Made by a program: the position numbers and the translations under genes. 64,000 nt of DNA from Treponema succinifaciens DSM 2489 (GTDB lineage: Bacteria > Spirochaetota > Spirochaetia > Treponematales > Treponemataceae), in contig NC_015385.1 in the NCBI RefSeq assembly GCF_000195275.1, forward strand, positions 1,194,501 through 1,258,500, given 5' to 3'. Positions 1 to 64,000 of this stretch are shown here, one piece after another. The notes beneath the pieces were generated by a model, which was not told where the DNA came from, did not search any database, and saw only the letters and a program-made list of their open reading frames with translations. Position 1 is the stretch's first letter; each line of letters starts with the position of its first letter.

Positions 1-587
1 AGAAAGCCGCCACAATTCTTCAGAATCTTCCTGCGGAAATTCAGCCGGAAGTTTCAAAGCGTCTTGCCACAATGGACCGAACAAGCCCGGAAGTTCTGCG
101 CGAAGTTGAGCGTGTTCTTGAAAAGAAACTTTCAACTCTTTCCAGCGAAGACTACACTGCTGCCGGTGGAGTTGATTCAATCGTTGAGATTCTTAACCTT
201 GTTGACCGTTCTTCTGAAAAAGCAATTATTGAAACTCTTGAAGAAGACGATCCTGAGCTTGCGGAAGAAATCAAGAAGAGAATGTTTGTTTTCGAAGATA
301 TTGTTATGCTTGATGACCGCGCGATTCAGAAAGTTCTCCGTGAAGTTGATACACAGGAACTTGCAAAGGCTTTGAAATCAGTTGATACAGAAGTTCAGGA
401 CAAGATTTTCCGCAATATGTCAAAGCGTGCCGCTTCAATGCTTAAAGAAGACATGGAATACATGGGACCTGTCCGCTTGAAGGATGTTGAAGAAAGCCAG
501 CAGAAGATTGTTAGTGTAATACGCCGTCTTGAAGATTCTGGTGAAATTGTTATTGCTCGTTCTAGCGATGATGAAATGGTAGTCTGA
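1..587 (+). CDS. fliG: Flagellar motor switch protein FliG, C-terminal part
   Basis: The 5' end lies outside the window; the frame is open from base 3 and about 194 residues are visible. FliG is the rotor protein that couples stator torque to the MS ring and the C-ring. The visible part covers the middle and C-terminal ARM/charged-helix domains, including the stretch with VFEDIVMLDDRAIQKVLREV and the end EIVIAR...DDEMVV, which is typical of spirochaete FliG. It is followed after 20 bp by fliH with a GGAGG site at 595-599, so it belongs to the same operon. In T. pallidum the order fliG-fliH-fliI-fliJ is the same (recalled). Confidence 0.95.
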   Translation, partial: KAATILQNLPAEIQPEVSKRLATMDRTSPEVLREVERVLEKKLSTLSSEDYTAAGGVDSIVEILNLVDRSSEKAIIETLEEDDPELAEEIKKRMFVFEDIVMLDDRAIQKVLREVDTQELAKALKSVDTEVQDKIFRNMSKRAASMLKEDMEYMGPVRLKDVEESQQKIVSVIRRLEDSGEIVIARSSDDEMVV

Positions 588-607
588 TTTGACTGGAGGC
601 ATTTAGC

Positions 608-1540
608 ATGGCACAAACTGTATTCAGACCGGCAGAAGTTAACAATACTAAGGGCGAAGTTGTCCTTCAGTTTACAAAAAATTTTACGCCACCTGTGGAA
701 GAAAAAGTTGAGGAAGTTCCAAAATACACAGGACCTACAGCAGATGACTTGCGCAAGGAAGCTGAGGCTTTTAAACTTCAGTGGGAAGATGAAAAAGCCA
801 AGATGCTTGCAAAGGCACAGGCAGATGCGGACCAGATTGTAAAAAATGCGGAAGATGCGGCGTTTGCACAAATAAAGCATCACAGTGATCAGGCGGCTGT
901 AATAAAATCCCAGGCGCAAAAAGAAGCGCAGGACATTGTTGAAAAGGCAAAGGCAGAAGCTCAGGATATTATTTCCAATGCAAAAGTAGAAGAAAACTCT
1001 ATCTTTGAAAAGTCAAAGAGCGATGGATTTAAAGCCGGACATGAAGAAGGTTATAAGGCAGGAAATGAAGAAGCCCAGCGTCTTGTTGAACGCATTCACA
1101 AAATGATTGAAGCTGTTCAGGCTAAAAGGCAGGAGATTCTTGACAATACAGAGCAGCAGATTGTGAATCTTGTAATTTTGATATCGCGCAAAGTTGTAAA
1201 AATTATGAGTGAAAATCAAAAAAGCGTTATAATGTCGAATGTGCTTCAAGCTTTGAAAAAAGTAAAAGGCTCTGGAGATGTAACATTGCGGGTAAATCTT
1301 GCGGATGTAAAGCTTACAACCGAGCATATAAAGGACTTTATCCATCAGGTCGAAAATATCAAGAATATTTCTGTTGTTGAAGACAGTTCCGTTGAAAAAG
1401 GCGGCTGCATTGTTGAAACGGACTTCGGTGCAATTGATGCACGCATTTCAAGCCAGCTTAATGAGCTTGAAACTCAGATTTTGAATATTTCGCCAATAAA
1501 AACTGTGGGCAAGTCAGAAGTTATAAATCCCGACAGTTGA
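608..1540 (+). CDS. fliH: Flagellar assembly protein FliH
   Basis: 310-aa regulator of the flagellar type III export ATPase, expected to bind FliI at the cytoplasmic base of the export apparatus. The ATG is preceded by GGAGG at a good distance. The centre (about residues 55-190) is a charged Ala/Glu/Lys coiled coil with glycine-spaced turns (GFKAGHEEGYKAGNEEA), a FliH/V-ATPase E-subunit hallmark. The C-terminal part (190-300) has the conserved VEKGGCIVETDFGAIDARI signature. It is longer than E. coli FliH, as is usual in spirochaetes. It lies between fliG and fliI. The same frame stays open for a further 43 codons after the stop (see findings). Confidence 0.93.
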   Translation: MAQTVFRPAEVNNTKGEVVLQFTKNFTPPVEEKVEEVPKYTGPTADDLRKEAEAFKLQWEDEKAKMLAKAQADADQIVKNAEDAAFAQIKHHSDQAAVIKSQAQKEAQDIVEKAKAEAQDIISNAKVEENSIFEKSKSDGFKAGHEEGYKAGNEEAQRLVERIHKMIEAVQAKRQEILDNTEQQIVNLVILISRKVVKIMSENQKSVIMSNVLQALKKVKGSGDVTLRVNLADVKLTTEHIKDFIHQVENIKNISVVEDSSVEKGGCIVETDFGAIDARISSQLNELETQILNISPIKTVGKSEVINPDS

Positions 1541-1673
1541 TTTATTCGTTTGTTTTCTTTACCAGTGCCTGACCTGCTCCGGCAATCTATTTTTGTGCTT
1601 GTAGAAGAGAAGAATGACAGTTTGCTGAAAAATCTGCAATGTATTCCTTGTGCTTGCTGTGGGATAGTTTAAA

Positions 1674-3023
1674 ATGGAAAATTTTTTTGATAAATACATT
1701 CATAGCATAGAACGGATTGAACCCATAAAATATACCGGCTCTGTCATAGGAGTAAAAGGTCTTATGATAGAAAGCAAAGGTCCTCGTTCTGTAATTGGCG
1801 AAATCTGCACAATACATATTCCAAGCATTCAAAGTTCCGTTCTTGCGGAAGTTGTTGGTCTTGAAGATTCTTCTGTACGTCTTATGGCTTACGGAGAGAC
1901 AAAGGGAATTGAAGTTGGCTGTGAAGTTGTTGCTTCAGGGCACGTTTTGGAAGTACCTGTTGGATTATCGCTTTTGGGACGCGTAATAGACGCAACTGGA
2001 AAGCCTTATGACGGAAAAGGCGAGATTTTCCCTGAGGCATATTACCCGGCTCTTGCATCTCCTCCGAATCCAATGGAACGCAAGCCGATTGACAAGCGCA
2101 TTGTTACTGGAGTTCGCGCTATTGATGGAATTCTCACAGTTGGAAAAGGCCAGCGTCTTGGAATTTTTGCAGGCTCAGGAGTTGGAAAATCAACGCTTCT
2201 TTCAATGATTGCGCGGAATACAAATGCTGATATAAACGTAATTGGTCTTATCGGAGAACGTGGACGCGAAGTCATGGACTTTATAAAGCGCGACTTGGGA
2301 GAAGAAGGACTTAAACGTTCTGTTCTTGTTGTTGCAACTAGCGATCAGCCTTCCATTTCAAGATTGAGAGCCGCTTATGTTACAACTGCCATAGCTGAAT
2401 ATTTCCGCGACCAAGGGAAGGACGTTATGCTGATGTTTGACAGCGTAACTCGTTTTGCCCATGCGCAAAGAGAAATTGGTCTTGCAACCGGCGAGCCTCC
2501 TGCGCAAAGAGGTTATCCTCCGAGCGTTTTTGATATGCTGCCTAAGCTTCTTGAGCGCACAGGAACAAATGATAAAGGAAGCATTACCGCCTTTTATACA
2601 GTCCTTGTTGACGGCGACGATATGGATGAGCCTATTGCTGATAAAGTGCGCGGAACTTTAGACGGACATATTGTTTTGCAGCGTTCCCTTGCAGCGCGTC
2701 AGCATTATCCTGCAATCGATATGCTTACAAGCATCAGCCGTCTTTCAAAGCGCGTTTCTGGAACTTGCACAAAAAAAGCAGTGCAGCGTGTGCGCCGTTG
2801 GATTTCTGTTTATTCAGAGCAGGAAGAAATGATAAATGCCGGTGTTTACCAAAAAGGTTCTTCCCCGGAAATTGATGAAGCCATTGACCATCATCAGGCT
2901 GTTGAAGAGTTTTTGTGCCAGGAAGAAAACTGCCATATTACAATTGAAGACACGTTGAAGTCTCTTTCTGAATTAAGTGGAATTGAAATTCCTGAAGCCG
3001 AATATTCAGAGTCTCCTGCTTGA
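1674..3023 (+). CDS. fliI: Flagellum-specific export ATPase FliI
   Basis: 449-aa hexameric ATPase that drives or primes export of flagellar subunits; related to F1 beta. The Walker A motif GIFAGSGVGKST lies near residue 165, with Walker B-like VMLMFDSVTRFAHAQREIGLATGEPPAQRGYPPSVF after it, which is specific to the FliI/type III ATPase family. An in-frame TAG just upstream (1665) fixes the ATG as the first start. The Shine-Dalgarno sequence is weak, and the 133-bp gap after fliH is unusual for this operon. It ends 12 bp before the fliJ ATG. Confidence 0.96.
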   Translation: MENFFDKYIHSIERIEPIKYTGSVIGVKGLMIESKGPRSVIGEICTIHIPSIQSSVLAEVVGLEDSSVRLMAYGETKGIEVGCEVVASGHVLEVPVGLSLLGRVIDATGKPYDGKGEIFPEAYYPALASPPNPMERKPIDKRIVTGVRAIDGILTVGKGQRLGIFAGSGVGKSTLLSMIARNTNADINVIGLIGERGREVMDFIKRDLGEEGLKRSVLVVATSDQPSISRLRAAYVTTAIAEYFRDQGKDVMLMFDSVTRFAHAQREIGLATGEPPAQRGYPPSVFDMLPKLLERTGTNDKGSITAFYTVLVDGDDMDEPIADKVRGTLDGHIVLQRSLAARQHYPAIDMLTSISRLSKRVSGTCTKKAVQRVRRWISVYSEQEEMINAGVYQKGSSPEIDEAIDHHQAVEEFLCQEENCHITIEDTLKSLSELSGIEIPEAEYSESPA

Positions 3024-3034
3024 TTTTTATCTTT

Positions 3035-3463
3035 ATGAAGAAATTTTCTTTTTCAATGCAGAAAATTCTTGACCTCAGAATCTTTGAGAAGCGTCAGGCA
3101 GAAATGGAGCTTGGCAAGGCAAATGCTGAAGTCGCAAGAATTCAGGGCGAGCTTGAATCTATTGCAAAGCGAAAAGTTTCCACAATAAAAAATTTCGACA
3201 CAAATACAGATTTTCTTATTCAGGCTGAAATCCAGTCTTTTTTTTTCATGCTTGAGCAGAAGAAAGAAAAATTTTTGGAAGAGCTTGCCACGGCGCAGAT
3301 TGCCGCGGATGAAAAACGCGAAGTTGTTCGTCAGGCAATGCAAAAAGTCAAGGTTCTTGAAAAGCTAAAGGAGAATAAATTCCGTCAGTGGAAGAAGGAC
3401 AGCTTAAAAGCAGAGGAACTGGCAGCCGATGATATTGTGACTGCCAGAAAAAATTTGCTTTAG
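3035..3463 (+). CDS. fliJ: Flagellar export protein FliJ
   Basis: 142-aa coiled-coil stalk protein of the flagellar export ATPase, comparable to the gamma subunit of F1. It starts MKKFSFSMQKILDLRIFEKRQ, and the FliJ-typical 'F.lq.iLdlr' opening supports the ATG at 3035 rather than the TTG at 3020. Nearly the whole protein is predicted charged helix (EKRQAEMELGKANAEVARIQGEL pattern). It is the last gene of the flagellar run in this window and overlaps the 3' end of the convergent kinase gene by 4 bp, with no obvious terminator between them. Confidence 0.9.
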   Translation: MKKFSFSMQKILDLRIFEKRQAEMELGKANAEVARIQGELESIAKRKVSTIKNFDTNTDFLIQAEIQSFFFMLEQKKEKFLEELATAQIAADEKREVVRQAMQKVKVLEKLKENKFRQWKKDSLKAEELAADDIVTARKNLL

Positions 3464-5112
3464 TATTTAAATGCGCTTCCGCCGATAAATTCCCTGATTA
3501 TAGACTGCGTTGGAACTGAAGTTGCAGGAATTGTAGAGAAGCAGTTTAAGAATTGAAGCAGTCTGTTTGCTTCTGCATATTCTTTTTGGAGCGGACTTAC
3601 ACATCTTAAAAGCGGTTCTGCATAAACTTTCAAAACTGGAAGCTCATAGTCCAAAGCAGTGTTAAGCATCGCATCAGCATTGTTCTGGAACGGAAATATG
3701 TGAAGCTGCTCGCCTTTCTGAACGCTTTCCCACATTGCGATTGTGTCTGCCGCGCTTTTTCCTCTGTAGCGGGAATCTCTTACAATTCTTCTTATAAGCC
3801 TGTTGTCGCTTGTTGAAATTCTATTGTGGTCATCAAGATTCAACTGGGTCAATGCAGAAATGTAGATTTTAAACTTTTTATCAGCTGGAACTAAAGGTGT
3901 AAGCTTGTCATTGAGTCCGTGAATTCCTTCCATGATTAAAATATCGCTTTCTTCCAAAGTCATTGTGCCGCCTTTGAAATAGCTTACTCCGGCATGAAAA
4001 TCATAAGACGGCAGTTTGATTTGTTTTCCGGCAAACAAGTCAACAAGATTCTGGTTTAAAAGCTCAATGTTCAAGGCTTCTAGGCATTCGTAGTCGTAGT
4101 TTCCGTTTTCATCTTTTGGAGTTTGCGCGCGTCCAAGATAATAGCTGTCAAGGCTTATAACTTTTGGCTTGTACCCGATTGCTTCAAGCTGCAATGCAAG
4201 TTTTTTGCTGGTTGTTGTTTTTCCGGAAGAAGATGGACCTGCTATAAGGACAATTCTTGCTGACTTTTTCTTGAGAATTTCATCTGCGATTGTAGAAATT
4301 CTTTTTGTCTGAAGAGTTTCTGTTATGTCGATAAATTCAGATTCTTTTCTGTCGTGAATCAGCTGGTTTAAACTTGCCGCGGATGTTACATTCAGTCTTT
4401 TTCCCCAGAGCTTGTATGACTTGTAAATTTCAAAGAGCTTCGGCTGGTCAACAAATTCTGTGAGTTTTTCAGGATGGCCTTTTTTAGGGAATCGCAAAAG
4501 AAATCCGTCGCTATATGGAAGCAAGTCAAAAACATTTAAAATACCTGTCGTTCCAACTAGCGGTCCAAAATACAAATCAGAAAAGCCTTCAAGCCTGTTA
4601 ATCTGGACGCGGGAAGGACATCTGTAGTTCAGCTGCTTTCTGGTTTCTGTAAGTCCGAGCTCTTCAAAAAGCGAGCAGGCTTCTGAATACGAAATGAAGT
4701 CGGTCTCAATTATTTTGTCATATTTTATAATTTGCTCCATTTCATTTTTTAGCTTTAAAATATTTTCTTTTGTAAGTGGAGTTCCGAGTTCAAGCGTGTA
4801 GTAGTAGCCGTAGCCCAAGCTATGTCCGACTAAAAGTCTTTTTCCCGGGAAAATTTTGTGTGCTGCCGCCGCTAGAACAAAGCAAAGTGATCTTCTGTAG
4901 ATTGAGCTTCCGTCTTTTGAGTCTGAAAAAACCGGCTCTATGCTTGAAGTTATGTTTACAGGACTGTCCAATGAGCAGATTTCATTGTTTACTTTTACTG
5001 CGACAATTTTTTTATTTTGTGCGTTGAATTTTTCAAGGAAAAGAATAGGGCGGATTTCATTTTCTGCTTCTATAAATGAATTGTCTGGAAATGTGATTTT
5101 TATTTTTTTCAT
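3460..5112 (-). CDS. TGS-domain uridine kinase-like nucleoside kinase
   Basis: About 550 aa. The N-terminus (1-65) resembles a TGS domain, followed by a ThrRS-like second domain (HKIFPGKRLLVGHSLGYGYYY). From about residue 285 there is a P-loop uridine kinase/phosphoribulokinase domain with Walker A IAGPSSSGKTTTSKKLA. The substrate-side motifs SLDSYYLGR and YDFHAG, and DHNRISTSDNRLIRRIVRDSRYRG, are typical of this spirochaete/clostridial family. It probably phosphorylates uridine or cytidine in pyrimidine salvage; the role of the tRNA-synthetase-like N-terminus is unknown. The start is the ATG at 5112, with GGAGG 8 nt upstream; a TTG start at 5127 would overlap that site. Confidence 0.85.
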   Translation of the reverse strand: MKKIKITFPDNSFIEAENEIRPILFLEKFNAQNKKIVAVKVNNEICSLDSPVNITSSIEPVFSDSKDGSSIYRRSLCFVLAAAAHKIFPGKRLLVGHSLGYGYYYTLELGTPLTKENILKLKNEMEQIIKYDKIIETDFISYSEACSLFEELGLTETRKQLNYRCPSRVQINRLEGFSDLYFGPLVGTTGILNVFDLLPYSDGFLLRFPKKGHPEKLTEFVDQPKLFEIYKSYKLWGKRLNVTSAASLNQLIHDRKESEFIDITETLQTKRISTIADEILKKKSARIVLIAGPSSSGKTTTSKKLALQLEAIGYKPKVISLDSYYLGRAQTPKDENGNYDYECLEALNIELLNQNLVDLFAGKQIKLPSYDFHAGVSYFKGGTMTLEESDILIMEGIHGLNDKLTPLVPADKKFKIYISALTQLNLDDHNRISTSDNRLIRRIVRDSRYRGKSAADTIAMWESVQKGEQLHIFPFQNNADAMLNTALDYELPVLKVYAEPLLRCVSPLQKEYAEANRLLQFLNCFSTIPATSVPTQSIIREFIGGSAFKY

Positions 5113-5229
5113 GTTGTGTGCCTCCAAAATGCTTTGCTGAATTTTTAAACATGATATTTTTTATCATTTAATTATAAGGCACAAAATGCTGAAATGCAAA
5201 GAGAAATTATAGAAAGCTTATAAAAATTG

Positions 5230-5643
5230 TTATTTTTTTCCAAAAAGCGATTTTATAAACTCTGCGATTTTTATAAAGATATTGGCGATGAATTTTAAGA
5301 TTCGCATAATCAGCGGAGGATTTTTTAATTTTTCAAGCCGTTTGTATCCTTCCATAAGTTCTTCGTCTGTAAATTCCTTGCGCTGATTGTTTTCTTCAAG
5401 CTCCATTTCAAGCTGGCGGATATTGTCAACATTTGAGTCAAGGATATTTGCATTGATTCTTTCCCAGCCTAAAGACTTTGCGGCTTCAAGTCTGCGTTCT
5501 CCTGCCACAAGCTCATAGTTGGAATTCAGCGTGATTGGATTCATAAGACCGTAACGATGCATGCTATCTTTTAATGCGGTCAAATCTCCTAAATCACGGC
5601 GAACTCTTTTTTTTACTTTTATGTCTTCAATTTTTACAAGCAT
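5230..5643 (-). CDS. ParB/Srx-fold protein with C-terminal membrane-type helix
   Basis: 137 aa. Residues 1-75 match the ParB N-terminal domain: two basic residues near the start, LKDSMHRYGLMNPITL, then VAGERRLEAAKSLGW with the ParB box II GERR motif that binds CTP in true ParB. There is no helix-turn-helix domain. A Glu-rich linker follows, and the last 30 residues (PPLIMRILKFIANIFIKIAEF...) form a hydrophobic/amphipathic helix ending in lysines, suggesting membrane attachment. No ParA is nearby, so a chromosome-segregation role is not supported. It has its own promoter (5652-5680) and apparently no ribosome binding site. Function unknown. Confidence 0.75.
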   Translation of the reverse strand: MLVKIEDIKVKKRVRRDLGDLTALKDSMHRYGLMNPITLNSNYELVAGERRLEAAKSLGWERINANILDSNVDNIRQLEMELEENNQRKEFTDEELMEGYKRLEKLKNPPLIMRILKFIANIFIKIAEFIKSLFGKK

Positions 5644-5651
5644 TTAATTAA

Positions 5652-5680
5652 AAAATAGGCAATCTTTGTTTTTTAGTCAA
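5652..5680 (-). promoter_or_regulatory. Sigma70-type promoter of the ParB-fold gene, leaderless geometry
   Basis: TTGACT, 17 bp, TATTTT on the minus strand; the -10 box ends 8 nt before the ATG at 5643, and the -35 box overlaps the stop codon region of the PBP1A gene. No Shine-Dalgarno sequence is visible. Transcription would start at or within a base or two of the start codon. Confidence 0.6.
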
Positions 5681-8273
5681 GAAGCCAGTTTGAAAAATCA
5701 TCGGAATTTCTCTGCGGCTGCAAGAGTTCATACTCGGATTCTTCCTGCCTTGTTTCAGAAGAAAGTTTTCCGCTCTTAAGAAAGCTCAAGTCAACCATCA
5801 GCGGACTGTCGTCAATTCCTTCGTCAAAATTATAGCCTGCTTTGATTCTTGCTTTTTTAAGTCTTGCGGCTCCTAAATTTCTTCCAGAATCGTCAGTATG
5901 CTTTTTGCAAGGCTCTGTCGGTTCTGTTCCTGGATAATAATATGCAGTGATTCTATTGCTTCCGCATTCAGGAGTCAGGATTCCGCCGCTTCTTGTGCAG
6001 ACTTCAAGTTGAATCAAGTCTTTTGGTTTTTCGTCATAGAACGGCTTGTACGGCTTGTCTTTGTTCGCCGCATTCATAAAGTCGCCCCAGGCAACGCCAG
6101 CCAAAGTTGATCCGGTAATTGAAAGTCCTAAAGATTGTCCCGGCTTGTCGAATCCGAACCAGAAAACAGAAGTGTAATATGGCGTAAATCCTGCCGCCCA
6201 GGCATCTGCCCAGTTTTGAGTTGTTCCTGTTTTTCCTGCTACAGGCATTTGGAATGTTTTTCCGTTTGAATTTACAAAGTTGAATTTGTTTCCGCGGCCT
6301 TTTCTTTTTCCTGTAACCCAATATGTTGAGTCCCAGTCAGAGCCATATCTTAAAGTTCCGCTTGCAACAGTATTCTTCATAATTTCCTGCATTATAAATG
6401 CTGTTTCTTCTGTAAGAATCTGCTTTGATCCGTTTTTGGATTTTTGCGCGTCTGCCTGTTCTTTTCCCGGATTGAAAATTATGTTTCCGTTTTTGTCTTC
6501 AACTGAAAGAATTGCAATCGGCTTTACTTCTTTTCCGCGGTTTGCGATTGTTGCGTAGGCTTTTGCAACTTCAATTGGACGCACTGAACAGACTCCAAGA
6601 CCAAACGGATAAACTGGCTCAAAGTGCCTTGCTTCAAATTCGTTTGACGGAATTCCTAGCAATGCAGAAGTTCTTTTTATTGCAGAGTCAAATCCGATTG
6701 TGTCCAAAACTTTTATTGAAGGCACATTCATGGAGTGGGCTAAAGCATACCAGAATTCAACATCGCCTTCCCACTGGCCTTTAAAGTCCTGCGGAATATA
6801 AGGAGTTCCGTCTTCTTTATGGAAAACCTGCGGCGTGTCGCTTATAATTGTTGTCATTGTAAATTTCTGGCTTTCAATTGCTTCGGAATAATAAAGCGGC
6901 TTGAAAGTTGAGCCAGGCTGAAGCTTTGCCTGCACCGCACGGATAAACTGGTTTGTCTTGTCATATTTTGAGCCGCCGACAAGCGCATCTATGTATCCTG
7001 TTGAATTTTCAATGGCAATCATTGTTCCTTCAATCGTTGTTTTTTCCGCCTTTTGCTGAATCAAGGAATTTCCTTTGTTGACGATTTCAGTCTTTAAGGA
7101 TTCGATTCCGCAGACCATGGACATTACATCGATTATAGGATTTATTTCATCGCGGTAGTGATTCATTGCTGTTGCCTGGTTTCTTTGCTCGCCAAGTTTC
7201 AAGTCCGGCAAGTTGAATACAAGGCTGAAAAGTTCTGTGAGCGGAATATATTTGCTGAATGTCGCACGCTCGTGGGAATTCATTGTCCGCTGGTAAATTC
7301 TGTTTGCCGCATGGATATAATCCTGCATTACTTCTTCCGCGGCTTTTTGGTGCGAAAGATTCAATGTTGTGTTTACGGTGAATCCGCTTGTGTAAATGTC
7401 TTCTGTTCCGTAAATCATTCCGCTTAAATTTCTTCTTACATATTCACTGAACCAAGGAGCTTCGTCATTTTGCATTGCGTGCGCGGAAGCGTTTGTTCTT
7501 GTGTAGTCAAAGTTTGCCCAGTATGTGTCAAAACTGTCGTCCGCCTGCTGCTGGGAAATGTAGCCGGAATTCACCATCGCTTCAAGAACATCTTTCTGTC
7601 TTGCCATTGCCCGGTTTGGATGTTCGAATGGATTATAAAAAGAAGGATTTGAAAGCTGGATTACGAGAATTGCGGATTCCGCTGGAGTTATTTCTGTTGC
7701 ATCGTGCCCAAAGTAATATTTGCTTGCCGCGTTGACTCCGTAAGTTCCGCCGCCAAAATATATTTTATTAAGGTAAAGCTCTAAGATTTCATCCTTTGAA
7801 TATCTGCGCTCCATTTGGATTGCCCACCAAAGTTCCTTGAGTTTTCGCTTGACTGAATATTCCTGACGGTCGCAATACAAAGTCCCTGCGATTTGCTGGG
7901 AAAGTGTTGAGCCGCCGCCAAGCGAGTTTCTTGTAAGAACTCCGACAACTGCCCTGAACAAAGCTTTTACGCTGAATCCGTGGTGGCTGTAAAAAATGCG
8001 GTCTTCTCGTGTAAGTAATGCGTCAATCATGTGCTGCGGAAGATTTTTTAGCGCGATTATTTCACGCCGCTCATCGCTTGCAAATTCAGTTATAAGCTCG
8101 CCGTTTATGTCCAAAAGCCTTGTTGGAAGAGAAGTTTCAAAGTCTGTGAAATTTTCAGTGTTTATTGTATTCCTTGTAGCTGCAAGTCCCGCTCCAAGAA
8201 GAGAGCCAAAGACAAGCGCAAAAAAAAGCAATGCTCCGCTAATAATGAGTGGCATAGTCCCGCATTTTTTCAT
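5673..8273 (-). CDS. Penicillin-binding protein 1A (transglycosylase/transpeptidase)
   Basis: 866-aa class A PBP, the periplasmic enzyme that polymerises and cross-links peptidoglycan. An N-terminal membrane anchor (about residues 8-32) is followed by the GT51 domain (EDRIFYSHHGFS near 91; GGGSTLSQQIAGTLY). The transpeptidase carries SxxK (PGSTFKP), SxN (HSMNVPSI) and KTG (VAGKTGTTQNWADAW). The C-terminal tail has paired cysteines (CTRSGGILTPECGS). All catalytic residues are present. It is transcribed alone from a near-perfect promoter with almost no leader. Confidence 0.93.
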   Translation of the reverse strand: MKKCGTMPLIISGALLFFALVFGSLLGAGLAATRNTINTENFTDFETSLPTRLLDINGELITEFASDERREIIALKNLPQHMIDALLTREDRIFYSHHGFSVKALFRAVVGVLTRNSLGGGSTLSQQIAGTLYCDRQEYSVKRKLKELWWAIQMERRYSKDEILELYLNKIYFGGGTYGVNAASKYYFGHDATEITPAESAILVIQLSNPSFYNPFEHPNRAMARQKDVLEAMVNSGYISQQQADDSFDTYWANFDYTRTNASAHAMQNDEAPWFSEYVRRNLSGMIYGTEDIYTSGFTVNTTLNLSHQKAAEEVMQDYIHAANRIYQRTMNSHERATFSKYIPLTELFSLVFNLPDLKLGEQRNQATAMNHYRDEINPIIDVMSMVCGIESLKTEIVNKGNSLIQQKAEKTTIEGTMIAIENSTGYIDALVGGSKYDKTNQFIRAVQAKLQPGSTFKPLYYSEAIESQKFTMTTIISDTPQVFHKEDGTPYIPQDFKGQWEGDVEFWYALAHSMNVPSIKVLDTIGFDSAIKRTSALLGIPSNEFEARHFEPVYPFGLGVCSVRPIEVAKAYATIANRGKEVKPIAILSVEDKNGNIIFNPGKEQADAQKSKNGSKQILTEETAFIMQEIMKNTVASGTLRYGSDWDSTYWVTGKRKGRGNKFNFVNSNGKTFQMPVAGKTGTTQNWADAWAAGFTPYYTSVFWFGFDKPGQSLGLSITGSTLAGVAWGDFMNAANKDKPYKPFYDEKPKDLIQLEVCTRSGGILTPECGSNRITAYYYPGTEPTEPCKKHTDDSGRNLGAARLKKARIKAGYNFDEGIDDSPLMVDLSFLKSGKLSSETRQEESEYELLQPQRNSDDFSNWLLD

Positions 8274-8281
8274 AACAATAT

Positions 8282-8310
8282 ATAATAGATAAAAATGTTT
8301 CTATTGTCAA
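8282..8310 (-). promoter_or_regulatory. Promoter of the PBP1A gene, leaderless geometry
   Basis: TTGACA, 17 bp, TATTAT on the minus strand, a near-consensus sigma70 promoter. Only 8 nt separate the -10 box from the ATG at 8273, and no Shine-Dalgarno sequence is present. Confidence 0.75.
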
Positions 8311-8321
8311 ACGAGCAAAAT

Positions 8322-8415
8322 CAGGGCTAAACGCATTATAAATGTATTCATCATAAAACTGGCTCCCAGGAACCATTCCTTCGCGCAAACTTTACTTAAA
8401 TTATTTATAATGCGT
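8322..8415. repeat. Repeat family A, short copy (MITE-like inverted-repeat element)
   Basis: The ends are inverted repeats: ACGCATTATAAAT at 8331-8343 and its reverse complement at 8403-8415. Next to the left end is CAGGGC, as in the other copy. The interior shares GTATTCAtCATAAAACTGGCT and TTCCTTCGCGCAAAC with the long copy at 30948-31154 (reversed there), but the central part of about 110 bp is missing. It lies between the PBP1A and ribD promoters. The remaining bases of this intergenic stretch are promoter sequence. Confidence 0.8.
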
Positions 8416-8440
8416 AAGCTACGAGCATAAGTGGCTTGTA

Positions 8441-8469
8441 TTGACAATGTTTTTAGTTTGATATAAAAC
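8441..8469 (+). promoter_or_regulatory. Promoter of the riboflavin operon
   Basis: TTGACA at 8441-8446, then TAAAAC at 17-bp spacing, or the better hexamer TATAAA (8462-8467) at 15 bp. The -10 box ends 8-10 nt before the ribD ATG, leaving no room for an FMN riboswitch or a ribosome binding site. Confidence 0.6.
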
Positions 8470-8477
8470 TTTCTTGT

Positions 8478-9650
8478 ATGGAAGCTTTTTCAGAAGAGAA
8501 AAACGATGTTTTTGTTCCTCAGAAAATTTTTATGCAGCGTGCAATTGAGCTTGCGAAAAGAGGTGGCGGAAAAGTTCATCCGAATCCTCTTGTGGGCGCT
8601 GTGATTGAAAAAGACGGAAAAATCATTGCGGAAGGTTTTCATCACGAATACGGAAATCTTCATGCGGAGCGGGACGCTTTAAAAAATGCGGCTGAAAAAA
8701 ATGCTTGTGTCCGCGGAGCAAATCTTTACGTTACATTGGAGCCTTGCTGCCACACAGGAAAACAGCCTCCATGTACTCAGGCAATCATAGATGCCGGCAT
8801 AAAAAATGTCGTGATTGGAAGCCGCGATCCGAATTCTCTCGTAAACGGAAAAGGGGTTGCTCAGCTTGAAAATGCTGGAATAAAAATTTTCCGGGATTTT
8901 ATGAAAGCTGAATGTGATTCTCTGAATGAAATTTTCTTCTATTATATAACTGCTAAGCGTCCTTTTGTGATTGTAAAATATGCACAAAGCGCGGACGGAA
9001 AAACTTCACTTTCTTCAGGCGAAAGCAAATGGATTACAAACGAAAGTTCCCGTGAATATGTTCATTATTTGCGCGGAACAACTGCGGCCGTTATGTGCGG
9101 AATTCAAACTGTTCTAAAAGATGATCCGCTTTTGACTTGCAGAATTAAAGGCGAAGAATTGAATCAGCCTGTTCGTATTGTCCTTGATACAGAGTTGAAA
9201 ATTCCGCTTGAAAGCAATCTTGTAAAAACCGCGAATGAAGTTCCGCTTATAATTTTTACTTGCTCTGATTCTGCAAAAAAATCCGCCCTTGAAGAAAAAG
9301 GCGCAAAAGTAATTCAGATTGAAAAAAAAGATTCTCATATCGACATTTTGCAAGTGCTAAAAAAACTTGGCGAGTTTTCAATTGACAGCGTTCTTGTTGA
9401 ATCCGGCGGCTCTCTTAATTCAAGCCTGTTTTTTTATGGCAAAGAAAAAAAATGCCTTGTAAACAAAGTTCTTTGCTTTGTCGCTCCTAAAATTTTAGGC
9501 GGAATAAATGGAACTGTGCATTCTCCGGTGCAGGGGATAGAATGCTCAAGCCTTTTGTCTTGCGTGAATCTTGCGCTGAAGAATGTAAAAACTTTTTCTG
9601 GTGATTTGCTTTTGGAATACGATTTTAAAGAGCCGTGTTTGGAGGAATAA
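8478..9650 (+). CDS. ribD: Bifunctional pyrimidine deaminase/reductase RibD
   Basis: 390 aa; converts the GTP-derived pyrimidine to the reduced amino-uracil in riboflavin synthesis (deaminase, then reductase). The N-terminal CMP/dCMP-deaminase domain shows the zinc motifs HAERDA and PCCHTGKQPPC. The C-terminal RibD reductase domain begins near residue 160 (RPFVIVKYAQSADGKTSL, then the conserved WITNESSREYVHYLR). It is the first gene of a four-gene operon that covers the whole pathway from GTP. No ribosome binding site is seen before the ATG, consistent with a leaderless transcript. Confidence 0.95.
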   Translation: MEAFSEEKNDVFVPQKIFMQRAIELAKRGGGKVHPNPLVGAVIEKDGKIIAEGFHHEYGNLHAERDALKNAAEKNACVRGANLYVTLEPCCHTGKQPPCTQAIIDAGIKNVVIGSRDPNSLVNGKGVAQLENAGIKIFRDFMKAECDSLNEIFFYYITAKRPFVIVKYAQSADGKTSLSSGESKWITNESSREYVHYLRGTTAAVMCGIQTVLKDDPLLTCRIKGEELNQPVRIVLDTELKIPLESNLVKTANEVPLIIFTCSDSAKKSALEEKGAKVIQIEKKDSHIDILQVLKKLGEFSIDSVLVESGGSLNSSLFFYGKEKKCLVNKVLCFVAPKILGGINGTVHSPVQGIECSSLLSCVNLALKNVKTFSGDLLLEYDFKEPCLEE

Positions 9651-9652
9651 TT

Positions 9653-10264
9653 TTGTTCACGGGAATTATAGAAAGCCTTGGCACTGTAAAAAATATTGTG
9701 AGAGCCAGCCATTCTTTTTCGATTGAGATTCAGTCTGATTTTAATGAAAAGCTTGTGCTTGGCGAAAGCATTGCCGTGAATGGGGTTTGCCTGACTGTCG
9801 CTGAATTTTCAGGCTCTGTTTTTAAGGCTGATGTTACACCGGAAACTTTTAGCCGCACTTCCTTAAAAATTCTTCGCCCCGGAAGTTTTGTAAATCTTGA
9901 GCGCGCAATGAAGGCTGACGGAAGATTTGGCGGGCATATTGTTTCTGGTCATATTGACGGAACAGGAAGAATTCTTGCTTTTTCAAAAAATGAAAATGCC
10001 GTGAACATTCAGTTTTCAATGGAAAAAAAACTCGGCGATTTTATGATTGAAAAAGGCTCTGTTGCAATTGACGGAATCAGTCTGACTGTTGCTTCTCTAA
10101 AATGGAGCGGCTCAACTTGTGTTATTTTCGCGGCGGTTATTCCGCATACTTGGAGCAACACCGTTTTAAGCAAAAAAAAGCCAGGCGACCTGGTAAACAT
10201 TGAATGCGACATTGTTGGAAAATATATAAGGCATTTTACTTTGGAGGAAAAAAATGAAGGCTGA
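9653..10264 (+). CDS. ribE: Riboflavin synthase alpha chain RibE
   Basis: 203 aa; dismutates two lumazine molecules to riboflavin. The start is the TTG at 9653, 7 nt after GGAGG, giving the family's canonical N-terminus MFTGIIE; the upstream in-frame start at 9635 would precede the ribosome binding site. The two tandem lumazine-binding repeats each carry the glycine-rich signature (GESIAVNGVCLTV, then GSVAIDGISLTVA) and the GGHIVSGHIDG motif. It begins just after ribD and overlaps ribBA by 11 bp. Confidence 0.95.
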   Translation: MFTGIIESLGTVKNIVRASHSFSIEIQSDFNEKLVLGESIAVNGVCLTVAEFSGSVFKADVTPETFSRTSLKILRPGSFVNLERAMKADGRFGGHIVSGHIDGTGRILAFSKNENAVNIQFSMEKKLGDFMIEKGSVAIDGISLTVASLKWSGSTCVIFAAVIPHTWSNTVLSKKKPGDLVNIECDIVGKYIRHFTLEEKNEG

Positions 10265-11468
10265 AAAATTCGCTCTTATAGAAAAAGCTTTGCAGGATTT
10301 GCGCGGCGGAAAAATTATAATGGTTACTGATGACGAGTCGCGCGAGAATGAAGGCGACTTGATTTGCGCGGCAAGATTTGCTACAGGCGAAAATATAAAT
10401 TTCATGGCGCGGAATGCGTGCGGACTTATCTGTATGCCAGTAAGCTCTGAAATTGCAAAGAAATTCAATTTTTATCCGATGACGTTTCAAAATCAGGACA
10501 ACCACGAAACTGCCTTTACAGTTTCCGTGGACCATGTTTCAACGACAACAGGAATCAGCGCATTTGAAAGAAGCACTACAGCAATTGCGCTTGTAAATCC
10601 TGAAACAAGGTCTGAAGATTTCCGTCGCCCTGGACATATGTTTCCTTTGGTTGCAAAAGACAAGGGAATTTTTGAACGCCAGGGACATACAGAGGCGACT
10701 GTTGATTTGTGCCGTCTTGCAGGTCTTGAGCCTGCTGGACTTTGCTGCGAGATTATGAGCGCAGACGGACACATGGCGCGCCGCCCTGAACTTGAAGAAA
10801 AAGCAAAAGAATGGAATTTGACTCTTATAACGATTGCCGATTTGATTGAATATAGAAAGTCAACTGAGAAATTCATTGAGCGTGTTGCAGAAGCGAATCT
10901 TCCCACAAAATATGGCGACTTTAGGCTTTACGGATTTTTGGACACAATCACGGGCGAGCATCACGAGGCTTTGGTTATGGGAAATGTTTCCGACGGAAAA
11001 AGTGTTTTGTGCCGTGTCCACAGCGAATGTCTTACAGGCGACACTTTCGGTTCAAGAAAATGCGATTGCGGCGAGCAGTTTGATCTTGCGATGAAAAAAA
11101 TTTCTCAGGAAGGAAGGGGAGTTCTTGTTTATCTTTCTCAGGAAGGAAGAGGAATCGGAATCCTTAACAAGATAAAGGCTTACAGTCTTCAGGACAAAGG
11201 CATGGACACCGTGGATGCTAATCTTGCGCTTGGTCTTCCAGAAGATGCCCGGGACTATTCGTGTGGAATTCAAATTCTTAAAAACCTCGGAGTTTCAAAA
11301 CTTCGCCTTATGACAAACAATCCGCAGAAAATTGACGCCATGAACTGCAAGGAAAATGGAATTGAAATCGAAGAGCGTATTCCGCTTGAAATTCCGGTTC
11401 AAAAATATGATGAATTTTATTTGAGAACAAAGGCAAAACGGATGGGGCATCTGCTTTCTAACGTTTAG
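10254..11468 (+). CDS. ribBA: Bifunctional DHBP synthase / GTP cyclohydrolase II RibBA
   Basis: 404 aa; makes both precursors of riboflavin: 3,4-dihydroxy-2-butanone 4-phosphate from ribulose 5-phosphate, and the pyrimidine from GTP. The N-terminal RibB domain has [11 protein letters not shown] and the later HTEATVDL. The C-terminal RibA domain has the zinc cysteines in [17 protein letters not shown] and the [10 protein letters not shown] motif. GGAGG precedes the ATG, which lies inside the end of ribE, so translation is probably coupled. Confidence 0.96.
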
Positions 11469-11497
11469 CGATTTCTAAAAATATTTTGGAGGAAAAA

Positions 11498-11968
11498 ATG
11501 AAAGTTATTGAAGGAAAAGTTGTTTCTGGAAGTGCTGGCAAAATCAAAGTTGGAATTGTCGCCGCAAGGTTCAATGAGTTTATTGTTTCAAAACTTGTCG
11601 CGGGCGCAAAAGACGGACTTGTCCGTCACGATGTTGAAGATGATGACATAACTCTTTGCTGGGTTCCTGGCGCTTTTGAGATTCCTGTTGCTGCGAAAAA
11701 AATGGCTGAAAGCAAAAAATATGATGCTATTATTTGCCTTGGTGCTGTAATCCGTGGAGCTACAAGCCACTATGACTATGTTTGCGCTGAAGTTTCAAAG
11801 GGAATTGCCCAAGTTAGCTTGCAGACTGGACTTCCTGTTATGTTCGGGGTTCTTACAACTGACACGATTGACCAGGCGATTGAACGCGCTGGAACAAAAG
11901 CCGGAAATAAAGGCTACGACTGCGCCCTTGGAGCAATTGAAATGGTAAATTTGCTCAAGCAGATGTAA
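11498..11968 (+). CDS. ribH: 6,7-dimethyl-8-ribityllumazine synthase RibH
   Basis: 156 aa; condenses the two RibBA/RibD products into lumazine, the RibE substrate. Family motifs are [42 protein letters not shown] (with the catalytic His), and [23 protein letters not shown]. The ATG at 11498 follows GGAGG directly upstream; the TTG at 11486 is the ribosome binding site itself. It is the last gene of the operon. Confidence 0.96.
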
Positions 11969-11970
11969 AA

Positions 11971-12099
11971 TGTCATCTTAGGGCTTGCCCCTGCGATGTT
12001 TCTGAAAGAAACTCGGTTGATAATCTATTTAAAATTTCCAACAGATTCCTGACCGAGTTTACTGCGTAAACATCGCAGTGTCGTAGCACGGGAATGACA
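11971..12099. repeat. Repeat family B, copy 1 (two inverted 34-bp hairpin units)
   Basis: The element begins TGTCAT and ends ATGACA. It holds two inverted copies of a 34-bp unit (11993-12026 plus, 12043-12076 minus) with the core CGATGTTT..hairpin..AAACTCGGT....AATCT. The short hairpins are GTTTCT-GAA-AGAAAC and GTTTAC-GCA-GTAAAC. It fills the space between the convergent ribH and hisS genes and may act as a terminator region. About 45 bp of plain AT-rich sequence follow before the hisS stop. Confidence 0.8.
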
Positions 12100-12146
12100 C
12101 TTAAATTACTGTTCTTATCAAAACTTGACATTTGGGCTAATAAAAC

Positions 12147-13448
12147 TTAGTCTTTGATTTTACTTGCAGCATCTTCAATTGAAATAGATTCAAAGATTTC
12201 CCTTGTCTTTAAGTTCTTGAGTGTGATTGTATTCGCAGTTTCGCTGTTGCTTGAAAGCATGATTCCCCAGGGAATTTGTTTTTTATCTGTTACAGAATAC
12301 TGTTTGTTGATTTTTACAGTGTCTGGGAATACTTCCACGGAAATTCCTTCTTTGCGGAGTTTTGCCGCCACTTCCTGATATTGAACATTCAGATTTTCAT
12401 CAGTGTTGAATATTTCCACATCAAGGTAGCTGCCTTTTGCATTTGTAATTCCAAGCTCAGAAAGCCCCGCAATCAGCCTGTCCAAACCAATGCTTGAACC
12501 TACGCCTGGCAGTTTTTCCTTCATGTAAAGACCTGCAAGGTTGTCATACCTTCCGCCGGAACAAACAGAGCCTATTGACGGAAGTTTCTCAAGGAAAGTT
12601 TCGTAAACAATGCCTGTGTAATAGTCAAGTCCGCGTGTGATTGCAGGATCAAGCATATAAGTGCCTTCAATTCCCGCTGCTTTCATCATGCTGAAGATTG
12701 TTTTCATGCGTTTTGAGTCTTCATCTTCGCCGCCGGCAAGCTCTTCTATGTGTGAAAGTGTCTCTTCAAAAGAAGAAAGGGGCTTTATGTAGTCAATAAT
12801 CTTTGCGCTTGAATCCGCGTTTCCTGTAATTTCTTCAAGTTCCGCTGAAACTTTTTCTTCGCCAACTTTGGCAATCTTGTCTACTGCTCTCAAAATATCT
12901 TCCGACTTTTCTGAAAGGCCAAGTTTCTTTAAAAAGCGGTTGAAAATTCCTCTGTGGTTTACGTGAATCTTTATTTCGTCAACGCCAATTGCAGAAAGGG
13001 CTGCTTTCATAAGGCTTAGTGTCTCAAAGTCCGATACTGCGCTGTCGCTTCCTACTGTGTCAAAGTCGCACTGTACAAATTCTCTGTATCTTCCTACCTG
13101 AGGCTTTTCTCCGCGCCATACTTTTGAAATGTGGTATCTTTTGAATGGAAAGTAAAGTTCTTCTTTGTGCTGTGCAGTGAATCTTGCGAAAGGAACTGTC
13201 AAGTCAAATCTCATTGCGACATCTCTTCCGCCGTTGTCTTCAAAGCGGAACATCTGCTTTTCTGTTTCGCCGTTGCTTTTTCTGAGCAAAATTTCTGTAT
13301 ATTCAAGAACAGGAGTGTCTATAGGAACGAATCCGTAAGAGCGGAATGTCTTTGTGAGTTTTTCAATTAAATCAGAACGCAAAATTTCATCCTGAGGAAG
13401 AAAGTCTCTGAATCCTTTTAAGATTTTTGGTTGAATAAATGTTTCCAT
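12147..13448 (-). CDS. hisS: Histidyl-tRNA synthetase
   Basis: 433 aa, class II synthetase charging tRNA-His. Motif 2 is FRAE-like in YHISKVWRGEKPQVGRYREFVQCDFD, and the HisRS-specific motifs RGLDYYTGIVYE and GGRYDNLAGLY are present; motif 3 is GVGSSIGLDRL. The C-terminal anticodon-binding domain spans about residues 335-433. It opens METFIQPKILKGFRDFLPQD. It is transcribed alone, divergently from coaX, with no Shine-Dalgarno sequence before the ATG. Confidence 0.95.
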   Translation of the reverse strand: METFIQPKILKGFRDFLPQDEILRSDLIEKLTKTFRSYGFVPIDTPVLEYTEILLRKSNGETEKQMFRFEDNGGRDVAMRFDLTVPFARFTAQHKEELYFPFKRYHISKVWRGEKPQVGRYREFVQCDFDTVGSDSAVSDFETLSLMKAALSAIGVDEIKIHVNHRGIFNRFLKKLGLSEKSEDILRAVDKIAKVGEEKVSAELEEITGNADSSAKIIDYIKPLSSFEETLSHIEELAGGEDEDSKRMKTIFSMMKAAGIEGTYMLDPAITRGLDYYTGIVYETFLEKLPSIGSVCSGGRYDNLAGLYMKEKLPGVGSSIGLDRLIAGLSELGITNAKGSYLDVEIFNTDENLNVQYQEVAAKLRKEGISVEVFPDTVKINKQYSVTDKKQIPWGIMLSSNSETANTITLKNLKTREIFESISIEDAASKIKD

Positions 13449-13456
13449 AATAAAAT

Positions 13457-13485
13457 ATACTATAATATAAATAGAATTTGCTCAA
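13457..13485 (-). promoter_or_regulatory. Candidate hisS promoter, leaderless geometry
   Basis: TTGAGC, 17 bp, TAGTAT on the minus strand, with 8 nt to the ATG. TATAGT at 15-bp spacing is an alternative -10 box. No ribosome binding site is visible. Confidence 0.5.
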
Positions 13486-13536
13486 TGAGTATGAGTATTT
13501 TGGCAATTGTTGGCTTCATTTATATTTTTGCCTTGC

Positions 13537-13565
13537 TTGAAAAAAAAATGCAAATGCAATATTTT
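13537..13565 (+). promoter_or_regulatory. Candidate coaX promoter
   Basis: TTGAAA, 17 bp, TATTTT, followed by a short leader that contains the GGAGG ribosome binding site at 13588-13592. It is divergent from the hisS promoter. Confidence 0.45.
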
Positions 13566-13598
13566 TAATAAAATGGAACGTATTGCTGGAGGATGAAA

Positions 13599-14405
13599 TT
13601 GCTTTTTGCGGTGGATATTGGAAACACAAATATTGTCGCAGCTATCTTTGATGGCGATAAAATTGCTGTTCAGTGGCGCATTGCAACTGATTCAAGACGT
13701 ACAGGAGATGAATATACTTCTATTTTGCTTACGCTTTGCAGGGAAGCCGGGATCCAGATAAAGTTTCTTGAAAAAAGCATTATAAGTTCTGTTGTTCCTG
13801 CCTTGATTGGGCCTTTTGTTATTGTATGCCAGCATCTGTGCGGAAAAAATCCGTTTATCTTGTCTTCTGACCTTGCCTATAGCGGACGTCTTCCTGTCAG
13901 GCTTGATTCAGCTTCGCCTCATACAAATATTGGAACAGATTTGCTTTGCAATGCGGTGAGCGCCTGGAATTTATTTGAAGGAAAAGGTCCTGTTATTGCG
14001 GTTGACTTTGGGACGGCTCTGACTTTAACTGTCGCTGATTCAGGCGGAACAATCCGTGGTGTTACTATTTCTCCTGGGTTGGGAACTGCTATAAAAGCCT
14101 TGGCGACCAATGCGGCCCAGCTTCCGTTTGTTTCTTTGGAAGCTCCGTCTTCAAGCCTTGGAATGAATACAGAAACTGCAATTCAGGCAGGTGTTGTTCT
14201 TGGATACAAGGGTCTTGTTGAATATCTGGTTCTCCAAGTTAAGGCTGACCTTGAAAAACTTACAGGCGACAAGGCTGAAACTGTAAAAGTTGTTGCAACA
14301 GGCGGACTTAACAAAGTTCTAAAGCCAATTACAGATGTGTTTACTGTTGTTGACAAAGATTTGACAATCCGCGGACTTAAGATTATTTCTGATTTGGTGT
14401 TGTAG
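13599..14405 (+). CDS. coaX: Type III pantothenate kinase
   Basis: 268 aa; phosphorylates pantothenate, the first step of coenzyme A synthesis. The acetate/sugar-kinase-fold phosphate motif is DIGNTNIVAAIF at the N-terminus. Further CoaX motifs are PHTNIGTDLLCNAVSAW, VDFGTALTLTV and GVTISPGLGTAIKALATNAAQLP. The ATG at 13593 directly abuts GGAGG, so the TTG at 13599, 6 nt after it, is the better start and gives the usual MLFAVDIGNTN opening; the ATG cannot be excluded. It is convergent with the NeuB-family gene, with no clear terminator. Confidence 0.93.
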   Translation: MLFAVDIGNTNIVAAIFDGDKIAVQWRIATDSRRTGDEYTSILLTLCREAGIQIKFLEKSIISSVVPALIGPFVIVCQHLCGKNPFILSSDLAYSGRLPVRLDSASPHTNIGTDLLCNAVSAWNLFEGKGPVIAVDFGTALTLTVADSGGTIRGVTISPGLGTAIKALATNAAQLPFVSLEAPSSSLGMNTETAIQAGVVLGYKGLVEYLVLQVKADLEKLTGDKAETVKVVATGGLNKVLKPITDVFTVVDKDLTIRGLKIISDLVL

Positions 14406-14416
14406 AAATCTGTTTT

Positions 14417-15574
14417 TTACCTTTGGATAAAGTCTTCCCACTTGACTCCATCGCCTGAGCGCACCTCTTTTTCCAGTATAGAGCCTTCTATTGTGGAGAA
14501 ATATTCAGGGCTTATTCCGGGTGAAAGAATTTTTTCTGTCCGCAGTACGGAAATGTCGTCCGGCTGTATTCTGCTTCCTTTTTTTAGTGAACGCATATAG
14601 TGAAGGGAGCGGTTTGTTCTTCCGTAGTTTTCTTCTTCTGCCGGAGCAAGTCTTTTTATTCCTGTTCCCAACGCCGCTGTGATTTTTTCACTTGGAAATT
14701 CGTATTCAAGCTGTTTAAGAATCTCCTTTTCAGCTGCATTTTCTAAGTTTTCTTTTACGGCTTTTCCTTCTTTTTTATAGCGTTCTTGTATTGAAATCGC
14801 CTGCTTGACAGAATGAACCATTACAGCAAACTGCTCAGGTTCAAGAGCCACAGGATCGTCTAGTCCGCTGTCTTTTTTGCTTAGCGTAATGTGCTTTTCA
14901 ATTATGCTTCCTCCCATAAGAACTGTAAGAACAGGGACTAAAACTGGATCAAGGCTGTGGTCGCTTATTCCTGTTGGAATCCCAAATATTTGGCGTAGAG
15001 TTTTTACACATTTTATGTTGTATTGTTCTTCTGGCGCAGGATAGAAAGTTATGCAGTGAAGCAAAGTTAAGTCTGGAAAGGATTTTTCATTTGCGCAAGG
15101 TTCTTTTTTATTTTGGATTATTTGAATTGCTTTTTCTATGTCGCCCAGCTTGGAAACTCCGCTTGAAATGATAATTGGAATTTTCTGATAATAATCTGCG
15201 CATTTGTGTAAAAGCGGAAAATGATTCAGTTCTGGACTTGCGATTTTTATCGCGTCTGGATTAAGTTTTGCAAGCTCTTCAAAAGATTTTGTTCCGAAAG
15301 GTGAGCAGGCGAATAAAAGTCCTTTTTTATGTGAATATTCAAGGCATTTTTTGTAGAAATCGGAAGAGCATTCAAGTTGCTTGAATGTGTCATAAAGCCG
15401 GGTTTTTCCTCCAGGCAAATTTACAAATCCTGTGTCTGGATGCAAAATCTCATCGGCATAAACCCATTGGAATTTTACGCAGTCTGCACCTGCAAAAGCG
15501 GCCGCGTCAATAAGTTCATGTGCTTTATCTAAAGAACCTGCGTGCGCAGTTCCAATCTCAGCGATTATCTTCAT
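14417..15574 (-). CDS. NeuB-family nonulosonic acid synthase with SAF domain
   Basis: 385 aa; the family condenses phosphoenolpyruvate with a hexosamine derivative to make sialic, legionaminic or pseudaminic acid. The NeuB domain (1-245) opens IAEIGTAHAGSLDKAHELIDAAAFAGADCVKFQ and ends with GISDHSLDPVLVPVLTVLMGGSIIEKHITLSKK. The C-terminal SAF/antifreeze-like domain (about 315-385) has RSLHYMRSLKKGSRIQPDDISVLR. Which nonulosonic acid is made cannot be told from sequence alone. It is a single gene with its own strong promoter, away from other glycan genes, but partner functions occur elsewhere in the window. Confidence 0.88.
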   Translation of the reverse strand: MKIIAEIGTAHAGSLDKAHELIDAAAFAGADCVKFQWVYADEILHPDTGFVNLPGGKTRLYDTFKQLECSSDFYKKCLEYSHKKGLLFACSPFGTKSFEELAKLNPDAIKIASPELNHFPLLHKCADYYQKIPIIISSGVSKLGDIEKAIQIIQNKKEPCANEKSFPDLTLLHCITFYPAPEEQYNIKCVKTLRQIFGIPTGISDHSLDPVLVPVLTVLMGGSIIEKHITLSKKDSGLDDPVALEPEQFAVMVHSVKQAISIQERYKKEGKAVKENLENAAEKEILKQLEYEFPSEKITAALGTGIKRLAPAEEENYGRTNRSLHYMRSLKKGSRIQPDDISVLRTEKILSPGISPEYFSTIEGSILEKEVRSGDGVKWEDFIQR

Positions 15575-15581
15575 GCCTTTG

Positions 15582-15610
15582 ATTATAATTGTTCAGCATT
15601 TGAAATTCAA
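15582..15610 (-). promoter_or_regulatory. Promoter of the NeuB-family gene, leaderless geometry
   Basis: TTGAAT, 17 bp, TATAAT on the minus strand; the perfect -10 box ends 7 nt before the ATG at 15574. An AAAGG directly before the ATG is too close to serve as a normal ribosome binding site. Confidence 0.65.
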
Positions 15611-15633
15611 CAGAATGAAATTTAAAGCAAAAA

Positions 15634-15791
15634 GGGGATGTCTAATAAGTTCTAAATGTCATTGTCGTACCTGATACTTCGATGTTTGCATAGCAAACTC
15701 GGTTAACAATCTCTAAATGATTGCAATATATGCATTTAGATTTTCGGGTCAGGCTCGAAAATGACAAAAAGGATACTTTTGGGACATCCCC
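15634..15791. repeat. Repeat family B, copy 2, within an outer inverted repeat
   Basis: The outer ends are GGGGATGTC (15634-15642) and its reverse complement (15783-15791). The inner ends are TGTCAT (15657) and ATGACA (15766). A 34-bp unit at 15679-15712 matches the units of copy 1 and has hairpin GTTTGC-ATA-GCAAAC. The right arm is diverged. It lies between the divergent neuB-like gene and ileS. Confidence 0.75.
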
Positions 15792-15973
15792 ATAGTGGAG
15801 CTGTTGTCTGGACAGCTAAAAAAGGATTTTCCTCCGTTTAGATTTCCACTGTAAAAAGTTTATATTTGGAATTCCAATTCCGACATATAGAAATTAACTG
15901 GAATTAAAAAGATATTTGTGTTTTTGGTTGAAATTATCTGCTAAAAAACTATTTTTGAATTTTTCTTGTTTTA

Positions 15974-16023
15974 TAGATTATTTTGATTCAATTTGATATA
16001 ATGAAACGAGTTTTAAAATTCGT
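15974..16023 (+). promoter_or_regulatory. Candidate ileS promoter with near-palindrome at the start point
   Basis: TAGATT (15974-15979), 17 bp, TATAAT (15997-16002). Directly downstream, 16006-16023 reads ACGA-GTTTTAAAATT-CGT, an 18-bp palindrome except for one pair, placed over the expected transcription start. The leader to the ATG would be about 125 nt. No T-box-like features were seen. The rest of 15792-15973 shows only a small hairpin (15799-15817, AGCTGT/ACAGCT) and AT-rich sequence. Confidence 0.4.
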
Positions 16024-16134
16024 CTGATTTTTGAAACTTCTTCATATATTCTTTTTGGTTCTGTTGTTTTTGCATTCAGGCTAAAGAATTTTGTGCTAAA
16101 ATTTATTTATAATTTTATAAAAGGACGGAATGTG

Positions 16135-19100
16135 ATGTACAATCCTGTAGATTCAAAAGCTGATTTTCCGAAGCAGGAAGAAAAAATCTTAAAATTCTGG
16201 GAAGAAAACGAAACTTTTAAAAAGTCTGTTTCGCAGAGAGAAGGTGCGGAGGAATATGTTTTTTATGACGGACCTCCTTTTGCAACTGGACTTCCTCATT
16301 TTGGTCATTTTATTCCGTCTACAATAAAAGATATAATTCCGCGTTATCAGACAATGAAAGGAAAGAAAGTTGAGCGCAGGTTCGGCTGGGACTGCCATGG
16401 TCTTCCTGTTGAAAATCTGATAGAAAAAGAGCTTGGAATAAACTCTAAGCACGAGATTGAAGCTTACGGTGTTGCAAATTTCAATGAAAAATGCCGCGCT
16501 TCTGTTTTGAAATACACTTCAGAATGGCGCAAGACGATTACCCGAATGGGACGCTGGGTTGATTTTGACAATGACTACAAGACAATGGATCCTGACTTTA
16601 TGGAGTCAATTTGGTGGGTTGCAAAATCTCTTTGGGACAAAGGCATGGTTTATGAGGGAAAGTACATCCTTCCTTATTGTCCAAGATGCGCGACTGTTCT
16701 TTCTACGCATGAACTTGCCCAAGGCTACAAAGAAAAGCAGGATCCGGCGATTACAATCCGTTTTAGAGTAACAAAAGCTCCGGTTACATTTGAAGATTCA
16801 GAAATGGAAAACGGAAACACTTATTTTCTTGCCTGGACAACAACTCCATGGACGCTTCCTTCTAACGAGGGGCTTTGCATGGGTCCTGATATCGAGTATG
16901 TGAAAATAAAAGACAAGGAAAGCGGGGACTTTTATATTTTGGCAGAAAGCCGCCTTTCAGCATATTACAAGAATGAAGCTGATTATGAAGTTATTTATAG
17001 GAAAAGCGGAAAAGATTTTCTTGGCGCAAAGTACGAGCCTCTTTTTCCGTATTTCAAGGACTTGGATGTAAAGGAAGACGGAAGTGATGGTGCTTTCAGA
17101 ATGTTTAATGCCGACTATGTTTCAACGGAAGACGGAACTGGAATTGTACATATTGCTCCTGCGTTCGGTGAAGAAGACTCTAAGGTTTTCAAGGGAACCG
17201 GAATTCCTTCTGTTGAGCCGATGGATGCTGAATGTAAATTTACAAAAGAAGTTACAGATTATGCAGGACGCTTTGTAAAAGACTGTGACAAAGACATAAT
17301 GGATCGCTTGAAGAAAGAAGGCAAGCTTGTCAAGCGCGATACAGTTGTTCACCAGTATCCGCATTGCTGGAGATGCGGTTCTCCTTTAATTTACAGAGGA
17401 ATCGGTTCTTGGTTTGTAAAGGTTGCTGATGAACATGAACGCCTTTTAAAGGCAAATTCCCAGATAAAATGGCAGCCGGCGCACATAAAAGAAGGCCGTT
17501 TTGGAAAATGGCTTGCTGGTGCTAGAGACTGGGCAATCAGCCGAAACCGCTACTGGGGAAATCCTATCCCAATTTGGAAATGTTCTGACTGTAACGATGC
17601 TTTGTGTGTAGGCTCAAGAAAAGAACTTGAAGAGCTTAGCGGAGTTTATCCTGAAGATTTGCATAAGCAGTTTGTTGATAAAATAACCATCCCTTGCAAA
17701 AAATGCGGCGGAACAATGAAACGCATTCCAGAAGTTTTTGACTGCTGGTTTGAATCTGGTTCAATGCCTTATGCGCAGCAGCATTATCCTTTTGAAAACA
17801 AGGAATATTTTGAAAGTCATTTCCCGGCTGATTTTATAAGCGAAGGTCTTGATCAGACACGCGGATGGTTCTATACACTTACTGTTCTTGCTTCAAATCT
17901 TTTTGACAAGCCGGCGTTTAAAAACTGCATTGTAAATGGAATTGTTCTTGCAAGCGACGGAAGAAAAATGTCCAAGAGCTTGCGCAATTATACAGATCCT
18001 AATGAAGCTATTAATAAGCTGAGCGCGGATGCAATCCGTCTTTTCCTTATGCATTCAGCAGTTGTAAAAGCTGATGAAATCCGTTATTCGGATGAAGGTG
18101 TACGTGATGTAATAAAAAGCATAATTCTTCCGCTTTGGAATTCCTATTCATTCTTTGTTCAGTATGCGAATATCGATGGAGTTACTTGCACTGGGCATGA
18201 GTTTGATTATAAGATTCCTGAAAATCCTCTTGACCGCTGGATTCTTTCGGTTGCTCAGAAAATGGTAAAAGATGTTTCTTCTGCGTTGGATGATTATGAC
18301 CTTAGCGCGGCAATTGATCCTATGCTTTCTTTTATTGATCAGATTAACAACTGGTACATCCGCAGAAACAGAAGGCGTTTCTGGAAGGCTGGAAGCGATG
18401 CTGACAAACTTGAGGCTTACGGTGCTCTTTATTCCGCTTTGAAAACATTTGCGCTTGTTGCCGCTCCGTTTATTCCGTTCCTTTCCGAAGAACTGTGGCA
18501 GAACTTAAAAACTTCTGAAGACAAAGAATCTGTTCATTTAATGGATTATCCTGTTTACAATGAAAAATTCCGCGATGAAGATCTTGAGTTTAAAATGGCT
18601 AGCGTTCAAAAAGCTGTTTCAATGGGAAGAAGCCTTCGCAATCAGTTTAACTTGAAGAACCGCCAGCCGCTTGCAAGTGTGGCTCTTGTTACACGCAATG
18701 CTGAAGAGAAAAAAGTTCTTTCAGATATGCAGAATACAATCGCCGAAGAATTGAATGTTAAGAATGTAATTTTCCATGAGCGCGAGGATGAGCTTGTTGA
18801 ATACAAGGCAAAGGCAAATTTCAGAGTTCTTGGAAAACAGCTTGGCGGAAAAATGAAGGCTGCCGCTGCTGAAATTTCAAGGCTTTCAACTGAACAGATT
18901 GAGCAGATTCTTGACGGAAAAACTGTTGCTATAAAAGTTGACGGCGAAGATGTTTCTTTGAATCAGGAAAATGTTCTTGTTGAGCGTTTTGAAAAAGAAG
19001 ATTTAAAAGTTATAAATGACGGAACTTTGACAGTCGGACTTGATACAAAAATTACTGACGAGCTAAAGAAAGAAGGCTACGTGCGTGATTTAATTCGTGG

Positions 19101-19317
19101 AATTCAGAATCTTAGAAAAGAAAGCGGCTTTGAAGTTACAGACCGGATTGCTCTTTCTGTTGGCGGCTCTGAAGTTTTGAAATCCGCATTTGAAATGTTC
19201 AAGGATTTTATATCCGGAGAAACTCTTGCGTCTTCTGCTGTTTGGAGTGAAAATATTTTTGGAACTGAAATTGACTGCGAAGATGCAAGGTGGACTGTTT
19301 CTGTAAAGAAAATTTAA
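16135..19317 (+). CDS. ileS: Isoleucyl-tRNA synthetase
   Basis: 1060-aa class I synthetase charging tRNA-Ile. HIGH motif GLPHFGHFIPSTIKDI near residue 48; KMSKS motif DGRKMSKSLRNY near residue 610; tryptophan-rich catalytic landmarks WFYTLTVLASNLF. Cysteine pairs (CPRC, CWRC, CSDC, CKKC) suggest metal sites. Length and the C-terminal extension (about 900-1060, DUF5915-like) point to the eukaryote-like IleS2 type often linked to mupirocin insensitivity (inference). The start is the ATG at 16135, 9 nt after AAGGA; the upstream ATG at 16093 has no ribosome binding site. Confidence 0.96.
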   Translation: MYNPVDSKADFPKQEEKILKFWEENETFKKSVSQREGAEEYVFYDGPPFATGLPHFGHFIPSTIKDIIPRYQTMKGKKVERRFGWDCHGLPVENLIEKELGINSKHEIEAYGVANFNEKCRASVLKYTSEWRKTITRMGRWVDFDNDYKTMDPDFMESIWWVAKSLWDKGMVYEGKYILPYCPRCATVLSTHELAQGYKEKQDPAITIRFRVTKAPVTFEDSEMENGNTYFLAWTTTPWTLPSNEGLCMGPDIEYVKIKDKESGDFYILAESRLSAYYKNEADYEVIYRKSGKDFLGAKYEPLFPYFKDLDVKEDGSDGAFRMFNADYVSTEDGTGIVHIAPAFGEEDSKVFKGTGIPSVEPMDAECKFTKEVTDYAGRFVKDCDKDIMDRLKKEGKLVKRDTVVHQYPHCWRCGSPLIYRGIGSWFVKVADEHERLLKANSQIKWQPAHIKEGRFGKWLAGARDWAISRNRYWGNPIPIWKCSDCNDALCVGSRKELEELSGVYPEDLHKQFVDKITIPCKKCGGTMKRIPEVFDCWFESGSMPYAQQHYPFENKEYFESHFPADFISEGLDQTRGWFYTLTVLASNLFDKPAFKNCIVNGIVLASDGRKMSKSLRNYTDPNEAINKLSADAIRLFLMHSAVVKADEIRYSDEGVRDVIKSIILPLWNSYSFFVQYANIDGVTCTGHEFDYKIPENPLDRWILSVAQKMVKDVSSALDDYDLSAAIDPMLSFIDQINNWYIRRNRRRFWKAGSDADKLEAYGALYSALKTFALVAAPFIPFLSEELWQNLKTSEDKESVHLMDYPVYNEKFRDEDLEFKMASVQKAVSMGRSLRNQFNLKNRQPLASVALVTRNAEEKKVLSDMQNTIAEELNVKNVIFHEREDELVEYKAKANFRVLGKQLGGKMKAAAAEISRLSTEQIEQILDGKTVAIKVDGEDVSLNQENVLVERFEKEDLKVINDGTLTVGLDTKITDELKKEGYVRDLIRGIQNLRKESGFEVTDRIALSVGGSEVLKSAFEMFKDFISGETLASSAVWSENIFGTEIDCEDARWTVSVKKI

Positions 19318-19347
19318 ATTCGTTCTTGTTGAAAATTGGAGGCTGAT

Positions 19348-20286
19348 TTGAAAAAGAAACTTGTTCCTGTTCTTATTGCGGTGCTGCTTTTCGTTGGATG
19401 CAAATCTTCTAAAGTAGAGATTGAAGTTCAAAATGTTGATCCGCTTTCTTTGCTTGAAGAAAATTCCAGCATTTATATGAGCGTTCCTGCAAGCAAAAAT
19501 CAGGAGCTTGTTTCAAAAATTCTTTGCTCCAAAATTTCGGGGCTTGCAGAAAAAGACGCAAGAGCCATTGCTGCAAGAACAGAAATTTTATATGCCGGGC
19601 TTGGAACTGTGGATGACCGCTCTCGTCTTCAGATTGTATCAGAAACATCAATTCCCCGCATTGTTGTTCAGTCGTCGCTTTCAAAGAAAAATGGCTGGGA
19701 AAAATCTTTTGTCTCTTATTATGAAAAAGTATTTGAAAAGTTTACTCATGCGTCGGACGGATTTCAGGCTTCGTTTCCTTCTTCAAATTTGGTTTGCGCA
19801 TCTCAAAATGTTGATTTGCTTCTAAAAAAATTTGCAGAAAATAATCCTGCTCCAGAAACAGCTTGGAAAAATTGGATTGCACAAGATTTGTCTCAAGGTG
19901 AAATTCTTTTTTACATAACAAAGCCTGGTCAATATTTAAGAAGCCTGATAGGGCAGAGCATAAATGTTGGAACTGATGCTATTTTCGGCTCTCTTTGTTA
20001 TTTTCCTGATAAAAAAGATTCCGCTAAATATTCTGGAAAATATGAGCTTTCTTTCAGCATTCATTTACTGGATAAAAGAAGTGTAGTTGCATTGCGTTCT
20101 TTGCTTGGACTTTCTTTTGCAATGACGGGTGGCGCAGTTGAACAGACTGATGACTTTACTTTGAGAATTTCCGGAATTGAAATTTCAGAAAACAAAATTG
20201 AAGAATTGTTTTTGCGAGATCCGATTACTGGAAAACATTATAAAGTTGTAGATGACAAAGTTATTGAAGAATCTGTAAAAAAATGA
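19348..20286 (+). CDS. Putative lipoprotein, positional counterpart of T. pallidum TP0453
   Basis: 312 aa from the TTG at 19348, 5 nt after GGAGG. The N-terminus MKKKLVPVLIAVLLFVGC is a lipoprotein signal with the modified Cys at about residue 18. The rest has no motif I recognise and alternates amphipathic and hydrophobic stretches. In T. pallidum, ileS is followed by the lipoprotein TP0453, described as a concealed outer-membrane protein (recalled). Position and length suggest the same family, but I have no alignment. It is followed with a 4-bp overlap by a TPR lipoprotein. Confidence 0.7.
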   Translation: MKKKLVPVLIAVLLFVGCKSSKVEIEVQNVDPLSLLEENSSIYMSVPASKNQELVSKILCSKISGLAEKDARAIAARTEILYAGLGTVDDRSRLQIVSETSIPRIVVQSSLSKKNGWEKSFVSYYEKVFEKFTHASDGFQASFPSSNLVCASQNVDLLLKKFAENNPAPETAWKNWIAQDLSQGEILFYITKPGQYLRSLIGQSINVGTDAIFGSLCYFPDKKDSAKYSGKYELSFSIHLLDKRSVVALRSLLGLSFAMTGGAVEQTDDFTLRISGIEISENKIEELFLRDPITGKHYKVVDDKVIEESVKK

Positions 20287-20891
20287 AAATTCAAAGTTTT
20301 CTTTTTTTGATGCTCTCGTTTGTCTTTTGCAGATGCGCAACTTCCATTCCTTGTGAAAAAAAAGTCATAGAAAGAAATCTTTTTGAAGAGTATTTTTCAA
20401 TAGCTGAAAATTATAAAAACTTGGAAAATTACAGCAAAGCCATTGAGTATTATAAAAAAACTTTGACATCAGATTCTTTGAATGACTATGCTTTTTATGA
20501 AATTGCGCTTTGCAATGTTTACTTAAAAAACTGGGATGAAGCGCAGTCTTCTTTTGAACAGCTTTTGCAAAATGATTTAGAAAACACGACTTTGAAAACT
20601 TCTTTGGCTTATATAGAAGCTATGCGCGGCAATTTAGAAGAAGCTGAAAATTTGTATTCCTATCTTTATGAAAATAATTCAGATGATTCTTCAATTCTAA
20701 AAAATCTTATCGCAGTTCTTGTCTCTGAAAAAAAATATGAAGAGGCGAATGAAAAATTTAAAATATTTGAAGAAAAGTTCCCAGATGAAGAATCTATTCC
20801 AGCTATAAAGAAAAAACTGGAAGAACTTTTGCCAGTGCAAAATGCTGAATATGAACAAGAAGCATCTTCTGTTGAAGAAGAAATGGAATAA
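20283..20891 (+). CDS. TPR-repeat putative lipoprotein
   Basis: 202 aa. A hydrophobic signal (MKIQSFLFLMLSFVFC) ends in closely spaced Cys residues; a lipobox is likely but not ideal. Residues 35-160 form about four TPR-like helix pairs (YFSIAENYKNLENYSKAIEYYKKTL; YALC-type NVYLKNWDEAQSSFEQLL). The C-terminus is Glu-rich. The ATG overlaps the previous stop (ATGA), so it is translationally coupled to the TP0453-like lipoprotein and probably works with it in the envelope. It converges with the next gene with a 6-bp gap. Confidence 0.75.
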   Translation: MKIQSFLFLMLSFVFCRCATSIPCEKKVIERNLFEEYFSIAENYKNLENYSKAIEYYKKTLTSDSLNDYAFYEIALCNVYLKNWDEAQSSFEQLLQNDLENTTLKTSLAYIEAMRGNLEEAENLYSYLYENNSDDSSILKNLIAVLVSEKKYEEANEKFKIFEEKFPDEESIPAIKKKLEELLPVQNAEYEQEASSVEEEME

Positions 20892-20897
20892 TTTCTT

Positions 20898-22241
20898 TTA
20901 TTCTTCCTGTTTGTTCTCTGTGCTTTCGTTTTCTCCTTTTTGTTCAGAAGATGCTGTTGCTTCTTCTTGAAATGATTCAGACGCTAGAAAATCTTTATAT
21001 CTTTCAGGATTAACTCTAAATGCAATTATAGGTGAATCTGCATCGGCTCTGTTCAAGGCTTCTTCGCTTTCGTTTGCAAGCCGTGTTGCAGAAATCAGAC
21101 GTAATGTCCGTGATGAAATTCCAATTCCCACAAAACGCTGCTCATTGTATTTTGAAAGAACTGATGTTATTTCTGTATGAAGATCTCCTGCAATCACAAG
21201 CGATTTATCTGTGTTCTGATTCTGGAAAATTGCGCTTGCTCCGTCTTCTTTATAATTGAAAACAAGGTCATTGAATTTTACTTTTTCAAGAATCGTTTTG
21301 CTGATTTCTTTTCCACATTCAGAATCCCAGTCAATGTTCTTGATTTTTATTGTAAACAGTGACAAGTCCTGGTCACTTGAAGCAGATCTTATAAGCTCGC
21401 TGTCAAGGCGTGTGAGCATATATTGTTCCCAGCCAAATCCTGTGCTAGGACAGAAAAGTCCTGCTGGCTCTTCCGCGAAATCTTCATGTTTGTCTTCTAA
21501 AAGTTCAGGCTCGCTGTTTGTTTCTTTTTCTGGCTCAGAATTTAAAAATGCCAAAACATCTTCTTCTTGCTCTTGCGGAGCTTCTTCTTGTTCTATGATA
21601 TTTTCTGAAGTTTCCCCGTTTTCATCATTTGTTTTTTCTTCAGCATTTTGTTCTTCTTTTTCTTCTGAAAAATCATCGTAGGATTCTATTTCTGGATATT
21701 CAGTTTGCTCCAAATCATCGTTTTCTGATTCTTTTGGAAAAGTTCCATTCTTTATGAAGAATGCAAGATGTGCTGCTGTTGCTAACGTTGCAATTATTAC
21801 AACTATAAAAGCGATTCGGCCTTTGTAAAAAATTGAGACAGGCTTGAGCAAATATATAGAAGCTGTGAGCGAAAGCGGAATTCCATTTTCAGTGAAAACT
21901 GTTGTTGAATAAATTTTTACAAGTGAAGAATTTATTTTTTCAAATTCCGACATTTTTCCAGGATAAGAAAAAATCAGCTCTTCGCCATATTTAATTTGAA
22001 GCCCTGCTATGTCTGAAATATTTCCGAGTGAAGCTAGAAATTCATCGTAAAACTTTTTGCTTTGCGGTGCGTAGTTTTTGCTGATTCTGCTTAAATCCCT
22101 TGTAATCGAATTGAATCTATTCTGGGAATTAAAAGCTCCCTGCTTATATTCTGCGGCTAACGCAATAATAAAAAACAGCAATGACAAAATGTATACGGCG
22201 CAAATTGTTGTTATAAAAATCGAATTTCTTTTTGCTCTCAT
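20898..22241 (-). CDS. Membrane protein with degenerate GGDEF domain
   Basis: 447 aa from the ATG at 22241 (a TTG at 22250 overlaps the upstream stop and is also possible). Two membrane spans (about residues 10-33 and 135-158) enclose a periplasmic segment. A long Glu-rich cytoplasmic linker (165-265) follows, then a GGDEF-like fold (270-425). Where an active enzyme has GGDEF, this protein has KEDGA (FNYKEDGASAIF); the later GIGISSR and EEALNRADADS fit the family. It is therefore unlikely to make c-di-GMP. It is the last gene after two DUF115 genes. Partner and function unknown. Confidence 0.7.
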   Translation of the reverse strand: MRAKRNSIFITTICAVYILSLLFFIIALAAEYKQGAFNSQNRFNSITRDLSRISKNYAPQSKKFYDEFLASLGNISDIAGLQIKYGEELIFSYPGKMSEFEKINSSLVKIYSTTVFTENGIPLSLTASIYLLKPVSIFYKGRIAFIVVIIATLATAAHLAFFIKNGTFPKESENDDLEQTEYPEIESYDDFSEEKEEQNAEEKTNDENGETSENIIEQEEAPQEQEEDVLAFLNSEPEKETNSEPELLEDKHEDFAEEPAGLFCPSTGFGWEQYMLTRLDSELIRSASSDQDLSLFTIKIKNIDWDSECGKEISKTILEKVKFNDLVFNYKEDGASAIFQNQNTDKSLVIAGDLHTEITSVLSKYNEQRFVGIGISSRTLRLISATRLANESEEALNRADADSPIIAFRVNPERYKDFLASESFQEEATASSEQKGENESTENKQEE

Positions 22242-22246
22242 AATCT

Positions 22247-23734
22247 TCAATTATATCGTAGAGCCTGATTGTATGCAAGTTTTAAATTGTCAAAAAGTGT
22301 GTTGTTTTTAAAAAAAGCAAGAATCGGTAAAATTGAAAGCCCCCAGTCGCTTTTCAAAATTACTTCCGGTTCAGGATTTTTTAAAAGTTCTTTTATTTTG
22401 TTTGTAAACTCTCTGTGAAAATCTGAATAATTGAAATTATTTTTTGTATTGAAATTTTCTGTTTCTATTTTTTTTTCTGAAATATAAATTCCATTTTTAA
22501 ATTTAAATGAATTTTTTTCAGCCCATTCTTCAAGTGACTTTTTGTACCGCTTTAAAACTTCTGTTGTGAAAGAATTTTTTTGTCCTTGTATTTTTTCTAG
22601 TTCTGTTCTGAACATTAAAGCTATGTGTTTTTCTTCCGCGGAAATTAATCTATTTGATTTTGAAAAAAATTGTTTTTCAAGATAAGTTCCTTTTGTATAT
22701 GGTTTGCCAAAGTTGTATGAAAAATCAGCTCCAAAGAATTTCAGCTTTTGAAATCCGCAGCTTTTTGCCCAGTCAGCCGCCGCAATTGTTACAGTTCCCG
22801 CTCCCGATTCAATTTTTTTTACATACATATTTTTCGTGGCAATAAGCGAAAGCGGATGCTGGTTTATACAAAACTGAATTTTGTTTTTTTTATTGTAGAT
22901 GAAATATACAGATTCAGGATTTGAACATAAGTCAAAGACAAAAGTTGTTCTTGTTTCTTCGCCTGTGCAAAAAAAATGCTCGGAAGAAATGTGCTGCGCG
23001 TCAATGTTTATAACGACATCTGGAATTATTGAATTTTGAAGAAGCGTGCCAAATGCAGTGTCAGTTGAAATTACAAAAAAATCTCCATGCTTTATTTCTT
23101 CTATTGAAAAATCAAGCGTTGGACCTGCGGCCACTATTGCCGCTGTTTTTTTTATTTTGCCTTTTTTAATATTTGCTGAAAAAAAATTTTCATTCTTATG
23201 TTTTGAAATAAACTTTAAGTTTAACAAAATATTTCTTTGCCAGATTTTTCCAAGGTGCGCCTGAACAGAGTAATCCGCAGAAACTTTTTCAAGAAAGTTT
23301 TTTACAGTTGAAGAAATCTCTTGAGCTATTTGAGGGTTTTCATTTTTCCATGCTCTATGAAAAACTAGCGTTAGGTTTTTATAAAGCGCAGGAAAGTATT
23401 TCGTGCAAAGAATTTTTTCAAGATCCGATTTGTCGCATAGTATTGCCTTGTTGCATTCTGATATTTTTTTTACGGAAGAAAATTGCTTGCAAAATTCTAA
23501 GCTTTCAGAATCTGCTTCAACTGCAATTATAAGAGAAATGTTTTTTTCATTAAGAAGTTTTTCTATATGAAATCCGCCTGCGATTCCCGCGACTATGATG
23601 CAACCTTGCGTAGAAGATTCAAATAAAATTTGTTCTGCGTCAGGATTGTATTTTGAATTTGCAGGCTTTCCGTTTTTAAATAATGGAATTTTACTTCCGT
23701 TTTTTGCTTCGGCTATTTCTTTTGAATAAATCAT
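22247..23734 (-). CDS. DUF115 / Maf-type motility accessory protein (1)
   Basis: 495 aa. It carries the DUF115 (MptE-like, Maf_flag10) signature: KKTAAIVAAGPTLDFSIEEI near residue 195, TDTAFGTLLQNSIIPDVVINIDAQ, and later ESGAGTVTIAAADWAKSCGFQKLKFFGADFSY. Related Maf proteins transfer nonulosonic acids to flagellin in Campylobacter, Helicobacter, Aeromonas and others, but some DUF115 proteins have other roles. The start overlaps the stop of the upstream DUF115 gene (ATGA), so the two are co-translated. Transfer of a NeuB-derived sugar to flagellin is the best guess. Confidence 0.78.
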   Translation of the reverse strand: MIYSKEIAEAKNGSKIPLFKNGKPANSKYNPDAEQILFESSTQGCIIVAGIAGGFHIEKLLNEKNISLIIAVEADSESLEFCKQFSSVKKISECNKAILCDKSDLEKILCTKYFPALYKNLTLVFHRAWKNENPQIAQEISSTVKNFLEKVSADYSVQAHLGKIWQRNILLNLKFISKHKNENFFSANIKKGKIKKTAAIVAAGPTLDFSIEEIKHGDFFVISTDTAFGTLLQNSIIPDVVINIDAQHISSEHFFCTGEETRTTFVFDLCSNPESVYFIYNKKNKIQFCINQHPLSLIATKNMYVKKIESGAGTVTIAAADWAKSCGFQKLKFFGADFSYNFGKPYTKGTYLEKQFFSKSNRLISAEEKHIALMFRTELEKIQGQKNSFTTEVLKRYKKSLEEWAEKNSFKFKNGIYISEKKIETENFNTKNNFNYSDFHREFTNKIKELLKNPEPEVILKSDWGLSILPILAFFKNNTLFDNLKLAYNQALRYN

Positions 23735-25236
23735 ATTGCAACATTTCTTCCTAGGGCTTTCATTATATCACAAAAAAATTTTTTCATTCCTTCTTGAATT
23801 CTTTTTTCAATTTTTTCTTTTTCGCACAAGTTTTTGCATCTTTCCAAAGCTATGGCTTCGGCGGGCAATGCATTTTTTATCCATTCTGGATTTGAAATAT
23901 TTCTTATCACAATGTCGCGTAAAAAATTTATCCGTTGCTCTTTGTTGAAAATATTTTGTGTTTCAATTATTTGAGGTTTTGTTTTACTTTTGAAATCAAA
24001 AGTTTGTTTTTCAAAAAAAGTCCAGTCAACATCTTTTATTTTTCCAAGTTCAGAATCATATTTAAAATTGTCGCTTAGCCTGAAAATTCGTCCGAAAAAA
24101 TCATTTGAAGAAAACCAGTTTTTGTAAATGTTAATGGAAACTGTATTTATTTCAGAAGAAAAATTACGAGTTTCGCTTGTGTGTGTTCTATTATCAAAAA
24201 TTGAATTTCGTTTTTCAAGTTCATTCGGCTGTGTGTGTGAAAATCCTTTTGAAAATGAAAGGTCAAGTCCGCAGTAAAAGATTTTTCCGCTTGTAATCGA
24301 CAACGAAAAATAAGCCGCGGTTCCACTTACGCTGCCATTTCTAAATGCTGAATGTCCGCTGTAGCCAGAAGCTTTTAAAATTTCTTCTGAACATCCGTCT
24401 CCATAAAATATCGGAATTATTTCAGTGTTTTCTAATATCGATGCAAAGCATGAGGCTTCTCCTGGTAATGCGAGCGGAATTTTTTTTGAATTACATAATG
24501 GGACAAGATGAAGTTTTGCCCAATATCCGCCGTCAGTTGAAATGCACAAATCCGGTGTGATTCCATTGAAAATGAGCGGAGAAAGAGATGATGAAACTGC
24601 TATTAAAAAAAATCTTTTCCTGTATTTTTTTAAAAATGGAATATCTGATTTTAAGCTTAATCCGCTTGCGCATACAACAATGTCTGATGTTCCGTTTTTT
24701 ATCAGCGCAGTATTTTTACAGAACATTGAAAATCTAAGCGCATTTTTTGCCCATCTTTTGCTGAAAAAGGTTCTTGTCGCAAGCACGCTTCTGCCTTTTA
24801 AAACTGTTTTTTTTATTTCCTCCCATGAAAATTCGTAAAGCTCTTTAAATGGATTTTCACTTGGCTTCCATGAGAGAAAAAGACACGCTGAAATTCCTTC
24901 GTCTCCCATGAAGTTGAAAATTTCTTCTTCAAGAAGCGGATTTGTTTTTTGTGATTTTCCGTAGGCGTAAAAAATTTTATCCCAGCTTGAATTTGTGCTT
25001 TCAAATTCTTTTGAAAATCTTATGCAGCATAATATTGCATTGCTGAATTTTTTTTTAAGAAATGGAACACAGTAGGAAAGGGCAGGCTCTGTTACGAGCA
25101 CATAACGTGGATGGAAAGAACAATCTACTGTGTTGCAAAAACGTTCGGCTTCTTTTGATGGATTGTAGGAAGAGTGCAGACGGAAACCATTTTCAGTGCA
25201 AGTTGTTTCACCGTTTGTTGCTGTTGAAAATTCCAT
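23731..25236 (-). CDS. DUF115 / Maf-type motility accessory protein (2)
   Basis: 501 aa from the ATG at 25236, preceded by GGAGA; the longer frame to 25275 runs into the terminator hairpin upstream. A diverged second copy of the DUF115 fold: DIVVCASGLSLKSDIPFLKKY, AVSSSLSPLIFNGITPDLCISTDGG, and FRNGSVSGTAAYFSLSITSGKIFYCGLDLSF. Several family positions that read GPSL in others are SGLSL here. Tandem pairs of Maf genes are common in organisms that glycosylate flagellins. It shares a 4-bp overlap with DUF115 gene (1). Confidence 0.75.
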   Translation of the reverse strand: MEFSTATNGETTCTENGFRLHSSYNPSKEAERFCNTVDCSFHPRYVLVTEPALSYCVPFLKKKFSNAILCCIRFSKEFESTNSSWDKIFYAYGKSQKTNPLLEEEIFNFMGDEGISACLFLSWKPSENPFKELYEFSWEEIKKTVLKGRSVLATRTFFSKRWAKNALRFSMFCKNTALIKNGTSDIVVCASGLSLKSDIPFLKKYRKRFFLIAVSSSLSPLIFNGITPDLCISTDGGYWAKLHLVPLCNSKKIPLALPGEASCFASILENTEIIPIFYGDGCSEEILKASGYSGHSAFRNGSVSGTAAYFSLSITSGKIFYCGLDLSFSKGFSHTQPNELEKRNSIFDNRTHTSETRNFSSEINTVSINIYKNWFSSNDFFGRIFRLSDNFKYDSELGKIKDVDWTFFEKQTFDFKSKTKPQIIETQNIFNKEQRINFLRDIVIRNISNPEWIKNALPAEAIALERCKNLCEKEKIEKRIQEGMKKFFCDIMKALGRNVAI

Positions 25237-25265
25237 CAATCTTTTTCTCCGTGTTTTATAAAAGC

Positions 25266-25297
25266 AGAGCCACATTTCCGACTGGAAACATGGCTCT
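25266..25297 (-). terminator. Intrinsic terminator after the acidic-protein gene
   Basis: On the minus strand a 14-bp stem AGAGCCATGTTTCC / GGAAATGTGGCTCT (two G-T wobbles) with a 4-nt loop is followed by GCTTTTAT. It lies 28 bp past the stop of the acidic-protein gene and just upstream of the second DUF115 gene, so those two genes are at least partly uncoupled. Confidence 0.75.
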
Positions 25298-25325
25298 TTT
25301 CAATCATATTCTTGATTTTTTTTTA

Positions 25326-28300
25326 TTATGAAAGTCCAAGTTCTGCAAAAAGTTTTTTGTAAGTTTCAAACTGCTCTGACTGCGCAAATTCAGCAATCTT
25401 GTCTTCTGGAAGATTTTCCAAAAGCTGATCCATGTATGCAAGCACAGATTTTATTTCTGCTTTCATATCAGCCGGAATTTCATTTGAGCGGTCTTTGATT
25501 TCTGCTGGAGCTTCAGAAGAATTTTCTTGTGAAGTCTGAATTTCTGTTTCAGGTTCTGGAGCGGCTTCCCAATTTGTGAACACATTTTCTACTGGATGCT
25601 CGCTGATTCCTGTTTCAAGATTTTCATCTTCTGTTTCAGTTTCTTCTTCACGAAGTTCTTCAGGCACTTCACTTGTAAGATATTCAATGTTGTCTTCTGT
25701 GAGCGGCTCGTCTTCTATTTCAGTATTCTGAATGTTCAGCGATTCCAAAGTTGGCGAAGGAATATCTTCATCTGTTATGGTTGCTTTTTGGTTTTCTTGC
25801 TGAGCTGATTCTTCTGGTTGGTCTGCATTTTCTGGTTCCGAAACTTCTGATGATGTGTCTAGCTCTGGCTCAGCGATTTCTTCTGGCTCTGATGGCTCTG
25901 AAATTTCAGGCTCGGCGAAATCTTCTGTTGCGGCAGGAACTGTGATTTCTTCTTCCGGCTGTCCTTCTGGAATTTCTTTTTCTTCTGCTTCAACAGGCTC
26001 TTCAATTTCTTCAGTTGGCTCATTTGCTTCTTCTGTTTCAGTGTCGATTGTTTCTGCGTCATGCGAAGTGAATTCTGCTGAATTAAGAATGTTGCTAAGC
26101 TCATCTCCGCTCAACGCAATTGTGTCGTCTTCATCTGTATCATTGAAGAACCCTGTGTCTTCTTTTTCTGCTGCGGAAGGTTGTTTTGGTTCTGTAATTT
26201 CTTCTGCCGGCTGTTCTTCCGCTGGAATTTCTGTTTCTTCTATATTTTGAATTTCAGATGCCTTTTCAGAGGAAACTCCATTTTTCTTGAGCTCTTCAAA
26301 TTCGTCTTTTAATCCGTTTATTTCAGATTTTAAAGAAGCAAGCTCTTCCGCAATTTTATTTAAGATTGCAGAATTGTCAATTTTTTCTTCATTCTGAAAA
26401 TCTTCTGTCTGCATATTTTCCTCCAGTGGCTGCTCATTTTCATTTTGCTGAATTTCAGGGATTTCTTGAGCAGTTTCTTCTATTATATTTGTGTTTGAAT
26501 TGTCTTTATAAGCAAATACGCTGTACGTCTGCTTTTCTTCTTCTGTTTCAGGATTTTCTGCTGAAAGTTCATCTGAAAGGGAAGCGGCCTCTTCTTCAAA
26601 TGTGTCAGGAACTGCTGGTTCGGCTGGAGCTTCGGAAATGTTTTCCAAATCCTCTGGCGTTACAGTTACATCTGTCATGTCATAGTCAGGAGCTTCATCC
26701 AAATAAGAACTTACATCCAAATCATCTTTTTCTGCTTCTTGCTGCGGAATTTCTTCATCTGAATCTGCGATTTCTGGAGCTTCAAAAATATCTGGCTCTG
26801 GAAAATCTTCAACTGAAGTTTCATCTGCAATCTCCTGTTCTTCTGCGACTTCAGGTTCTTCTGCGACCGGCTCTTTTTTTTCTTCGCGCTGAATCAAAGT
26901 TCCGTCTTCATTGTAAGGACCTGTAACACCCGGACCTCCGTCTGTAAAGCCTTCTTCGCCCATAAAATCGTCCAGAGAAATTTCAGTGTCAGATGATTCT
27001 GGGGAAACGTTTTCTTCTTGCGGTTCTTCTAAGGCTTTTTCCGGCTGCTCAATTTCTGGTTCCGGCTCTTGAAAAGTTTCTGTTGCTGGAAAAACATCCG
27101 TGCTTTGTTCTGATGGAATTTCTTCAGCGACATCTGGTTCTTTTGCTTCTTTAGGAGTTTCGTTTGCTGAAAAATCTACAGTCTCTCCGTTTTCGTCTTC
27201 AATATTGTTAAAAATAGAATCAATGTCAAAGTTGTCATCTGGCGAAGAAAGGTCTGTTTCCTGTTCCTTTTGAACTGCTTTTTCTGAATCCTGAGAAATG
27301 TCAACTTGAATGTCGTCATCGTCAGAAGATTCCGCGGCGGATGCTTCTGTTTTTTCAGGCTTAGTTTCATTGTCGTCTTCAATGTCAACATTCATTTCGT
27401 AGTCAACTGGACCTGCAGGCTCTTTTTTCTCTTTTTCATCGCCTAAAACAGGATTCAAGTTTTCTGAATTATCTTCAAATCCAAAGTCCGAAAGGTCAAT
27501 TTCTTCTGAATCAGTTGTTGAAGCCGCCGCAGGGGAAGGTGAAGTTTCTGGTTCTGTTTCCGGAAGTTCTGGCAACTCTGGAGATTCATCAGATAAATTT
27601 TCAAAAAGGGAATCAAAATCTTCTGAGTTATCTTCGGCTTCATTTTCTTTGGATTCTGTCTCGCTTCCATCAAGAACCGGCTCTTCAAAATCTAGGTCAA
27701 TGTCAAGTGGATCTGCTTCTTCAATTTCTGCCTGTTCTTCTTTTTCGCCTTCAAAAGATGCTCCGTCCATAAAAGCGTCAAGGTCAATGTCGCCGTCTCC
27801 AAAGTCTGGTGAGCTTTTTGAATCTCCTCCCATGAATGCGCTTAAATCAACTTCGCCGTCTTGTGTTGGGGTGTCCGAACTGCTGTCCAAAAATGAATCT
27901 AAGTCTATTTCGCCATCTGGAATTTCTGTCGCTGGCTCTGGAACTTTTTCAGTTTCTTCTGTTTTTGTCTCTGCTGGTGTTTCTTCTACAGCAGGAACTT
28001 CTTCTGTTCCAGCTGGCTTTGGTTCTTCTGGAAGGGCGGTTTCAAAATCGTCAAAGCTGTTTAATTTGGAAATTTCATCTGCAATGGCTGCTTCTTCGTT
28101 GTTCGGAAGTTCTATGTCTTCAACAGCTGGAATTTCTTCTTGTTCTATGTCCACGGATTTTTCTAGGTCTTCTCCGATGCTCTGTTCAAGGGGAATTTCT
28201 GGAATTTCTATGTTTTCTAGTGAAAAATCGTCTGGCAGTTCTACAGGTTCCTGCGTTTGTGTTTCGTCTGTTTTTTCAACTGGCGCAGGGCTTTTTATCC

Positions 28301-28349
28301 ATACACCGTATTCATCGAGTTCACTTTTGTTTTCTGGTGTTTCGCTCAT
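25326..28349 (-). CDS. Very acidic, low-complexity 1007-aa protein
   Basis: 1007 aa from the ATG at 28349 with AAGGGG upstream. The protein is dominated by Glu, Asp, Pro and Ser and should be largely disordered. It has no signal peptide or membrane span. A short motif of the form (E/D)-(I/V)-(D/S)-L-x-x-F-(M/L) recurs, e.g. near residues 147, 166, 187, 300 and 475. The N-terminus has the aromatic patch DEYGVWIKSP. A coiled coil lies around residues 680-720 (ILNKIAEELASLKSEINGLKDEFEEL). The C-terminal 45 residues are ordered-looking helix (AEIKSVLAYMDQLLENLPEDKIAEFAQSEQFETYKKLF). No known function; a scaffold with multiple docking motifs is plausible. Confidence 0.8.
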   Translation of the reverse strand: MSETPENKSELDEYGVWIKSPAPVEKTDETQTQEPVELPDDFSLENIEIPEIPLEQSIGEDLEKSVDIEQEEIPAVEDIELPNNEEAAIADEISKLNSFDDFETALPEEPKPAGTEEVPAVEETPAETKTEETEKVPEPATEIPDGEIDLDSFLDSSSDTPTQDGEVDLSAFMGGDSKSSPDFGDGDIDLDAFMDGASFEGEKEEQAEIEEADPLDIDLDFEEPVLDGSETESKENEAEDNSEDFDSLFENLSDESPELPELPETEPETSPSPAAASTTDSEEIDLSDFGFEDNSENLNPVLGDEKEKKEPAGPVDYEMNVDIEDDNETKPEKTEASAAESSDDDDIQVDISQDSEKAVQKEQETDLSSPDDNFDIDSIFNNIEDENGETVDFSANETPKEAKEPDVAEEIPSEQSTDVFPATETFQEPEPEIEQPEKALEEPQEENVSPESSDTEISLDDFMGEEGFTDGGPGVTGPYNEDGTLIQREEKKEPVAEEPEVAEEQEIADETSVEDFPEPDIFEAPEIADSDEEIPQQEAEKDDLDVSSYLDEAPDYDMTDVTVTPEDLENISEAPAEPAVPDTFEEEAASLSDELSAENPETEEEKQTYSVFAYKDNSNTNIIEETAQEIPEIQQNENEQPLEENMQTEDFQNEEKIDNSAILNKIAEELASLKSEINGLKDEFEELKKNGVSSEKASEIQNIEETEIPAEEQPAEEITEPKQPSAAEKEDTGFFNDTDEDDTIALSGDELSNILNSAEFTSHDAETIDTETEEANEPTEEIEEPVEAEEKEIPEGQPEEEITVPAATEDFAEPEISEPSEPEEIAEPELDTSSEVSEPENADQPEESAQQENQKATITDEDIPSPTLESLNIQNTEIEDEPLTEDNIEYLTSEVPEELREEETETEDENLETGISEHPVENVFTNWEAAPEPETEIQTSQENSSEAPAEIKDRSNEIPADMKAEIKSVLAYMDQLLENLPEDKIAEFAQSEQFETYKKLFAELGLS

Positions 28350-28395
28350 GTAGAATCCCCTTTTAAAAATTGCATTTAAAAAAATTCTTATTAAA

Positions 28396-28403
28396 TTATC
28401 GGC
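28396..28403 (-). promoter_or_regulatory. Sigma28-like -10 box upstream of the acidic-protein gene
   Basis: The minus strand reads GCCGATAA, identical to the flagellar sigma28 -10 consensus, about 46 nt before the ATG, in the short divergent intergenic gap. The matching -35 region is weak (only the TTT end). One or two chance matches of this 8-mer are expected in a window of this size and composition, and one does occur inside a gene near 3480. Confidence 0.3.
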
Positions 28404-28517
28404 TTTATTATTATAAATCAGCACTCATATTTTACTATATATTGAAAAAAAATTCCACAGAAAAAAATTATATGTGCTGTTCAGTTTTGCGTTAAAACTG
28501 CCGAAATTCAATTCATA

Positions 28518-29009
28518 ATGGAAAGATTCAGAATGCTTTCGGCATTTTTCATAGGTACTTTTTTTTATACCGTCATGGCTTTTATAGGCGGAAGCGACGG
28601 AATTTGGGCTATGAAACAGCTTCAGGAGCAGAAACAACTTTTGAGCGCGCATACGGCTGCAATTGAAAAAACTTACGATGAGCTTTCCCTTGAGCAGATT
28701 GCGCTTCAAAAAGACCTTGATGTTATTGCCTCTTACGCAAAAAAACTGGGATATGTCTCTGAGAATGAAAAGCTTGTAAAAATTTCAGGGCTTGCTTCCC
28801 GGGAAACTCATATTTTTGATCCTGGAACTTTTGTCCGCCACCATGAAGTAAAATATATTCCAGAATGGCTTTGCAAATCATCTGCGTTGACTATAATGGT
28901 TCTGGCTTATTTTGTTTTGTTTTTAGCTGACTTGCAGAAAGGCTTCATTCATTTTTCTTCAAGAAAAAAATTCTCAAGCGGCGGGATTGCGGTTTATGAT
29001 ATGCAATAA
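28518..29009 (+). CDS. Septum formation initiator (FtsB/DivIC-like) membrane protein
   Basis: 163 aa. A membrane span near the N-terminus (about 8-25), then a coiled coil (LQEQKQLLSAHTAAIEKTYDELSLEQIALQKDL) and the FtsB/DivIC-type motif ASYAKKLGYVSENEKLVKI. Unusually, a second hydrophobic span (about 118-140) and a basic tail follow, so the protein is longer than typical FtsB. It probably belongs to the divisome as an FtsL/FtsB-type protein. It overlaps the next gene by 14 bp. Confidence 0.7.
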   Translation: MERFRMLSAFFIGTFFYTVMAFIGGSDGIWAMKQLQEQKQLLSAHTAAIEKTYDELSLEQIALQKDLDVIASYAKKLGYVSENEKLVKISGLASRETHIFDPGTFVRHHEVKYIPEWLCKSSALTIMVLAYFVLFLADLQKGFIHFSSRKKFSSGGIAVYDMQ

Positions 29010-29577
29010 AAATGAAGAGTCTGCGCGTATTGCGGCGGATTTTTTGAAGTGCGGAAAAATTTGTGTTCTTCCAACGGACACGGTTTACGGATTCAGCGGA
29101 ATTGCTGAAAATTCATTGCAGGCAAAATTCGGCACAGACGCAAAAATAAGAAAAATAAAGGGCAGGGAAGAAAAAAAGCCTTTTATTCAGCTTGTTTCTT
29201 CTCCAGATGAAATATCAAAATATTCTGACTTTAAAATTCCAGAACAGCTTGCTCAAAAATGGCCCGGGGCTTTGACCGTTATAGTTCCGCTGAAATTTCC
29301 TTTTTCTGAAAAAAATGCAACAGTTGCATTCCGTTGTCCGGGAGACTTGTGGCTTAGAAATGTAATTGCAGAATGTGGATTTCCTATTTACAGCACAAGT
29401 GTGAACCGGAGCGGCAGTCCTGTGTTGGATTCAGTCTGCAAAATTGAAAAAGAATTTTCAAATGAAGTTGACTTGATTGTTGATGACGGCGACAAAAAAG
29501 GTTCTTTGCCTTCTACGATTGTGCTTTTGAAAAATGACGGTTGGAAAGTTTTAAGGCAGGGAAGTGTTATCGTTTAG
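28996..29577 (+). CDS. L-threonylcarbamoyladenylate synthase (TsaC/Sua5 family)
   Basis: 193 aa; makes threonylcarbamoyl-AMP for the t6A37 modification of ANN-decoding tRNAs. YrdC-domain motifs: CVLPTDTVYGFSG, KIRKIKGREEKKPFIQLVSS, WPGALTVIVPL, VAFRCPGDLWLRNVI and STSVNRSGSPVLDS. It has the short TsaC type of length, without the Sua5 extension. The start is the ATG at 28996 inside the previous gene; a TTG at 28987 is possible. It converges with and overlaps the next gene by 11 bp. Confidence 0.9.
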   Translation: MICNKNEESARIAADFLKCGKICVLPTDTVYGFSGIAENSLQAKFGTDAKIRKIKGREEKKPFIQLVSSPDEISKYSDFKIPEQLAQKWPGALTVIVPLKFPFSEKNATVAFRCPGDLWLRNVIAECGFPIYSTSVNRSGSPVLDSVCKIEKEFSNEVDLIVDDGDKKGSLPSTIVLLKNDGWKVLRQGSVIV

Positions 29578-30406
29578 TCCAGCTGACTTCAATTTCTCCC
29601 TGCGAAATTCCTTCCGGGGAATTTTTGTTTTCTACAAGGGTTGTCTTTTTCCCAGAAAGCGTGTTGCCTGAAAGTGTCATGTTCCATTCAACCGGAGCTG
29701 CGGTTGCTGCGTTTTTCAATGCTTCTTGCCGCGGAATTTCTGGGAAAAAGGAAGCGTTTGGCTTTCCATTTTGCCTTATTTTTATAGAATTTCCCTGAAC
29801 TGTAATTGAAATATTCATGCTTGCGCCGTTTTTAAAGATAACAAATCCGCGTCCGCCTCTTAAAATCAAAATCTTTTCAATTAGCGGCTCGCCTGTCCAG
29901 GTTCCAGCGATTGCTTCTATTGAATTTTCATTTGCATAGGAAGTCTGTTGCTCTCTGTTTTCCTGATTCTGCGTTTCCTGCGATGAAGGAAGCTGAATGT
30001 TCCCCGAAAGATTCTTCAGAAGATTTTCCAGCGAAGGCTTTGCGTCAAGAAGAATTTTATAGTATGTATCGTATTTCTTTGTTGAGCTTACATTTTGCTT
30101 GCCGTCAGCTTTTATTGCATTCAGTGTGCATAGCCAGCCGCCGTCCGTGTCTTCCTGGATTTCCGCGTAAAATGAAATATTGCGGGTTTCTGCGCTTGGA
30201 TTGTAGTTTTCGTTTCTTCTGTCATTCACGGAATATCCGTCTACAGCTTGAAACTGTGCGAAAAAAAGATCCGTTGTCATTTTTATCATGTTGGAATCTT
30301 TTGAAGATGATACGGTCGCAAAAAAGTCCACGGTTTCTGCAGACAATGCAAAAACTGCTAAAAAGAGTATTATTGTTTTTAATGCAGGATTTTTTTTGCT
30401 CTGCAA
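29567..30406 (-). CDS. Exported hypothetical protein
   Basis: 279 aa from the TTG at 30406, 6 nt after GGGAG. The N-terminal signal peptide (PALKTIILFLAVFALSA-ET) has a type I-like cleavage site and no lipobox Cys. The middle contains a Gln/Glu/Asn-rich linker (about 140-160). The C-terminal part (165-279) is beta-rich: GTWTGEPLIEKILILRGGRGFVIFKNGASMNISITVQGNSIKIRQNG, reminiscent of small lipocalin/META-like barrels, but I cannot assign a family. It lies 12 bp downstream of smpB, so probably shares its transcript. Confidence 0.65.
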   Translation of the reverse strand: MQSKKNPALKTIILFLAVFALSAETVDFFATVSSSKDSNMIKMTTDLFFAQFQAVDGYSVNDRRNENYNPSAETRNISFYAEIQEDTDGGWLCTLNAIKADGKQNVSSTKKYDTYYKILLDAKPSLENLLKNLSGNIQLPSSQETQNQENREQQTSYANENSIEAIAGTWTGEPLIEKILILRGGRGFVIFKNGASMNISITVQGNSIKIRQNGKPNASFFPEIPRQEALKNAATAAPVEWNMTLSGNTLSGKKTTLVENKNSPEGISQGEIEVSWTKR

Positions 30407-30418
30407 TTATTTCTCCCT

Positions 30419-30883
30419 TTATCCGTCCAGCCTGTTTCTGAATTCTCTTGCAATGTCGCGCTTTACATCTCTGTCTTTTATTGCGGCCCTCTTGTCAAAT
30501 TCTTTTTTTCCTTTGCAAAGTCCGAGATTTATTTTTACAAGCCCCTTTTTTAGGTAAACTTCAAGCGGAACAAGAGTGAATCCTTTTTCTTCTGTTTTTC
30601 TCTGAAGTCTTTTGATTTCGTCTTTGTGAAGAAGTAATTTTTTCTTTCTGTCTGGCTCATGGTTGAACACCGAAGAAAATGAATACTCCGAAATATGAAA
30701 GTTCTGAAGCCAAACTTCTCCGTTTTCTATAAAAGCAAAGCTGTCGCCAAATGAAATGTTTCCGGCTTTTATGGATTTTACTTCTGAGCCTTCAAGCGCG
30801 ATTCCGCATTCAATAGAGTCAGTTACAATGTAGTTGAAATGTGCCTTTCTGTTTTGTGCGACAGTTTTCCGTGCTTCTTCCAT
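30419..30883 (-). CDS. smpB: SsrA-binding protein SmpB
   Basis: 154 aa; binds tmRNA and brings it to stalled ribosomes for trans-translation. Family motifs: NRKAHFNYIVTDSIECGIALEGSEVKSIKAG, then FHISEYSFSSVFNHEPDRKKKLLLHKDEIKRL, and the basic tail KKEFDKRAAIKDRDVKRDIAREF. The partner tmRNA gene lies at 43553-43917 in this window. Its ATG is preceded by a promoter but no ribosome binding site. Confidence 0.96.
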   Translation of the reverse strand: MEEARKTVAQNRKAHFNYIVTDSIECGIALEGSEVKSIKAGNISFGDSFAFIENGEVWLQNFHISEYSFSSVFNHEPDRKKKLLLHKDEIKRLQRKTEEKGFTLVPLEVYLKKGLVKINLGLCKGKKEFDKRAAIKDRDVKRDIAREFRNRLDG

Positions 30884-30892
30884 ATCTATAGT

Positions 30893-30921
30893 ATAGTATA
30901 TTTTTTTTCAAATAGTTTCAA
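30893..30921 (-). promoter_or_regulatory. Promoter of smpB, leaderless geometry
   Basis: TTGAAA, 17 bp, TACTAT on the minus strand, with 9 nt to the ATG at 30883. No Shine-Dalgarno sequence is present. Confidence 0.6.
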
Positions 30922-30947
30922 CAATAGTTTTTTTTGAAACAGAGCAA

Positions 30948-31154
30948 ACGCATTATAAATAATTTAAGTAAGGTTTGCGCGAAGGAACTGTTCCTGAGGC
31001 AAAACCACTCTGATTGTTGCGACCGCATGAGAGCTCAATTCTATAGTCACTTTGCAACAATCAGCATGTAGCGCATTATTGCGCGATTTTGAACCAGAAA
31101 ACCGTGACTGGAAGCCAGTTTTATGCTGAATACATTTATAATGCGTTTGCCCTG
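30948..31154. repeat. Repeat family A, long copy (MITE-like element)
   Basis: Perfect 17-bp terminal inverted repeats GCAAACGCATTATAAAT (the left one begins at 30944; the right one is 31134-31150). The element holds an inner inverted repeat CTGATTGTTGC (31010-31020) and GCAACAATCAG (31054-31064). The outer 85 bp match the short copy at 8322-8415 in opposite orientation. No open reading frame for a transposase. It accounts for most of the gap between smpB and the signal peptidase gene. Confidence 0.85.
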
Positions 31155-31173
31155 CTGCTTAAAACTATGTTGC

Positions 31174-31202
31174 TTGATAATAAAGTTCTTTTTTGCTATT
31201 GT
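31174..31202 (+). promoter_or_regulatory. Promoter of the signal peptidase-like gene, leaderless geometry
   Basis: TTGATA, 17 bp, TATTGT, then 6 nt to the ATG at 31209. It starts 19 bp after the end of repeat A. No ribosome binding site is seen. Confidence 0.55.
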
Positions 31203-31208
31203 TTGTGC

Positions 31209-31904
31209 ATGAAACAGAATGTCGGAGATTATTCATTTGAATATAAGAAAAAGCAGCAGGTCAAGTTCATGCACGCTGTTGTCTTTATGGTTTCAGTCTT
31301 TGTTTTTATTTCAGTTTTTTTGAACTGCATTTTATTTTCAGTTTTTATAAATTCATCATCAATGGAAACTGATGTATCCAAGGGCGGAATTGTCTTTGTA
31401 TGTCCGTTTTTGCGAAGCCCTTCACGTGGGCAGGTTGTGTATCTTTCGCGCATGGACGGTGAAAAACTTTCGGCTGGGCAGAAATCCTTAAATGCCGCGG
31501 TTAAATTTTTTACATTGCAAAAGTATTCTCCGTTTGGAAGAAATTCGCGTATGACTGGAAAAGACACTGTAAGGCGTGTTTTGGCTCTTCCGGGAGATTC
31601 ATACTACATGAAAGACTTTGTGCTTTATGTTAAGCCTGCAGGACAATCGCATTATCTTACTGAATTTGAACTTGCTTCAAAGCCTTATAATATAAGCATT
31701 TATTCTGTTCCTGTTGAGTGGGATGGAATGGGCTGCTCGGGCCAGATGGAAGAAGCTACCTTGGGAAAAAACGAGTATTTTGTGCTTGCCGACAACCGCA
31801 TAGAAGGCTTGGATTCCCGCGTATACGGAAAAATTCCTTCGTCAAGGATAAAAGGACGCGTAATCTGGCAGTGCTTTCCGTTTGGAAAAATGCGGCTCTA
31901 CTGA
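31209..31904 (+). CDS. Signal peptidase I-like protein lacking the catalytic lysine
   Basis: 231 aa, one membrane span (about 21-47). S26 family boxes are recognisable: the nucleophile box NSSSMETDV (Ser51), RGQVVYLS, the box VRRVLALPGD (121-130) and the C-terminal ADNRIEGLDSRVYGKIPSSRIKGR. In active enzymes the third box reads (I/V)KR..GLPGD, and its Lys is the general base; here that position is Arg122 (codon AGG). The nucleophile box also lacks the usual Pro. It may be inactive, altered or a divergent paralogue; a second, canonical signal peptidase would be expected elsewhere. The start is the ATG at 31209 because the promoter fits it; the longer frame from 31089 lies inside repeat A. Confidence 0.8.
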   Translation: MKQNVGDYSFEYKKKQQVKFMHAVVFMVSVFVFISVFLNCILFSVFINSSSMETDVSKGGIVFVCPFLRSPSRGQVVYLSRMDGEKLSAGQKSLNAAVKFFTLQKYSPFGRNSRMTGKDTVRRVLALPGDSYYMKDFVLYVKPAGQSHYLTEFELASKPYNISIYSVPVEWDGMGCSGQMEEATLGKNEYFVLADNRIEGLDSRVYGKIPSSRIKGRVIWQCFPFGKMRLY

Positions 31905-31910
31905 TTTTTA

Positions 31911-33083
31911 ATGAACAGCGCGGCTTTATATGTCCATATTCCGTTCTGCTTAAAGAAATGCAGTTACTGCGACTTTTTCAGTGTGGAAAATTCCGGACGC
32001 ATAGACAACTTGTACCTTGAATGCTTGAAAAATGAAGCCGTTTTTTATGCGGAAAAATACAAAATCGACTTTTGGCGCACAATTTATATTGGAGGCGGCA
32101 CTCCAAGCCTTTTGTCTGCCAGCCAGATTGAAAAACTTGCAATTTACTTAAAAAATTCCTGCCTGTGTAAAAATATTACGCCTTTGGAATTTACAATCGA
32201 AATGAACCCAGAGTCAGTTTCAAAAGAAAAACTTGATTCCGCCTGGAAAAACGGCATTACGCGCCTTTCGCTTGGAATTCAGTCGTTAAATGAAAATGCG
32301 TTGAGAGCTGTTGAGCGTCATTGCAACGTGGAAACTGCAATTTCAGCTTTGGAAACTGTAAAATCCTGCTGGAAGGGCGAGCTTAGCCTTGATGCGATTG
32401 CGGGGCTTCCTTGCCAGTCTGAAAAAGAATTTCTTTTGTCGCTTGAAAAAATCATTTCATACAATCCGGGGCATATTTCGCTTTATACGCTTACAGTTGA
32501 AGAAAAAACTCCGCTTGCAAGGAATATTTCTTCTGGAAAAATAAATTTTGATTTTGACGAGGCTGATTCCCAGTGGCTTTCCGGACGTGATTTGCTTTTA
32601 AAAAACGGTTTTTTTCAGTATGAAGTTTCAAACTTTTGTCAAAATGGAAAAAAAAGCATTCACAACAGTTCTTACTGGGCGCAAAAAGATTATGTTGGCA
32701 TTGGGTGTTCTGCCTGCGGAACTTTTTATGGAAACAAGAGCTTTCGCTGGACAAATACGGAAAACATTTTGGAGTACGAAAATTTCTGGAGCAAGCCGTT
32801 TCCTCTTGAATCTGAAATTCCAAGAAGCATAGAAGAATTCAGCCTTGAAACGCGGGAATTTGAGTTCTTGATGATGGGACTCAGGACTTTTGAAGGCTTG
32901 AATTCAGCCCGATATAGAAAAAATTTCCGTTTCGTTGAGCCGTGGAATGGCGACTTGGAAAAACGCCTTGAGCCTGTAAGAGAATTCGGCGTTAAAACTA
33001 CGGAAAACCCGGACGGCTCTAAAAATTTTTCACTTACAGAAGATGCAATCTTGTTTTTGAATAAAATTCTGCTTGAGCTTTAG
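31911..33083 (+). CDS. hemW: HemW-type radical SAM protein (HemN-like)
   Basis: 390 aa. Radical SAM motif CLKKCSYCDF (Cys13, 17, 20) near the N-terminus, IYIGGGTPSLL, EMNPESV, RLSLGIQSLNENALRAVERHCN and the HemW-type YEVSNFC. The HemN-specific fourth Cys of the cluster motif is absent, so this is HemW, a heme-binding chaperone-like protein, rather than coproporphyrinogen dehydrogenase. It begins 6 bp after the signal peptidase-like gene, in the same operon. Confidence 0.88.
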   Translation: MNSAALYVHIPFCLKKCSYCDFFSVENSGRIDNLYLECLKNEAVFYAEKYKIDFWRTIYIGGGTPSLLSASQIEKLAIYLKNSCLCKNITPLEFTIEMNPESVSKEKLDSAWKNGITRLSLGIQSLNENALRAVERHCNVETAISALETVKSCWKGELSLDAIAGLPCQSEKEFLLSLEKIISYNPGHISLYTLTVEEKTPLARNISSGKINFDFDEADSQWLSGRDLLLKNGFFQYEVSNFCQNGKKSIHNSSYWAQKDYVGIGCSACGTFYGNKSFRWTNTENILEYENFWSKPFPLESEIPRSIEEFSLETREFEFLMMGLRTFEGLNSARYRKNFRFVEPWNGDLEKRLEPVREFGVKTTENPDGSKNFSLTEDAILFLNKILLEL

Positions 33084-33102
33084 CAATAATTGATATTTTC
33101 TC

Positions 33103-33131
33103 TTGACTTAAAATATGAAATTCCGCATAAT
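33103..33131 (+). promoter_or_regulatory. Promoter of the small basic-protein gene
   Basis: TTGACT (33103-33108), 17 bp, CATAAT (33126-33131). The leader of about 25 nt contains AAGGAG (33150-33155), 7 nt before the GTG start. Confidence 0.6.
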
Positions 33132-33162
33132 AAGAGAACTTATTATAGTAAGGAGTTCTACT

Positions 33163-33252
33163 GTGCCTTGTGGAAAGAAAAGAAAGCGCGCAAAGATAGC
33201 GACACATAAGCGTAAGAAGAAGCTTAGAAGAAATCGCCATAAGAGTAAGTAA
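33163..33252 (+). CDS. 29-aa basic protein, AURKAIP1/COX24 type (ribosome-associated)
   Basis: Starts with GTG after a clear AAGGAG. The product opens MPCGKKRKRAKIATHKRKK and ends RRNRHKSK: over half of its residues are Lys, Arg or His. It matches the KxxTHKRKKxxRxNRHK pattern of the AURKAIP1/COX24 C-terminal family, which includes mitochondrial mS38 and mycobacterial bS22-like peptides that sit in the small subunit near the decoding centre (recalled). It has its own promoter and terminator. The most likely role is a small ribosomal subunit protein. Confidence 0.85.
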   Translation: MPCGKKRKRAKIATHKRKKKLRRNRHKSK

Positions 33253-33312
33253 GATAGCTTTGTAATTTTTTGCAAGGTTATTGGATTATTTCAAAAGGCC
33301 TTTTTTCATGAA

Positions 33313-33348
33313 GACCGCGGTTATTTTTATTTGACTGCGGTCTTTTTT
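33313..33348 (+). terminator. Intrinsic terminator after the 29-aa gene
   Basis: Stem GACCGC / GCGGTC (33313-33342), with an AT-rich loop, followed by TTTTTT. It lies just before the dxs ribosome binding site (GGAG at 33357), so dxs must be expressed by readthrough or from an undetected promoter. Confidence 0.6.
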
Positions 33349-33367
33349 GTGTTTTTGGAGCTTTAAC

Positions 33368-35287
33368 TTGATTTTAAATGATATTCATTCGCCTGAAGAT
33401 TTAAAGCTTATTCCAAAAAAGCTTCTTCCTTCACTGGCAAAAGAAATCCGCAGTAAGATTATAGAAGTTGTAGGGCATAACGGCGGACATCTTGCAAGCA
33501 ACCTTGGCGTTGTGGAGCTTTCTATTGCCTTGCACAGAAGTTTTTCTAGTCCGCAGGATGCCATTATCTGGGATGTAAGCCATCAGTGTTATCCTCATAA
33601 AATTCTTACCGGCCGCTATGATTTGTTTTCATCAATAAGAATGAAAGACGGAATTTCTGGCTTTACAAAAATTAAGGAAAGTCCTCACGATTATTTTGAC
33701 GCTGGACACGCTTCCTCTTCCATTTCATCTGCGCTGGGACTTTTGTCCGCATGGGAGCTTGAAGGAAGAAAAGACAAGGTTGTTGTTGTAATCGGCGATG
33801 GCGCTCTTACCGGAGGAATGGCTTTTGAAGGCTTGAGCCACGCAGGTCAGCTTGCAAAAAATTTAATCGTTGTTGTTAATGACAACCAGATGTCAATTGA
33901 CAAGAATGTAGGTTCTATTTCACGCTATCTTTCAAGTCTTGCTTTTTCTGACAGTTACCACGGGTTCCGCTATAAAGTTGACCGTCTTATCGATAAAATT
34001 CCTTATTTTAACCGCTGGCTTGGAAAACTTGTTTTCAGGCTGAAACGTGGGATTAAAGGTCTTTTTTTTACAAACAATCTTTTTATTGACTTTGGATTTG
34101 AATATACAGGTCCTTTGAACGGACACAGCATTGATGAGATGGAGCGTGTCTTTAACCGTGCGAAAAAAATTCCGCGGCCGGTTGTAATTCACGTTGTTAC
34201 AAAAAAAGGAAAAGGATACAGCCCTGCTGAAAACAACCCCTCTGTCTTTCATGGAGTCGGACCTTTTAATATAAGCGATGGAATTGTTGAAAAATTTGAC
34301 AATTTGAGCTTTACAGAAAATTTCAGCAATAAGATTGTAGAAATGGCTCAGGCGGACAGTAGAATTGTTGCAATTACTGCGGCAATGTCAAAAGGAACTG
34401 GTCTTGACGCTTTTTCAAGAAAATTTAAAGACAGATTTTTTGATGTTGGAATTGCAGAGGAGCATGCTGTAACGTTTGCAGGCGGAATTGCGGCTGGCGG
34501 TTTAATTCCTGTTGTCGCAATTTATTCAACTTTTATTCAAAGAAGCGTTGATCAAATTATAGAAGACATTGCGTTGCAGAACAGGCACGTTGTAATTGTC
34601 CTTGACCGGGCAGGAGCAGTTCCTTCTGACGGTGAAACTCATCAGGGGATTTTTGATATTGCGCTTTTCAGATCTGTTCCGAACCTTTCTATAATTTCCG
34701 TAGCAGGAAAAAAAGACATGGATCTTTGTCTTGATTGGGCAGTGAATAAATCTCAAGGTCCTGTTGTAATCCGCTGGCCAAAAATGGCTTGTCCTTCTGA
34801 ACTTGAGCCGTTTTCTGTTCCTGTAGAGCCCGGAAAAGGCGTTCTTTTGCAGGCTACGGATTTTGCGCCGTCTATTTCTTCTTTTGGGCAAGGAGAGGAT
34901 TCTTGGAGAAAAAAAGTGCTTTTGGTTTGCACTGGAAGTATTTTTTCAGAGACATTGAGAGCTGCCCGTGCGCTTGTCTTGGACGGAATTGACGCTGATA
35001 TTTATTCGCTTAGATTTATAAAGCCTTTTGATGAAAAGTATTTTGCTGGCATTGCAAAGCTTTATTGCGGAATTGTTTTTATAGAAGACGGCGTAAAAAT
35101 GGGCGGAATTTCAGAATGGCTTGAAAGTTTTGTGCATGGTTCTACTGAAACTTCATTTTTGAAAACTGCGCTTCTAGCTTTTCCTGACAGATTTGTTGCA
35201 AACGGAAACCGCGAGCAGATTCTGGAAGAAGCCGGACTTTCTTCTGAAAAAATTGTAAATGCTGCTAAGGAGCTAATGAGAATATGA
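33368..35287 (+). CDS. dxs: 1-deoxy-D-xylulose-5-phosphate synthase
   Basis: 639 aa; ThDP-dependent first enzyme of the MEP isoprenoid pathway. ThDP motif GDGALTGGMAFEGLSHAG...NDNQMSI; transketolase landmarks VSHQCYPHKILTGR, DVGIAEEHAVTFAGGIAAGG and DRAGAVPSDGETHQGIFD. The TTG at 33368, 7 nt after GGAG, gives MILNDIHSPEDLK and is preferred over a start at 33347 that precedes the ribosome binding site. It is the first gene of a tightly packed run, overlapping folP by 4 bp. Confidence 0.96.
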   Translation: MILNDIHSPEDLKLIPKKLLPSLAKEIRSKIIEVVGHNGGHLASNLGVVELSIALHRSFSSPQDAIIWDVSHQCYPHKILTGRYDLFSSIRMKDGISGFTKIKESPHDYFDAGHASSSISSALGLLSAWELEGRKDKVVVVIGDGALTGGMAFEGLSHAGQLAKNLIVVVNDNQMSIDKNVGSISRYLSSLAFSDSYHGFRYKVDRLIDKIPYFNRWLGKLVFRLKRGIKGLFFTNNLFIDFGFEYTGPLNGHSIDEMERVFNRAKKIPRPVVIHVVTKKGKGYSPAENNPSVFHGVGPFNISDGIVEKFDNLSFTENFSNKIVEMAQADSRIVAITAAMSKGTGLDAFSRKFKDRFFDVGIAEEHAVTFAGGIAAGGLIPVVAIYSTFIQRSVDQIIEDIALQNRHVVIVLDRAGAVPSDGETHQGIFDIALFRSVPNLSIISVAGKKDMDLCLDWAVNKSQGPVVIRWPKMACPSELEPFSVPVEPGKGVLLQATDFAPSISSFGQGEDSWRKKVLLVCTGSIFSETLRAARALVLDGIDADIYSLRFIKPFDEKYFAGIAKLYCGIVFIEDGVKMGGISEWLESFVHGSTETSFLKTALLAFPDRFVANGNREQILEEAGLSSEKIVNAAKELMRI

Positions 35288-36114
35288 AAACTTTAAATTT
35301 GGCTTCAAGAAAAATTTCAACAGATTTTCCGGCGTTTGTGATGGGAATTGTAAACTGCACTCCAGACAGTTTTTTCAGCGGAAGCAGAGGAGGCGCAGAA
35401 CGTGCCTTTGAGCTGATTGGTGAAGGCGCAGACATTCTTGATTTGGGCGGAGAATCTACTCGTCCCGGTTCAGATTACGTGAGCGCGGAAGAAGAAATAA
35501 AACGCATTGTTCCCGTTATAGAAAAAATCCGCAGAAAAAGCGATATTCCGATTTCGGTTGACACAAGAAAAAAATCCGTGATGCAGGCTGCGTTCAATTC
35601 TGGTGCGGACATTTTAAATGATATTTCAGCGTTGGAAGATGAGCCTGAACTGGCTTTTTTTGCCGCGGAAAAGAAAATTCCTGTGATTTTGATGCATAAA
35701 CGTGGAATTCCTTCTACGATGCAGGCGGACACGGAATACAAAAATATTTTCAATGAAGTCAGTTCGTATCTTGAGCAAAGGGCGGAATTTGCCATAAAAA
35801 ACGGAATTGAAAAAGAAAAAATAATTGTAGATCCTGGAATTGGATTTGGAAAAAATCTTGAAGGAAATTTGAATCTTATTTCAAACTGCGGCTCTCTTTG
35901 CGGCGGAAAATTTCCTGTGCTTATGGCTCTTTCAAGAAAATCCTGCATAGGTCAGGTTACGGGGAGGAAAGTTCAAGACAGGCTTTTTGGAACTCTTGCC
36001 GCTGATTTGATTTCAGTTTTAAAAGGAGCTTTTATGGTTCGCGTGCATGATATTGCTCCTTGTAAAGATACACTTGCTGTGTTAAAATCGCTTTTAAAGT
36101 ATGAATCAGTTTGA
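35284..36114 (+). CDS. folP: Dihydropteroate synthase
   Basis: 276 aa; joins p-aminobenzoate to dihydropterin pyrophosphate in folate synthesis and is the sulfonamide target. TIM-barrel motifs: MGIVNCTPDSFFSGSRGG, ADILDLGGESTRPGSDYVSAEEEI, PISVDTRKKSVMQAAFNSGADILNDISAL, ILMHKRG, IIVDPGIGFGK and LMALSRKSCIG. The ATG overlaps the dxs stop (ATGA) and its 3' end overlaps cdaA by 14 bp, so the genes are translationally coupled. Confidence 0.95.
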   Translation: MKTLNLASRKISTDFPAFVMGIVNCTPDSFFSGSRGGAERAFELIGEGADILDLGGESTRPGSDYVSAEEEIKRIVPVIEKIRRKSDIPISVDTRKKSVMQAAFNSGADILNDISALEDEPELAFFAAEKKIPVILMHKRGIPSTMQADTEYKNIFNEVSSYLEQRAEFAIKNGIEKEKIIVDPGIGFGKNLEGNLNLISNCGSLCGGKFPVLMALSRKSCIGQVTGRKVQDRLFGTLAADLISVLKGAFMVRVHDIAPCKDTLAVLKSLLKYESV

Positions 36115-36928
36115 AACTTTAATAAAAATATATGATTTTATCAGGCCTGTGCTTGATATAGGAATTATTACATTTCTTCTGTACAAGGCTTACCAGCTTA
36201 TAACAAAAACCAATGCGATTCAACTTATAAGGGCTGCGGTTGTTGTTGTTCTTTCTTATGCGGTTGCAGTTATTCTTCAGCTTAGAACTTTGCTTTGGAT
36301 TTTTTCGGTGATTGCTCCTGGACTTATGATGGCTTTTGCGATTGTTTTTCAGCCGGAATTAAGAAAAGTTTTCCTTAAGCTTGGACAGGCTGAATGGTTT
36401 ACTTTCGGAAGCAGAGCAAAGCATTCTTATGTGGATTCTGTTCTTATTGCCGCTGAAATGCTTTCAAAGCAGAAGCGCGGAATGCTTGCTGTTTTTATGC
36501 GGCGCACAAAACTTGATAATATTCTTTCCACAGGAACAAGACTTAATGCAGACCTTTCTTCAAGTTTGCTTGTAACGATTTTCGGGCATAATACGCCTTT
36601 GCATGACGGAGCTTGTTTTATTCAGGGCGGGAAAATTCTTGCGGCGGGTTGTTTTCTTCCGGTGAGTGAGCAGTATGACATAAAAAAGACTTTTGGAACG
36701 CGTCATAGGGCGGCTTTGGGACTTTGCGAGGTAAGCGACTGCGTTGTGCTTGTTGTAAGTGAAGAAACCGGCGCGTACAGTCTTGCTTATGACTCAAAAC
36801 TTCATTATGACCTTACAATGGATCAGGTTACAAGAATTCTTGAACGTCAGCTGGATATTACTCCAGATCAGCAGATTATAGAGGATACAATTGATGAGCA
36901 TAAACCAATTACTGGCAAAGATAACTAA
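36101..36928 (+). CDS. cdaA: Diadenylate cyclase CdaA
   Basis: 275 aa; makes c-di-AMP from two ATP at the inner membrane. Three N-terminal membrane helices (about 10-85) precede the DAC domain with the catalytic DGA (TPLHDGACFIQGGKI) and RHR (GTRHRAALGLCEVSD) motifs. The next gene is the YbbR-domain regulator, the classical cdaA-cdaR pair. Both lie between folP and acpS. In Firmicutes this pair is followed by glmM; that gene is not here. Confidence 0.93.
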   Translation: MNQFETLIKIYDFIRPVLDIGIITFLLYKAYQLITKTNAIQLIRAAVVVVLSYAVAVILQLRTLLWIFSVIAPGLMMAFAIVFQPELRKVFLKLGQAEWFTFGSRAKHSYVDSVLIAAEMLSKQKRGMLAVFMRRTKLDNILSTGTRLNADLSSSLLVTIFGHNTPLHDGACFIQGGKILAAGCFLPVSEQYDIKKTFGTRHRAALGLCEVSDCVVLVVSEETGAYSLAYDSKLHYDLTMDQVTRILERQLDITPDQQIIEDTIDEHKPITGKDN

Positions 36929-37934
36929 AAACTGGCCTGTAAAAGCAATCTGCTTTGTTCTGGCTGCGATGATTTATTTCTTTCATCAGATTTCACTTCT
37001 TGATGTAAAAACTTTTTCTGTGCCTCTTGAAGTCCGGGCTGAAGGAAACATGATTCCTGTTTCCGGGCTTGAGCAGGTAAAATACATAAGGGTAAAAGTC
37101 AGAACAAAACGAGACCAGATTGCTTCTATAATGGAAAAGGATTTGACTGCGTTTATAGATGTTTCGTCCCAGACAAAAGAAGGTATTTACGATTTTCCTG
37201 TTTATGTTGATCTTGATGAAAAAATTGTGCAGCTTGATTTGGAGCCGCTTGAAATTTACAATCAGCCTGACAATGTGAAGATTCAGATTCAAAAGAAAAC
37301 AACAAAAGCAGTTCCTCTTTATGCCTCTGTTTTGGGAAAGCCTGCGCATGGATACAAGGCGCTGTCTGCTGAACTTGAGCCTTCATTTGTAACTTTGTGC
37401 GGACCTGCGTCGATGCTGGATTCAATAAATAAGATGCCGGTTGGAGCTGTTTCGGTTGAAGGTGCGGAGGGAAGCATTTCAAAAATTGTAAGTCCTGTAA
37501 ATACAAATTCATATATTTCAATTCTTGGAGAAAAAAATTCTATTAGAGTTTCTGTTCCGATTGTGATTGAAGGAACTGCAAAAGAATTCAAGAATGTTCC
37601 TGTTGTGCTTGTAAATCTTTCGCAAAGCCTTGCAGTTTCTGGAGACGCTGTTGAAATTGATTTTTCTGTGGAAGGAAATTTGCTTGATATTGAAAAAGTT
37701 TCCCCGGCAAACTTTAATGTTTTTGCCGACTGCGCTTTTATTACGGAGCCTGGAATTTATGAAGTACCGGTTCAAATTGACGCTCCTGGAAATCTGACTA
37801 TTACTTCGCAAAGTTTCAGCGTTTTTGTTCTGAACGTTGTAAAATCAGAACAGGAAGAAGAAATTCCTATAGAAGAGCCGGAGCCTGAAAAAAAATCAAC
37901 AAGCTCAGTTTTTAAAGTTCCGGTTTTGTCATAA
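36894..37934 (+). CDS. cdaR: YbbR-domain protein CdaR
   Basis: 346 aa. One N-terminal membrane helix (VKAICFVLAAMIYFFHQI) then YbbR repeats on the outer face (e.g. FSVPLEVRAEGNMIPVSGLEQVKYIRVKVR; later AVPLYASVLGKPAHGYKALSAELEP). The C-terminus is Glu/Pro/Ser-rich. CdaR proteins bind and modulate CdaA. The ATG at 36894 lies 35 bp inside cdaA, so it is co-translated; the TTG directly before it is less likely. Confidence 0.9.
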   Translation: MSINQLLAKITKNWPVKAICFVLAAMIYFFHQISLLDVKTFSVPLEVRAEGNMIPVSGLEQVKYIRVKVRTKRDQIASIMEKDLTAFIDVSSQTKEGIYDFPVYVDLDEKIVQLDLEPLEIYNQPDNVKIQIQKKTTKAVPLYASVLGKPAHGYKALSAELEPSFVTLCGPASMLDSINKMPVGAVSVEGAEGSISKIVSPVNTNSYISILGEKNSIRVSVPIVIEGTAKEFKNVPVVLVNLSQSLAVSGDAVEIDFSVEGNLLDIEKVSPANFNVFADCAFITEPGIYEVPVQIDAPGNLTITSQSFSVFVLNVVKSEQEEEIPIEEPEPEKKSTSSVFKVPVLS

Positions 37935-37942
37935 AGGTTTGC

Positions 37943-38326
37943 ATGATTTTTGGTGTTGGCTGCGATATAGCAAAAGTTTCTCGGTTTGAAAAATGGGTTT
38001 TATCCAAAGATATGATAAGCCGGTTTTACAACGAAAATGAGCATGTTTCAGAAAATGCAGGACTTCAGCGTAAATGCGAATTTTATGCGAGTCGTTTTGC
38101 AGCAAAAGAAGCGTTTTCAAAGGCGCTTGGAACTGGAATTCGCGGATTTAATTTGAATGAAGTTTTTATTTCAAAAGACGATAATGAAAAGCCTGAAATA
38201 AAAGTTCTAGGAAATGCAAAAAAAATGCTTGAAGAAAAATGTGGTGAAAAATATAAAATCCATGTTTCACTTAGCCATGAAAAAGAATATGCTTTGGCGT
38301 TCGTTGTAATCGAAATAATTGCATAA
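37943..38326 (+). CDS. acpS: Holo-[acyl-carrier-protein] synthase AcpS
   Basis: 127 aa; transfers 4'-phosphopantetheine from CoA to acyl carrier protein. The Mg-binding motifs are GVGCDIAKVSRFEKW at the N-terminus and FYASRFAAKEAFSKALGTG in the middle, followed by the ISLSHE-like HVSLSHEKEYALAFVV. It starts 8 bp after cdaR with AAAGG upstream. Confidence 0.94.
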   Translation: MIFGVGCDIAKVSRFEKWVLSKDMISRFYNENEHVSENAGLQRKCEFYASRFAAKEAFSKALGTGIRGFNLNEVFISKDDNEKPEIKVLGNAKKMLEEKCGEKYKIHVSLSHEKEYALAFVVIEIIA

Positions 38327-38354
38327 TTGGAAAATAAATTTTGCGGAGGAAAAA

Positions 38355-39263
38355 ATGGCAACGCAATTTAATAGAAAAACTTTCTTAACAGAAGCTGAAA
38401 AAAAGCCCTCGGTTTCTTATTGGGCAAAAGAAGATGCTTTGTGTCCAGTTTGCCGCAAAAAATTCAGGCAAGAGCTTATGCATCAAGGCGGCGGCCGTAC
38501 TATCGCAGGAAATCTTACTGATGAGCTTCATAGAAATTACGAGCCTTCAAAAAAATACGGAAGAGTTTATCCTCTTATTTATGAAATTGGCTGTTGTCCT
38601 CATTGCCACACAGCTTTGTTTTGGAAAGATTTCAAGGACATAAAAGATCCAGAAACTTTTGATAGAATCATGCAGGATGAGCAGCATAGAATAAAAGAAG
38701 TTGAAGCGATTTTTCCGCATTATGATTTAAATGACGAGCGGACTTTGTATGACGGAACTGCAATGTATTATCTTGCGCTTCTTTGCTATGAAAAGGCGGA
38801 TATTGCTTATGCTCCGACTTTTAAACGCGCTGAAATTTCTTTGCGGCTTGCCTGGCTTTGCAATGAAATTGAACGAGTTTGCCCGGAGCATAATTATGGC
38901 TATATCGCTCAGGTTTTTTACAGAAAAGCTTTGTTCTTTTATCAGCAGACTTTGATTAATGAAACTGGACGAATTGAGTCAATAGAATCTGTTGCAAACT
39001 TTGGTCCTGATACTGATAAAAATTACGGCTATGACGGCGTGATTTATTTAAGCGGACTTTTGGAATACAAATACGGCCAGCGCGAAAATCAAGAGCTTAG
39101 ACTGAAAAAACTTGATGAAAGCAAAAAGGCAATTGCAAGAATTTTCGGCTTAGGAAAATCCAGCAAGGCAAAGCCAGGTCCTCTTCTTGAAGTTGCAAAA
39201 TCGCTTTACGACAAAATGACTTCCGAGCTTTCCTCTAACAATATTTTCAGCGAAGATGACTAA
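38355..39263 (+). CDS. DUF2225 zinc-ribbon/TPR-like protein
   Basis: 302 aa from the ATG at 38355, 5 nt after a strong GGAGG. Two zinc-type cysteine pairs, CPVCRKKF near residue 34 and CCPHCHTALF near residue 80, match DUF2225. A helical, TPR-like region follows (YLALLCYEKADIAYAPTFKRAEISLRLAWLC). It is common in spirochaetes and clostridia, function unknown. It overlaps truA by 8 bp. Confidence 0.85.
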   Translation: MATQFNRKTFLTEAEKKPSVSYWAKEDALCPVCRKKFRQELMHQGGGRTIAGNLTDELHRNYEPSKKYGRVYPLIYEIGCCPHCHTALFWKDFKDIKDPETFDRIMQDEQHRIKEVEAIFPHYDLNDERTLYDGTAMYYLALLCYEKADIAYAPTFKRAEISLRLAWLCNEIERVCPEHNYGYIAQVFYRKALFFYQQTLINETGRIESIESVANFGPDTDKNYGYDGVIYLSGLLEYKYGQRENQELRLKKLDESKKAIARIFGLGKSSKAKPGPLLEVAKSLYDKMTSELSSNNIFSEDD

Positions 39264-40041
39264 TATTCTTCTTACAGTTTCTTATGACGGAACTGATTTT
39301 TGCGGCTGGCAAAGACAGGACAAATCTGACAACGGAAGTCCGGTCCGTACAGTTCAGGGCGAAATTGAAAACGCGCTTTTTAAAATGCTGAAAGTTCCTG
39401 TAAAACTTTCTGGCAGCGGAAGAACTGACAGCGGAGTTCATGCGGCGGGGCAGGCTGCAAATTTTGAATCTCCAATCGATACAATTCCTTGCGAAAACTA
39501 TGTTAGGGCTTTAAATGGAATTCTTCCGCAGGACATAAGAATCTTAAAAGCCCGGAAAGTTGAAAAAGATTTCAGCTCAAGATTTTGCGCGACTTCAAGA
39601 TTATACAGATATTTTATCCAGACAAAAAATCCGCCCTTTGCAAGTGAAAGCCGTTACAGATGGTTTATTTCGTTTCGTCCGGAAATTGATTTATTGAATG
39701 AAATGTGTTCTTGTCTTCGCGGTGAAATTGACTGCGCTTCTTTTGCCGCTTCTGGAGATTCAAGCCTTTCTACAAAAAGATATATTGACAATGCGTTTTT
39801 TTTCTGGAACAAGGAAAATCCTGATTTGCTTGTTTTTCAAATTGAAGCAAATGCTTTTCTTTGGAAAATGGTCAGATCCATTACAGGCACTCTTATCCAG
39901 CTTGCGCAGAAAAAATGCAGCCCCAATGAATTTAAAAAAATTCTTGAAAGCCGCGACAGAACTAAGGCTGGAATTACAGCGCCGCCAACCGGACTTTTTT
40001 TGTGGGAAGTAAAATTTGATGGAATCCGCCGCCATGTTTAA
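39256..40041 (+). CDS. truA: tRNA pseudouridine synthase A
   Basis: 261 aa; isomerises uridines 38-40 in the tRNA anticodon stem. The catalytic Asp is in GSGRTDSGVHAAGQAANF; other family features are VSYDGTDFCGWQRQ at the N-terminus, RLYRYFI, EIEANAFLWKMVRSITGTL and the end ITAPPTGLFLWEVKF. It is the last gene of the dxs-to-truA run. Confidence 0.95.
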   Translation: MTNILLTVSYDGTDFCGWQRQDKSDNGSPVRTVQGEIENALFKMLKVPVKLSGSGRTDSGVHAAGQAANFESPIDTIPCENYVRALNGILPQDIRILKARKVEKDFSSRFCATSRLYRYFIQTKNPPFASESRYRWFISFRPEIDLLNEMCSCLRGEIDCASFAASGDSSLSTKRYIDNAFFFWNKENPDLLVFQIEANAFLWKMVRSITGTLIQLAQKKCSPNEFKKILESRDRTKAGITAPPTGLFLWEVKFDGIRRHV

Positions 40042-40053
40042 TTGTGTTGCTTC

Positions 40054-40082
40054 TTGATGAAATTTGCTAAATCTTTTATTCT
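40054..40082 (+). promoter_or_regulatory. Promoter before the lipoprotein/Nudix operon, leaderless geometry
   Basis: TTGATG, 17 bp, TATTCT, then 9 nt to the ATG at 40092. No ribosome binding site. Confidence 0.5.
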
Positions 40083-40091
40083 TTTTGTACT

Positions 40092-41306
40092 ATGAAATTT
40101 TTTAAAAATCTTCTGGTTGCTTTTGCTTTTATTTCTGTTTTTTGTGGATGCAGAAAAGGAAAAATAGTTTCTTCTGTTGAAAAAGAAAATCTTTTTGAAT
40201 TGAATTACGGAACTTTTGAAGACGAGCTTAATGTTTTTAATATGTCATCGGCTGGAAATATCAACACTTCAATTTCTATGCAGGATGGATTTTTTTATAT
40301 TTTGAACGGAGAATCAAAAAAAATAATGGAAATGAACAGCTACGGAGATTTGCTTGCCTTGTATTATAATCCTCAGGAAAATCCGCGTCCTTCATTTTCT
40401 GAAAATGCAAGCGACATTAATTCTACGCGCACGGCAGTTCCGTATTCATTTAACGAAGTTTCAAAAATCGCTGTTGATTCAAGAAAATATCTTTACGCGG
40501 TTGACAAGCTTCCATTAAATCGTCAGGAAACAGATCCAAAAACAAATCAAGTTTTGAGCCAGATTATTGTAAGGTTTGATGATTCAAAAAAATACATGAA
40601 CTATATAGGACAGCAAGGCCCTGGAGGAACTCCGTTTCCGTATATAAAAAATATTTTTACGACGGACAAAAATGAGCTTGTTGTTTTATGCACGACTTCA
40701 TCTGGCGCGGTTGTCTATTGGTTTTCGATGGACGGATTTTTAATGTACACAATTCCAATTGAAAAAGAAAATGTCCCGAATCCTTTTGCAGAGGAAAAAG
40801 CTGAAACTTTTTTTTCACTAGAAAATATTGTTCCTGATTACAAAGACCGCAAGTTGTATTTAAAAGTTGACTATTTTACAAGCTATATCGATGAGTCAAG
40901 CCGCGTTCAGTCTGGCGTGGAATATATAACTACGCTGATTCATCCTTTTGATGTTGAAAATAATTTATATGATTTTCCCATAACTGTTCCACCTTATGAC
41001 GAGCCTATTTCTGAAGGATTCTCGAAAGAAACTTTTGAAATTCCTTATGATTTCTTGGGAATTACAGATAGTGGCTGGCTTTATTTTATTGTAAGCACTG
41101 ATGATGGATTTAGTTTGCAAATGGTTCAGTCTAACGGACAAAGAATTCTAAAGCGAAAAATTTCACTTGATAGGGAATCCTGCCTTTATTATTCTTTTAA
41201 TTTGAGCCGCGAAGGAATAATTTCCGCATTGATTGTAAAAAAAGAAAAAGCTTATGTTTGCTGGTGGCGAATCGATTCTTTGATTCAGGCTGTTATAAAA
41301 AACTGA
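40092..41306 (+). CDS. Putative lipoprotein, beta-propeller-like
   Basis: 404 aa. Lipoprotein signal MKFFKNLLVAFAFISVFCGC with Cys at about residues 18 and 20. The body is a series of strand-rich repeats that read like propeller blades (DGFFYILNGESKKIMEMNSYGDLLALYYNP; DSRKYLYAVDKLP; TTDKNELVVLCTTSSGAVVYWFSMDGFLMYTIPI; DSGWLYFIVSTDDGFSLQMVQSNGQRILKRKI). I do not recognise a named family. It is the first gene of a six-gene operon ending in an HTH regulator. Confidence 0.7.
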   Translation: MKFFKNLLVAFAFISVFCGCRKGKIVSSVEKENLFELNYGTFEDELNVFNMSSAGNINTSISMQDGFFYILNGESKKIMEMNSYGDLLALYYNPQENPRPSFSENASDINSTRTAVPYSFNEVSKIAVDSRKYLYAVDKLPLNRQETDPKTNQVLSQIIVRFDDSKKYMNYIGQQGPGGTPFPYIKNIFTTDKNELVVLCTTSSGAVVYWFSMDGFLMYTIPIEKENVPNPFAEEKAETFFSLENIVPDYKDRKLYLKVDYFTSYIDESSRVQSGVEYITTLIHPFDVENNLYDFPITVPPYDEPISEGFSKETFEIPYDFLGITDSGWLYFIVSTDDGFSLQMVQSNGQRILKRKISLDRESCLYYSFNLSREGIISALIVKKEKAYVCWWRIDSLIQAVIKN

Positions 41307-41321
41307 GTTTGGAATTATAAT

Positions 41322-41888
41322 ATGGAAATTTTTGACGATGAAAACCAGCCTGAAATTCGATACGACGAAAACGATTTAGTTTTTCATTACAAAAGAGGTT
41401 CGTTCCGCCGGCATGAACAGGCGATTTACCGTGATCTTGCAACTGGAAAAAACGCTCCTAAAAAAGGTCTTATAAAAGTTCTTTTTTCAACAAAGGGAAA
41501 TAAGATTGCGTTTTTCACAATGGTGATGTGCATTGTTTTGTTTTTTGTTCTTGGAATTGTAAATGGCGGCGCAGACAAAAATTCAATTGCAGGAATGACA
41601 GCGAAAATCTCTGCATTTTCATTTGACGAAAAAATTTATGCTTCTGTTGAATTTTCCAACTTAAAAAAAATGGAAAACATTGATTCTGTTCCGCTAAAAG
41701 TTACGTTTGAATGCCTGAATGCGGAAGGCTCTGTTGCTGATAAATTTGAAACGGATTTTAATTTCGCTCCAAGATTTCCAAAGCCGGTTTACGCAGTTTT
41801 CAACGATTATGATTTGGTTTCTGTAAAATGCCGCTTAATCTATGAAAGTGAATCGGCTGTTTTGGAATGCAAGATTTCAAATAGATAA
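41322..41888 (+). CDS. Single-span membrane protein of unknown function
   Basis: 188 aa. A charged cytoplasmic N-terminus (about 1-58, Arg/Lys-rich around 25-40) precedes one membrane helix (FFTMVMCIVLFFVLGIV, about 63-80). An outer domain of about 105 residues follows, alternating strands (KISAFSFDEKIYASVEFSNL; PLKVTFECLNAEG; YDLVSVKCRLIYESESAVLECKI), like a small Ig-type fold. No family recognised. It lies 15 bp after the lipoprotein gene. Confidence 0.65.
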   Translation: MEIFDDENQPEIRYDENDLVFHYKRGSFRRHEQAIYRDLATGKNAPKKGLIKVLFSTKGNKIAFFTMVMCIVLFFVLGIVNGGADKNSIAGMTAKISAFSFDEKIYASVEFSNLKKMENIDSVPLKVTFECLNAEGSVADKFETDFNFAPRFPKPVYAVFNDYDLVSVKCRLIYESESAVLECKISNR

Positions 41889-41942
41889 ATTTACCATTTA
41901 CAATTTTCAAATTTTCATTTATTCTTTTATAGAGGAATAATT

Positions 41943-42383
41943 ATGGCTCAATTTTATTTTCTTTCCGTTTTGCTAAATATTCTTGCCGGACTGATTTTGA
42001 TTTATGGGAAAAATCTTGTTGGCTTAAAGTCTTCTGATAATGATTCTGAATCTGCTCAAAAAATTTCTTTTGGCGGACTGAATTTTGACAGCCCGGGATT
42101 TAGGCTTGTTGTTGGCGTTTTGTGCGTTTTTGTAGCAGTTATGAAAATTCTTTCTGTTTTTAGAAATGATATTCCGGTAATTGGAGATTTGTTTCCTGTT
42201 GTCGCCGGCTTTCTTTCTGGCGCTTCAATTCTTTTGGAATATTATATTTTCACCAGTTCAGAAAGCGATTCTGTTCCTCCTGCGGTTTATAAAGTTTTTA
42301 TTGAGTCAAGAAAATATATTGGAATTATCTGCATACTGGCTGGCATATTGCATTTTGTATTTCCTCAAGTCATGCTTTTATAG
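41943..42383 (+). CDS. Small integral membrane protein
   Basis: 146 aa with about four membrane helices (residues 5-20, 55-70, 78-100, 120-143). GAGG stands 7 nt before the ATG. No motif I recognise. It sits between the single-span membrane protein and the Nudix gene in the same operon. Confidence 0.65.
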   Translation: MAQFYFLSVLLNILAGLILIYGKNLVGLKSSDNDSESAQKISFGGLNFDSPGFRLVVGVLCVFVAVMKILSVFRNDIPVIGDLFPVVAGFLSGASILLEYYIFTSSESDSVPPAVYKVFIESRKYIGIICILAGILHFVFPQVMLL

Positions 42384-42391
42384 AGGTTTTT

Positions 42392-42811
42392 ATGTCAAAA
42401 GTTTCCATAGCCTGTATAGCTTTGTTAAACGGAAAAATTCTTGTTGCCCACAGAAATCCTACAGGACAAATGGGAGGACGCTGGGAATTTCCAGGCGGAA
42501 AAGTTGAGCCGGGAGAAACAGACAAAGAAGCTGTTGTTCGTGAAATAAAAGAAGAATTTGGCATTACAGTAGTATATGTTGGCAAGAAAATCGCAGAAAC
42601 TTCTTTTATTCATAATGAAGAAAAAGTTCTTTTGCATGCATACAGAATTTATGTTCCGCATGATGGAATTGAAAAAAAATATACTTTAACAGAGCACACA
42701 GAATATAACTGGATTCCAGTTGAAGATGTTGCAAAACTAAATTTTGTGGACAGCGACCTTCTTCTTTATCCAAAGGTAAAATCTTATATTCTTGAGGAAC
42801 TGAAAAAATGA
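42392..42811 (+). CDS. Nudix hydrolase, MutT-like
   Basis: 139 aa. A complete Nudix box GGKVEPGETDKEAVVREIKEEFGI near residue 38, preceded by MGGRWEFPGG, the MutT-type arrangement; it probably hydrolyses 8-oxo-dGTP or a related nucleotide. Its ATG lies 8 bp after the membrane-protein gene; its stop overlaps the next ATG (ATGA). Confidence 0.88.
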   Translation: MSKVSIACIALLNGKILVAHRNPTGQMGGRWEFPGGKVEPGETDKEAVVREIKEEFGITVVYVGKKIAETSFIHNEEKVLLHAYRIYVPHDGIEKKYTLTEHTEYNWIPVEDVAKLNFVDSDLLLYPKVKSYILEELKK

Positions 42812-43194
42812 AAAGCTTTTTTGCAGTTCTTGTTGTTTTTTTTGCTGTATTTTTTTCTGGATGTGTGCAAAAAAAAATTGATTTGAATTTTCAAGATGAA
42901 TCTTTTATTGCTCCAGATCAGGAATGGCTTGTTGTAACGGTTCCCTATGCGGCTTTTAGAGTTTCCGCTGATTTTTCAAGTGAAATTTGCTTCCATGCAA
43001 GAAGCGGAGATGTTTTTCTAATCTGCGGAAAACAAAAAGTTCAAGTAATCAATCCAGAAGAAAAAAAATCTAGCAAAGATTATTTAGTATGGTATAAGGT
43101 GGAGCAGGGCTGGATAGATGGCTCGCTTGTGGCTGTTTACGATACTAGATTGAAAGCAGAGGCGGCTGCAAAAAGTTCGTATGAAAAAAACTGA
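42808..43194 (+). CDS. Small lipoprotein, possible SH3-like fold
   Basis: 128 aa. Lipoprotein signal MKSFFAVLVVFFAVFFSGC with Cys at residue 19. The remaining 110 residues contain strands and a pattern like bacterial SH3 domains (AFRVSADFSSEICFHARSGDVF... DYLVWYKVEQGWIDGSLVAVY), which fits an envelope-located peptidoglycan or protein-binding module. It overlaps mutT-like and HTH genes on both sides. Confidence 0.65.
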   Translation: MKSFFAVLVVFFAVFFSGCVQKKIDLNFQDESFIAPDQEWLVVTVPYAAFRVSADFSSEICFHARSGDVFLICGKQKVQVINPEEKKSSKDYLVWYKVEQGWIDGSLVAVYDTRLKAEAAAKSSYEKN

Positions 43195-43510
43195 AAGAAA
43201 TATTGCTGCTACATTTGCAAGAAATTTAAAGTTTTTTAGGCAAAAGTGCAATTACTCACAGGAAAAACTTGCTGAGCTTATAGATGTTTCTCCTGCTACA
43301 ATTTCAAATTATGAAACTGGAGAAATGTGGCCTTCTCGTCAAAATTTAGCAAATCTTGTTGAAGTTCTAAAAGTTCATCCTTATCAGCTTTTTATAGATT
43401 TTTCCAAAGATCTTGACTTCTTAAAACTTGATATTATTGAAAGAGTTGAAATTGCCTTTGATGCACCGGAAGAAGGTTTTTCTACATCTGCAAAAAGAGT
43501 TAGAAAATAA
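43181..43510 (+). CDS. XRE-family helix-turn-helix protein
   Basis: 109 aa. HTH_3 domain in residues 11-66 (LKFFRQKCNYSQEKLAELIDVSPATISNYETGEMWPSRQNLANLVEVLKV), then a short helical and basic tail (SAKRVRK). It is likely a DNA-binding regulator, target unknown. The start lies 14 bp inside the lipoprotein gene; the stop is 5 bp before a shared bidirectional terminator. Confidence 0.85.
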   Translation: MKKTERNIAATFARNLKFFRQKCNYSQEKLAELIDVSPATISNYETGEMWPSRQNLANLVEVLKVHPYQLFIDFSKDLDFLKLDIIERVEIAFDAPEEGFSTSAKRVRK

Positions 43511-43514
43511 AAAA

Positions 43515-43550
43515 AGCACCCGAAACTAAAAAAAAAAGTTTCCAAGTGCT
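43515..43550. terminator. Bidirectional terminator between the HTH gene and tmRNA
   Basis: Inverted repeat AGCACCCGAAACT / AGTTTCCAAGTGCT separated by A-rich sequence, flanked by an A-run on the left and TTTT on the right. On the minus strand it follows the tmRNA 3' end directly; on the plus strand it follows the HTH gene. Confidence 0.75.
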
Positions 43551-43552
43551 TT

Positions 43553-43917
43553 TGGAGATGGCGGGAGTTGAACCCGCGTCCATGCAAGCAAACCAAGCAT
43601 CTCTACAGGTTTATTGAAGCGAGGTAGTTGTCGGGAAAAGGTAGCGGCTTCAAAGGCGTCTCTTCCGTATCTTGATAAAAGTCTCGAACTAATCTCAAGA
43701 AATTAGTCCAACAAGTCCCTGTCAGCAACAGAACATTTCAGCATTAGGAACAGCATACTAAAAGTTCCGGCACTGCTTAAGCAGCAAGTGCAAACTGTTC
43801 GTTTTCAGACTGTTCGTCTTCTCTACGTTTTGCAGTTATTTTTTTGTCAGTTTAAGGCACCTTCACACCTACCTGCAACACAAGATTTCTCTTGCTTGTC
43901 GAAACCGGTACATCCCC
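43553..43917 (-). ncRNA. ssrA: tmRNA (SsrA)
   Basis: 365 nt. The 5' end GGGGATG pairs with the 3' end CATCTCC (one G-U) as the acceptor stem, followed by discriminator A; CCA is not encoded. The 5' part has the canonical GGTTTCGAC; the 3' part has the T-arm GGACGCGGGTTCAACTCCCGCC. The reading frame starts at the resume codon GCA and encodes AKRREDEQSENEQFALAA followed by TAA, so degradation tag end ALAA is conventional. The partner SmpB is encoded at 30419-30883. Together they rescue stalled ribosomes. Confidence 0.95.
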
Positions 43918-43968
43918 GGTTCTCATAGGAGGCTGGAAATCTCAACCTCTTATAATATAATCAAAAAA

Positions 43969-44520
43969 TTATTCTCCGTCTACAGCAACACCATGGCGTT
44001 TCTGCTGGAATCTCTTAAGCATTGCAACGCCATTACGTTTGTCATTGTATACGAATCCGCCGTTCCAGTATTCCAAAGCTGCGAAGAGTGCGTTTCCGCC
44101 GTCCTGTTCATCAGATTTTTTTGTACGGAATGAAACATAGTTTGAAAGCTCTTCAAAATTTGAATTATGAAGACAATCTAACCGCTTTTTGTTAAATTCA
44201 TTCCATTTTTCCAAGTCTTTAAATCCTTCGCCTTCATCTTCAACAATAATGTGAGCATGTGTCGGGCTAAAAGAATACCAAACGTGAACTTGTTTATTTA
44301 AATCGCAGTTATTTCCATGTTTTACTGCGTTTTTTATAACTTCGCTTATCTGCTGTTCAAGAAGGTTTATTTCCTTGATTTCAAGAGGAGCTGACTGCAC
44401 AATCAAAAGTGTAAAGTAGCGGATCTGCCTAAAGTTTGACGGAAATGCCTTGTAAAGCATATTTGTTTTGTCAAATAATGGGTCATTGCCATCAGAACGA
44501 AGCTCTTTGAATTCTTCCAT
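43969..44520 (-). CDS. RsbW/SpoIIAB-like ATP-binding kinase
   Basis: 183 aa with a GHKL ATPase domain: N-box EVIKNAVKHGNNCDL near residue 60 and G1 box IIVEDEGEGFKDL near residue 92. In such modules the kinase phosphorylates the STAS partner and sequesters a sigma factor or other target. It is the third gene of the SpoIIE-STAS-kinase operon, 11 bp after the STAS gene. No sigma factor is nearby, so the target is not known. Confidence 0.8.
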   Translation of the reverse strand: MEEFKELRSDGNDPLFDKTNMLYKAFPSNFRQIRYFTLLIVQSAPLEIKEINLLEQQISEVIKNAVKHGNNCDLNKQVHVWYSFSPTHAHIIVEDEGEGFKDLEKWNEFNKKRLDCLHNSNFEELSNYVSFRTKKSDEQDGGNALFAALEYWNGGFVYNDKRNGVAMLKRFQQKRHGVAVDGE

Positions 44521-44531
44521 TAAGGTACTCC

Positions 44532-44870
44532 TTATTCGTTAATCATAAGCAATGCTTCTTCAACGCTATTTGCAATAGGGAAGTAGCCCATCAACTTGGT
44601 GAGTTCAATAACTTTTTTTACAGAACCATGAACATTTGAAATATAGAGCTTCAAATTCATCTTTTTAATTGTAGAACAGATGTAAATTAGGGCTCCAATT
44701 CCAGACGAGTCGATATAATCAACCTGCTCAAGATTGATTACAAACGATTTTACATTTTTCTCAAGCATCTTCATTACAAGTTCCTTGAGTTTGTAAGAAT
44801 TGTACAAGTCCATTTCACCATTTACATCAATGATGTAGACTTCTCCATTCTTCCTTATTTTAAGTTCCAT
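44532..44870 (-). CDS. STAS-domain anti-sigma factor antagonist
   Basis: 112 aa, one complete STAS domain, with the phosphorylatable serine in VDYIDSSGIGALIYICSTIKKM (DSSG motif). By family knowledge, unphosphorylated protein binds the RsbW-like kinase and frees its target; SpoIIE-type phosphatase (previous gene) dephosphorylates it. GGAG-like site AAGGAG lies upstream of the kinase gene; spacing between the genes is short. Confidence 0.88.
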   Translation of the reverse strand: MELKIRKNGEVYIIDVNGEMDLYNSYKLKELVMKMLEKNVKSFVINLEQVDYIDSSGIGALIYICSTIKKMNLKLYISNVHGSVKKVIELTKLMGYFPIANSVEEALLMINE

Positions 44871-44899
44871 AAGTTTGTCTCCTTACTGCTCAAATTTAC

Positions 44900-46600
44900 T
44901 TAAAATTTTATTACTAGCAACGACTGGTCATCATGAAGACTACTGTTGCCTATAAACTTCTTAATATCAGACTTTACAAGATTTGCAATATCTTTTCCAG
45001 TTGAATTTGCATTTGAAGAAACTATTTTTAGCAAAGATTCCTTAGGATATTGAGTTCCCTGCTCATTTAACGCTTCAACAAGTCCGTCTGTATATGTAAT
45101 AAGAATATCACCAGTTTTAATATCTTGCAAGATGTCTTTATACTGAGATTCTTTGTCAACTCCAATTGGCTCGCTCGGTGTTGAAATCTGCTTTATCTCA
45201 TTTTTTTCCTTGCTGTAGTAGAAAACTGGAGTTGTTCCGCCTGTTGCAATTTCAGCGACCTTTTTAATTGGATCATAGTTTATGAGTGCGCAAGATGCAA
45301 AGTGGTCTGTACTGAAACTTTCAGCCGCAATCCCATGGTTTACCCATTCAAGAATTGTTCCTGCTGTTTTCTTTGTATTTACAACAAGCCTAATCATTGC
45401 ATGTAGCATTGACATGACAATTACGCTGTTGATTCCTTTTCCTGCGACATCGCTCATTACAAATGAAACCCTGTCTCTTCTGGAAACAATTACATCATAA
45501 TAATCACCGCAAACACCTTCTTCTGGATTCCAGATTGTTCCAAGTTGAATTCCTGGAAGGGCAGGGAGTTTTGCAGGATGAAGCATTTCCTGAATCTTTG
45601 AAGCAATTTCAGCTTCTTTTATAAGGTCGTTATGTTCTATAATATCCTTTACTGAAACAACGCTCTTTATAGAAGTTGCCGCAAAATCTGTAATCATTGA
45701 TGCAGTCTTTAAATTTTCTTCAGTAAATACAGGATTCTGCTTTGTTCTTGCAAATGCCGCAACGCCAATTACTGAATCCTGAATTTTTATAGGAATCATT
45801 ATATAGCTTCCGCATTCAAGGAATTCTTCAGGTCCGTTCTGATAAATTCTTGCGTCGTTTTCAGGCTTTGTAATAAGCTCTGGCTTTCCTGCTGTTGCTA
45901 TTTCGCCAAATATGTTTTCTCTAAGCGGAAATGATGCGAATTTGAAATTTGTGGCAATTCGGATAGGCTTGTGAGGCATATCGCTTGGAAGTTTGTATGG
46001 AGGCGGAAAGTCTCCGTCAAATGAACGGACTGTAATCACGTCTTCAAAGTCATCAATCATGAGGATTGCGCCGCCGTCAGCATTTATCTCTTCTCTTATG
46101 GTTTTATTTACGTAGTCAAGAAGCGCATTCATTCCGTTTTTTTCGGAAAATGCTTCTGATGCTTTTTCGGCAAAAGAATAGCTTATTTCAAGTGCTCTTG
46201 ATTCATTTTCATCAGGCTGGATTGTTTTTTGCTGCTGTAATGAAGTCTGCTGAAGTGCCTGTGCGTAAGATTTTTCTTCCGCCACATTTACATAATGCGG
46301 AACGAGCTTTTCTATTTTCTTTGGCTCAAAAGTGTACAAAATTATGCAGTATGGAATCAAAATTAACGCTGCGATTGAAGCCGCAACTGCAAAATATACA
46401 AAAGAATTTCCTTCGCCAGTTATTTCTTTTACTGCCGCGATAAGGCTTCCTGCTCCAAGAATCAAGTCTGAAAGAAGAGCTATAAAACTTACTCTGGCAG
46501 TTTTTTTCTTGCGGATTAAAAGAAATAGCACGAATAAAAATGCGCAAATCACAGAAACCGCGAAAAGAGGAATGTATGCAAATTTGTCATCTAAAATCAA
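44900..46600 (-). CDS. Membrane GAF-PP2C (SpoIIE-type) phosphatase
   Basis: 566 aa from the TTG at 46600, 8 nt after AAGGAG; the TTG at 46627 precedes that site. About four N-terminal membrane helices (up to residue 115), a GAF domain (about 155-320: VNKTIREEINADGGAILMIDDFEDVITVRSF), then SpoIIE/PP2C (340-566) with the metal motif GVCGDYYDVI, FVMSDVAGKGINSVIVM, and DILITYTDGLVEA. Expected to sense a signal through GAF or membrane part and dephosphorylate the STAS protein encoded downstream. Confidence 0.88.
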   Translation of the reverse strand: MILDDKFAYIPLFAVSVICAFLFVLFLLIRKKKTARVSFIALLSDLILGAGSLIAAVKEITGEGNSFVYFAVAASIAALILIPYCIILYTFEPKKIEKLVPHYVNVAEEKSYAQALQQTSLQQQKTIQPDENESRALEISYSFAEKASEAFSEKNGMNALLDYVNKTIREEINADGGAILMIDDFEDVITVRSFDGDFPPPYKLPSDMPHKPIRIATNFKFASFPLRENIFGEIATAGKPELITKPENDARIYQNGPEEFLECGSYIMIPIKIQDSVIGVAAFARTKQNPVFTEENLKTASMITDFAATSIKSVVSVKDIIEHNDLIKEAEIASKIQEMLHPAKLPALPGIQLGTIWNPEEGVCGDYYDVIVSRRDRVSFVMSDVAGKGINSVIVMSMLHAMIRLVVNTKKTAGTILEWVNHGIAAESFSTDHFASCALINYDPIKKVAEIATGGTTPVFYYSKEKNEIKQISTPSEPIGVDKESQYKDILQDIKTGDILITYTDGLVEALNEQGTQYPKESLLKIVSSNANSTGKDIANLVKSDIKKFIGNSSLHDDQSLLVIKF

Positions 46601-46690
46601 GGTGTCTGCTCCTTGTACAACTTTCAATTTTAACTAAATAATTTTAACTCTTTTGCCGAATATAAAAATAGACCGCAAAGCATTTTTATC

Positions 46691-46719
46691 ATTTTAGCAT
46701 TGAAATATTGTACCGTCAA
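46691..46719 (-). promoter_or_regulatory. Promoter of the SpoIIE-STAS-kinase operon
   Basis: TTGACG, 17 bp, TAAAAT on the minus strand. The leader is about 85 nt and includes the AAGGAG site before the TTG start at 46600. This gene therefore has a conventional leader. Confidence 0.65.
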
Positions 46720-46790
46720 GTTTTTCATTAAATATTATCGGTATAAAACTGCAAAATTAATAGTCAAAAATCTGCAAAACAGGCTTGATT

Positions 46791-47720
46791 TCAGTTGTTT
46801 TTTAAATCTTTTTTCATTTTTGATCTTGCTAGGAAATTTTTTAACCGCCGGTAAAGAGAAAGTTTTCTGTATTTTTTTGAAAAGTCTTCCGCGGCGTCTT
46901 CCAGCGGAAAGTCGTTCCCAAATCGTTGCTTCAATTCGTCCCAGTATTTTATAAGAAAAACGTAAAGGTCGGACAAAGTTCTGCCTTTGAAGCTTTTTAG
47001 GATTTTGCGGCTTTCGATTGCCCTGATTACAGGAAGATAAACGTTGTTGAACCAGGAAAGAATCGCTTCTTCCATAGAAATTTCTTCTTTTTTTCCGGAA
47101 TTTATGTAGTATTTGTGGCAGAGAATGTGATTGTAAATGAGATCGTACTGGCCAGGTGTACTGAAATTCAGGCACCAATAGTCAGTTATGTCGCCAAAAC
47201 AGGTTTCCGCGTAAAACACACGCTTTTCGTATTCGATTACCTGCTTTTCCATCTGCTCTTTTGTGCTTCCGGGCTTAAGTTTGATTTCACTTTGAAGGCT
47301 TACAACTTCAGCGTCGATATTTTCTATGCCTTTCATTTTTGCAACAGAAACGCGGTGATTTCCGTCTCTTACAAAATAAAGTCCTCCAAGCTCGTAAAGA
47401 CTTACCGGCGGAAGCGTGATGTCCTGATAATGCGCCATATCAACGTGTTCCCAGCGGGATTTTAGAAAATTGTTTTTTGGCAAAAAATGATTGTCAAAGT
47501 CTTTATAGCGTCCTTCGCTGCCAACAATCAGCTTGATTGGAACAACTTGCATTCCTTTATAAACTTCGTTGCTTGGCTTGAGCATTTTTTTTATGTCGGT
47601 AAATGAAATAAGTTTTGCTTCCTCTGGATTCAAAAGATGCTGAATTTCGTTGAAAAAGGCTTTATTCCGTGCTTTTGAGAAATCTTCATCTGTCTGCGAG
47701 GATAGAAACATCTGCTCCAA
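46791..47720 (-). CDS. ParB/Srx-fold-like protein
   Basis: 309 aa. The middle has a ParB-type pattern: MQVVPIKLIVGSEGRYKDFDNHF, then DITLPPVSLYELGGLYFVRDGNHRVSVAKMKG, where GNHRVSVAK occupies the position of ParB box II (GERR/GxHR). The C-terminal part is helical and ends in Lys-rich sequence. It is sometimes annotated as a transcriptional regulator; I see no DNA-binding motif. It starts inside the upstream metallophosphoesterase gene (35-bp overlap). Confidence 0.65.
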   Translation of the reverse strand: MEQMFLSSQTDEDFSKARNKAFFNEIQHLLNPEEAKLISFTDIKKMLKPSNEVYKGMQVVPIKLIVGSEGRYKDFDNHFLPKNNFLKSRWEHVDMAHYQDITLPPVSLYELGGLYFVRDGNHRVSVAKMKGIENIDAEVVSLQSEIKLKPGSTKEQMEKQVIEYEKRVFYAETCFGDITDYWCLNFSTPGQYDLIYNHILCHKYYINSGKKEEISMEEAILSWFNNVYLPVIRAIESRKILKSFKGRTLSDLYVFLIKYWDELKQRFGNDFPLEDAAEDFSKKYRKLSLYRRLKNFLARSKMKKDLKNN

Positions 47721-48456
47721 AATTTGCTCCTTTTTTTAGGTTTGGCTCGAATTCGATTACGATGTGGCTGTACGCATTTATGACTGTTGTGTTTTCTGAT
47801 ATAGTGCATCTTGTAGCCTGAAGATCGTACAAATGTATATGACCGTGAATCATAAGCCCCGGTGAAAATTTTTTGATAAACCAGTTAAAACAGTCAAATC
47901 CTTTGTGGCACTGGTCTTCTTTGTCATGTATATGTCTTGGAGATGCGTGCGTTAAAAAAATATCGCAGTATCTTCCATATCTTATTTTGTTCCAAACCAG
48001 ACCCGGAATCATCGCTATGAGCTGTCTTTTCATTTGCTTGTCAGTGAATTGGGCCTGACCGTTGTTGTATCTTATGCTTCCTGTAACTCCAGAAATAAGA
48101 AGCGGCGTTGTTTTTCCGTCTGGGGTTTTAAATGTAAGATTTTTGCATCTGATATTTTTGTTGCTTGCGTAGTCTGCTCCGTGTGCATGTTCGACTCCGG
48201 TTCCTTCAAATATAAACATTGAGCTGGAAAATAATGAATCAGAAAACATTTTGTTTTTATAATATTTGTATTCCTTTAAATCATGGTTTCCGAAGACGAA
48301 AAAAGTCGGTTTTCCCAGTGCGTCTACTATAAAATCAACATATTCCATAGAAAGATCGCCGGCGCAAAAAACAGCATCAACATCTCCGTATCTTTCTTTT
48401 ACTGTGGAAGAGTAGACTAAAGGGTCTATTTGGTCAGAAACGCAAAGGAATTTCAT
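47686..48456 (-). CDS. Calcineurin-like metallophosphoesterase
   Basis: 256 aa. Metal-binding blocks: VFCAGDLSMEYVDFI, FFVFGNHDLKEY, THASPRHIHD and MIHGHIHLYD. The usual first block (D-x-H) is replaced by KFLCVSDQIDPLVYS, where the His is Gln; this substitution is seen in some members and may shift metal use. Substrate unknown. The ATG overlaps the stop of the upstream TPR gene (ATGA). Confidence 0.85.
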   Translation of the reverse strand: MKFLCVSDQIDPLVYSSTVKERYGDVDAVFCAGDLSMEYVDFIVDALGKPTFFVFGNHDLKEYKYYKNKMFSDSLFSSSMFIFEGTGVEHAHGADYASNKNIRCKNLTFKTPDGKTTPLLISGVTGSIRYNNGQAQFTDKQMKRQLIAMIPGLVWNKIRYGRYCDIFLTHASPRHIHDKEDQCHKGFDCFNWFIKKFSPGLMIHGHIHLYDLQATRCTISENTTVINAYSHIVIEFEPNLKKGANFGADVSILADR

Positions 48457-49826
48457 TGAATGCCAGCCTTTCTAAAAAGCGATTCAAGCGTGTCTTTTGG
48501 AATTAATGCGAGCGGACGGCTATCTGCAAAAACTTGGGCTGCGTGTGAAAAATCAGAGCTTGCAAAAAGAAGCCCTTTTACATAGCCTTTTGTTTTTATT
48601 GTATCAGCGAGTTTTCTAACTGGAGTTTCTTCTATTGTATCTGTGGAACGGTAGAACTGCGCAAGGAAAAACTGCTGCTTTGCATTTAAGAATGCTTCCT
48701 GTTTTTTTTCTGTGGCAAGAATCTGGCATCCGTAAGGAGTAAAATCAGTTTTTTGACTTTGAAGATTGTATCCTGCTAATAGAATTCTTTTGCAAAGCTC
48801 CACGAACTGCTGGTTGTTTGCTGTTAGATATTCTTTTATTCCGTCATTTGTTTCAAGTTCTTTATACTGATTTAATTTCGATACCACATCTTTGAATTTG
48901 CTGTTGCATTTGTAGACTGTTTCCCACTGTTCGATTGCTTTTTCAATTTTTCTGCTTTTTTCGTAGCAGATTCCTAGGAAATATCTTGCGTACAAGGTTT
49001 CCTGCGAATTTGGAACTTTTGCATTTGCAACTGCGCGTTCAAAGGCATCTGTTGCTTTTTCAAGTTGATCCGCCATCATAAGGCAAGTTCCTTTTTCCAC
49101 AAGAGCTTTTTGCCTGTATTCCTGCGAGCGTTCAGCTTTTTCCAGGAGTTTTACAGCTGTGGACAAATCCTTGTTTTCCTTGCAGACTTTTCCAAGGTAA
49201 TAATAGTTTTCGTAAGATTCTGGATTCAGTTTTATTGAAGTTTCCAAGGCTTGCTTTGCCTGCGTGTAATTTTTTGCTCTAAGAAGCAATCGCCCGATTG
49301 AAGTGTAGGCTTTTGGATTTCGTTTGTTTAAGAGAATAGTTTTTTGGTAAAATCCCATCGCAAGTTTTGCATTTCCCTGTGTTTCAAGAATTTCCGCGGC
49401 TTTAAATGTGTTTTCTGGATTATTCGGCTCAAGTTTTGTCAGCAAGAGATATTCTTTCAATGCTTTATCAGGCTGATTAAAGCGTTTGTAAAGTTCAGCC
49501 ATTTCTTTTCTGAACTCAGCTTCTGGAATTTCCCCATTAAAAAGCGCGTTTTGGTTTACTGTTTTGTATTCTATGTAGGCAAGCTCCTGTTTTCCGTCTT
49601 TTAGATAAGCTTCTCCCAAAAAATAGTGCGCCAGATAGTTCCGCGGATTTTTTGAAATTACGGACTTTGCGCATCTTTGAGCAGCTTGAAATCTTCCGTC
49701 CTTTATAAGTTTTGGAATTCCGTCAATTTTTGAAGGAGCTATGATGTTTTTTATTATAAAAATCAACGCTGTAGCGACAAATGCGATTAAAATACCTATT
49801 ATAATTACATATGCCAGTGAACCCAT
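48453..49826 (-). CDS. Membrane-anchored TPR protein with Mrr-like C-terminus
   Basis: 457 aa. One N-terminal membrane helix (YVIIIGILIAFVATALIFII), then about eight TPR repeats (35-320; e.g. YLAHYFLGEAYLKDGKQELAYIEYKTV, AYTSIGRLLLRAKNYTQAKQALETSIKLNPE). The last 125 residues resemble the end of Mrr/PD-(D/E)XK domains (KTKGYVKGLLFASSDFSHAAQVFADSRPLALIPKDTLESLF), but catalytic acidic/lysine residues are not evident. AGGCGGA stands before the ATG. It begins a three-gene overlapping operon. Confidence 0.75.
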   Translation of the reverse strand: MGSLAYVIIIGILIAFVATALIFIIKNIIAPSKIDGIPKLIKDGRFQAAQRCAKSVISKNPRNYLAHYFLGEAYLKDGKQELAYIEYKTVNQNALFNGEIPEAEFRKEMAELYKRFNQPDKALKEYLLLTKLEPNNPENTFKAAEILETQGNAKLAMGFYQKTILLNKRNPKAYTSIGRLLLRAKNYTQAKQALETSIKLNPESYENYYYLGKVCKENKDLSTAVKLLEKAERSQEYRQKALVEKGTCLMMADQLEKATDAFERAVANAKVPNSQETLYARYFLGICYEKSRKIEKAIEQWETVYKCNSKFKDVVSKLNQYKELETNDGIKEYLTANNQQFVELCKRILLAGYNLQSQKTDFTPYGCQILATEKKQEAFLNAKQQFFLAQFYRSTDTIEETPVRKLADTIKTKGYVKGLLFASSDFSHAAQVFADSRPLALIPKDTLESLFRKAGIQ

Positions 49827-49863
49827 TGAAATTCCGCCTGTTTGTTTAGTTTTTTATAAAAAA

Positions 49864-49892
49864 AGGTTACCTTTTTTCACTGAATATGTCAA
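49864..49892 (-). promoter_or_regulatory. Promoter of the TPR/phosphoesterase/ParB-fold operon
   Basis: TTGACA, 17 bp, TAACCT on the minus strand, followed by a leader of about 35 nt with AGGCGGA before the ATG at 49826. Confidence 0.55.
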
Positions 49893-49959
49893 TTTATATG
49901 GAAGACTTAAAAATTTTGCTGTTTTCCTAAGAAATTTGCTGAAATCTACAGATAATAAA

Positions 49960-51057
49960 ATGATGTTTATTTATAGAAAATATAGAAAATTTAAGAAATT
50001 TTTTTGTTTCTCTTTTTTGATTTTTGCGTTCAGTGCTTTTGCGCAGAATGACGATTTTTTGCAAGGTGAGAATCTGTTCAAGGAAAACCGTGTTGAAGAA
50101 GCTGTTCCGTTTTTAAAGTCAGCCATCAGCACTGGAAAATTTCCGAAAGCTTACAATTACCTTGCGCTTTGCTATGAAAAAATGGGGCTTCTAAAGGAAA
50201 GTCTTGAAGTTTGCACTGAAGGAATGAAAATTTCTGGAACGGACAAAAAAGTTCTTGCTTTTAACGCTGGAAATGTCTGCTTCGCAATGGAAGATTTTTA
50301 TTCAGCCGAAAAATGGTATTCGCTTGCAATCGCCGCAAACAGGCTTTATGCTCCGCCAGTTTTAAACCGCGCAAATGCCGAGCTTAAGCAGGAAAAATAT
50401 ATTGCAAGCCTTGAGGACTACAAGCTTTATCTTGATTTATCGCCGAATGACAGGCAGAAGCCGGAAATCGAGCAGTTGATTTCTTTGCTTGAAGGTTTTA
50501 AAAAAGCGGAAGAAGATCGCCTTGCTGAAGAAAAACGTTTAAAGGAAGAAGCTGCTTTGATTCATGCGGCGCAGGAACAGCAGATTTTTGCAGAACAACA
50601 GGCCGCGGCTCAAAAGCAAATTCAGGATGGAAAAGACAAGGCTGCGGAATTGGAAGCGAAAATGGCTGAGCAACAGGCGCTTCTTGAGCAGCAACGTGCG
50701 GAAATTGAGCGGATTTCAAAGGAAAAACAGCTTGTTGAAGAGCAAGCCGCCGCAGAAAAGAAAGCTAGAGATGAAGACAAGGCTGCGGAACTTGAGGCTA
50801 AGATGGCAGAGCAGGAAGCTAGACTTGAACAGCAGCGCGCGGAAATTGAACGAATGCTTCAAGAACAAAAAGCTTATCAGGAAGCGGCTTTAAAAGCTCA
50901 AAGAGAAGAGTCTGCAAAAAAAGCGGAAGAAGATGCCGCAAGAAGAAGAAAATTGCTTGAAGATGTGGCGGCTTCGCTGCAGAATTCAGAAACATCAAAT
51001 ATGACTGCTGGTGCAGAAGGAACGGTTGACTATGGCTACGAATCAGAACTCGAATAA
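49960..51057 (+). CDS. Exported TPR and coiled-coil protein
   Basis: 365 aa from the ATG at 49960 (a second ATG follows directly). Signal peptide FKKFFCFSFLIFAFSAFA-QN. TPR repeats at about 30-175 (QGENLFKENRVEEAVPFLKSAI; YLALCYEKMGLLKESLEVC; AGNVCFAMEDFYSAEKWYSLAI), then a long Ala/Glu/Gln/Lys coiled coil (185-335) with a near-duplicate 27-residue block (about residues 226 and 273). The longer frame upstream lacks a start signal and runs against the divergent promoter region. The 3' end overlaps the next gene by 26 bp. Confidence 0.75.
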   Translation: MMFIYRKYRKFKKFFCFSFLIFAFSAFAQNDDFLQGENLFKENRVEEAVPFLKSAISTGKFPKAYNYLALCYEKMGLLKESLEVCTEGMKISGTDKKVLAFNAGNVCFAMEDFYSAEKWYSLAIAANRLYAPPVLNRANAELKQEKYIASLEDYKLYLDLSPNDRQKPEIEQLISLLEGFKKAEEDRLAEEKRLKEEAALIHAAQEQQIFAEQQAAAQKQIQDGKDKAAELEAKMAEQQALLEQQRAEIERISKEKQLVEEQAAAEKKARDEDKAAELEAKMAEQEARLEQQRAEIERMLQEQKAYQEAALKAQREESAKKAEEDAARRRKLLEDVAASLQNSETSNMTAGAEGTVDYGYESELE

Positions 51058-54000
51058 AGATTTAGATAAAGAAAAAAATGCTGCGGCTAAGAAAACTTCA
51101 AGTGCAGGAAAAATGACTGTTTCCTCTACGGAAACAAAATCAACAGTAAAAAAAACTACGGTTTCTTCTGCGGAAAAAAAGCCTGTAGCAAAAAAAAGTA
51201 CTGCTTCTTCAGAAAAAGCAAAAACAACTGCAGTTGCAAAAACTGCCGCTTCAAAAAAAACAGTAGAAACAAAGACTTCTACCGCAAAAAAAAATTCAGG
51301 ACTTTTAGAAAAATCAAAAGCTGTAAGAGGTTCATCTGCTTCTGTAAAATCAACTGAACCTAAAGTTGGTGTGAAAAAAACTTCAGTTGAAAAAAAATCA
51401 TCTTTGCCAGAAACTAAAAAAGCAGTTGTCTCTTCTGCGGAAACAAAAGCAACTGTAAGAAAAAGTTCAGTTCCTTCTATAGAAAAAAAGCCAGTTGCAA
51501 GAAAAACAGTTTCTTCTTCTGCAGAAGAAAAGTCTGCGGTACGAAAAAGTTCCGTTGTTTCAGAAAAAACAAAAACTTCTTCAGTTGCGAGAACTTCCGC
51601 CGTGAAAAAATCTGTTGAGCCAAAAGTTTTTACAGAAGAAAAAAAATTGGAATCGCAGAAAACTCCTTTGCAAAAAACTGTCGCCGTTTCTAGTTTGCCT
51701 CCCAAAAATTCTTTACCTGAAAAAAAAGAAGAAACTGGAGGAGTTGCAATAAAAAAAACAGAGCCGGTTTTGGCTTCAAGTTTTGAATTGGAAAAAAAAT
51801 CAGCGCAAAAAAATATTGAGCCTGAAAAAATGAAAGATAAAAAATCAAATAAAAAAGTAGCGGCTTTACTGATTTTCCTGCTTGCTGTTTTAGCTGGCGG
51901 CGGATTTTTTGTTTTAAATAATCAAAATTTTTTTGGCTCTAAAGATAATGCTGTTTCTGAATTGAGCGTTGAAGAAAAACTTGCATTGGCTCAAAAACTG
52001 ATTGAGCAGGGTAATTATGAAGAGGCTTTGAAAATTCTTTTGGGAATTGATGCTTCTGGAAACAGCGAGGCTGCAAAAGAACTTAGAAATAAAATTTCCG
52101 CTTTAATAAATGAAGCATTTTCCAAGGCTTTTGAAAATGGACGTGAACAGGAAATATTGGATTTTATTCAGTCGCTTATTGATAATGATGAAATAAAATC
52201 TGCTTTGAAAGTTTTAAACGCAATAAAGGCAGATCCGGACAGTCCTTTAAAAGAAAGACTGGAGAGTTTGAAAAAATCTGCTGTTGATAAAGCTATTGCG
52301 GATGGAAAAACTTCTGAGCTTTTGTCTTTGATTCAGCAGATGATAGATGATGGAAATTTTTCAGAAGCGCTTGAACTTTTGAATACAATTTCTATAGATG
52401 GCGATGATGAAATTTCTGATATGCTGAAAAATAAAATTGAGCGCATGAAAAAGCAGGCTCAAGTTTTGCAGACGACCGAAAATCTTTCTGATGAAGAAAA
52501 ACTTGCGCTTGCACAAAGACTTATTGACGAGGGGAAATTTGAAGAAGCTCTTATTCTTTTGAACACTTTAAATCCAAATGAAAAAAATCAAGATAAAATC
52601 AAGGCTCTGAAAAAAGAAGCTGTAGAAAAAGCAACACAGGCTGGAATTGATTTAGGCGAGTTTGGCTTTGATGAAAACGGAAATCCAATTCTTTCTGAAG
52701 AGGAAATTCTTCGTCATAGAAATGAAGCAAAAAATAAGCGTGAAATAGAAGCGCAGAAAATTCAAGATGCAAAAAATGAAGCCGAACGAAAAGCTCTTGA
52801 AGAAAAGAAAGCAAGAGAACAAAAAGCTTTAGAAGCAGAAAGACAAAAAAAAGCTGCCGCTGCAAAGAAAGCTCAAGAAGAAAAATTGGCAAGAGAAGCT
52901 GCGGCTAAAAAAGCAGAAGCTGAAAGAAAGGCGAAGGAAAAAGCCCTTGCAGAACAAAAGGCAAAAGAGGCGGCGATTGCCCGTAAAAAGCAACTTGTTG
53001 AAAATTATATTTCACATGGAAAACAGCTCTTGTCTGAAAATAAAAATAAAGAAGCGGTCGCAGAATTTTATAATGCTGAAAAAAATCTTCCTGCCGAAGA
53101 AAATACTTTTGCAGGAAAAAAACTTGGGGAATCAGCGAGTGCTCTGTTTGACAGTTCTGAAAAAAAATCTGGAACTGAAAAGGAATTTCTTCATGACGAG
53201 GCTGTGAAATTTGCAGAAAAATCCTTTGAAAAATCTAAAGAAGAACCTAACGTTATGTTTATTCTTGGAATGGATGCTCTTGAAAAACATAATTATGCTT
53301 CCGCAGAAAATTTTTTACGCAATGCCACAAAGAAAGAGCCTGGTAACAGCACTTACTTTTATCAGCTTGGAAGAGTTCTTGCGATGCAGAAAAAATATAA
53401 TGAGTCGCTTGCAGCTTTTCAAACTTCAATAAAAATAAATGGAAACTTTGCGCCTGCTCATTATAATTCTGGATTTGTTTGTGAAAAGCTTGGAAAAAAT
53501 AAAGAGGCTCTTGCTTCGTATAGAAATGCAATAAAAATAAAGCCTGATTATGAAAATGCGTTTATGGGCGCAGGACATATTTTGGCTGAAGAGAAAAATT
53601 ATTCAGAGGCTGTAAAATCATATTCAGAAGCTGTAAAAATAAATCCGTCAAGAGCGCAAACTTATCAGGAACTTGGTTCTTGCTATTCAGAATTAAAAAA
53701 TTATAGTCTTGCAGAACAAAATTTTTTAAAGGCACTTTCTTGTCCGGATTCTACTGTGGAAAAAAATGCGCTTACTTATTACAACCTTTCTACTGTGATG
53801 TTTGCACAAGACAAAAAGAACGAGGCATTTGATTTTGCAAAAAAAACTTATGATAACAAAGAAAAAACTTCGTCTGAAGTAAAGTCAAATATTTCATATA
53901 ATCTGGGACTTTTAAATCAAGAATTAGGAAATGAAAATGAAGCAATCAAACTTTATCAGGAAACCTTAAATCTTGATTCAAATCATGTTAAAGCAAATAC

Positions 54001-54436
54001 AAATTTAGGAATGATTCTTCTTACGAAAAATCAACCTGATGCTGCGATTGCGCTTTTGCTAAAAGCTTACAAAAATGATTCCAAGAATTTTGAAGTGAAC
54101 AACAATCTTGGAAGCGCCTACAGAGATACTGGTGATTTTGAAAACTCTGTTAGGTTTTATAAAAATGCTTTGGATATAGAACCTGAAAATCTAACCGTAA
54201 AAGAAAATCTTGCAAAGTCATATACATCTGCAAAAGATTATAAAAATGCAAGACTGATTTATGAAGAGCTTGTAAAAAAACAGCAGACTGAATGGCCTTT
54301 ATTTTTTGAACTTGCAAAAGTTTGTCTTGCTCAAGGCGATGGGAATGGCGCGGAAAAATATTTGCTTTACTTGCAATCCAAAGCTCCTGATTTTAAAACT
54401 TCAGAAGTAAATGGATTGCTTGCAGAATTGCAGTAA
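51032..54436 (+). CDS. Large membrane TPR protein with histone H1-like basic N-terminus
   Basis: 1134 aa from the ATG at 51032, preceded by AAGGA. Residues 1-272 are Lys/Ala/Ser/Thr/Pro-rich and repetitive (SSAEKKPVAKKS-type units), like histone H1 tails. A membrane helix follows (about 275-297, VAALLIFLLAVLAGGGFFVL). Residues 310-530 hold four 65-70-aa repeats (ALAQKLIEQGNYEEALKIL type). An Ala/Lys/Glu coiled coil (565-660) and about ten C-terminal TPRs (690-1130; e.g. YFYQLGRVLAMQKKYNESLAAFQTSIKI) complete it. The TPR part is probably periplasmic. Function unknown; likely works with the preceding gene. Confidence 0.75.
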   Translation: MATNQNSNKDLDKEKNAAAKKTSSAGKMTVSSTETKSTVKKTTVSSAEKKPVAKKSTASSEKAKTTAVAKTAASKKTVETKTSTAKKNSGLLEKSKAVRGSSASVKSTEPKVGVKKTSVEKKSSLPETKKAVVSSAETKATVRKSSVPSIEKKPVARKTVSSSAEEKSAVRKSSVVSEKTKTSSVARTSAVKKSVEPKVFTEEKKLESQKTPLQKTVAVSSLPPKNSLPEKKEETGGVAIKKTEPVLASSFELEKKSAQKNIEPEKMKDKKSNKKVAALLIFLLAVLAGGGFFVLNNQNFFGSKDNAVSELSVEEKLALAQKLIEQGNYEEALKILLGIDASGNSEAAKELRNKISALINEAFSKAFENGREQEILDFIQSLIDNDEIKSALKVLNAIKADPDSPLKERLESLKKSAVDKAIADGKTSELLSLIQQMIDDGNFSEALELLNTISIDGDDEISDMLKNKIERMKKQAQVLQTTENLSDEEKLALAQRLIDEGKFEEALILLNTLNPNEKNQDKIKALKKEAVEKATQAGIDLGEFGFDENGNPILSEEEILRHRNEAKNKREIEAQKIQDAKNEAERKALEEKKAREQKALEAERQKKAAAAKKAQEEKLAREAAAKKAEAERKAKEKALAEQKAKEAAIARKKQLVENYISHGKQLLSENKNKEAVAEFYNAEKNLPAEENTFAGKKLGESASALFDSSEKKSGTEKEFLHDEAVKFAEKSFEKSKEEPNVMFILGMDALEKHNYASAENFLRNATKKEPGNSTYFYQLGRVLAMQKKYNESLAAFQTSIKINGNFAPAHYNSGFVCEKLGKNKEALASYRNAIKIKPDYENAFMGAGHILAEEKNYSEAVKSYSEAVKINPSRAQTYQELGSCYSELKNYSLAEQNFLKALSCPDSTVEKNALTYYNLSTVMFAQDKKNEAFDFAKKTYDNKEKTSSEVKSNISYNLGLLNQELGNENEAIKLYQETLNLDSNHVKANTNLGMILLTKNQPDAAIALLLKAYKNDSKNFEVNNNLGSAYRDTGDFENSVRFYKNALDIEPENLTVKENLAKSYTSAKDYKNARLIYEELVKKQQTEWPLFFELAKVCLAQGDGNGAEKYLLYLQSKAPDFKTSEVNGLLAELQ

Positions 54437-54456
54437 CTTGTTTTGCTGAGCGGATT

Positions 54457-56295
54457 TTATGTCCGCTTTACAAGTGCAAAAAGTTGCTGTCTTGTAATCG
54501 TTGTGTATACGGGGCGTCCGTGAGGACAGTGTGGATCTGGAAGTTCAAGAGCTCCCTTTGCAATTTTTTTTGCAGTCTCTTCATCTAAAACTGTTCCGTC
54601 CATAACTGCGCTCCTGCACGCTGTGGATGCGGCGGCTGCATTTATCATGTCTGCAGGATTTACCCGCCGGTCAAGCACATCTTTTTTCAAATCAGCTTCT
54701 GTGCCTTTCCATCTTATCGGTACTGTTGAAAATTCCCATTTTCCATTTCCGCAGTCTTTGCATGAAAATCCGGCTTCTTCAAGTTTGTCTTTTATTGCGC
54801 GGATAAAATTGTCATCAGCGGAGGAATCTGTCTGCACAATGTATGGAACTAGAAGTGACTGCTTTTGTCCTGCCTCTGCCATGATTTGATTATAAATCAT
54901 TCTTTCGTGGGCGGCGTGCTGATCGATTATGTAAAGCGTTTCATTTTTTTCTGCAATGATAAAAGTTCCAAGAACACAGCCTGCAAAATGAAATCCTTTT
55001 TCATATTCTGAAAAATTTTCGCTGCTGATTTCTGGAATATAATTTGGTTTCATCGGGTGAAAAAAATCTTGCGAAGTTTTTGTTTTAAAAAAGGATTGTC
55101 TTGCTCCACTTGATGAAAAATTTGTCCTAGGAATTCCGCGCTTTACATCAGAATAAATTGAATTTATTTTGGGAATGTTATTTTGATGAGAGAAGGTTTC
55201 TTTAACAAAATTATTTTTTTCAATACTGGTGGAATTAAAGGAAAATTCATTTGAAAGTTCAGCTTCTGTTTTATCTTCTGCATTTTGGGTGAGCATTGAT
55301 TTTACAGTATACTGCTTGAAGAAATTTCTTGTTGTTGAGCTTACTGCATGATGAAGCGCATTTATGTCTTTGAATCTAGCTTCACGTTTCGAAGGATGAA
55401 TGTTGAAGTCTACAAGAGCTGGGTTCATTTCTACAAAAAGGCAGGCGACTGGAAATGTTCCGTTTGGAAAATATCCTTGCGTTCCGTAAATGATGGCTTG
55501 CACGAGAGAATATTCTTGTATTTTTCTTCCGTTCACGTAAATGAAAATATCTTTTCGGGAAGTTCTTGCAACAGAAGGCTCTCCAATAATCAGCGTAAAT
55601 GAAAAATTTTTTTCAGAGTCTTCATGCTTCAACTCATAAAATAAATCGCTGCTTTCAAAAAATTCATTTGTCTGAACAAATCTTTCTTTTAAGGATTGTC
55701 CAGCGGGAAGTGAAAGTTTTTCTTCGCCGTCATTTACAAAAGTAAAAGCAATGTCTGGACGTGGAAGAATTTTTTCTTCAAAAATTGTCCTGCACTGAAT
55801 TCCTTCTGAAGCCGGTCTTTTTAAAAATTGTCTTCTTGCAGGAAAATTTTCAAAAAGACCTGATGACTGCGCTATTGTCCCTTCTGTTGAAGCGCAAGGC
55901 TCGATAATGTGATCTTCCGTTACAGAAGCGTTCATTTTCCATCCGCCGCTTTTTATTTCCAATCGGCTCACTGCCGCAATTGAGGAAAGCGCTTCGCCTC
56001 TGAATCCTAAAGTTGAAAGATTAAGCAAATCTGTTTCTGTTGAAATTTTGCTTGTTGCATGTGGGTGCGCGCATTGAATCAAATCTTCTTTTGACATTCC
56101 GCAGCCATTGTCTATGACTCTTATTTTTTCAATTCCGCCGCTAGCAATCTCAACTCTGATTCTTGTTGCTCCGCTGTCAACTGCATTGTCCATAAATTCG
56201 CGGACAATAGCGCATGGTTTGTCTATGACTTCCCCGGCGGCAATTTTTCTTGCAACTTCCGCATTTAGAATTTTTACGCGTCTTTGTTCTGTCAT
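54457..56295 (-). CDS. mutL: DNA mismatch repair protein MutL
   Basis: 612 aa. N-terminal GHKL ATPase: ARKIAAGEVIDKPCAIVREFMDNAVDSGATRI, VIDNGCGMSKEDL, TLGFRGEALSSIAAVS. C-terminal dimerisation/endonuclease domain: the metal-site motif that usually reads DQHAxxExxxxE is DQHAAHERMIYN here, so the last Glu is Asn; the supporting ACRSAV and CPHGRPVY motifs are kept. Its start overlaps the xseB stop by 4 bp; mutS is not in the window. Confidence 0.93.
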   Translation of the reverse strand: MTEQRRVKILNAEVARKIAAGEVIDKPCAIVREFMDNAVDSGATRIRVEIASGGIEKIRVIDNGCGMSKEDLIQCAHPHATSKISTETDLLNLSTLGFRGEALSSIAAVSRLEIKSGGWKMNASVTEDHIIEPCASTEGTIAQSSGLFENFPARRQFLKRPASEGIQCRTIFEEKILPRPDIAFTFVNDGEEKLSLPAGQSLKERFVQTNEFFESSDLFYELKHEDSEKNFSFTLIIGEPSVARTSRKDIFIYVNGRKIQEYSLVQAIIYGTQGYFPNGTFPVACLFVEMNPALVDFNIHPSKREARFKDINALHHAVSSTTRNFFKQYTVKSMLTQNAEDKTEAELSNEFSFNSTSIEKNNFVKETFSHQNNIPKINSIYSDVKRGIPRTNFSSSGARQSFFKTKTSQDFFHPMKPNYIPEISSENFSEYEKGFHFAGCVLGTFIIAEKNETLYIIDQHAAHERMIYNQIMAEAGQKQSLLVPYIVQTDSSADDNFIRAIKDKLEEAGFSCKDCGNGKWEFSTVPIRWKGTEADLKKDVLDRRVNPADMINAAAASTACRSAVMDGTVLDEETAKKIAKGALELPDPHCPHGRPVYTTITRQQLFALVKRT

Positions 56296-56591
56296 GCTCT
56301 CGTTCCCGTGATTTCAGAAGATTCATCAAAAAGACCGAGCACAGGAGCATTTTCACTTTTTGACTTTTGCTTTTTTCCTTGCGCGGATTTTTCATCTTCT
56401 TCTGAAACTTCAGGATTGTTCATTAATATTTGAATTTTGCTTTCCATTTCATCAAGAGATTTTTCCATGGATTTTGCAAGCTTTATTCCTTCCTCAAAAT
56501 CTTTGAGCGCATCTTCCAGGCTGATGTCGCTTTTTTTTATGGAAGCGGAAAGCTCTTCAAGTCTTTTTAGTTTTTCTTCAAAGTTTGTCAT
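56292..56591 (-). CDS. xseB: Exodeoxyribonuclease VII small subunit
   Basis: 99 aa; partner of XseA in a single-strand-specific exonuclease. Core FEEKLKRLEELSASIKKSDISLEDALKDFEEGIKLAKSMEKSLDEMESKIQ is the family signature. The C-terminal 35 residues are an extra Ser/Lys/Glu-rich tail. It lies between xseA (11 bp gap) and mutL (4-bp overlap), one operon. Confidence 0.92.
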   Translation of the reverse strand: MTNFEEKLKRLEELSASIKKSDISLEDALKDFEEGIKLAKSMEKSLDEMESKIQILMNNPEVSEEDEKSAQGKKQKSKSENAPVLGLFDESSEITGTRA

Positions 56592-56602
56592 TTTATTCTC
56601 CG

Positions 56603-57817
56603 TTAATTTGTTTTATCAACAGTTGCGAAAATCAATCCTTCCGCCGGTTTGATTTTTATTTTTGCGCCGTTGGAAAGTTCCGATGACTTTCTTATTATTT
56701 TTCCATTTTCATCGCAAACCATAGAATATCCTCTGTCGAAAATATTCTGCGGATTGCAGTTTTCCAAATTTTGCAGGCAGAGTTTTATTTTTATTCTTTT
56801 GTCCTTTATTATGTTTTCAATTGCGTCTTTCATTGAGTCAAACGCCTTGTCAAACCTTTCTGAATATTTTTGCTCGATGTTTTGCAATCTAGTTTGCATA
56901 TTTTCAGGATCGAAATTTCTTAGCATAAGCCGCAAAGAATTTGTTTTGTTTTGAATTTCAGAAAACAAAATGGATTTGAAATTTTCAATATTGCTTTCTA
57001 TGTCGGATTTTCTTGGAATTGCAATTTCCGCCGCCGCGCTTGGTGTCGGAGCTCTTACATCCGCCGCAAAGTCGCTTAGCGCCCAGTCAATTTCATGTCC
57101 GACAGCGGAGATTACAGGAATTTTTGATTTTGCAATTGCACGCACAACTTTTTCTTCGCTGAACGGAAGCAAATCCTCTAAAGAACCTCCACCTCTTCCG
57201 ACAATCAAAACATCGCACATATTATATTCATTTGCAACTTTTATCATGTACTCGATTGTGTCCGCGGCATTTTCTCCTTGCACTATCGCAGGAAAAACAA
57301 TGACACTCACTTTGTCATTTCTTCGGCGTCTTATATTTAAAATATCACGCAGAGCAGCTCCGTTTGGACTTGTAACAACTCCGACTGTTTTTGGAAAAAA
57401 TGGAACCGTGCGTTTTCTTGCTGAGTCAAAAAGTCCTTCTGCGGCAAGTTTTCTTTTCCGCATTTCAATCATTTCCATTATATTTCCGGCTCCGGCTTCA
57501 ATCATTGACGAAACTTGAATCTGATAATTTCCGCGCGGACCGTAGACTGTTATTTTTCCTCTTACTTGAACAAGCATTCCGTCTTTTGGAATGAAATTTA
57601 ATGCAGATGCCGCTCCTCTGAACATTACTGCTGAAATCTGGCTGTCTGAATCTTTAAGCGAAAAATAAAGATGTCCGGACGAGCTTGGCTTGTAGTTTGA
57701 AATTTCTCCTTTTAAAATTATATTTTGAAAAGAGCTTTCAAGCATTGTCTTTATAAGTTCCGTCAGCTGCGAGACTGTTAGAGCGTTGTCTTTTTTTGAT
57801 TCGTTTTGCATTTCCAT
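56603..57817 (-). CDS. xseA: Exodeoxyribonuclease VII large subunit
   Basis: 404 aa. OB-fold N-terminus (LTVSQLTELIKTMLESSFQNIILKGEISNYKPSSSGHLYFSLKD), then the catalytic domain with VGVVTSPNGAALRDILNI, VLIVGRGGGSLEDLLPFSEEKVVRAIAKSKIPVISAVGHEIDWALSDFAADVRAPTPSAAAEIA, and a coiled-coil C-terminus. GGAG stands 4 nt before the ATG at 57817. First gene of the xseA-xseB-mutL operon. Confidence 0.95.
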   Translation of the reverse strand: MEMQNESKKDNALTVSQLTELIKTMLESSFQNIILKGEISNYKPSSSGHLYFSLKDSDSQISAVMFRGAASALNFIPKDGMLVQVRGKITVYGPRGNYQIQVSSMIEAGAGNIMEMIEMRKRKLAAEGLFDSARKRTVPFFPKTVGVVTSPNGAALRDILNIRRRRNDKVSVIVFPAIVQGENAADTIEYMIKVANEYNMCDVLIVGRGGGSLEDLLPFSEEKVVRAIAKSKIPVISAVGHEIDWALSDFAADVRAPTPSAAAEIAIPRKSDIESNIENFKSILFSEIQNKTNSLRLMLRNFDPENMQTRLQNIEQKYSERFDKAFDSMKDAIENIIKDKRIKIKLCLQNLENCNPQNIFDRGYSMVCDENGKIIRKSSELSNGAKIKIKPAEGLIFATVDKTN

Positions 57818-57843
57818 TTTGCTCCGATTGTAAACATTACGTT

Positions 57844-57870
57844 TAATTTAGACAAGATATTTTCCGATAA
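57844..57870 (+). promoter_or_regulatory. Sigma28-like promoter candidate for the spiro-SPASM operon
   Basis: TAATTTAG, 11 bp, TCCGATAA. Compared with the sigma28 consensus TAAAGTTT-N11-GCCGATAA it matches 7 of 8 in the -10 box at the exact spacing, but only 4 of 8 in the -35. No good sigma70 promoter was seen here. The -10 ends 4 nt before the first ATG (57875) and 7 nt before the second (57878). Confidence 0.35.
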
Positions 57871-57874
57871 TGAA

Positions 57875-59497
57875 ATGATGAAGAATTTAGTTTTTTTATA
57901 TATAGATGAAAATTCGGCTCATGCTTTTGAAAAGGTTTTTTCTGAAAAATCATGTTTTGAAAAGTGTCTTGAATGGGCGGCTGATGTTTCAAGTTTGTGC
58001 GGAATTGTTGTTGCCTGCTTTGAAGAAAATAAAAATACAGTTGAGACTTTTGCATCTTCGTTTGATAAAGCAAAAATAAAAGTTGTTTCAAAAAATTTTT
58101 GGAATACTGCAATATTAATAGAAGAAATGCTTGCTCAGGTTTCTTGTTTTTCAGCGGACGATGTTGTTTATTCTTCGGCGGACAGACCATTTCTTGATAG
58201 AGAGCTTACGAGTGAACTTCTTGAAAGCCACAGAAAATATATTTCTGAATATACTTTTGCCGATGGCTATCCTTATGGATTTTCTCCGGAAATTATAAAT
58301 TCTGGAACATTAAAAATCCTTTCTGCTTTTGCATCTGAAACTCACAAGGAGCTTGGAGAATTGCCTGTTTCAAATGAGTGCATTTTCAATGTTATGAAAG
58401 CTGATATAAATTCTTTTGAAATTGAATCTGTGATTGCACCCAAAGATTTCAGAATGCTGCGTTTTGATTTTTCATGTTCACAGAAAAGAAATTTTGTTGC
58501 TTGCCAGAAACTTTATACGAATGCATTGAAAAATGAAATTCCACTTACTGCCAAAAGTCTTTCTGAACTTGCTGAAAACTGTACTGAAGTTCATCAGACT
58601 TTGCCGGCATTTTACAATATTCAGATTTCAGAAAACTGTCTTGCAAATCCATTTTACAATCCTTATCCAAAAGCTTTTAAAAATAAATTCGGATTTTTCC
58701 CATTTGAAAAAGAAAATCCAAATCCAAAAGATATGACCTTGGAAAAATTTAATTTTCTTGTTGAGCAGATTTCCAGTTTTTCAGAGGATGCCGTAATTGG
58801 CTTGAGTGCTTGGGGAGAACCTTTGCTTAATAAAAACTTTTCTGAATTTGTTGAAATTGTTTTGCGCTATAAGAATCTTTCTGTTCTTGTAGAAACAGAT
58901 GGAATTTTAGTTACTGAGCAGCTTGCTTCAAAAATTTTTGAAATTTCAGAGCGAGCCGGGAAAAGAAAAAATGGAGCTGAAAATGTAACTTGGATAGTTT
59001 CAATTGATTCTTTTAGCGAAGATATGTACAACAAAATTTTTTCAAATGGAAACTTTAATTCTGCAGTGAATTCAATTCTTGCTTTAAATAAATTTTTCCC
59101 GACTTCTGTTTATCCGCAGTTTACAAGAATGAATGAAAATGAAGATGAGCTGGAAAAGTTCTATAGATTTTGGCATTCAAAGAATTCTCCTTCCGTCGGA
59201 AAAGTTATAATTCAAAAGTACAATGATTTCTGTAAACTTTTGCCTTCAAGAAAACCCGCCGATTTATCTCCGCTTGAAAGAAATGTCTGCTGGCATTTAA
59301 AGCGCGACATGACAATTCTTTGCACAGGCGATGTTCCGCTTTGCAGGCAGTTTTTGTTTTCCTCAATAGGAAACGTTTTTGATGAAGGTGTAGAGAATAT
59401 CTGGAAAAAATATTTTGATGAAATTAAAAATCAGCTTGAAAAAAAATATGGAGAAAAATGCAAGGATTGCGATGAATACTATACCTTCAATTTTTAA
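57875..59497 (+). CDS. Spiro-SPASM protein (nucleotidyltransferase-like, dead radical SAM, SPASM)
   Basis: 540 aa. N-terminal part (1-205) resembles an SpsF/cytidylyltransferase fold (VYSSADRPFLDRELTSELLESHRKYIS). The middle (about 225-470) resembles a radical SAM barrel (LSAWGEPLLNKNFSEFVEIVLRYKNLSVLVETDG; VTWIVSIDSFSEDMYNKIF), but the cluster region reads NCLANPFYNPYP, with only one of three CxxxCxxC cysteines. The C-terminal SPASM domain keeps cysteines at C-WHLKRDMTILCTGDVPLCRQ and CKDC. This is the spirochaete-restricted spiro-SPASM family (recalled); function unknown. It starts the glycan-type operon. Confidence 0.8.
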   Translation: MMKNLVFLYIDENSAHAFEKVFSEKSCFEKCLEWAADVSSLCGIVVACFEENKNTVETFASSFDKAKIKVVSKNFWNTAILIEEMLAQVSCFSADDVVYSSADRPFLDRELTSELLESHRKYISEYTFADGYPYGFSPEIINSGTLKILSAFASETHKELGELPVSNECIFNVMKADINSFEIESVIAPKDFRMLRFDFSCSQKRNFVACQKLYTNALKNEIPLTAKSLSELAENCTEVHQTLPAFYNIQISENCLANPFYNPYPKAFKNKFGFFPFEKENPNPKDMTLEKFNFLVEQISSFSEDAVIGLSAWGEPLLNKNFSEFVEIVLRYKNLSVLVETDGILVTEQLASKIFEISERAGKRKNGAENVTWIVSIDSFSEDMYNKIFSNGNFNSAVNSILALNKFFPTSVYPQFTRMNENEDELEKFYRFWHSKNSPSVGKVIIQKYNDFCKLLPSRKPADLSPLERNVCWHLKRDMTILCTGDVPLCRQFLFSSIGNVFDEGVENIWKKYFDEIKNQLEKKYGEKCKDCDEYYTFNF

Positions 59498-60425
59498 TCA
59501 GCATAAAATTTCTTATACAGTCATCGGCGGAACGGAAAATCCCAAGCAAATTCTTATGCCTGTTACTTGCATAGTTCTTAGCAGGTCGGGAAGACATTAT
59601 AGAACGCGAGTTCTTGAAAATTTACTGCAGAAGGGATTTGAAAAAATTATAAGCGTGAATCCTGAAAATGAACGGAAAGCAGTAGATTCATTTGCAAGAC
59701 ATTTTCCTACTGTAAAATTTTTAGTTGCATTGGAAAATGTTTCTCAGGGTGAGCTTTTGAATATTGCCTTTTCTGAATCTGAAACCCAGTATGTTTTAGT
59801 TGTTCAAGAAGAAATGTGCCTTGAAAAATTTTCTTTCGATGCTTCTATGGTTTCTAAGTTTATGAATAAAAATCAGTTCTGCATTGCTCCAAGACTTTTT
59901 TCTGACAGCTCTACAAAACTTCCTGTTGCACTTTTTCCTTCAGCAAGGAAATCTGTTTTTGATGTTGAAGCTGATTCTGTTTTTTTAGACGGACAACCAA
60001 CTTTGTATCCGGCTGATTACGCAGGTTTTTATAACCGTGAAAAATTTATTCTTCTTGGCGGAATTGACTATACGATTTCTTCTGAATACTGGCAAAAAAT
60101 TGATTTCTTTTTTAGAGCATGGCTTTGGGGCGAAAAGATAAATTTATCCAAAGGATTTGAGTTTAAATACACAGGCGCAGTTCCTGAAGAAAACCTAACG
60201 GTAGATATTTCGTATCTTAGGTTTTACTTGAAAAATCTTTTGCCCACTTTTTTATCAGATCATGCAAAAATACCGTGGATTTCATATTTTGCTTTTAAAC
60301 TAAAAAGTTCTTGCGGATTTGTTGAGTCAATGCGGCAATTTAAAGATGCTATGCGGTGGACAAAAGAAAATCAGTATAGATTTAAAACAGATGCTGTTGC
60401 GCTTATTGAAAACTGGGGAAAATAA
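59472..60425 (+). CDS. Putative glycosyltransferase (GT-A/GT2-like)
   Basis: 317 aa from the ATG at 59472 (AAGGA 5 nt upstream), 26 bp inside the spiro-SPASM gene. A GT2-like start TCIVLSRSGRHYRTRVLENLLQKGFEKIISVNPENE leads to QGELLNIAFSESETQYVLVVQEEMCL, where DxD is replaced by QEE. The rest fits a sugar transferase fold (AGFYNREKFILLGGIDYTISSEYWQKIDFFFRAWLWG). No signal peptide. Probably transfers a sugar in the same pathway as its neighbours; donor and acceptor unknown. Confidence 0.65.
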   Translation: MNTIPSIFNQHKISYTVIGGTENPKQILMPVTCIVLSRSGRHYRTRVLENLLQKGFEKIISVNPENERKAVDSFARHFPTVKFLVALENVSQGELLNIAFSESETQYVLVVQEEMCLEKFSFDASMVSKFMNKNQFCIAPRLFSDSSTKLPVALFPSARKSVFDVEADSVFLDGQPTLYPADYAGFYNREKFILLGGIDYTISSEYWQKIDFFFRAWLWGEKINLSKGFEFKYTGAVPEENLTVDISYLRFYLKNLLPTFLSDHAKIPWISYFAFKLKSSCGFVESMRQFKDAMRWTKENQYRFKTDAVALIENWGK

Positions 60426-60439
60426 TTCTGAGGTAAAAG

Positions 60440-62974
60440 ATGAATTTAAAAAAAATAAAAGAAGGAATTAAAAAAATTGTTGCTGGAAGAAAACGTGTCG
60501 TTGTAATTGTCCAGTGCCGTTTGTCTTCTACAAGGCTTCCAGGAAAAGCTCTTTTGCCTCTTGGGGGAAAAACAATTCTTGAATGGACTTTAGCTTCAAT
60601 GAAAAAAGTTGAGGCTTCAAAATATTTTCTTGCTGTTGATGAGCAAAGCAGGGAAGAACTAGAGCCTATTGCAAAAGAATGCGGCTGGGATTTTTATGCT
60701 GGCTCTCAGTCTGATGTGCTTGACAGATTTTGCAATGTTGTAAAAATTTCCAAAGCTGATGTTGTTTTAAGAGCTACTGCTGATAATCCATTTTTATTTT
60801 ATGAGGCAGCACAAAAGCTTGTTGATGAATATTTTTTTAGAGAAAAAAATTCTCCAGTTGACTACATTACATTTTCTGGACTTCCTCATGGTTCCGGAGT
60901 TGAAGTGTTCAATGCAGACTCTTTGCTTGAAGCTGCATCCGAAACTGACCTTCCTTATGACCATGAGCATGTAGGTCCTGCGCTTTACAATCATTCTGAA
61001 AAATATATTTGCGCATTTGTAAAAGCACCGCAGGAATTTTATTATCCAGATTATCGAACTACAGTCGATACTTTTTCTGACTATAAAAGAGCTTTAAGAA
61101 TTGTAAAGAAAATTTCCAATAAGAAAATTCCATCAGAACCTTATTCTGCGACTGAAATTTTAAGTGCGCTTTCATTTCCTGCTGTGAAAAATCCTGTCCT
61201 TTTAATTCCGTCTGTAAAGAAAGGTCATGGAACCGGGCATTTAAGAAGATGTCTTGAACTTGCAATTGTAAACGGCTGGGATATTTATATTCCAGATGAC
61301 GCTGATTTAACCCAGCGTTTGGATTTAATTGAAGATGCGCGCATAAACGGACTTGATGATTTTCAGATTGTAAATAATATTTCAGATTTGACTGAATATT
61401 GTCTTGCGATTACAGATTTGTTTTTTGCTGATAATAATTTTATTCGTTCCATAGCATCAAAAATTCCAGTTGCAAGCATTGATGAGGGAAACTGTGACAA
61501 TGGCTATGCCGAATATCTTTTTGATATAATTCCTTCTTTAAAGTCGAATCGAAATGTAAATTATTACAATCCTGCTTTTATTCCTTTGCCAGAAAAAAAA
61601 CGCGCTTCTTTTCCTGCAAAAATAAACAATGCTCTGATTTGCATTGGCGGAGAAGATCCTGCAAAACTTCTTTTAAAATCTGTTGTTGCACTTGCAAAAA
61701 ACAATATTCGTGTTTTGGCAGTTTCGCCTTCAAAAGAAAAAATTATTGAAACAGAAAAAAATATTCCAGAAGATTTAAAAAAATATATAACTGTTTCTTC
61801 TCCAATTGAAAATTTAAAAGAAGAACTTTTTAAATATGATCTTGTTGTTACTCACTTTGGCTTTACAGCTTTTGAAGCTGCTGGCGCAGGTTGCGCTGTA
61901 ATTCTCTTGGGAACAACACCTTTGCATATTCGTCTTTCAGTTGCAAACGGATTTAAATGTATTGCTCCTAAAAAAATAAATCAGAAAATGTTCAAGAATC
62001 TTCTGACTCAGCCTGAAAATCTTTTAGTCAAAAATAAAATTGAAACTTCTGAAAATCTTGCTTCCTTTACAAAAAAAATCTCGCTTGGAATCCATTTAGA
62101 ATGTCCTGTCTGCAAAACTGGTGAAGGCTTTAAAAACAAAATTGTTGCGAGAAACAAAGATAGAACTTACCGAAGATGTGCAAACTGCGGAATGATTTAT
62201 ATGTCTTGGACTTTGTCGGAATTTCAGACTGAATATAATCATGCGTATTTTTTTGAAGATTATAAAAAACAATATGGAAAAACTTATCTTGATGATTTTG
62301 ATTCAATAAAATCTGTCTGCCTAAGGCGTATTGCAATTATAGATTTTTTCTATAGACTTGCAAATAGAATTTCAAAAAACATTCCTTCTGTCTTGGATAT
62401 TGGATGCGCTATGGGACCTTTTCTTTCTGCTGCAAACGATTCTGGATGGCAGGTTTTTGGCGCGGACATTTCTCAAGGCGCGGTTGAGTATGTTCAGCAG
62501 ACTTTGAATTTTCCGGCTAGCTGCGTAAGTTTTCCAGATGCGGATTTTGTTTCAGAATTCGGAATTGAAAAATTTGACGCGGTTACAATGTGGTACGTTA
62601 TAGAACATTTTAAAAATCTTGATTCCGTGCTGAAAAAAATTTCTGAAATTGTAAAAGACGGCGGAATATTTGCGTTTAGCACTCCGTCTGCTTCTGGAGT
62701 CAGCGGAAAATATTCTACTGATGATTTCTATGAAAAAAGTCCCGCTGACCATTATACAATTTGGGAAATAAAATATGCAAAAAAAATTTTGAGAAAATAC
62801 GGTTTCAAAATTGTAAAAGTTGTTTCAACCGGAATTCATCCGGAACGTTTTCCGCTTGCAAAAAAAATGAAATGGAGTTCAAATTCTTTGCCAATGAAAT
62901 TTTTAGCTGACTTGTGCAAAATTTTAAATTTGGGCGATACTTTTGAGGTTTACTGCAAGAAAATTAAATCCTAA
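60440..62974 (+). CDS. SpsF-like cytidylyltransferase / PseG-like / methyltransferase fusion
   Basis: 844 aa, three modules. 1-235: SpsF/CMP-sugar synthetase-like (VIVQCRLSSTRLPGKALLPLGGKTILEW; GSQSDVLDRFCNVVKISKADVVLRATADNPF). 250-530: PseG-like UDP-sugar hydrolase/GT-B fold (KKGHGTGHLRRCLELAI; NNALICIGGEDPAKLL; VVTHFGFTAFEAAGAGCAVILLGTTPLHI). 553-844: a zinc ribbon (CPVCKTG...CANCG) and a class I methyltransferase (SVLDIGCAMGPFLSAANDSGWQVFGADIS; VTMWYVIEHFKNLDSVLKKI). GAGG precedes the ATG. The combination fits synthesis and tailoring of a CMP-activated nonulosonic acid. Confidence 0.82.
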   Translation: MNLKKIKEGIKKIVAGRKRVVVIVQCRLSSTRLPGKALLPLGGKTILEWTLASMKKVEASKYFLAVDEQSREELEPIAKECGWDFYAGSQSDVLDRFCNVVKISKADVVLRATADNPFLFYEAAQKLVDEYFFREKNSPVDYITFSGLPHGSGVEVFNADSLLEAASETDLPYDHEHVGPALYNHSEKYICAFVKAPQEFYYPDYRTTVDTFSDYKRALRIVKKISNKKIPSEPYSATEILSALSFPAVKNPVLLIPSVKKGHGTGHLRRCLELAIVNGWDIYIPDDADLTQRLDLIEDARINGLDDFQIVNNISDLTEYCLAITDLFFADNNFIRSIASKIPVASIDEGNCDNGYAEYLFDIIPSLKSNRNVNYYNPAFIPLPEKKRASFPAKINNALICIGGEDPAKLLLKSVVALAKNNIRVLAVSPSKEKIIETEKNIPEDLKKYITVSSPIENLKEELFKYDLVVTHFGFTAFEAAGAGCAVILLGTTPLHIRLSVANGFKCIAPKKINQKMFKNLLTQPENLLVKNKIETSENLASFTKKISLGIHLECPVCKTGEGFKNKIVARNKDRTYRRCANCGMIYMSWTLSEFQTEYNHAYFFEDYKKQYGKTYLDDFDSIKSVCLRRIAIIDFFYRLANRISKNIPSVLDIGCAMGPFLSAANDSGWQVFGADISQGAVEYVQQTLNFPASCVSFPDADFVSEFGIEKFDAVTMWYVIEHFKNLDSVLKKISEIVKDGGIFAFSTPSASGVSGKYSTDDFYEKSPADHYTIWEIKYAKKILRKYGFKIVKVVSTGIHPERFPLAKKMKWSSNSLPMKFLADLCKILNLGDTFEVYCKKIKS

Positions 62975-63009
62975 AATCAGTTTGCCTTTATGTCGAAAAT
63001 AATAAGTAA

Positions 63010-64000
63010 ATGAATGACCGTTATATTTTGATTTTGGGCGCTGGATTAATGCAGCGTCCTTCAATAGAAGCAGCAAAAGAACTTGGCTACAAGGCTCTTG
63101 TAATAGATGCGAATCCAGACGCGGTTTGTGTTCCGTTTGCAGATCGCTTTGAAAAAATAGATTTAAAAGATACAAATGCAATTGTTGATTTCTCTTTGTC
63201 TCTGGGAAAAAATCTTTGCGCGGTTTTTACAGCCGGAACAGATTTTTCAGCTCCAGTTTCTCTTGCTTGCCAAAAATGCGGATTTGTTTCTCACAGTTTT
63301 GAATCTGCTATGAATGCCAGCAATAAAATTCTTATGCGTGAATGCTTTAAGAAAAATAAAATTCCTTCTCCTGATTTTTTTGAAGCCGATGAAAACTATA
63401 TAAATTTATTTCAGAAAAATAAAACTCCGGAAATTCATTTTCCAAAAGTTGTAAAGCCTGTAGACAATATGGGAGCACGTGGCTGTAGGCTTGTTAGAAA
63501 TAAAGATGAATTTCTTCCGGCCTTAAAAGACGCTGTTTGCTTTTCTCGTACAAAAAAAGCTATTGTTGAAGATTTCATGGAAGGACCTGAATTTTCAATA
63601 GATGCGCTTGTTGTAAATGGAAAAGTTATTATAGCTGGGTTTGCTGACCGCCATATTTTTTTTGAGCCGTATTTTGTTGAGCTTGGACATTCAATGCCTT
63701 CTGAAATTTCAGAAAATAAAAAACAGGAAATTGTAAAAGTTTTTACAGATGCGGTTCATGCGCTCGGACTTACAAATGGAGTTGCAAAGGGAGACGTAAA
63801 GTACACAAAACAAGGTCCGATGATTGGCGAAATTGCGGCGAGACTTTCAGGCGGATATATGTCGGGCTGGACTTTTCCTTATTCATCAGGATTTGAACTT
63901 ACAAAAGAAGCAATGAAAATCGCATTGGGAATTCCTTCTGATTTTTCAGATATTAATGAAATTCCTTCTGCAAAATTCAGCCATGAAAGAGCGTTCATTT
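63010..64000 (+). CDS. ATP-grasp ligase, 3' end outside the window
   Basis: 330 codons are visible, open to the window end. N-terminal Rossmann-like part (YILILGAGLMQRPSIEAAKELGYKALVIDANP), then ATP-grasp: FPKVVKPVDNMGARGCRLV, IVEDFMEGPEFSIDALVVNG, and the metal/catalytic GEIAARLSGGYMSG. This family joins a carboxylate to an amine or thiol with ATP; such genes often lie in surface-glycan loci. No Shine-Dalgarno sequence is seen; it starts 35 bp after the fusion gene. Substrates unknown. Confidence 0.85.
   Translation, partial: MNDRYILILGAGLMQRPSIEAAKELGYKALVIDANPDAVCVPFADRFEKIDLKDTNAIVDFSLSLGKNLCAVFTAGTDFSAPVSLACQKCGFVSHSFESAMNASNKILMRECFKKNKIPSPDFFEADENYINLFQKNKTPEIHFPKVVKPVDNMGARGCRLVRNKDEFLPALKDAVCFSRTKKAIVEDFMEGPEFSIDALVVNGKVIIAGFADRHIFFEPYFVELGHSMPSEISENKKQEIVKVFTDAVHALGLTNGVAKGDVKYTKQGPMIGEIAARLSGGYMSGWTFPYSSGFELTKEAMKIALGIPSDFSDINEIPSAKFSHERAFI

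Follow-up and report, generated by a model that had tools for sequence, protein, structure and literature searches.

A 27-bp insert, TGCGATGTTT-N7-AAACTCGGTT, which forms a 9-bp stem with a bulged T, occupies one fixed position within the 3' arm of REP hairpins (always CCC^GATAAT) of Treponema succinifaciens DSM 2489, and on balance we consider it probably a nonautonomous mobile hairpin, resembling small dispersed repeats (SDRs), that lives inside REP hairpins of the CGTC/TGTC type. The window, that is, the whole stretch of 64,000 nucleotides analysed here, spans positions 1,194,501-1,258,500 of the 2.73-Mb chromosome of this strain (the own genome, G000) and holds two REP dimers, one between the convergent genes ribH and hisS (dimer 1) and one between a divergent NeuB-like gene and ileS (dimer 2). 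Their parts are as follows.

11971..12026, + strand: left REP of dimer 1, TGTC type, split by the insert (frame aligned with other filled copies)
11992..12018, + strand: 27-bp insert with tip CTGAAAG (borders from filled/empty pairs)
12043..12099, - strand: right REP of dimer 1, stem class TCCC with a 6-nt loop, split by the insert (empty counterpart of the same class in L020)
12051..12077, - strand: 27-bp insert with tip ACGCAGT
12100..12139, no strand: right flank of dimer 1, one outer-palindrome arm (CTTAAATTACTGTTCTTATCAAAACTTGACATTTGGGCTA; same flank in L002, L004, L006 and L020)
15634..15656, + strand: left outer-palindrome arm of dimer 2 (GGGGATGTCTAATAAGTTCTAAA; similar arm in L019, L024, L033 and L037)
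15657..15712, + strand: left REP of dimer 2, split by the insert
15678..15704, + strand: 27-bp insert with tip GCATAGC
15738..15766, - strand: right REP of dimer 2, intact (TGTCATTTTCGAGCCTGACCCGAAAATCT)
15767..15791, + strand: right outer-palindrome arm of dimer 2 (ends GGGACATCCCC)

The sequence-only reading had described a 34-bp unit in three copies. All three were recovered where it placed them, with a GCGATG start at 11993 (+), 12076 (-) and 15679 (+, there TCGATG), each beginning 22-23 nt inside a TGTCAT end, and the hairpin tip stems pair as it described. The unit boundaries had to be redrawn: the 34 bp consist of 26 bp of the insert and 8 bp of a host REP arm, and these final 8 bases (GATAATCT, AACAATCT, AGGAATCT) are part of the host REP hairpin. 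Three extra pairs of the insert stem, CGA/TCG below the bulged T, had also been missed.

The host hairpin reads TGTC-ATTATCGGG-CTTGA-CCCGATAAT-CT, with a 9-bp stem starting AT and a 5-nt loop (CTTGA; 6 nt in one window REP). The TGTC tag is present in the consensus of 67 filled copies and also in intact copies, and the tail is CT, in contrast to the CCA typical of CGTC-type REPs. In both window elements and at many other loci, the REPs lie as head-head dimers with the tags outside, and at least two kinds of outer palindrome enclose these dimers. Dimer 1 is without a left outer-palindrome arm because it abuts the ribH stop codon, and both arms of dimer 2 are absent in the orthologs L231 and L234. 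Elsewhere in the own genome, seven near-identical longer repeats (L040-L046) each carry a REP dimer in the same internal position, and the relative G085 has a related outer element whose ends resemble GGGCAAACGCATTATAAAT (L244). An Rfam scan of the window reported tmRNA only, a gene at window 43550-43917 (-), with no match at the repeat elements.

When all copies were compared side by side, the same TGTCAT hairpin was found with and without the insert. Empty forms are CTTGACCC^GATAATCT (L004), ACGACAC^GGGAATCT (L020) and CTTGATAC^GACAATCT (the rule being seen in L058), where ^ is the insert position, and filled REPs equal the empty sequence plus TGCGATGTTT-N7-AAACTCGGTT at that point. Filled REPs have the stem classes TATC, TGTC, TTTC, TCCC and TGCC, which are also represented among empty REPs. 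Counting by eye in 458.5 kb of the own genome, about 9 of 16 recognisable REPs were intact and 7 filled. A single tip class may extend across several hosts: CT..AG tips occur with 8 host stem classes and GC..GC tips with 6. The two kinds of class are nevertheless partly linked, so that much of the spread is that of whole filled dimers.

The distribution of the insert was assessed with the pattern GCGATGTTTN7AAACTCGGTT, allowing up to 3 mismatches, and with the reversed pattern as control. The own genome gave 31 places versus 2 for the control, a few of the 31 being chance matches, so that about 28 are real copies, all chromosomal. The relatives G021 and G085 gave 52 and 46 matches, respectively, versus 2-3 for the control, and other Treponema 0-5 each, many of them chance. 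Chance as the origin of the repeats was ruled out by the reversed-pattern, shuffle and slid controls. A scan of the GTDB species collection returned 94 stretches, nearly all from Treponema, and no convincing copy outside this genus: matches in Betaproteobacteria (L275) and Negativicutes (L292) have unpaired tips and unrelated contexts and were treated as chance. A lagging-strand insertion bias was also considered and rejected, as orientations look balanced in both chromosome halves, assuming that base 1 lies near the origin.

Elsewhere in Treponema, the unit is also found in a mirrored REP, AGATCCCCGGGTCAAGCCCT[unit]AAGGATGACA, again in a 3' arm, and in unrelated hosts, for example one ending ACAACGCC; for hosts of the latter type, filled copies and no clear empty counterpart were found in the sequences examined. 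Several Treponema MAGs (L280, L295, L307, L310, L314) offer a third kind of host, in which the unit follows a AAAATTGC/GCAATTTT-type hairpin. Related hairpins that lack the bulge, GCGAGTTTT-N8-AAAACTCGGTA, some of them beside small GCAACC/GGTTGC hairpins, were seen in L109, L118, L120 and L155 of other Treponema and are a possible sister family.

The consensus filled REP is predicted to fold into a three-way junction both as RNA and as DNA, and the insert alone into a 9-bp bulged hairpin (RNA -7.1 kcal/mol, z -3.1). The actual window contexts fold less cleanly, the ACGCAGT copy having a competing CTGCG/CGCAG hairpin. The compensatory change noticed in the sequence-only reading was borne out and proved wider than claimed, affecting the insert tip (GC..GC, CT..AG, AC..GT), the outer REP stem (TATC/GATA, TGTC/AACA, TTTC/AGAA, TCCC/AGGA) and the small inner hairpin. 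Of 175 copies, 164 and 163, respectively, are Watson-Crick at the two variable tip pairs, compared with shuffle means of 72 (maximum 92) and 91 (maximum 107). Of the 41 different tips, 32 show Watson-Crick pairing at each variable pair, where 15.5 and 19.9 were expected, a result reached in 0 of 5000 shuffles. Paired cells amount to 91.2% versus 82.3% after shuffling and 33-52% in slid controls, all three helices contributing, and double-change cells to 129 versus 52 shuffled; none of these shuffle figures is a probability, because the shuffles ignore the relatedness of copies. Since the change is mostly confined to a few tip classes, it represents few independent events.

The same reading implied that stems mismatch less often than loops and that the folded form is under selection. 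When the whole unit is considered, changes are only mildly depleted at stem positions (p about 0.04). In the CTGAAAG class, which comprises 59 copies and spread recently, the four stem positions of the tip had 3, 1, 1 and 4 changes and the loop positions 8, 4 and 0; this difference is not significant, no change is compensated, and recent copies show stem breaks without compensation. The covariation claim is borne out, and selection of the folded form in place is partly supported: resident copies tolerate broken stems and presence differs between sister species, so that the constraint probably lies on propagation rather than at each locus. This suggests that the hairpin is needed for copying or insertion, rather than serving a function selected locus by locus.

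G021 and G085 are sisters (95-97% identical in most flanks), and G000 is about 92% from both. At one site, filled in G021 (L148) and empty in G085 (L419), the two differ by exactly 27 bp plus two substitutions in about 145 flanking bases, and the outgroup G000 is without the entire dimer. The pair L008 (filled, G000) and L247 (empty, G021) also differs by exactly 27 bp, with G085 filled there (L135). In L122/L409, the 27-bp difference is accompanied by an adjacent GGG to GAA change, and L132/L414 show a net 27-bp difference at the insert site with changes beside the insert. L016 and L227 are likewise one filled and one empty, and in L015/L128 the unit lies in the right REP of one species and in the left REP of the other, the dimer being absent in G085. 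In both relatives, the spot corresponding to window element 1 carries TGTCAT hairpins that lack the insert, and neither relative has window element 2. Neither target duplication nor junction microhomology was found at the borders of filled/empty pairs. The insert start TGCG differs from the following GATA, and the insert end GGTT from the preceding ACCC, so simple slippage is not available. At another position, about 2,262,670 of the own genome, where a REP dimer lies, the relatives have a CRISPR-like array with the repeat GTTGCAGGTTGACTTGGAAAATTAATCAGTTATAAT (L233/L238).

Pfam searches for a mover enzyme gave no Y1 transposase (PF01797) in G000 or G021 and three in G085, and no reverse transcriptase (PF00078, RVT_1) in G000 and two each in G021 and G085. 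Clusters of similar genes that match the L007 flank are found close to the reverse transcriptases (G021:C17, G085:C42), and these regions are possibly a diversity-generating retroelement.

If the insert moves as proposed, a host or other enzyme would recognise the REP hairpin by its structure, whether extruded or single-stranded, and a copy of the 27-nt hairpin would be joined into the REP 3' arm; selection preserving the stem would act during copying or insertion. Filled REP dimers would additionally spread as wholes and give rise to the nested palindromes. The exact size and borders, a fixed 3'-arm site across REPs of several different stem sequences, the filled/empty orthologous sites without target duplication, the combination of tips with different host stem classes, the occurrence in mirrored REP arms and unrelated hosts, the three-way-junction fold and the covariation argue for this reading. 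Against self-movement, no transposition was observed, the Y1 and RVT_1 searches found no enzyme in the own genome, and at L008 presence in G000 and G085 with absence in G021 fits a precise loss or two gains. A version that dispenses with a dedicated transposase, in which host hairpin-processing or replication machinery inserts the 27-nt hairpin structure-specifically into the REP 3' arm and hairpins beget nested hairpins, we regard as doubtful.

Conversion from another filled REP would likewise account for the changes beside some inserts, such as GGG to GAA. A rare insertion could have been followed by spread and loss through short-tract gene conversion or template switching between dispersed REPs, with the REP arms as homology, a course that is possible if rather improbable: the changes adjoining the insert in L122/L409 and L132/L414, the fixed REP position, the partial linkage of tips to host class and the missing Y1 transposase and reverse transcriptase in the own genome all agree with it. 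However, the clean pair L148/L419 would require a very short donor tract, the five filled stem classes share little insert-adjacent sequence and have empty members too, and the unit is also found in non-REP hosts. An ancestral filled state at these sites, with the empty REPs arising by precise excision, appears distinctly unlikely; L008, filled in G000 and G085 and empty in the sister of the latter, is what such a history would leave, but zero border microhomology gives no slippage route to an exact 27-bp loss, and with about 50 copies in two close species and near zero across most of the genus, gain must have happened.

A structured RNA element selected in place, as a 3'-end stabiliser or terminator, would agree with covariation across all helices and with the gene context, since all 26 own-genome loci are located outside ORFs (12 convergent, 10 tandem, 4 divergent). 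Yet such locations are usual for REPs generally according to PMC3733652, the elements differ in presence between sister species, the stems decay in resident copies and the Rfam scan gave no match there, which leaves this explanation very improbable.

A mobile 27-bp hairpin would bear on an old question, how REPs and very small repeats multiply, above all the CGTC REPs without a known transposase. The insert ranks among the smallest DNA elements with apparent self-mobility and could reveal the origin of nested palindromes. Because its borders are exact, its target is fixed and several filled/empty pairs are available, insertion into hairpins is directly testable. In our literature search, no paper on such a unit in Treponema was found.

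The SDRs of Nostoc, reportedly described by Elhai and colleagues in 2008, are said to be hairpins of 21-27 nt with compensatory changes, dispersed, embedded in other repeats or minitransposons, and apparently mobile with no known enzyme. The Treponema insert is similar to them in its 27 bp, its dispersal (about 28 own copies), its structure kept by compensatory changes, its embedding in other repeats and its filled/empty sites as evidence of mobility; it differs in belonging to a spirochaete genus, in its fixed site in the REP 3' arm and in its exact filled/empty pairs in sister species. The host hairpin matches the CGTC/TGTC REP superfamily, as defined in PMC3733652 (BMC Genomics 2013): an unpaired CGTC, TGTC or CCTC tag (TGTC being common), a stem of 8-9 bp whose first two pairs are AT, a 4-5 nt loop, a short unpaired tail that is mostly CCA, mostly head-head dimers, and occurrence in spirochaetes with no dedicated transposase known. 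The Treponema REPs share the tag, the AT-start 9-bp stem, the 5-nt loop, the head-head dimers nested in palindromes and the lack of a dedicated transposase. Their tail is CT and not CCA, which is not strictly defining because that source says 'most', and a small hairpin inserted in one arm was not found described there.

Yeast mitochondrial GC clusters, including GC42 (PMC4478555), are likewise tiny palindromic mobile units with presence/absence polymorphism, stems more conserved than loops, units that merge and flanking nucleotides that vary with presence; they differ from the Treponema insert in being mitochondrial, in a putative AG target duplication and in having intron-encoded reverse transcriptases available. 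REPINs and GTAG REPs with RAYT (PMC3116915) are also short palindromic nonautonomous mobile DNA; unlike them and IS200/IS605-type elements, the Treponema unit is without a GTAG tag and without a Y1 transposase in G000 or G021, and it differs from retro-elements moved by a resident reverse transcriptase in that no such gene was found in G000. By analogy, the Treponema insert appears closest in kind to SDRs and in behaviour to the yeast mitochondrial GC clusters.
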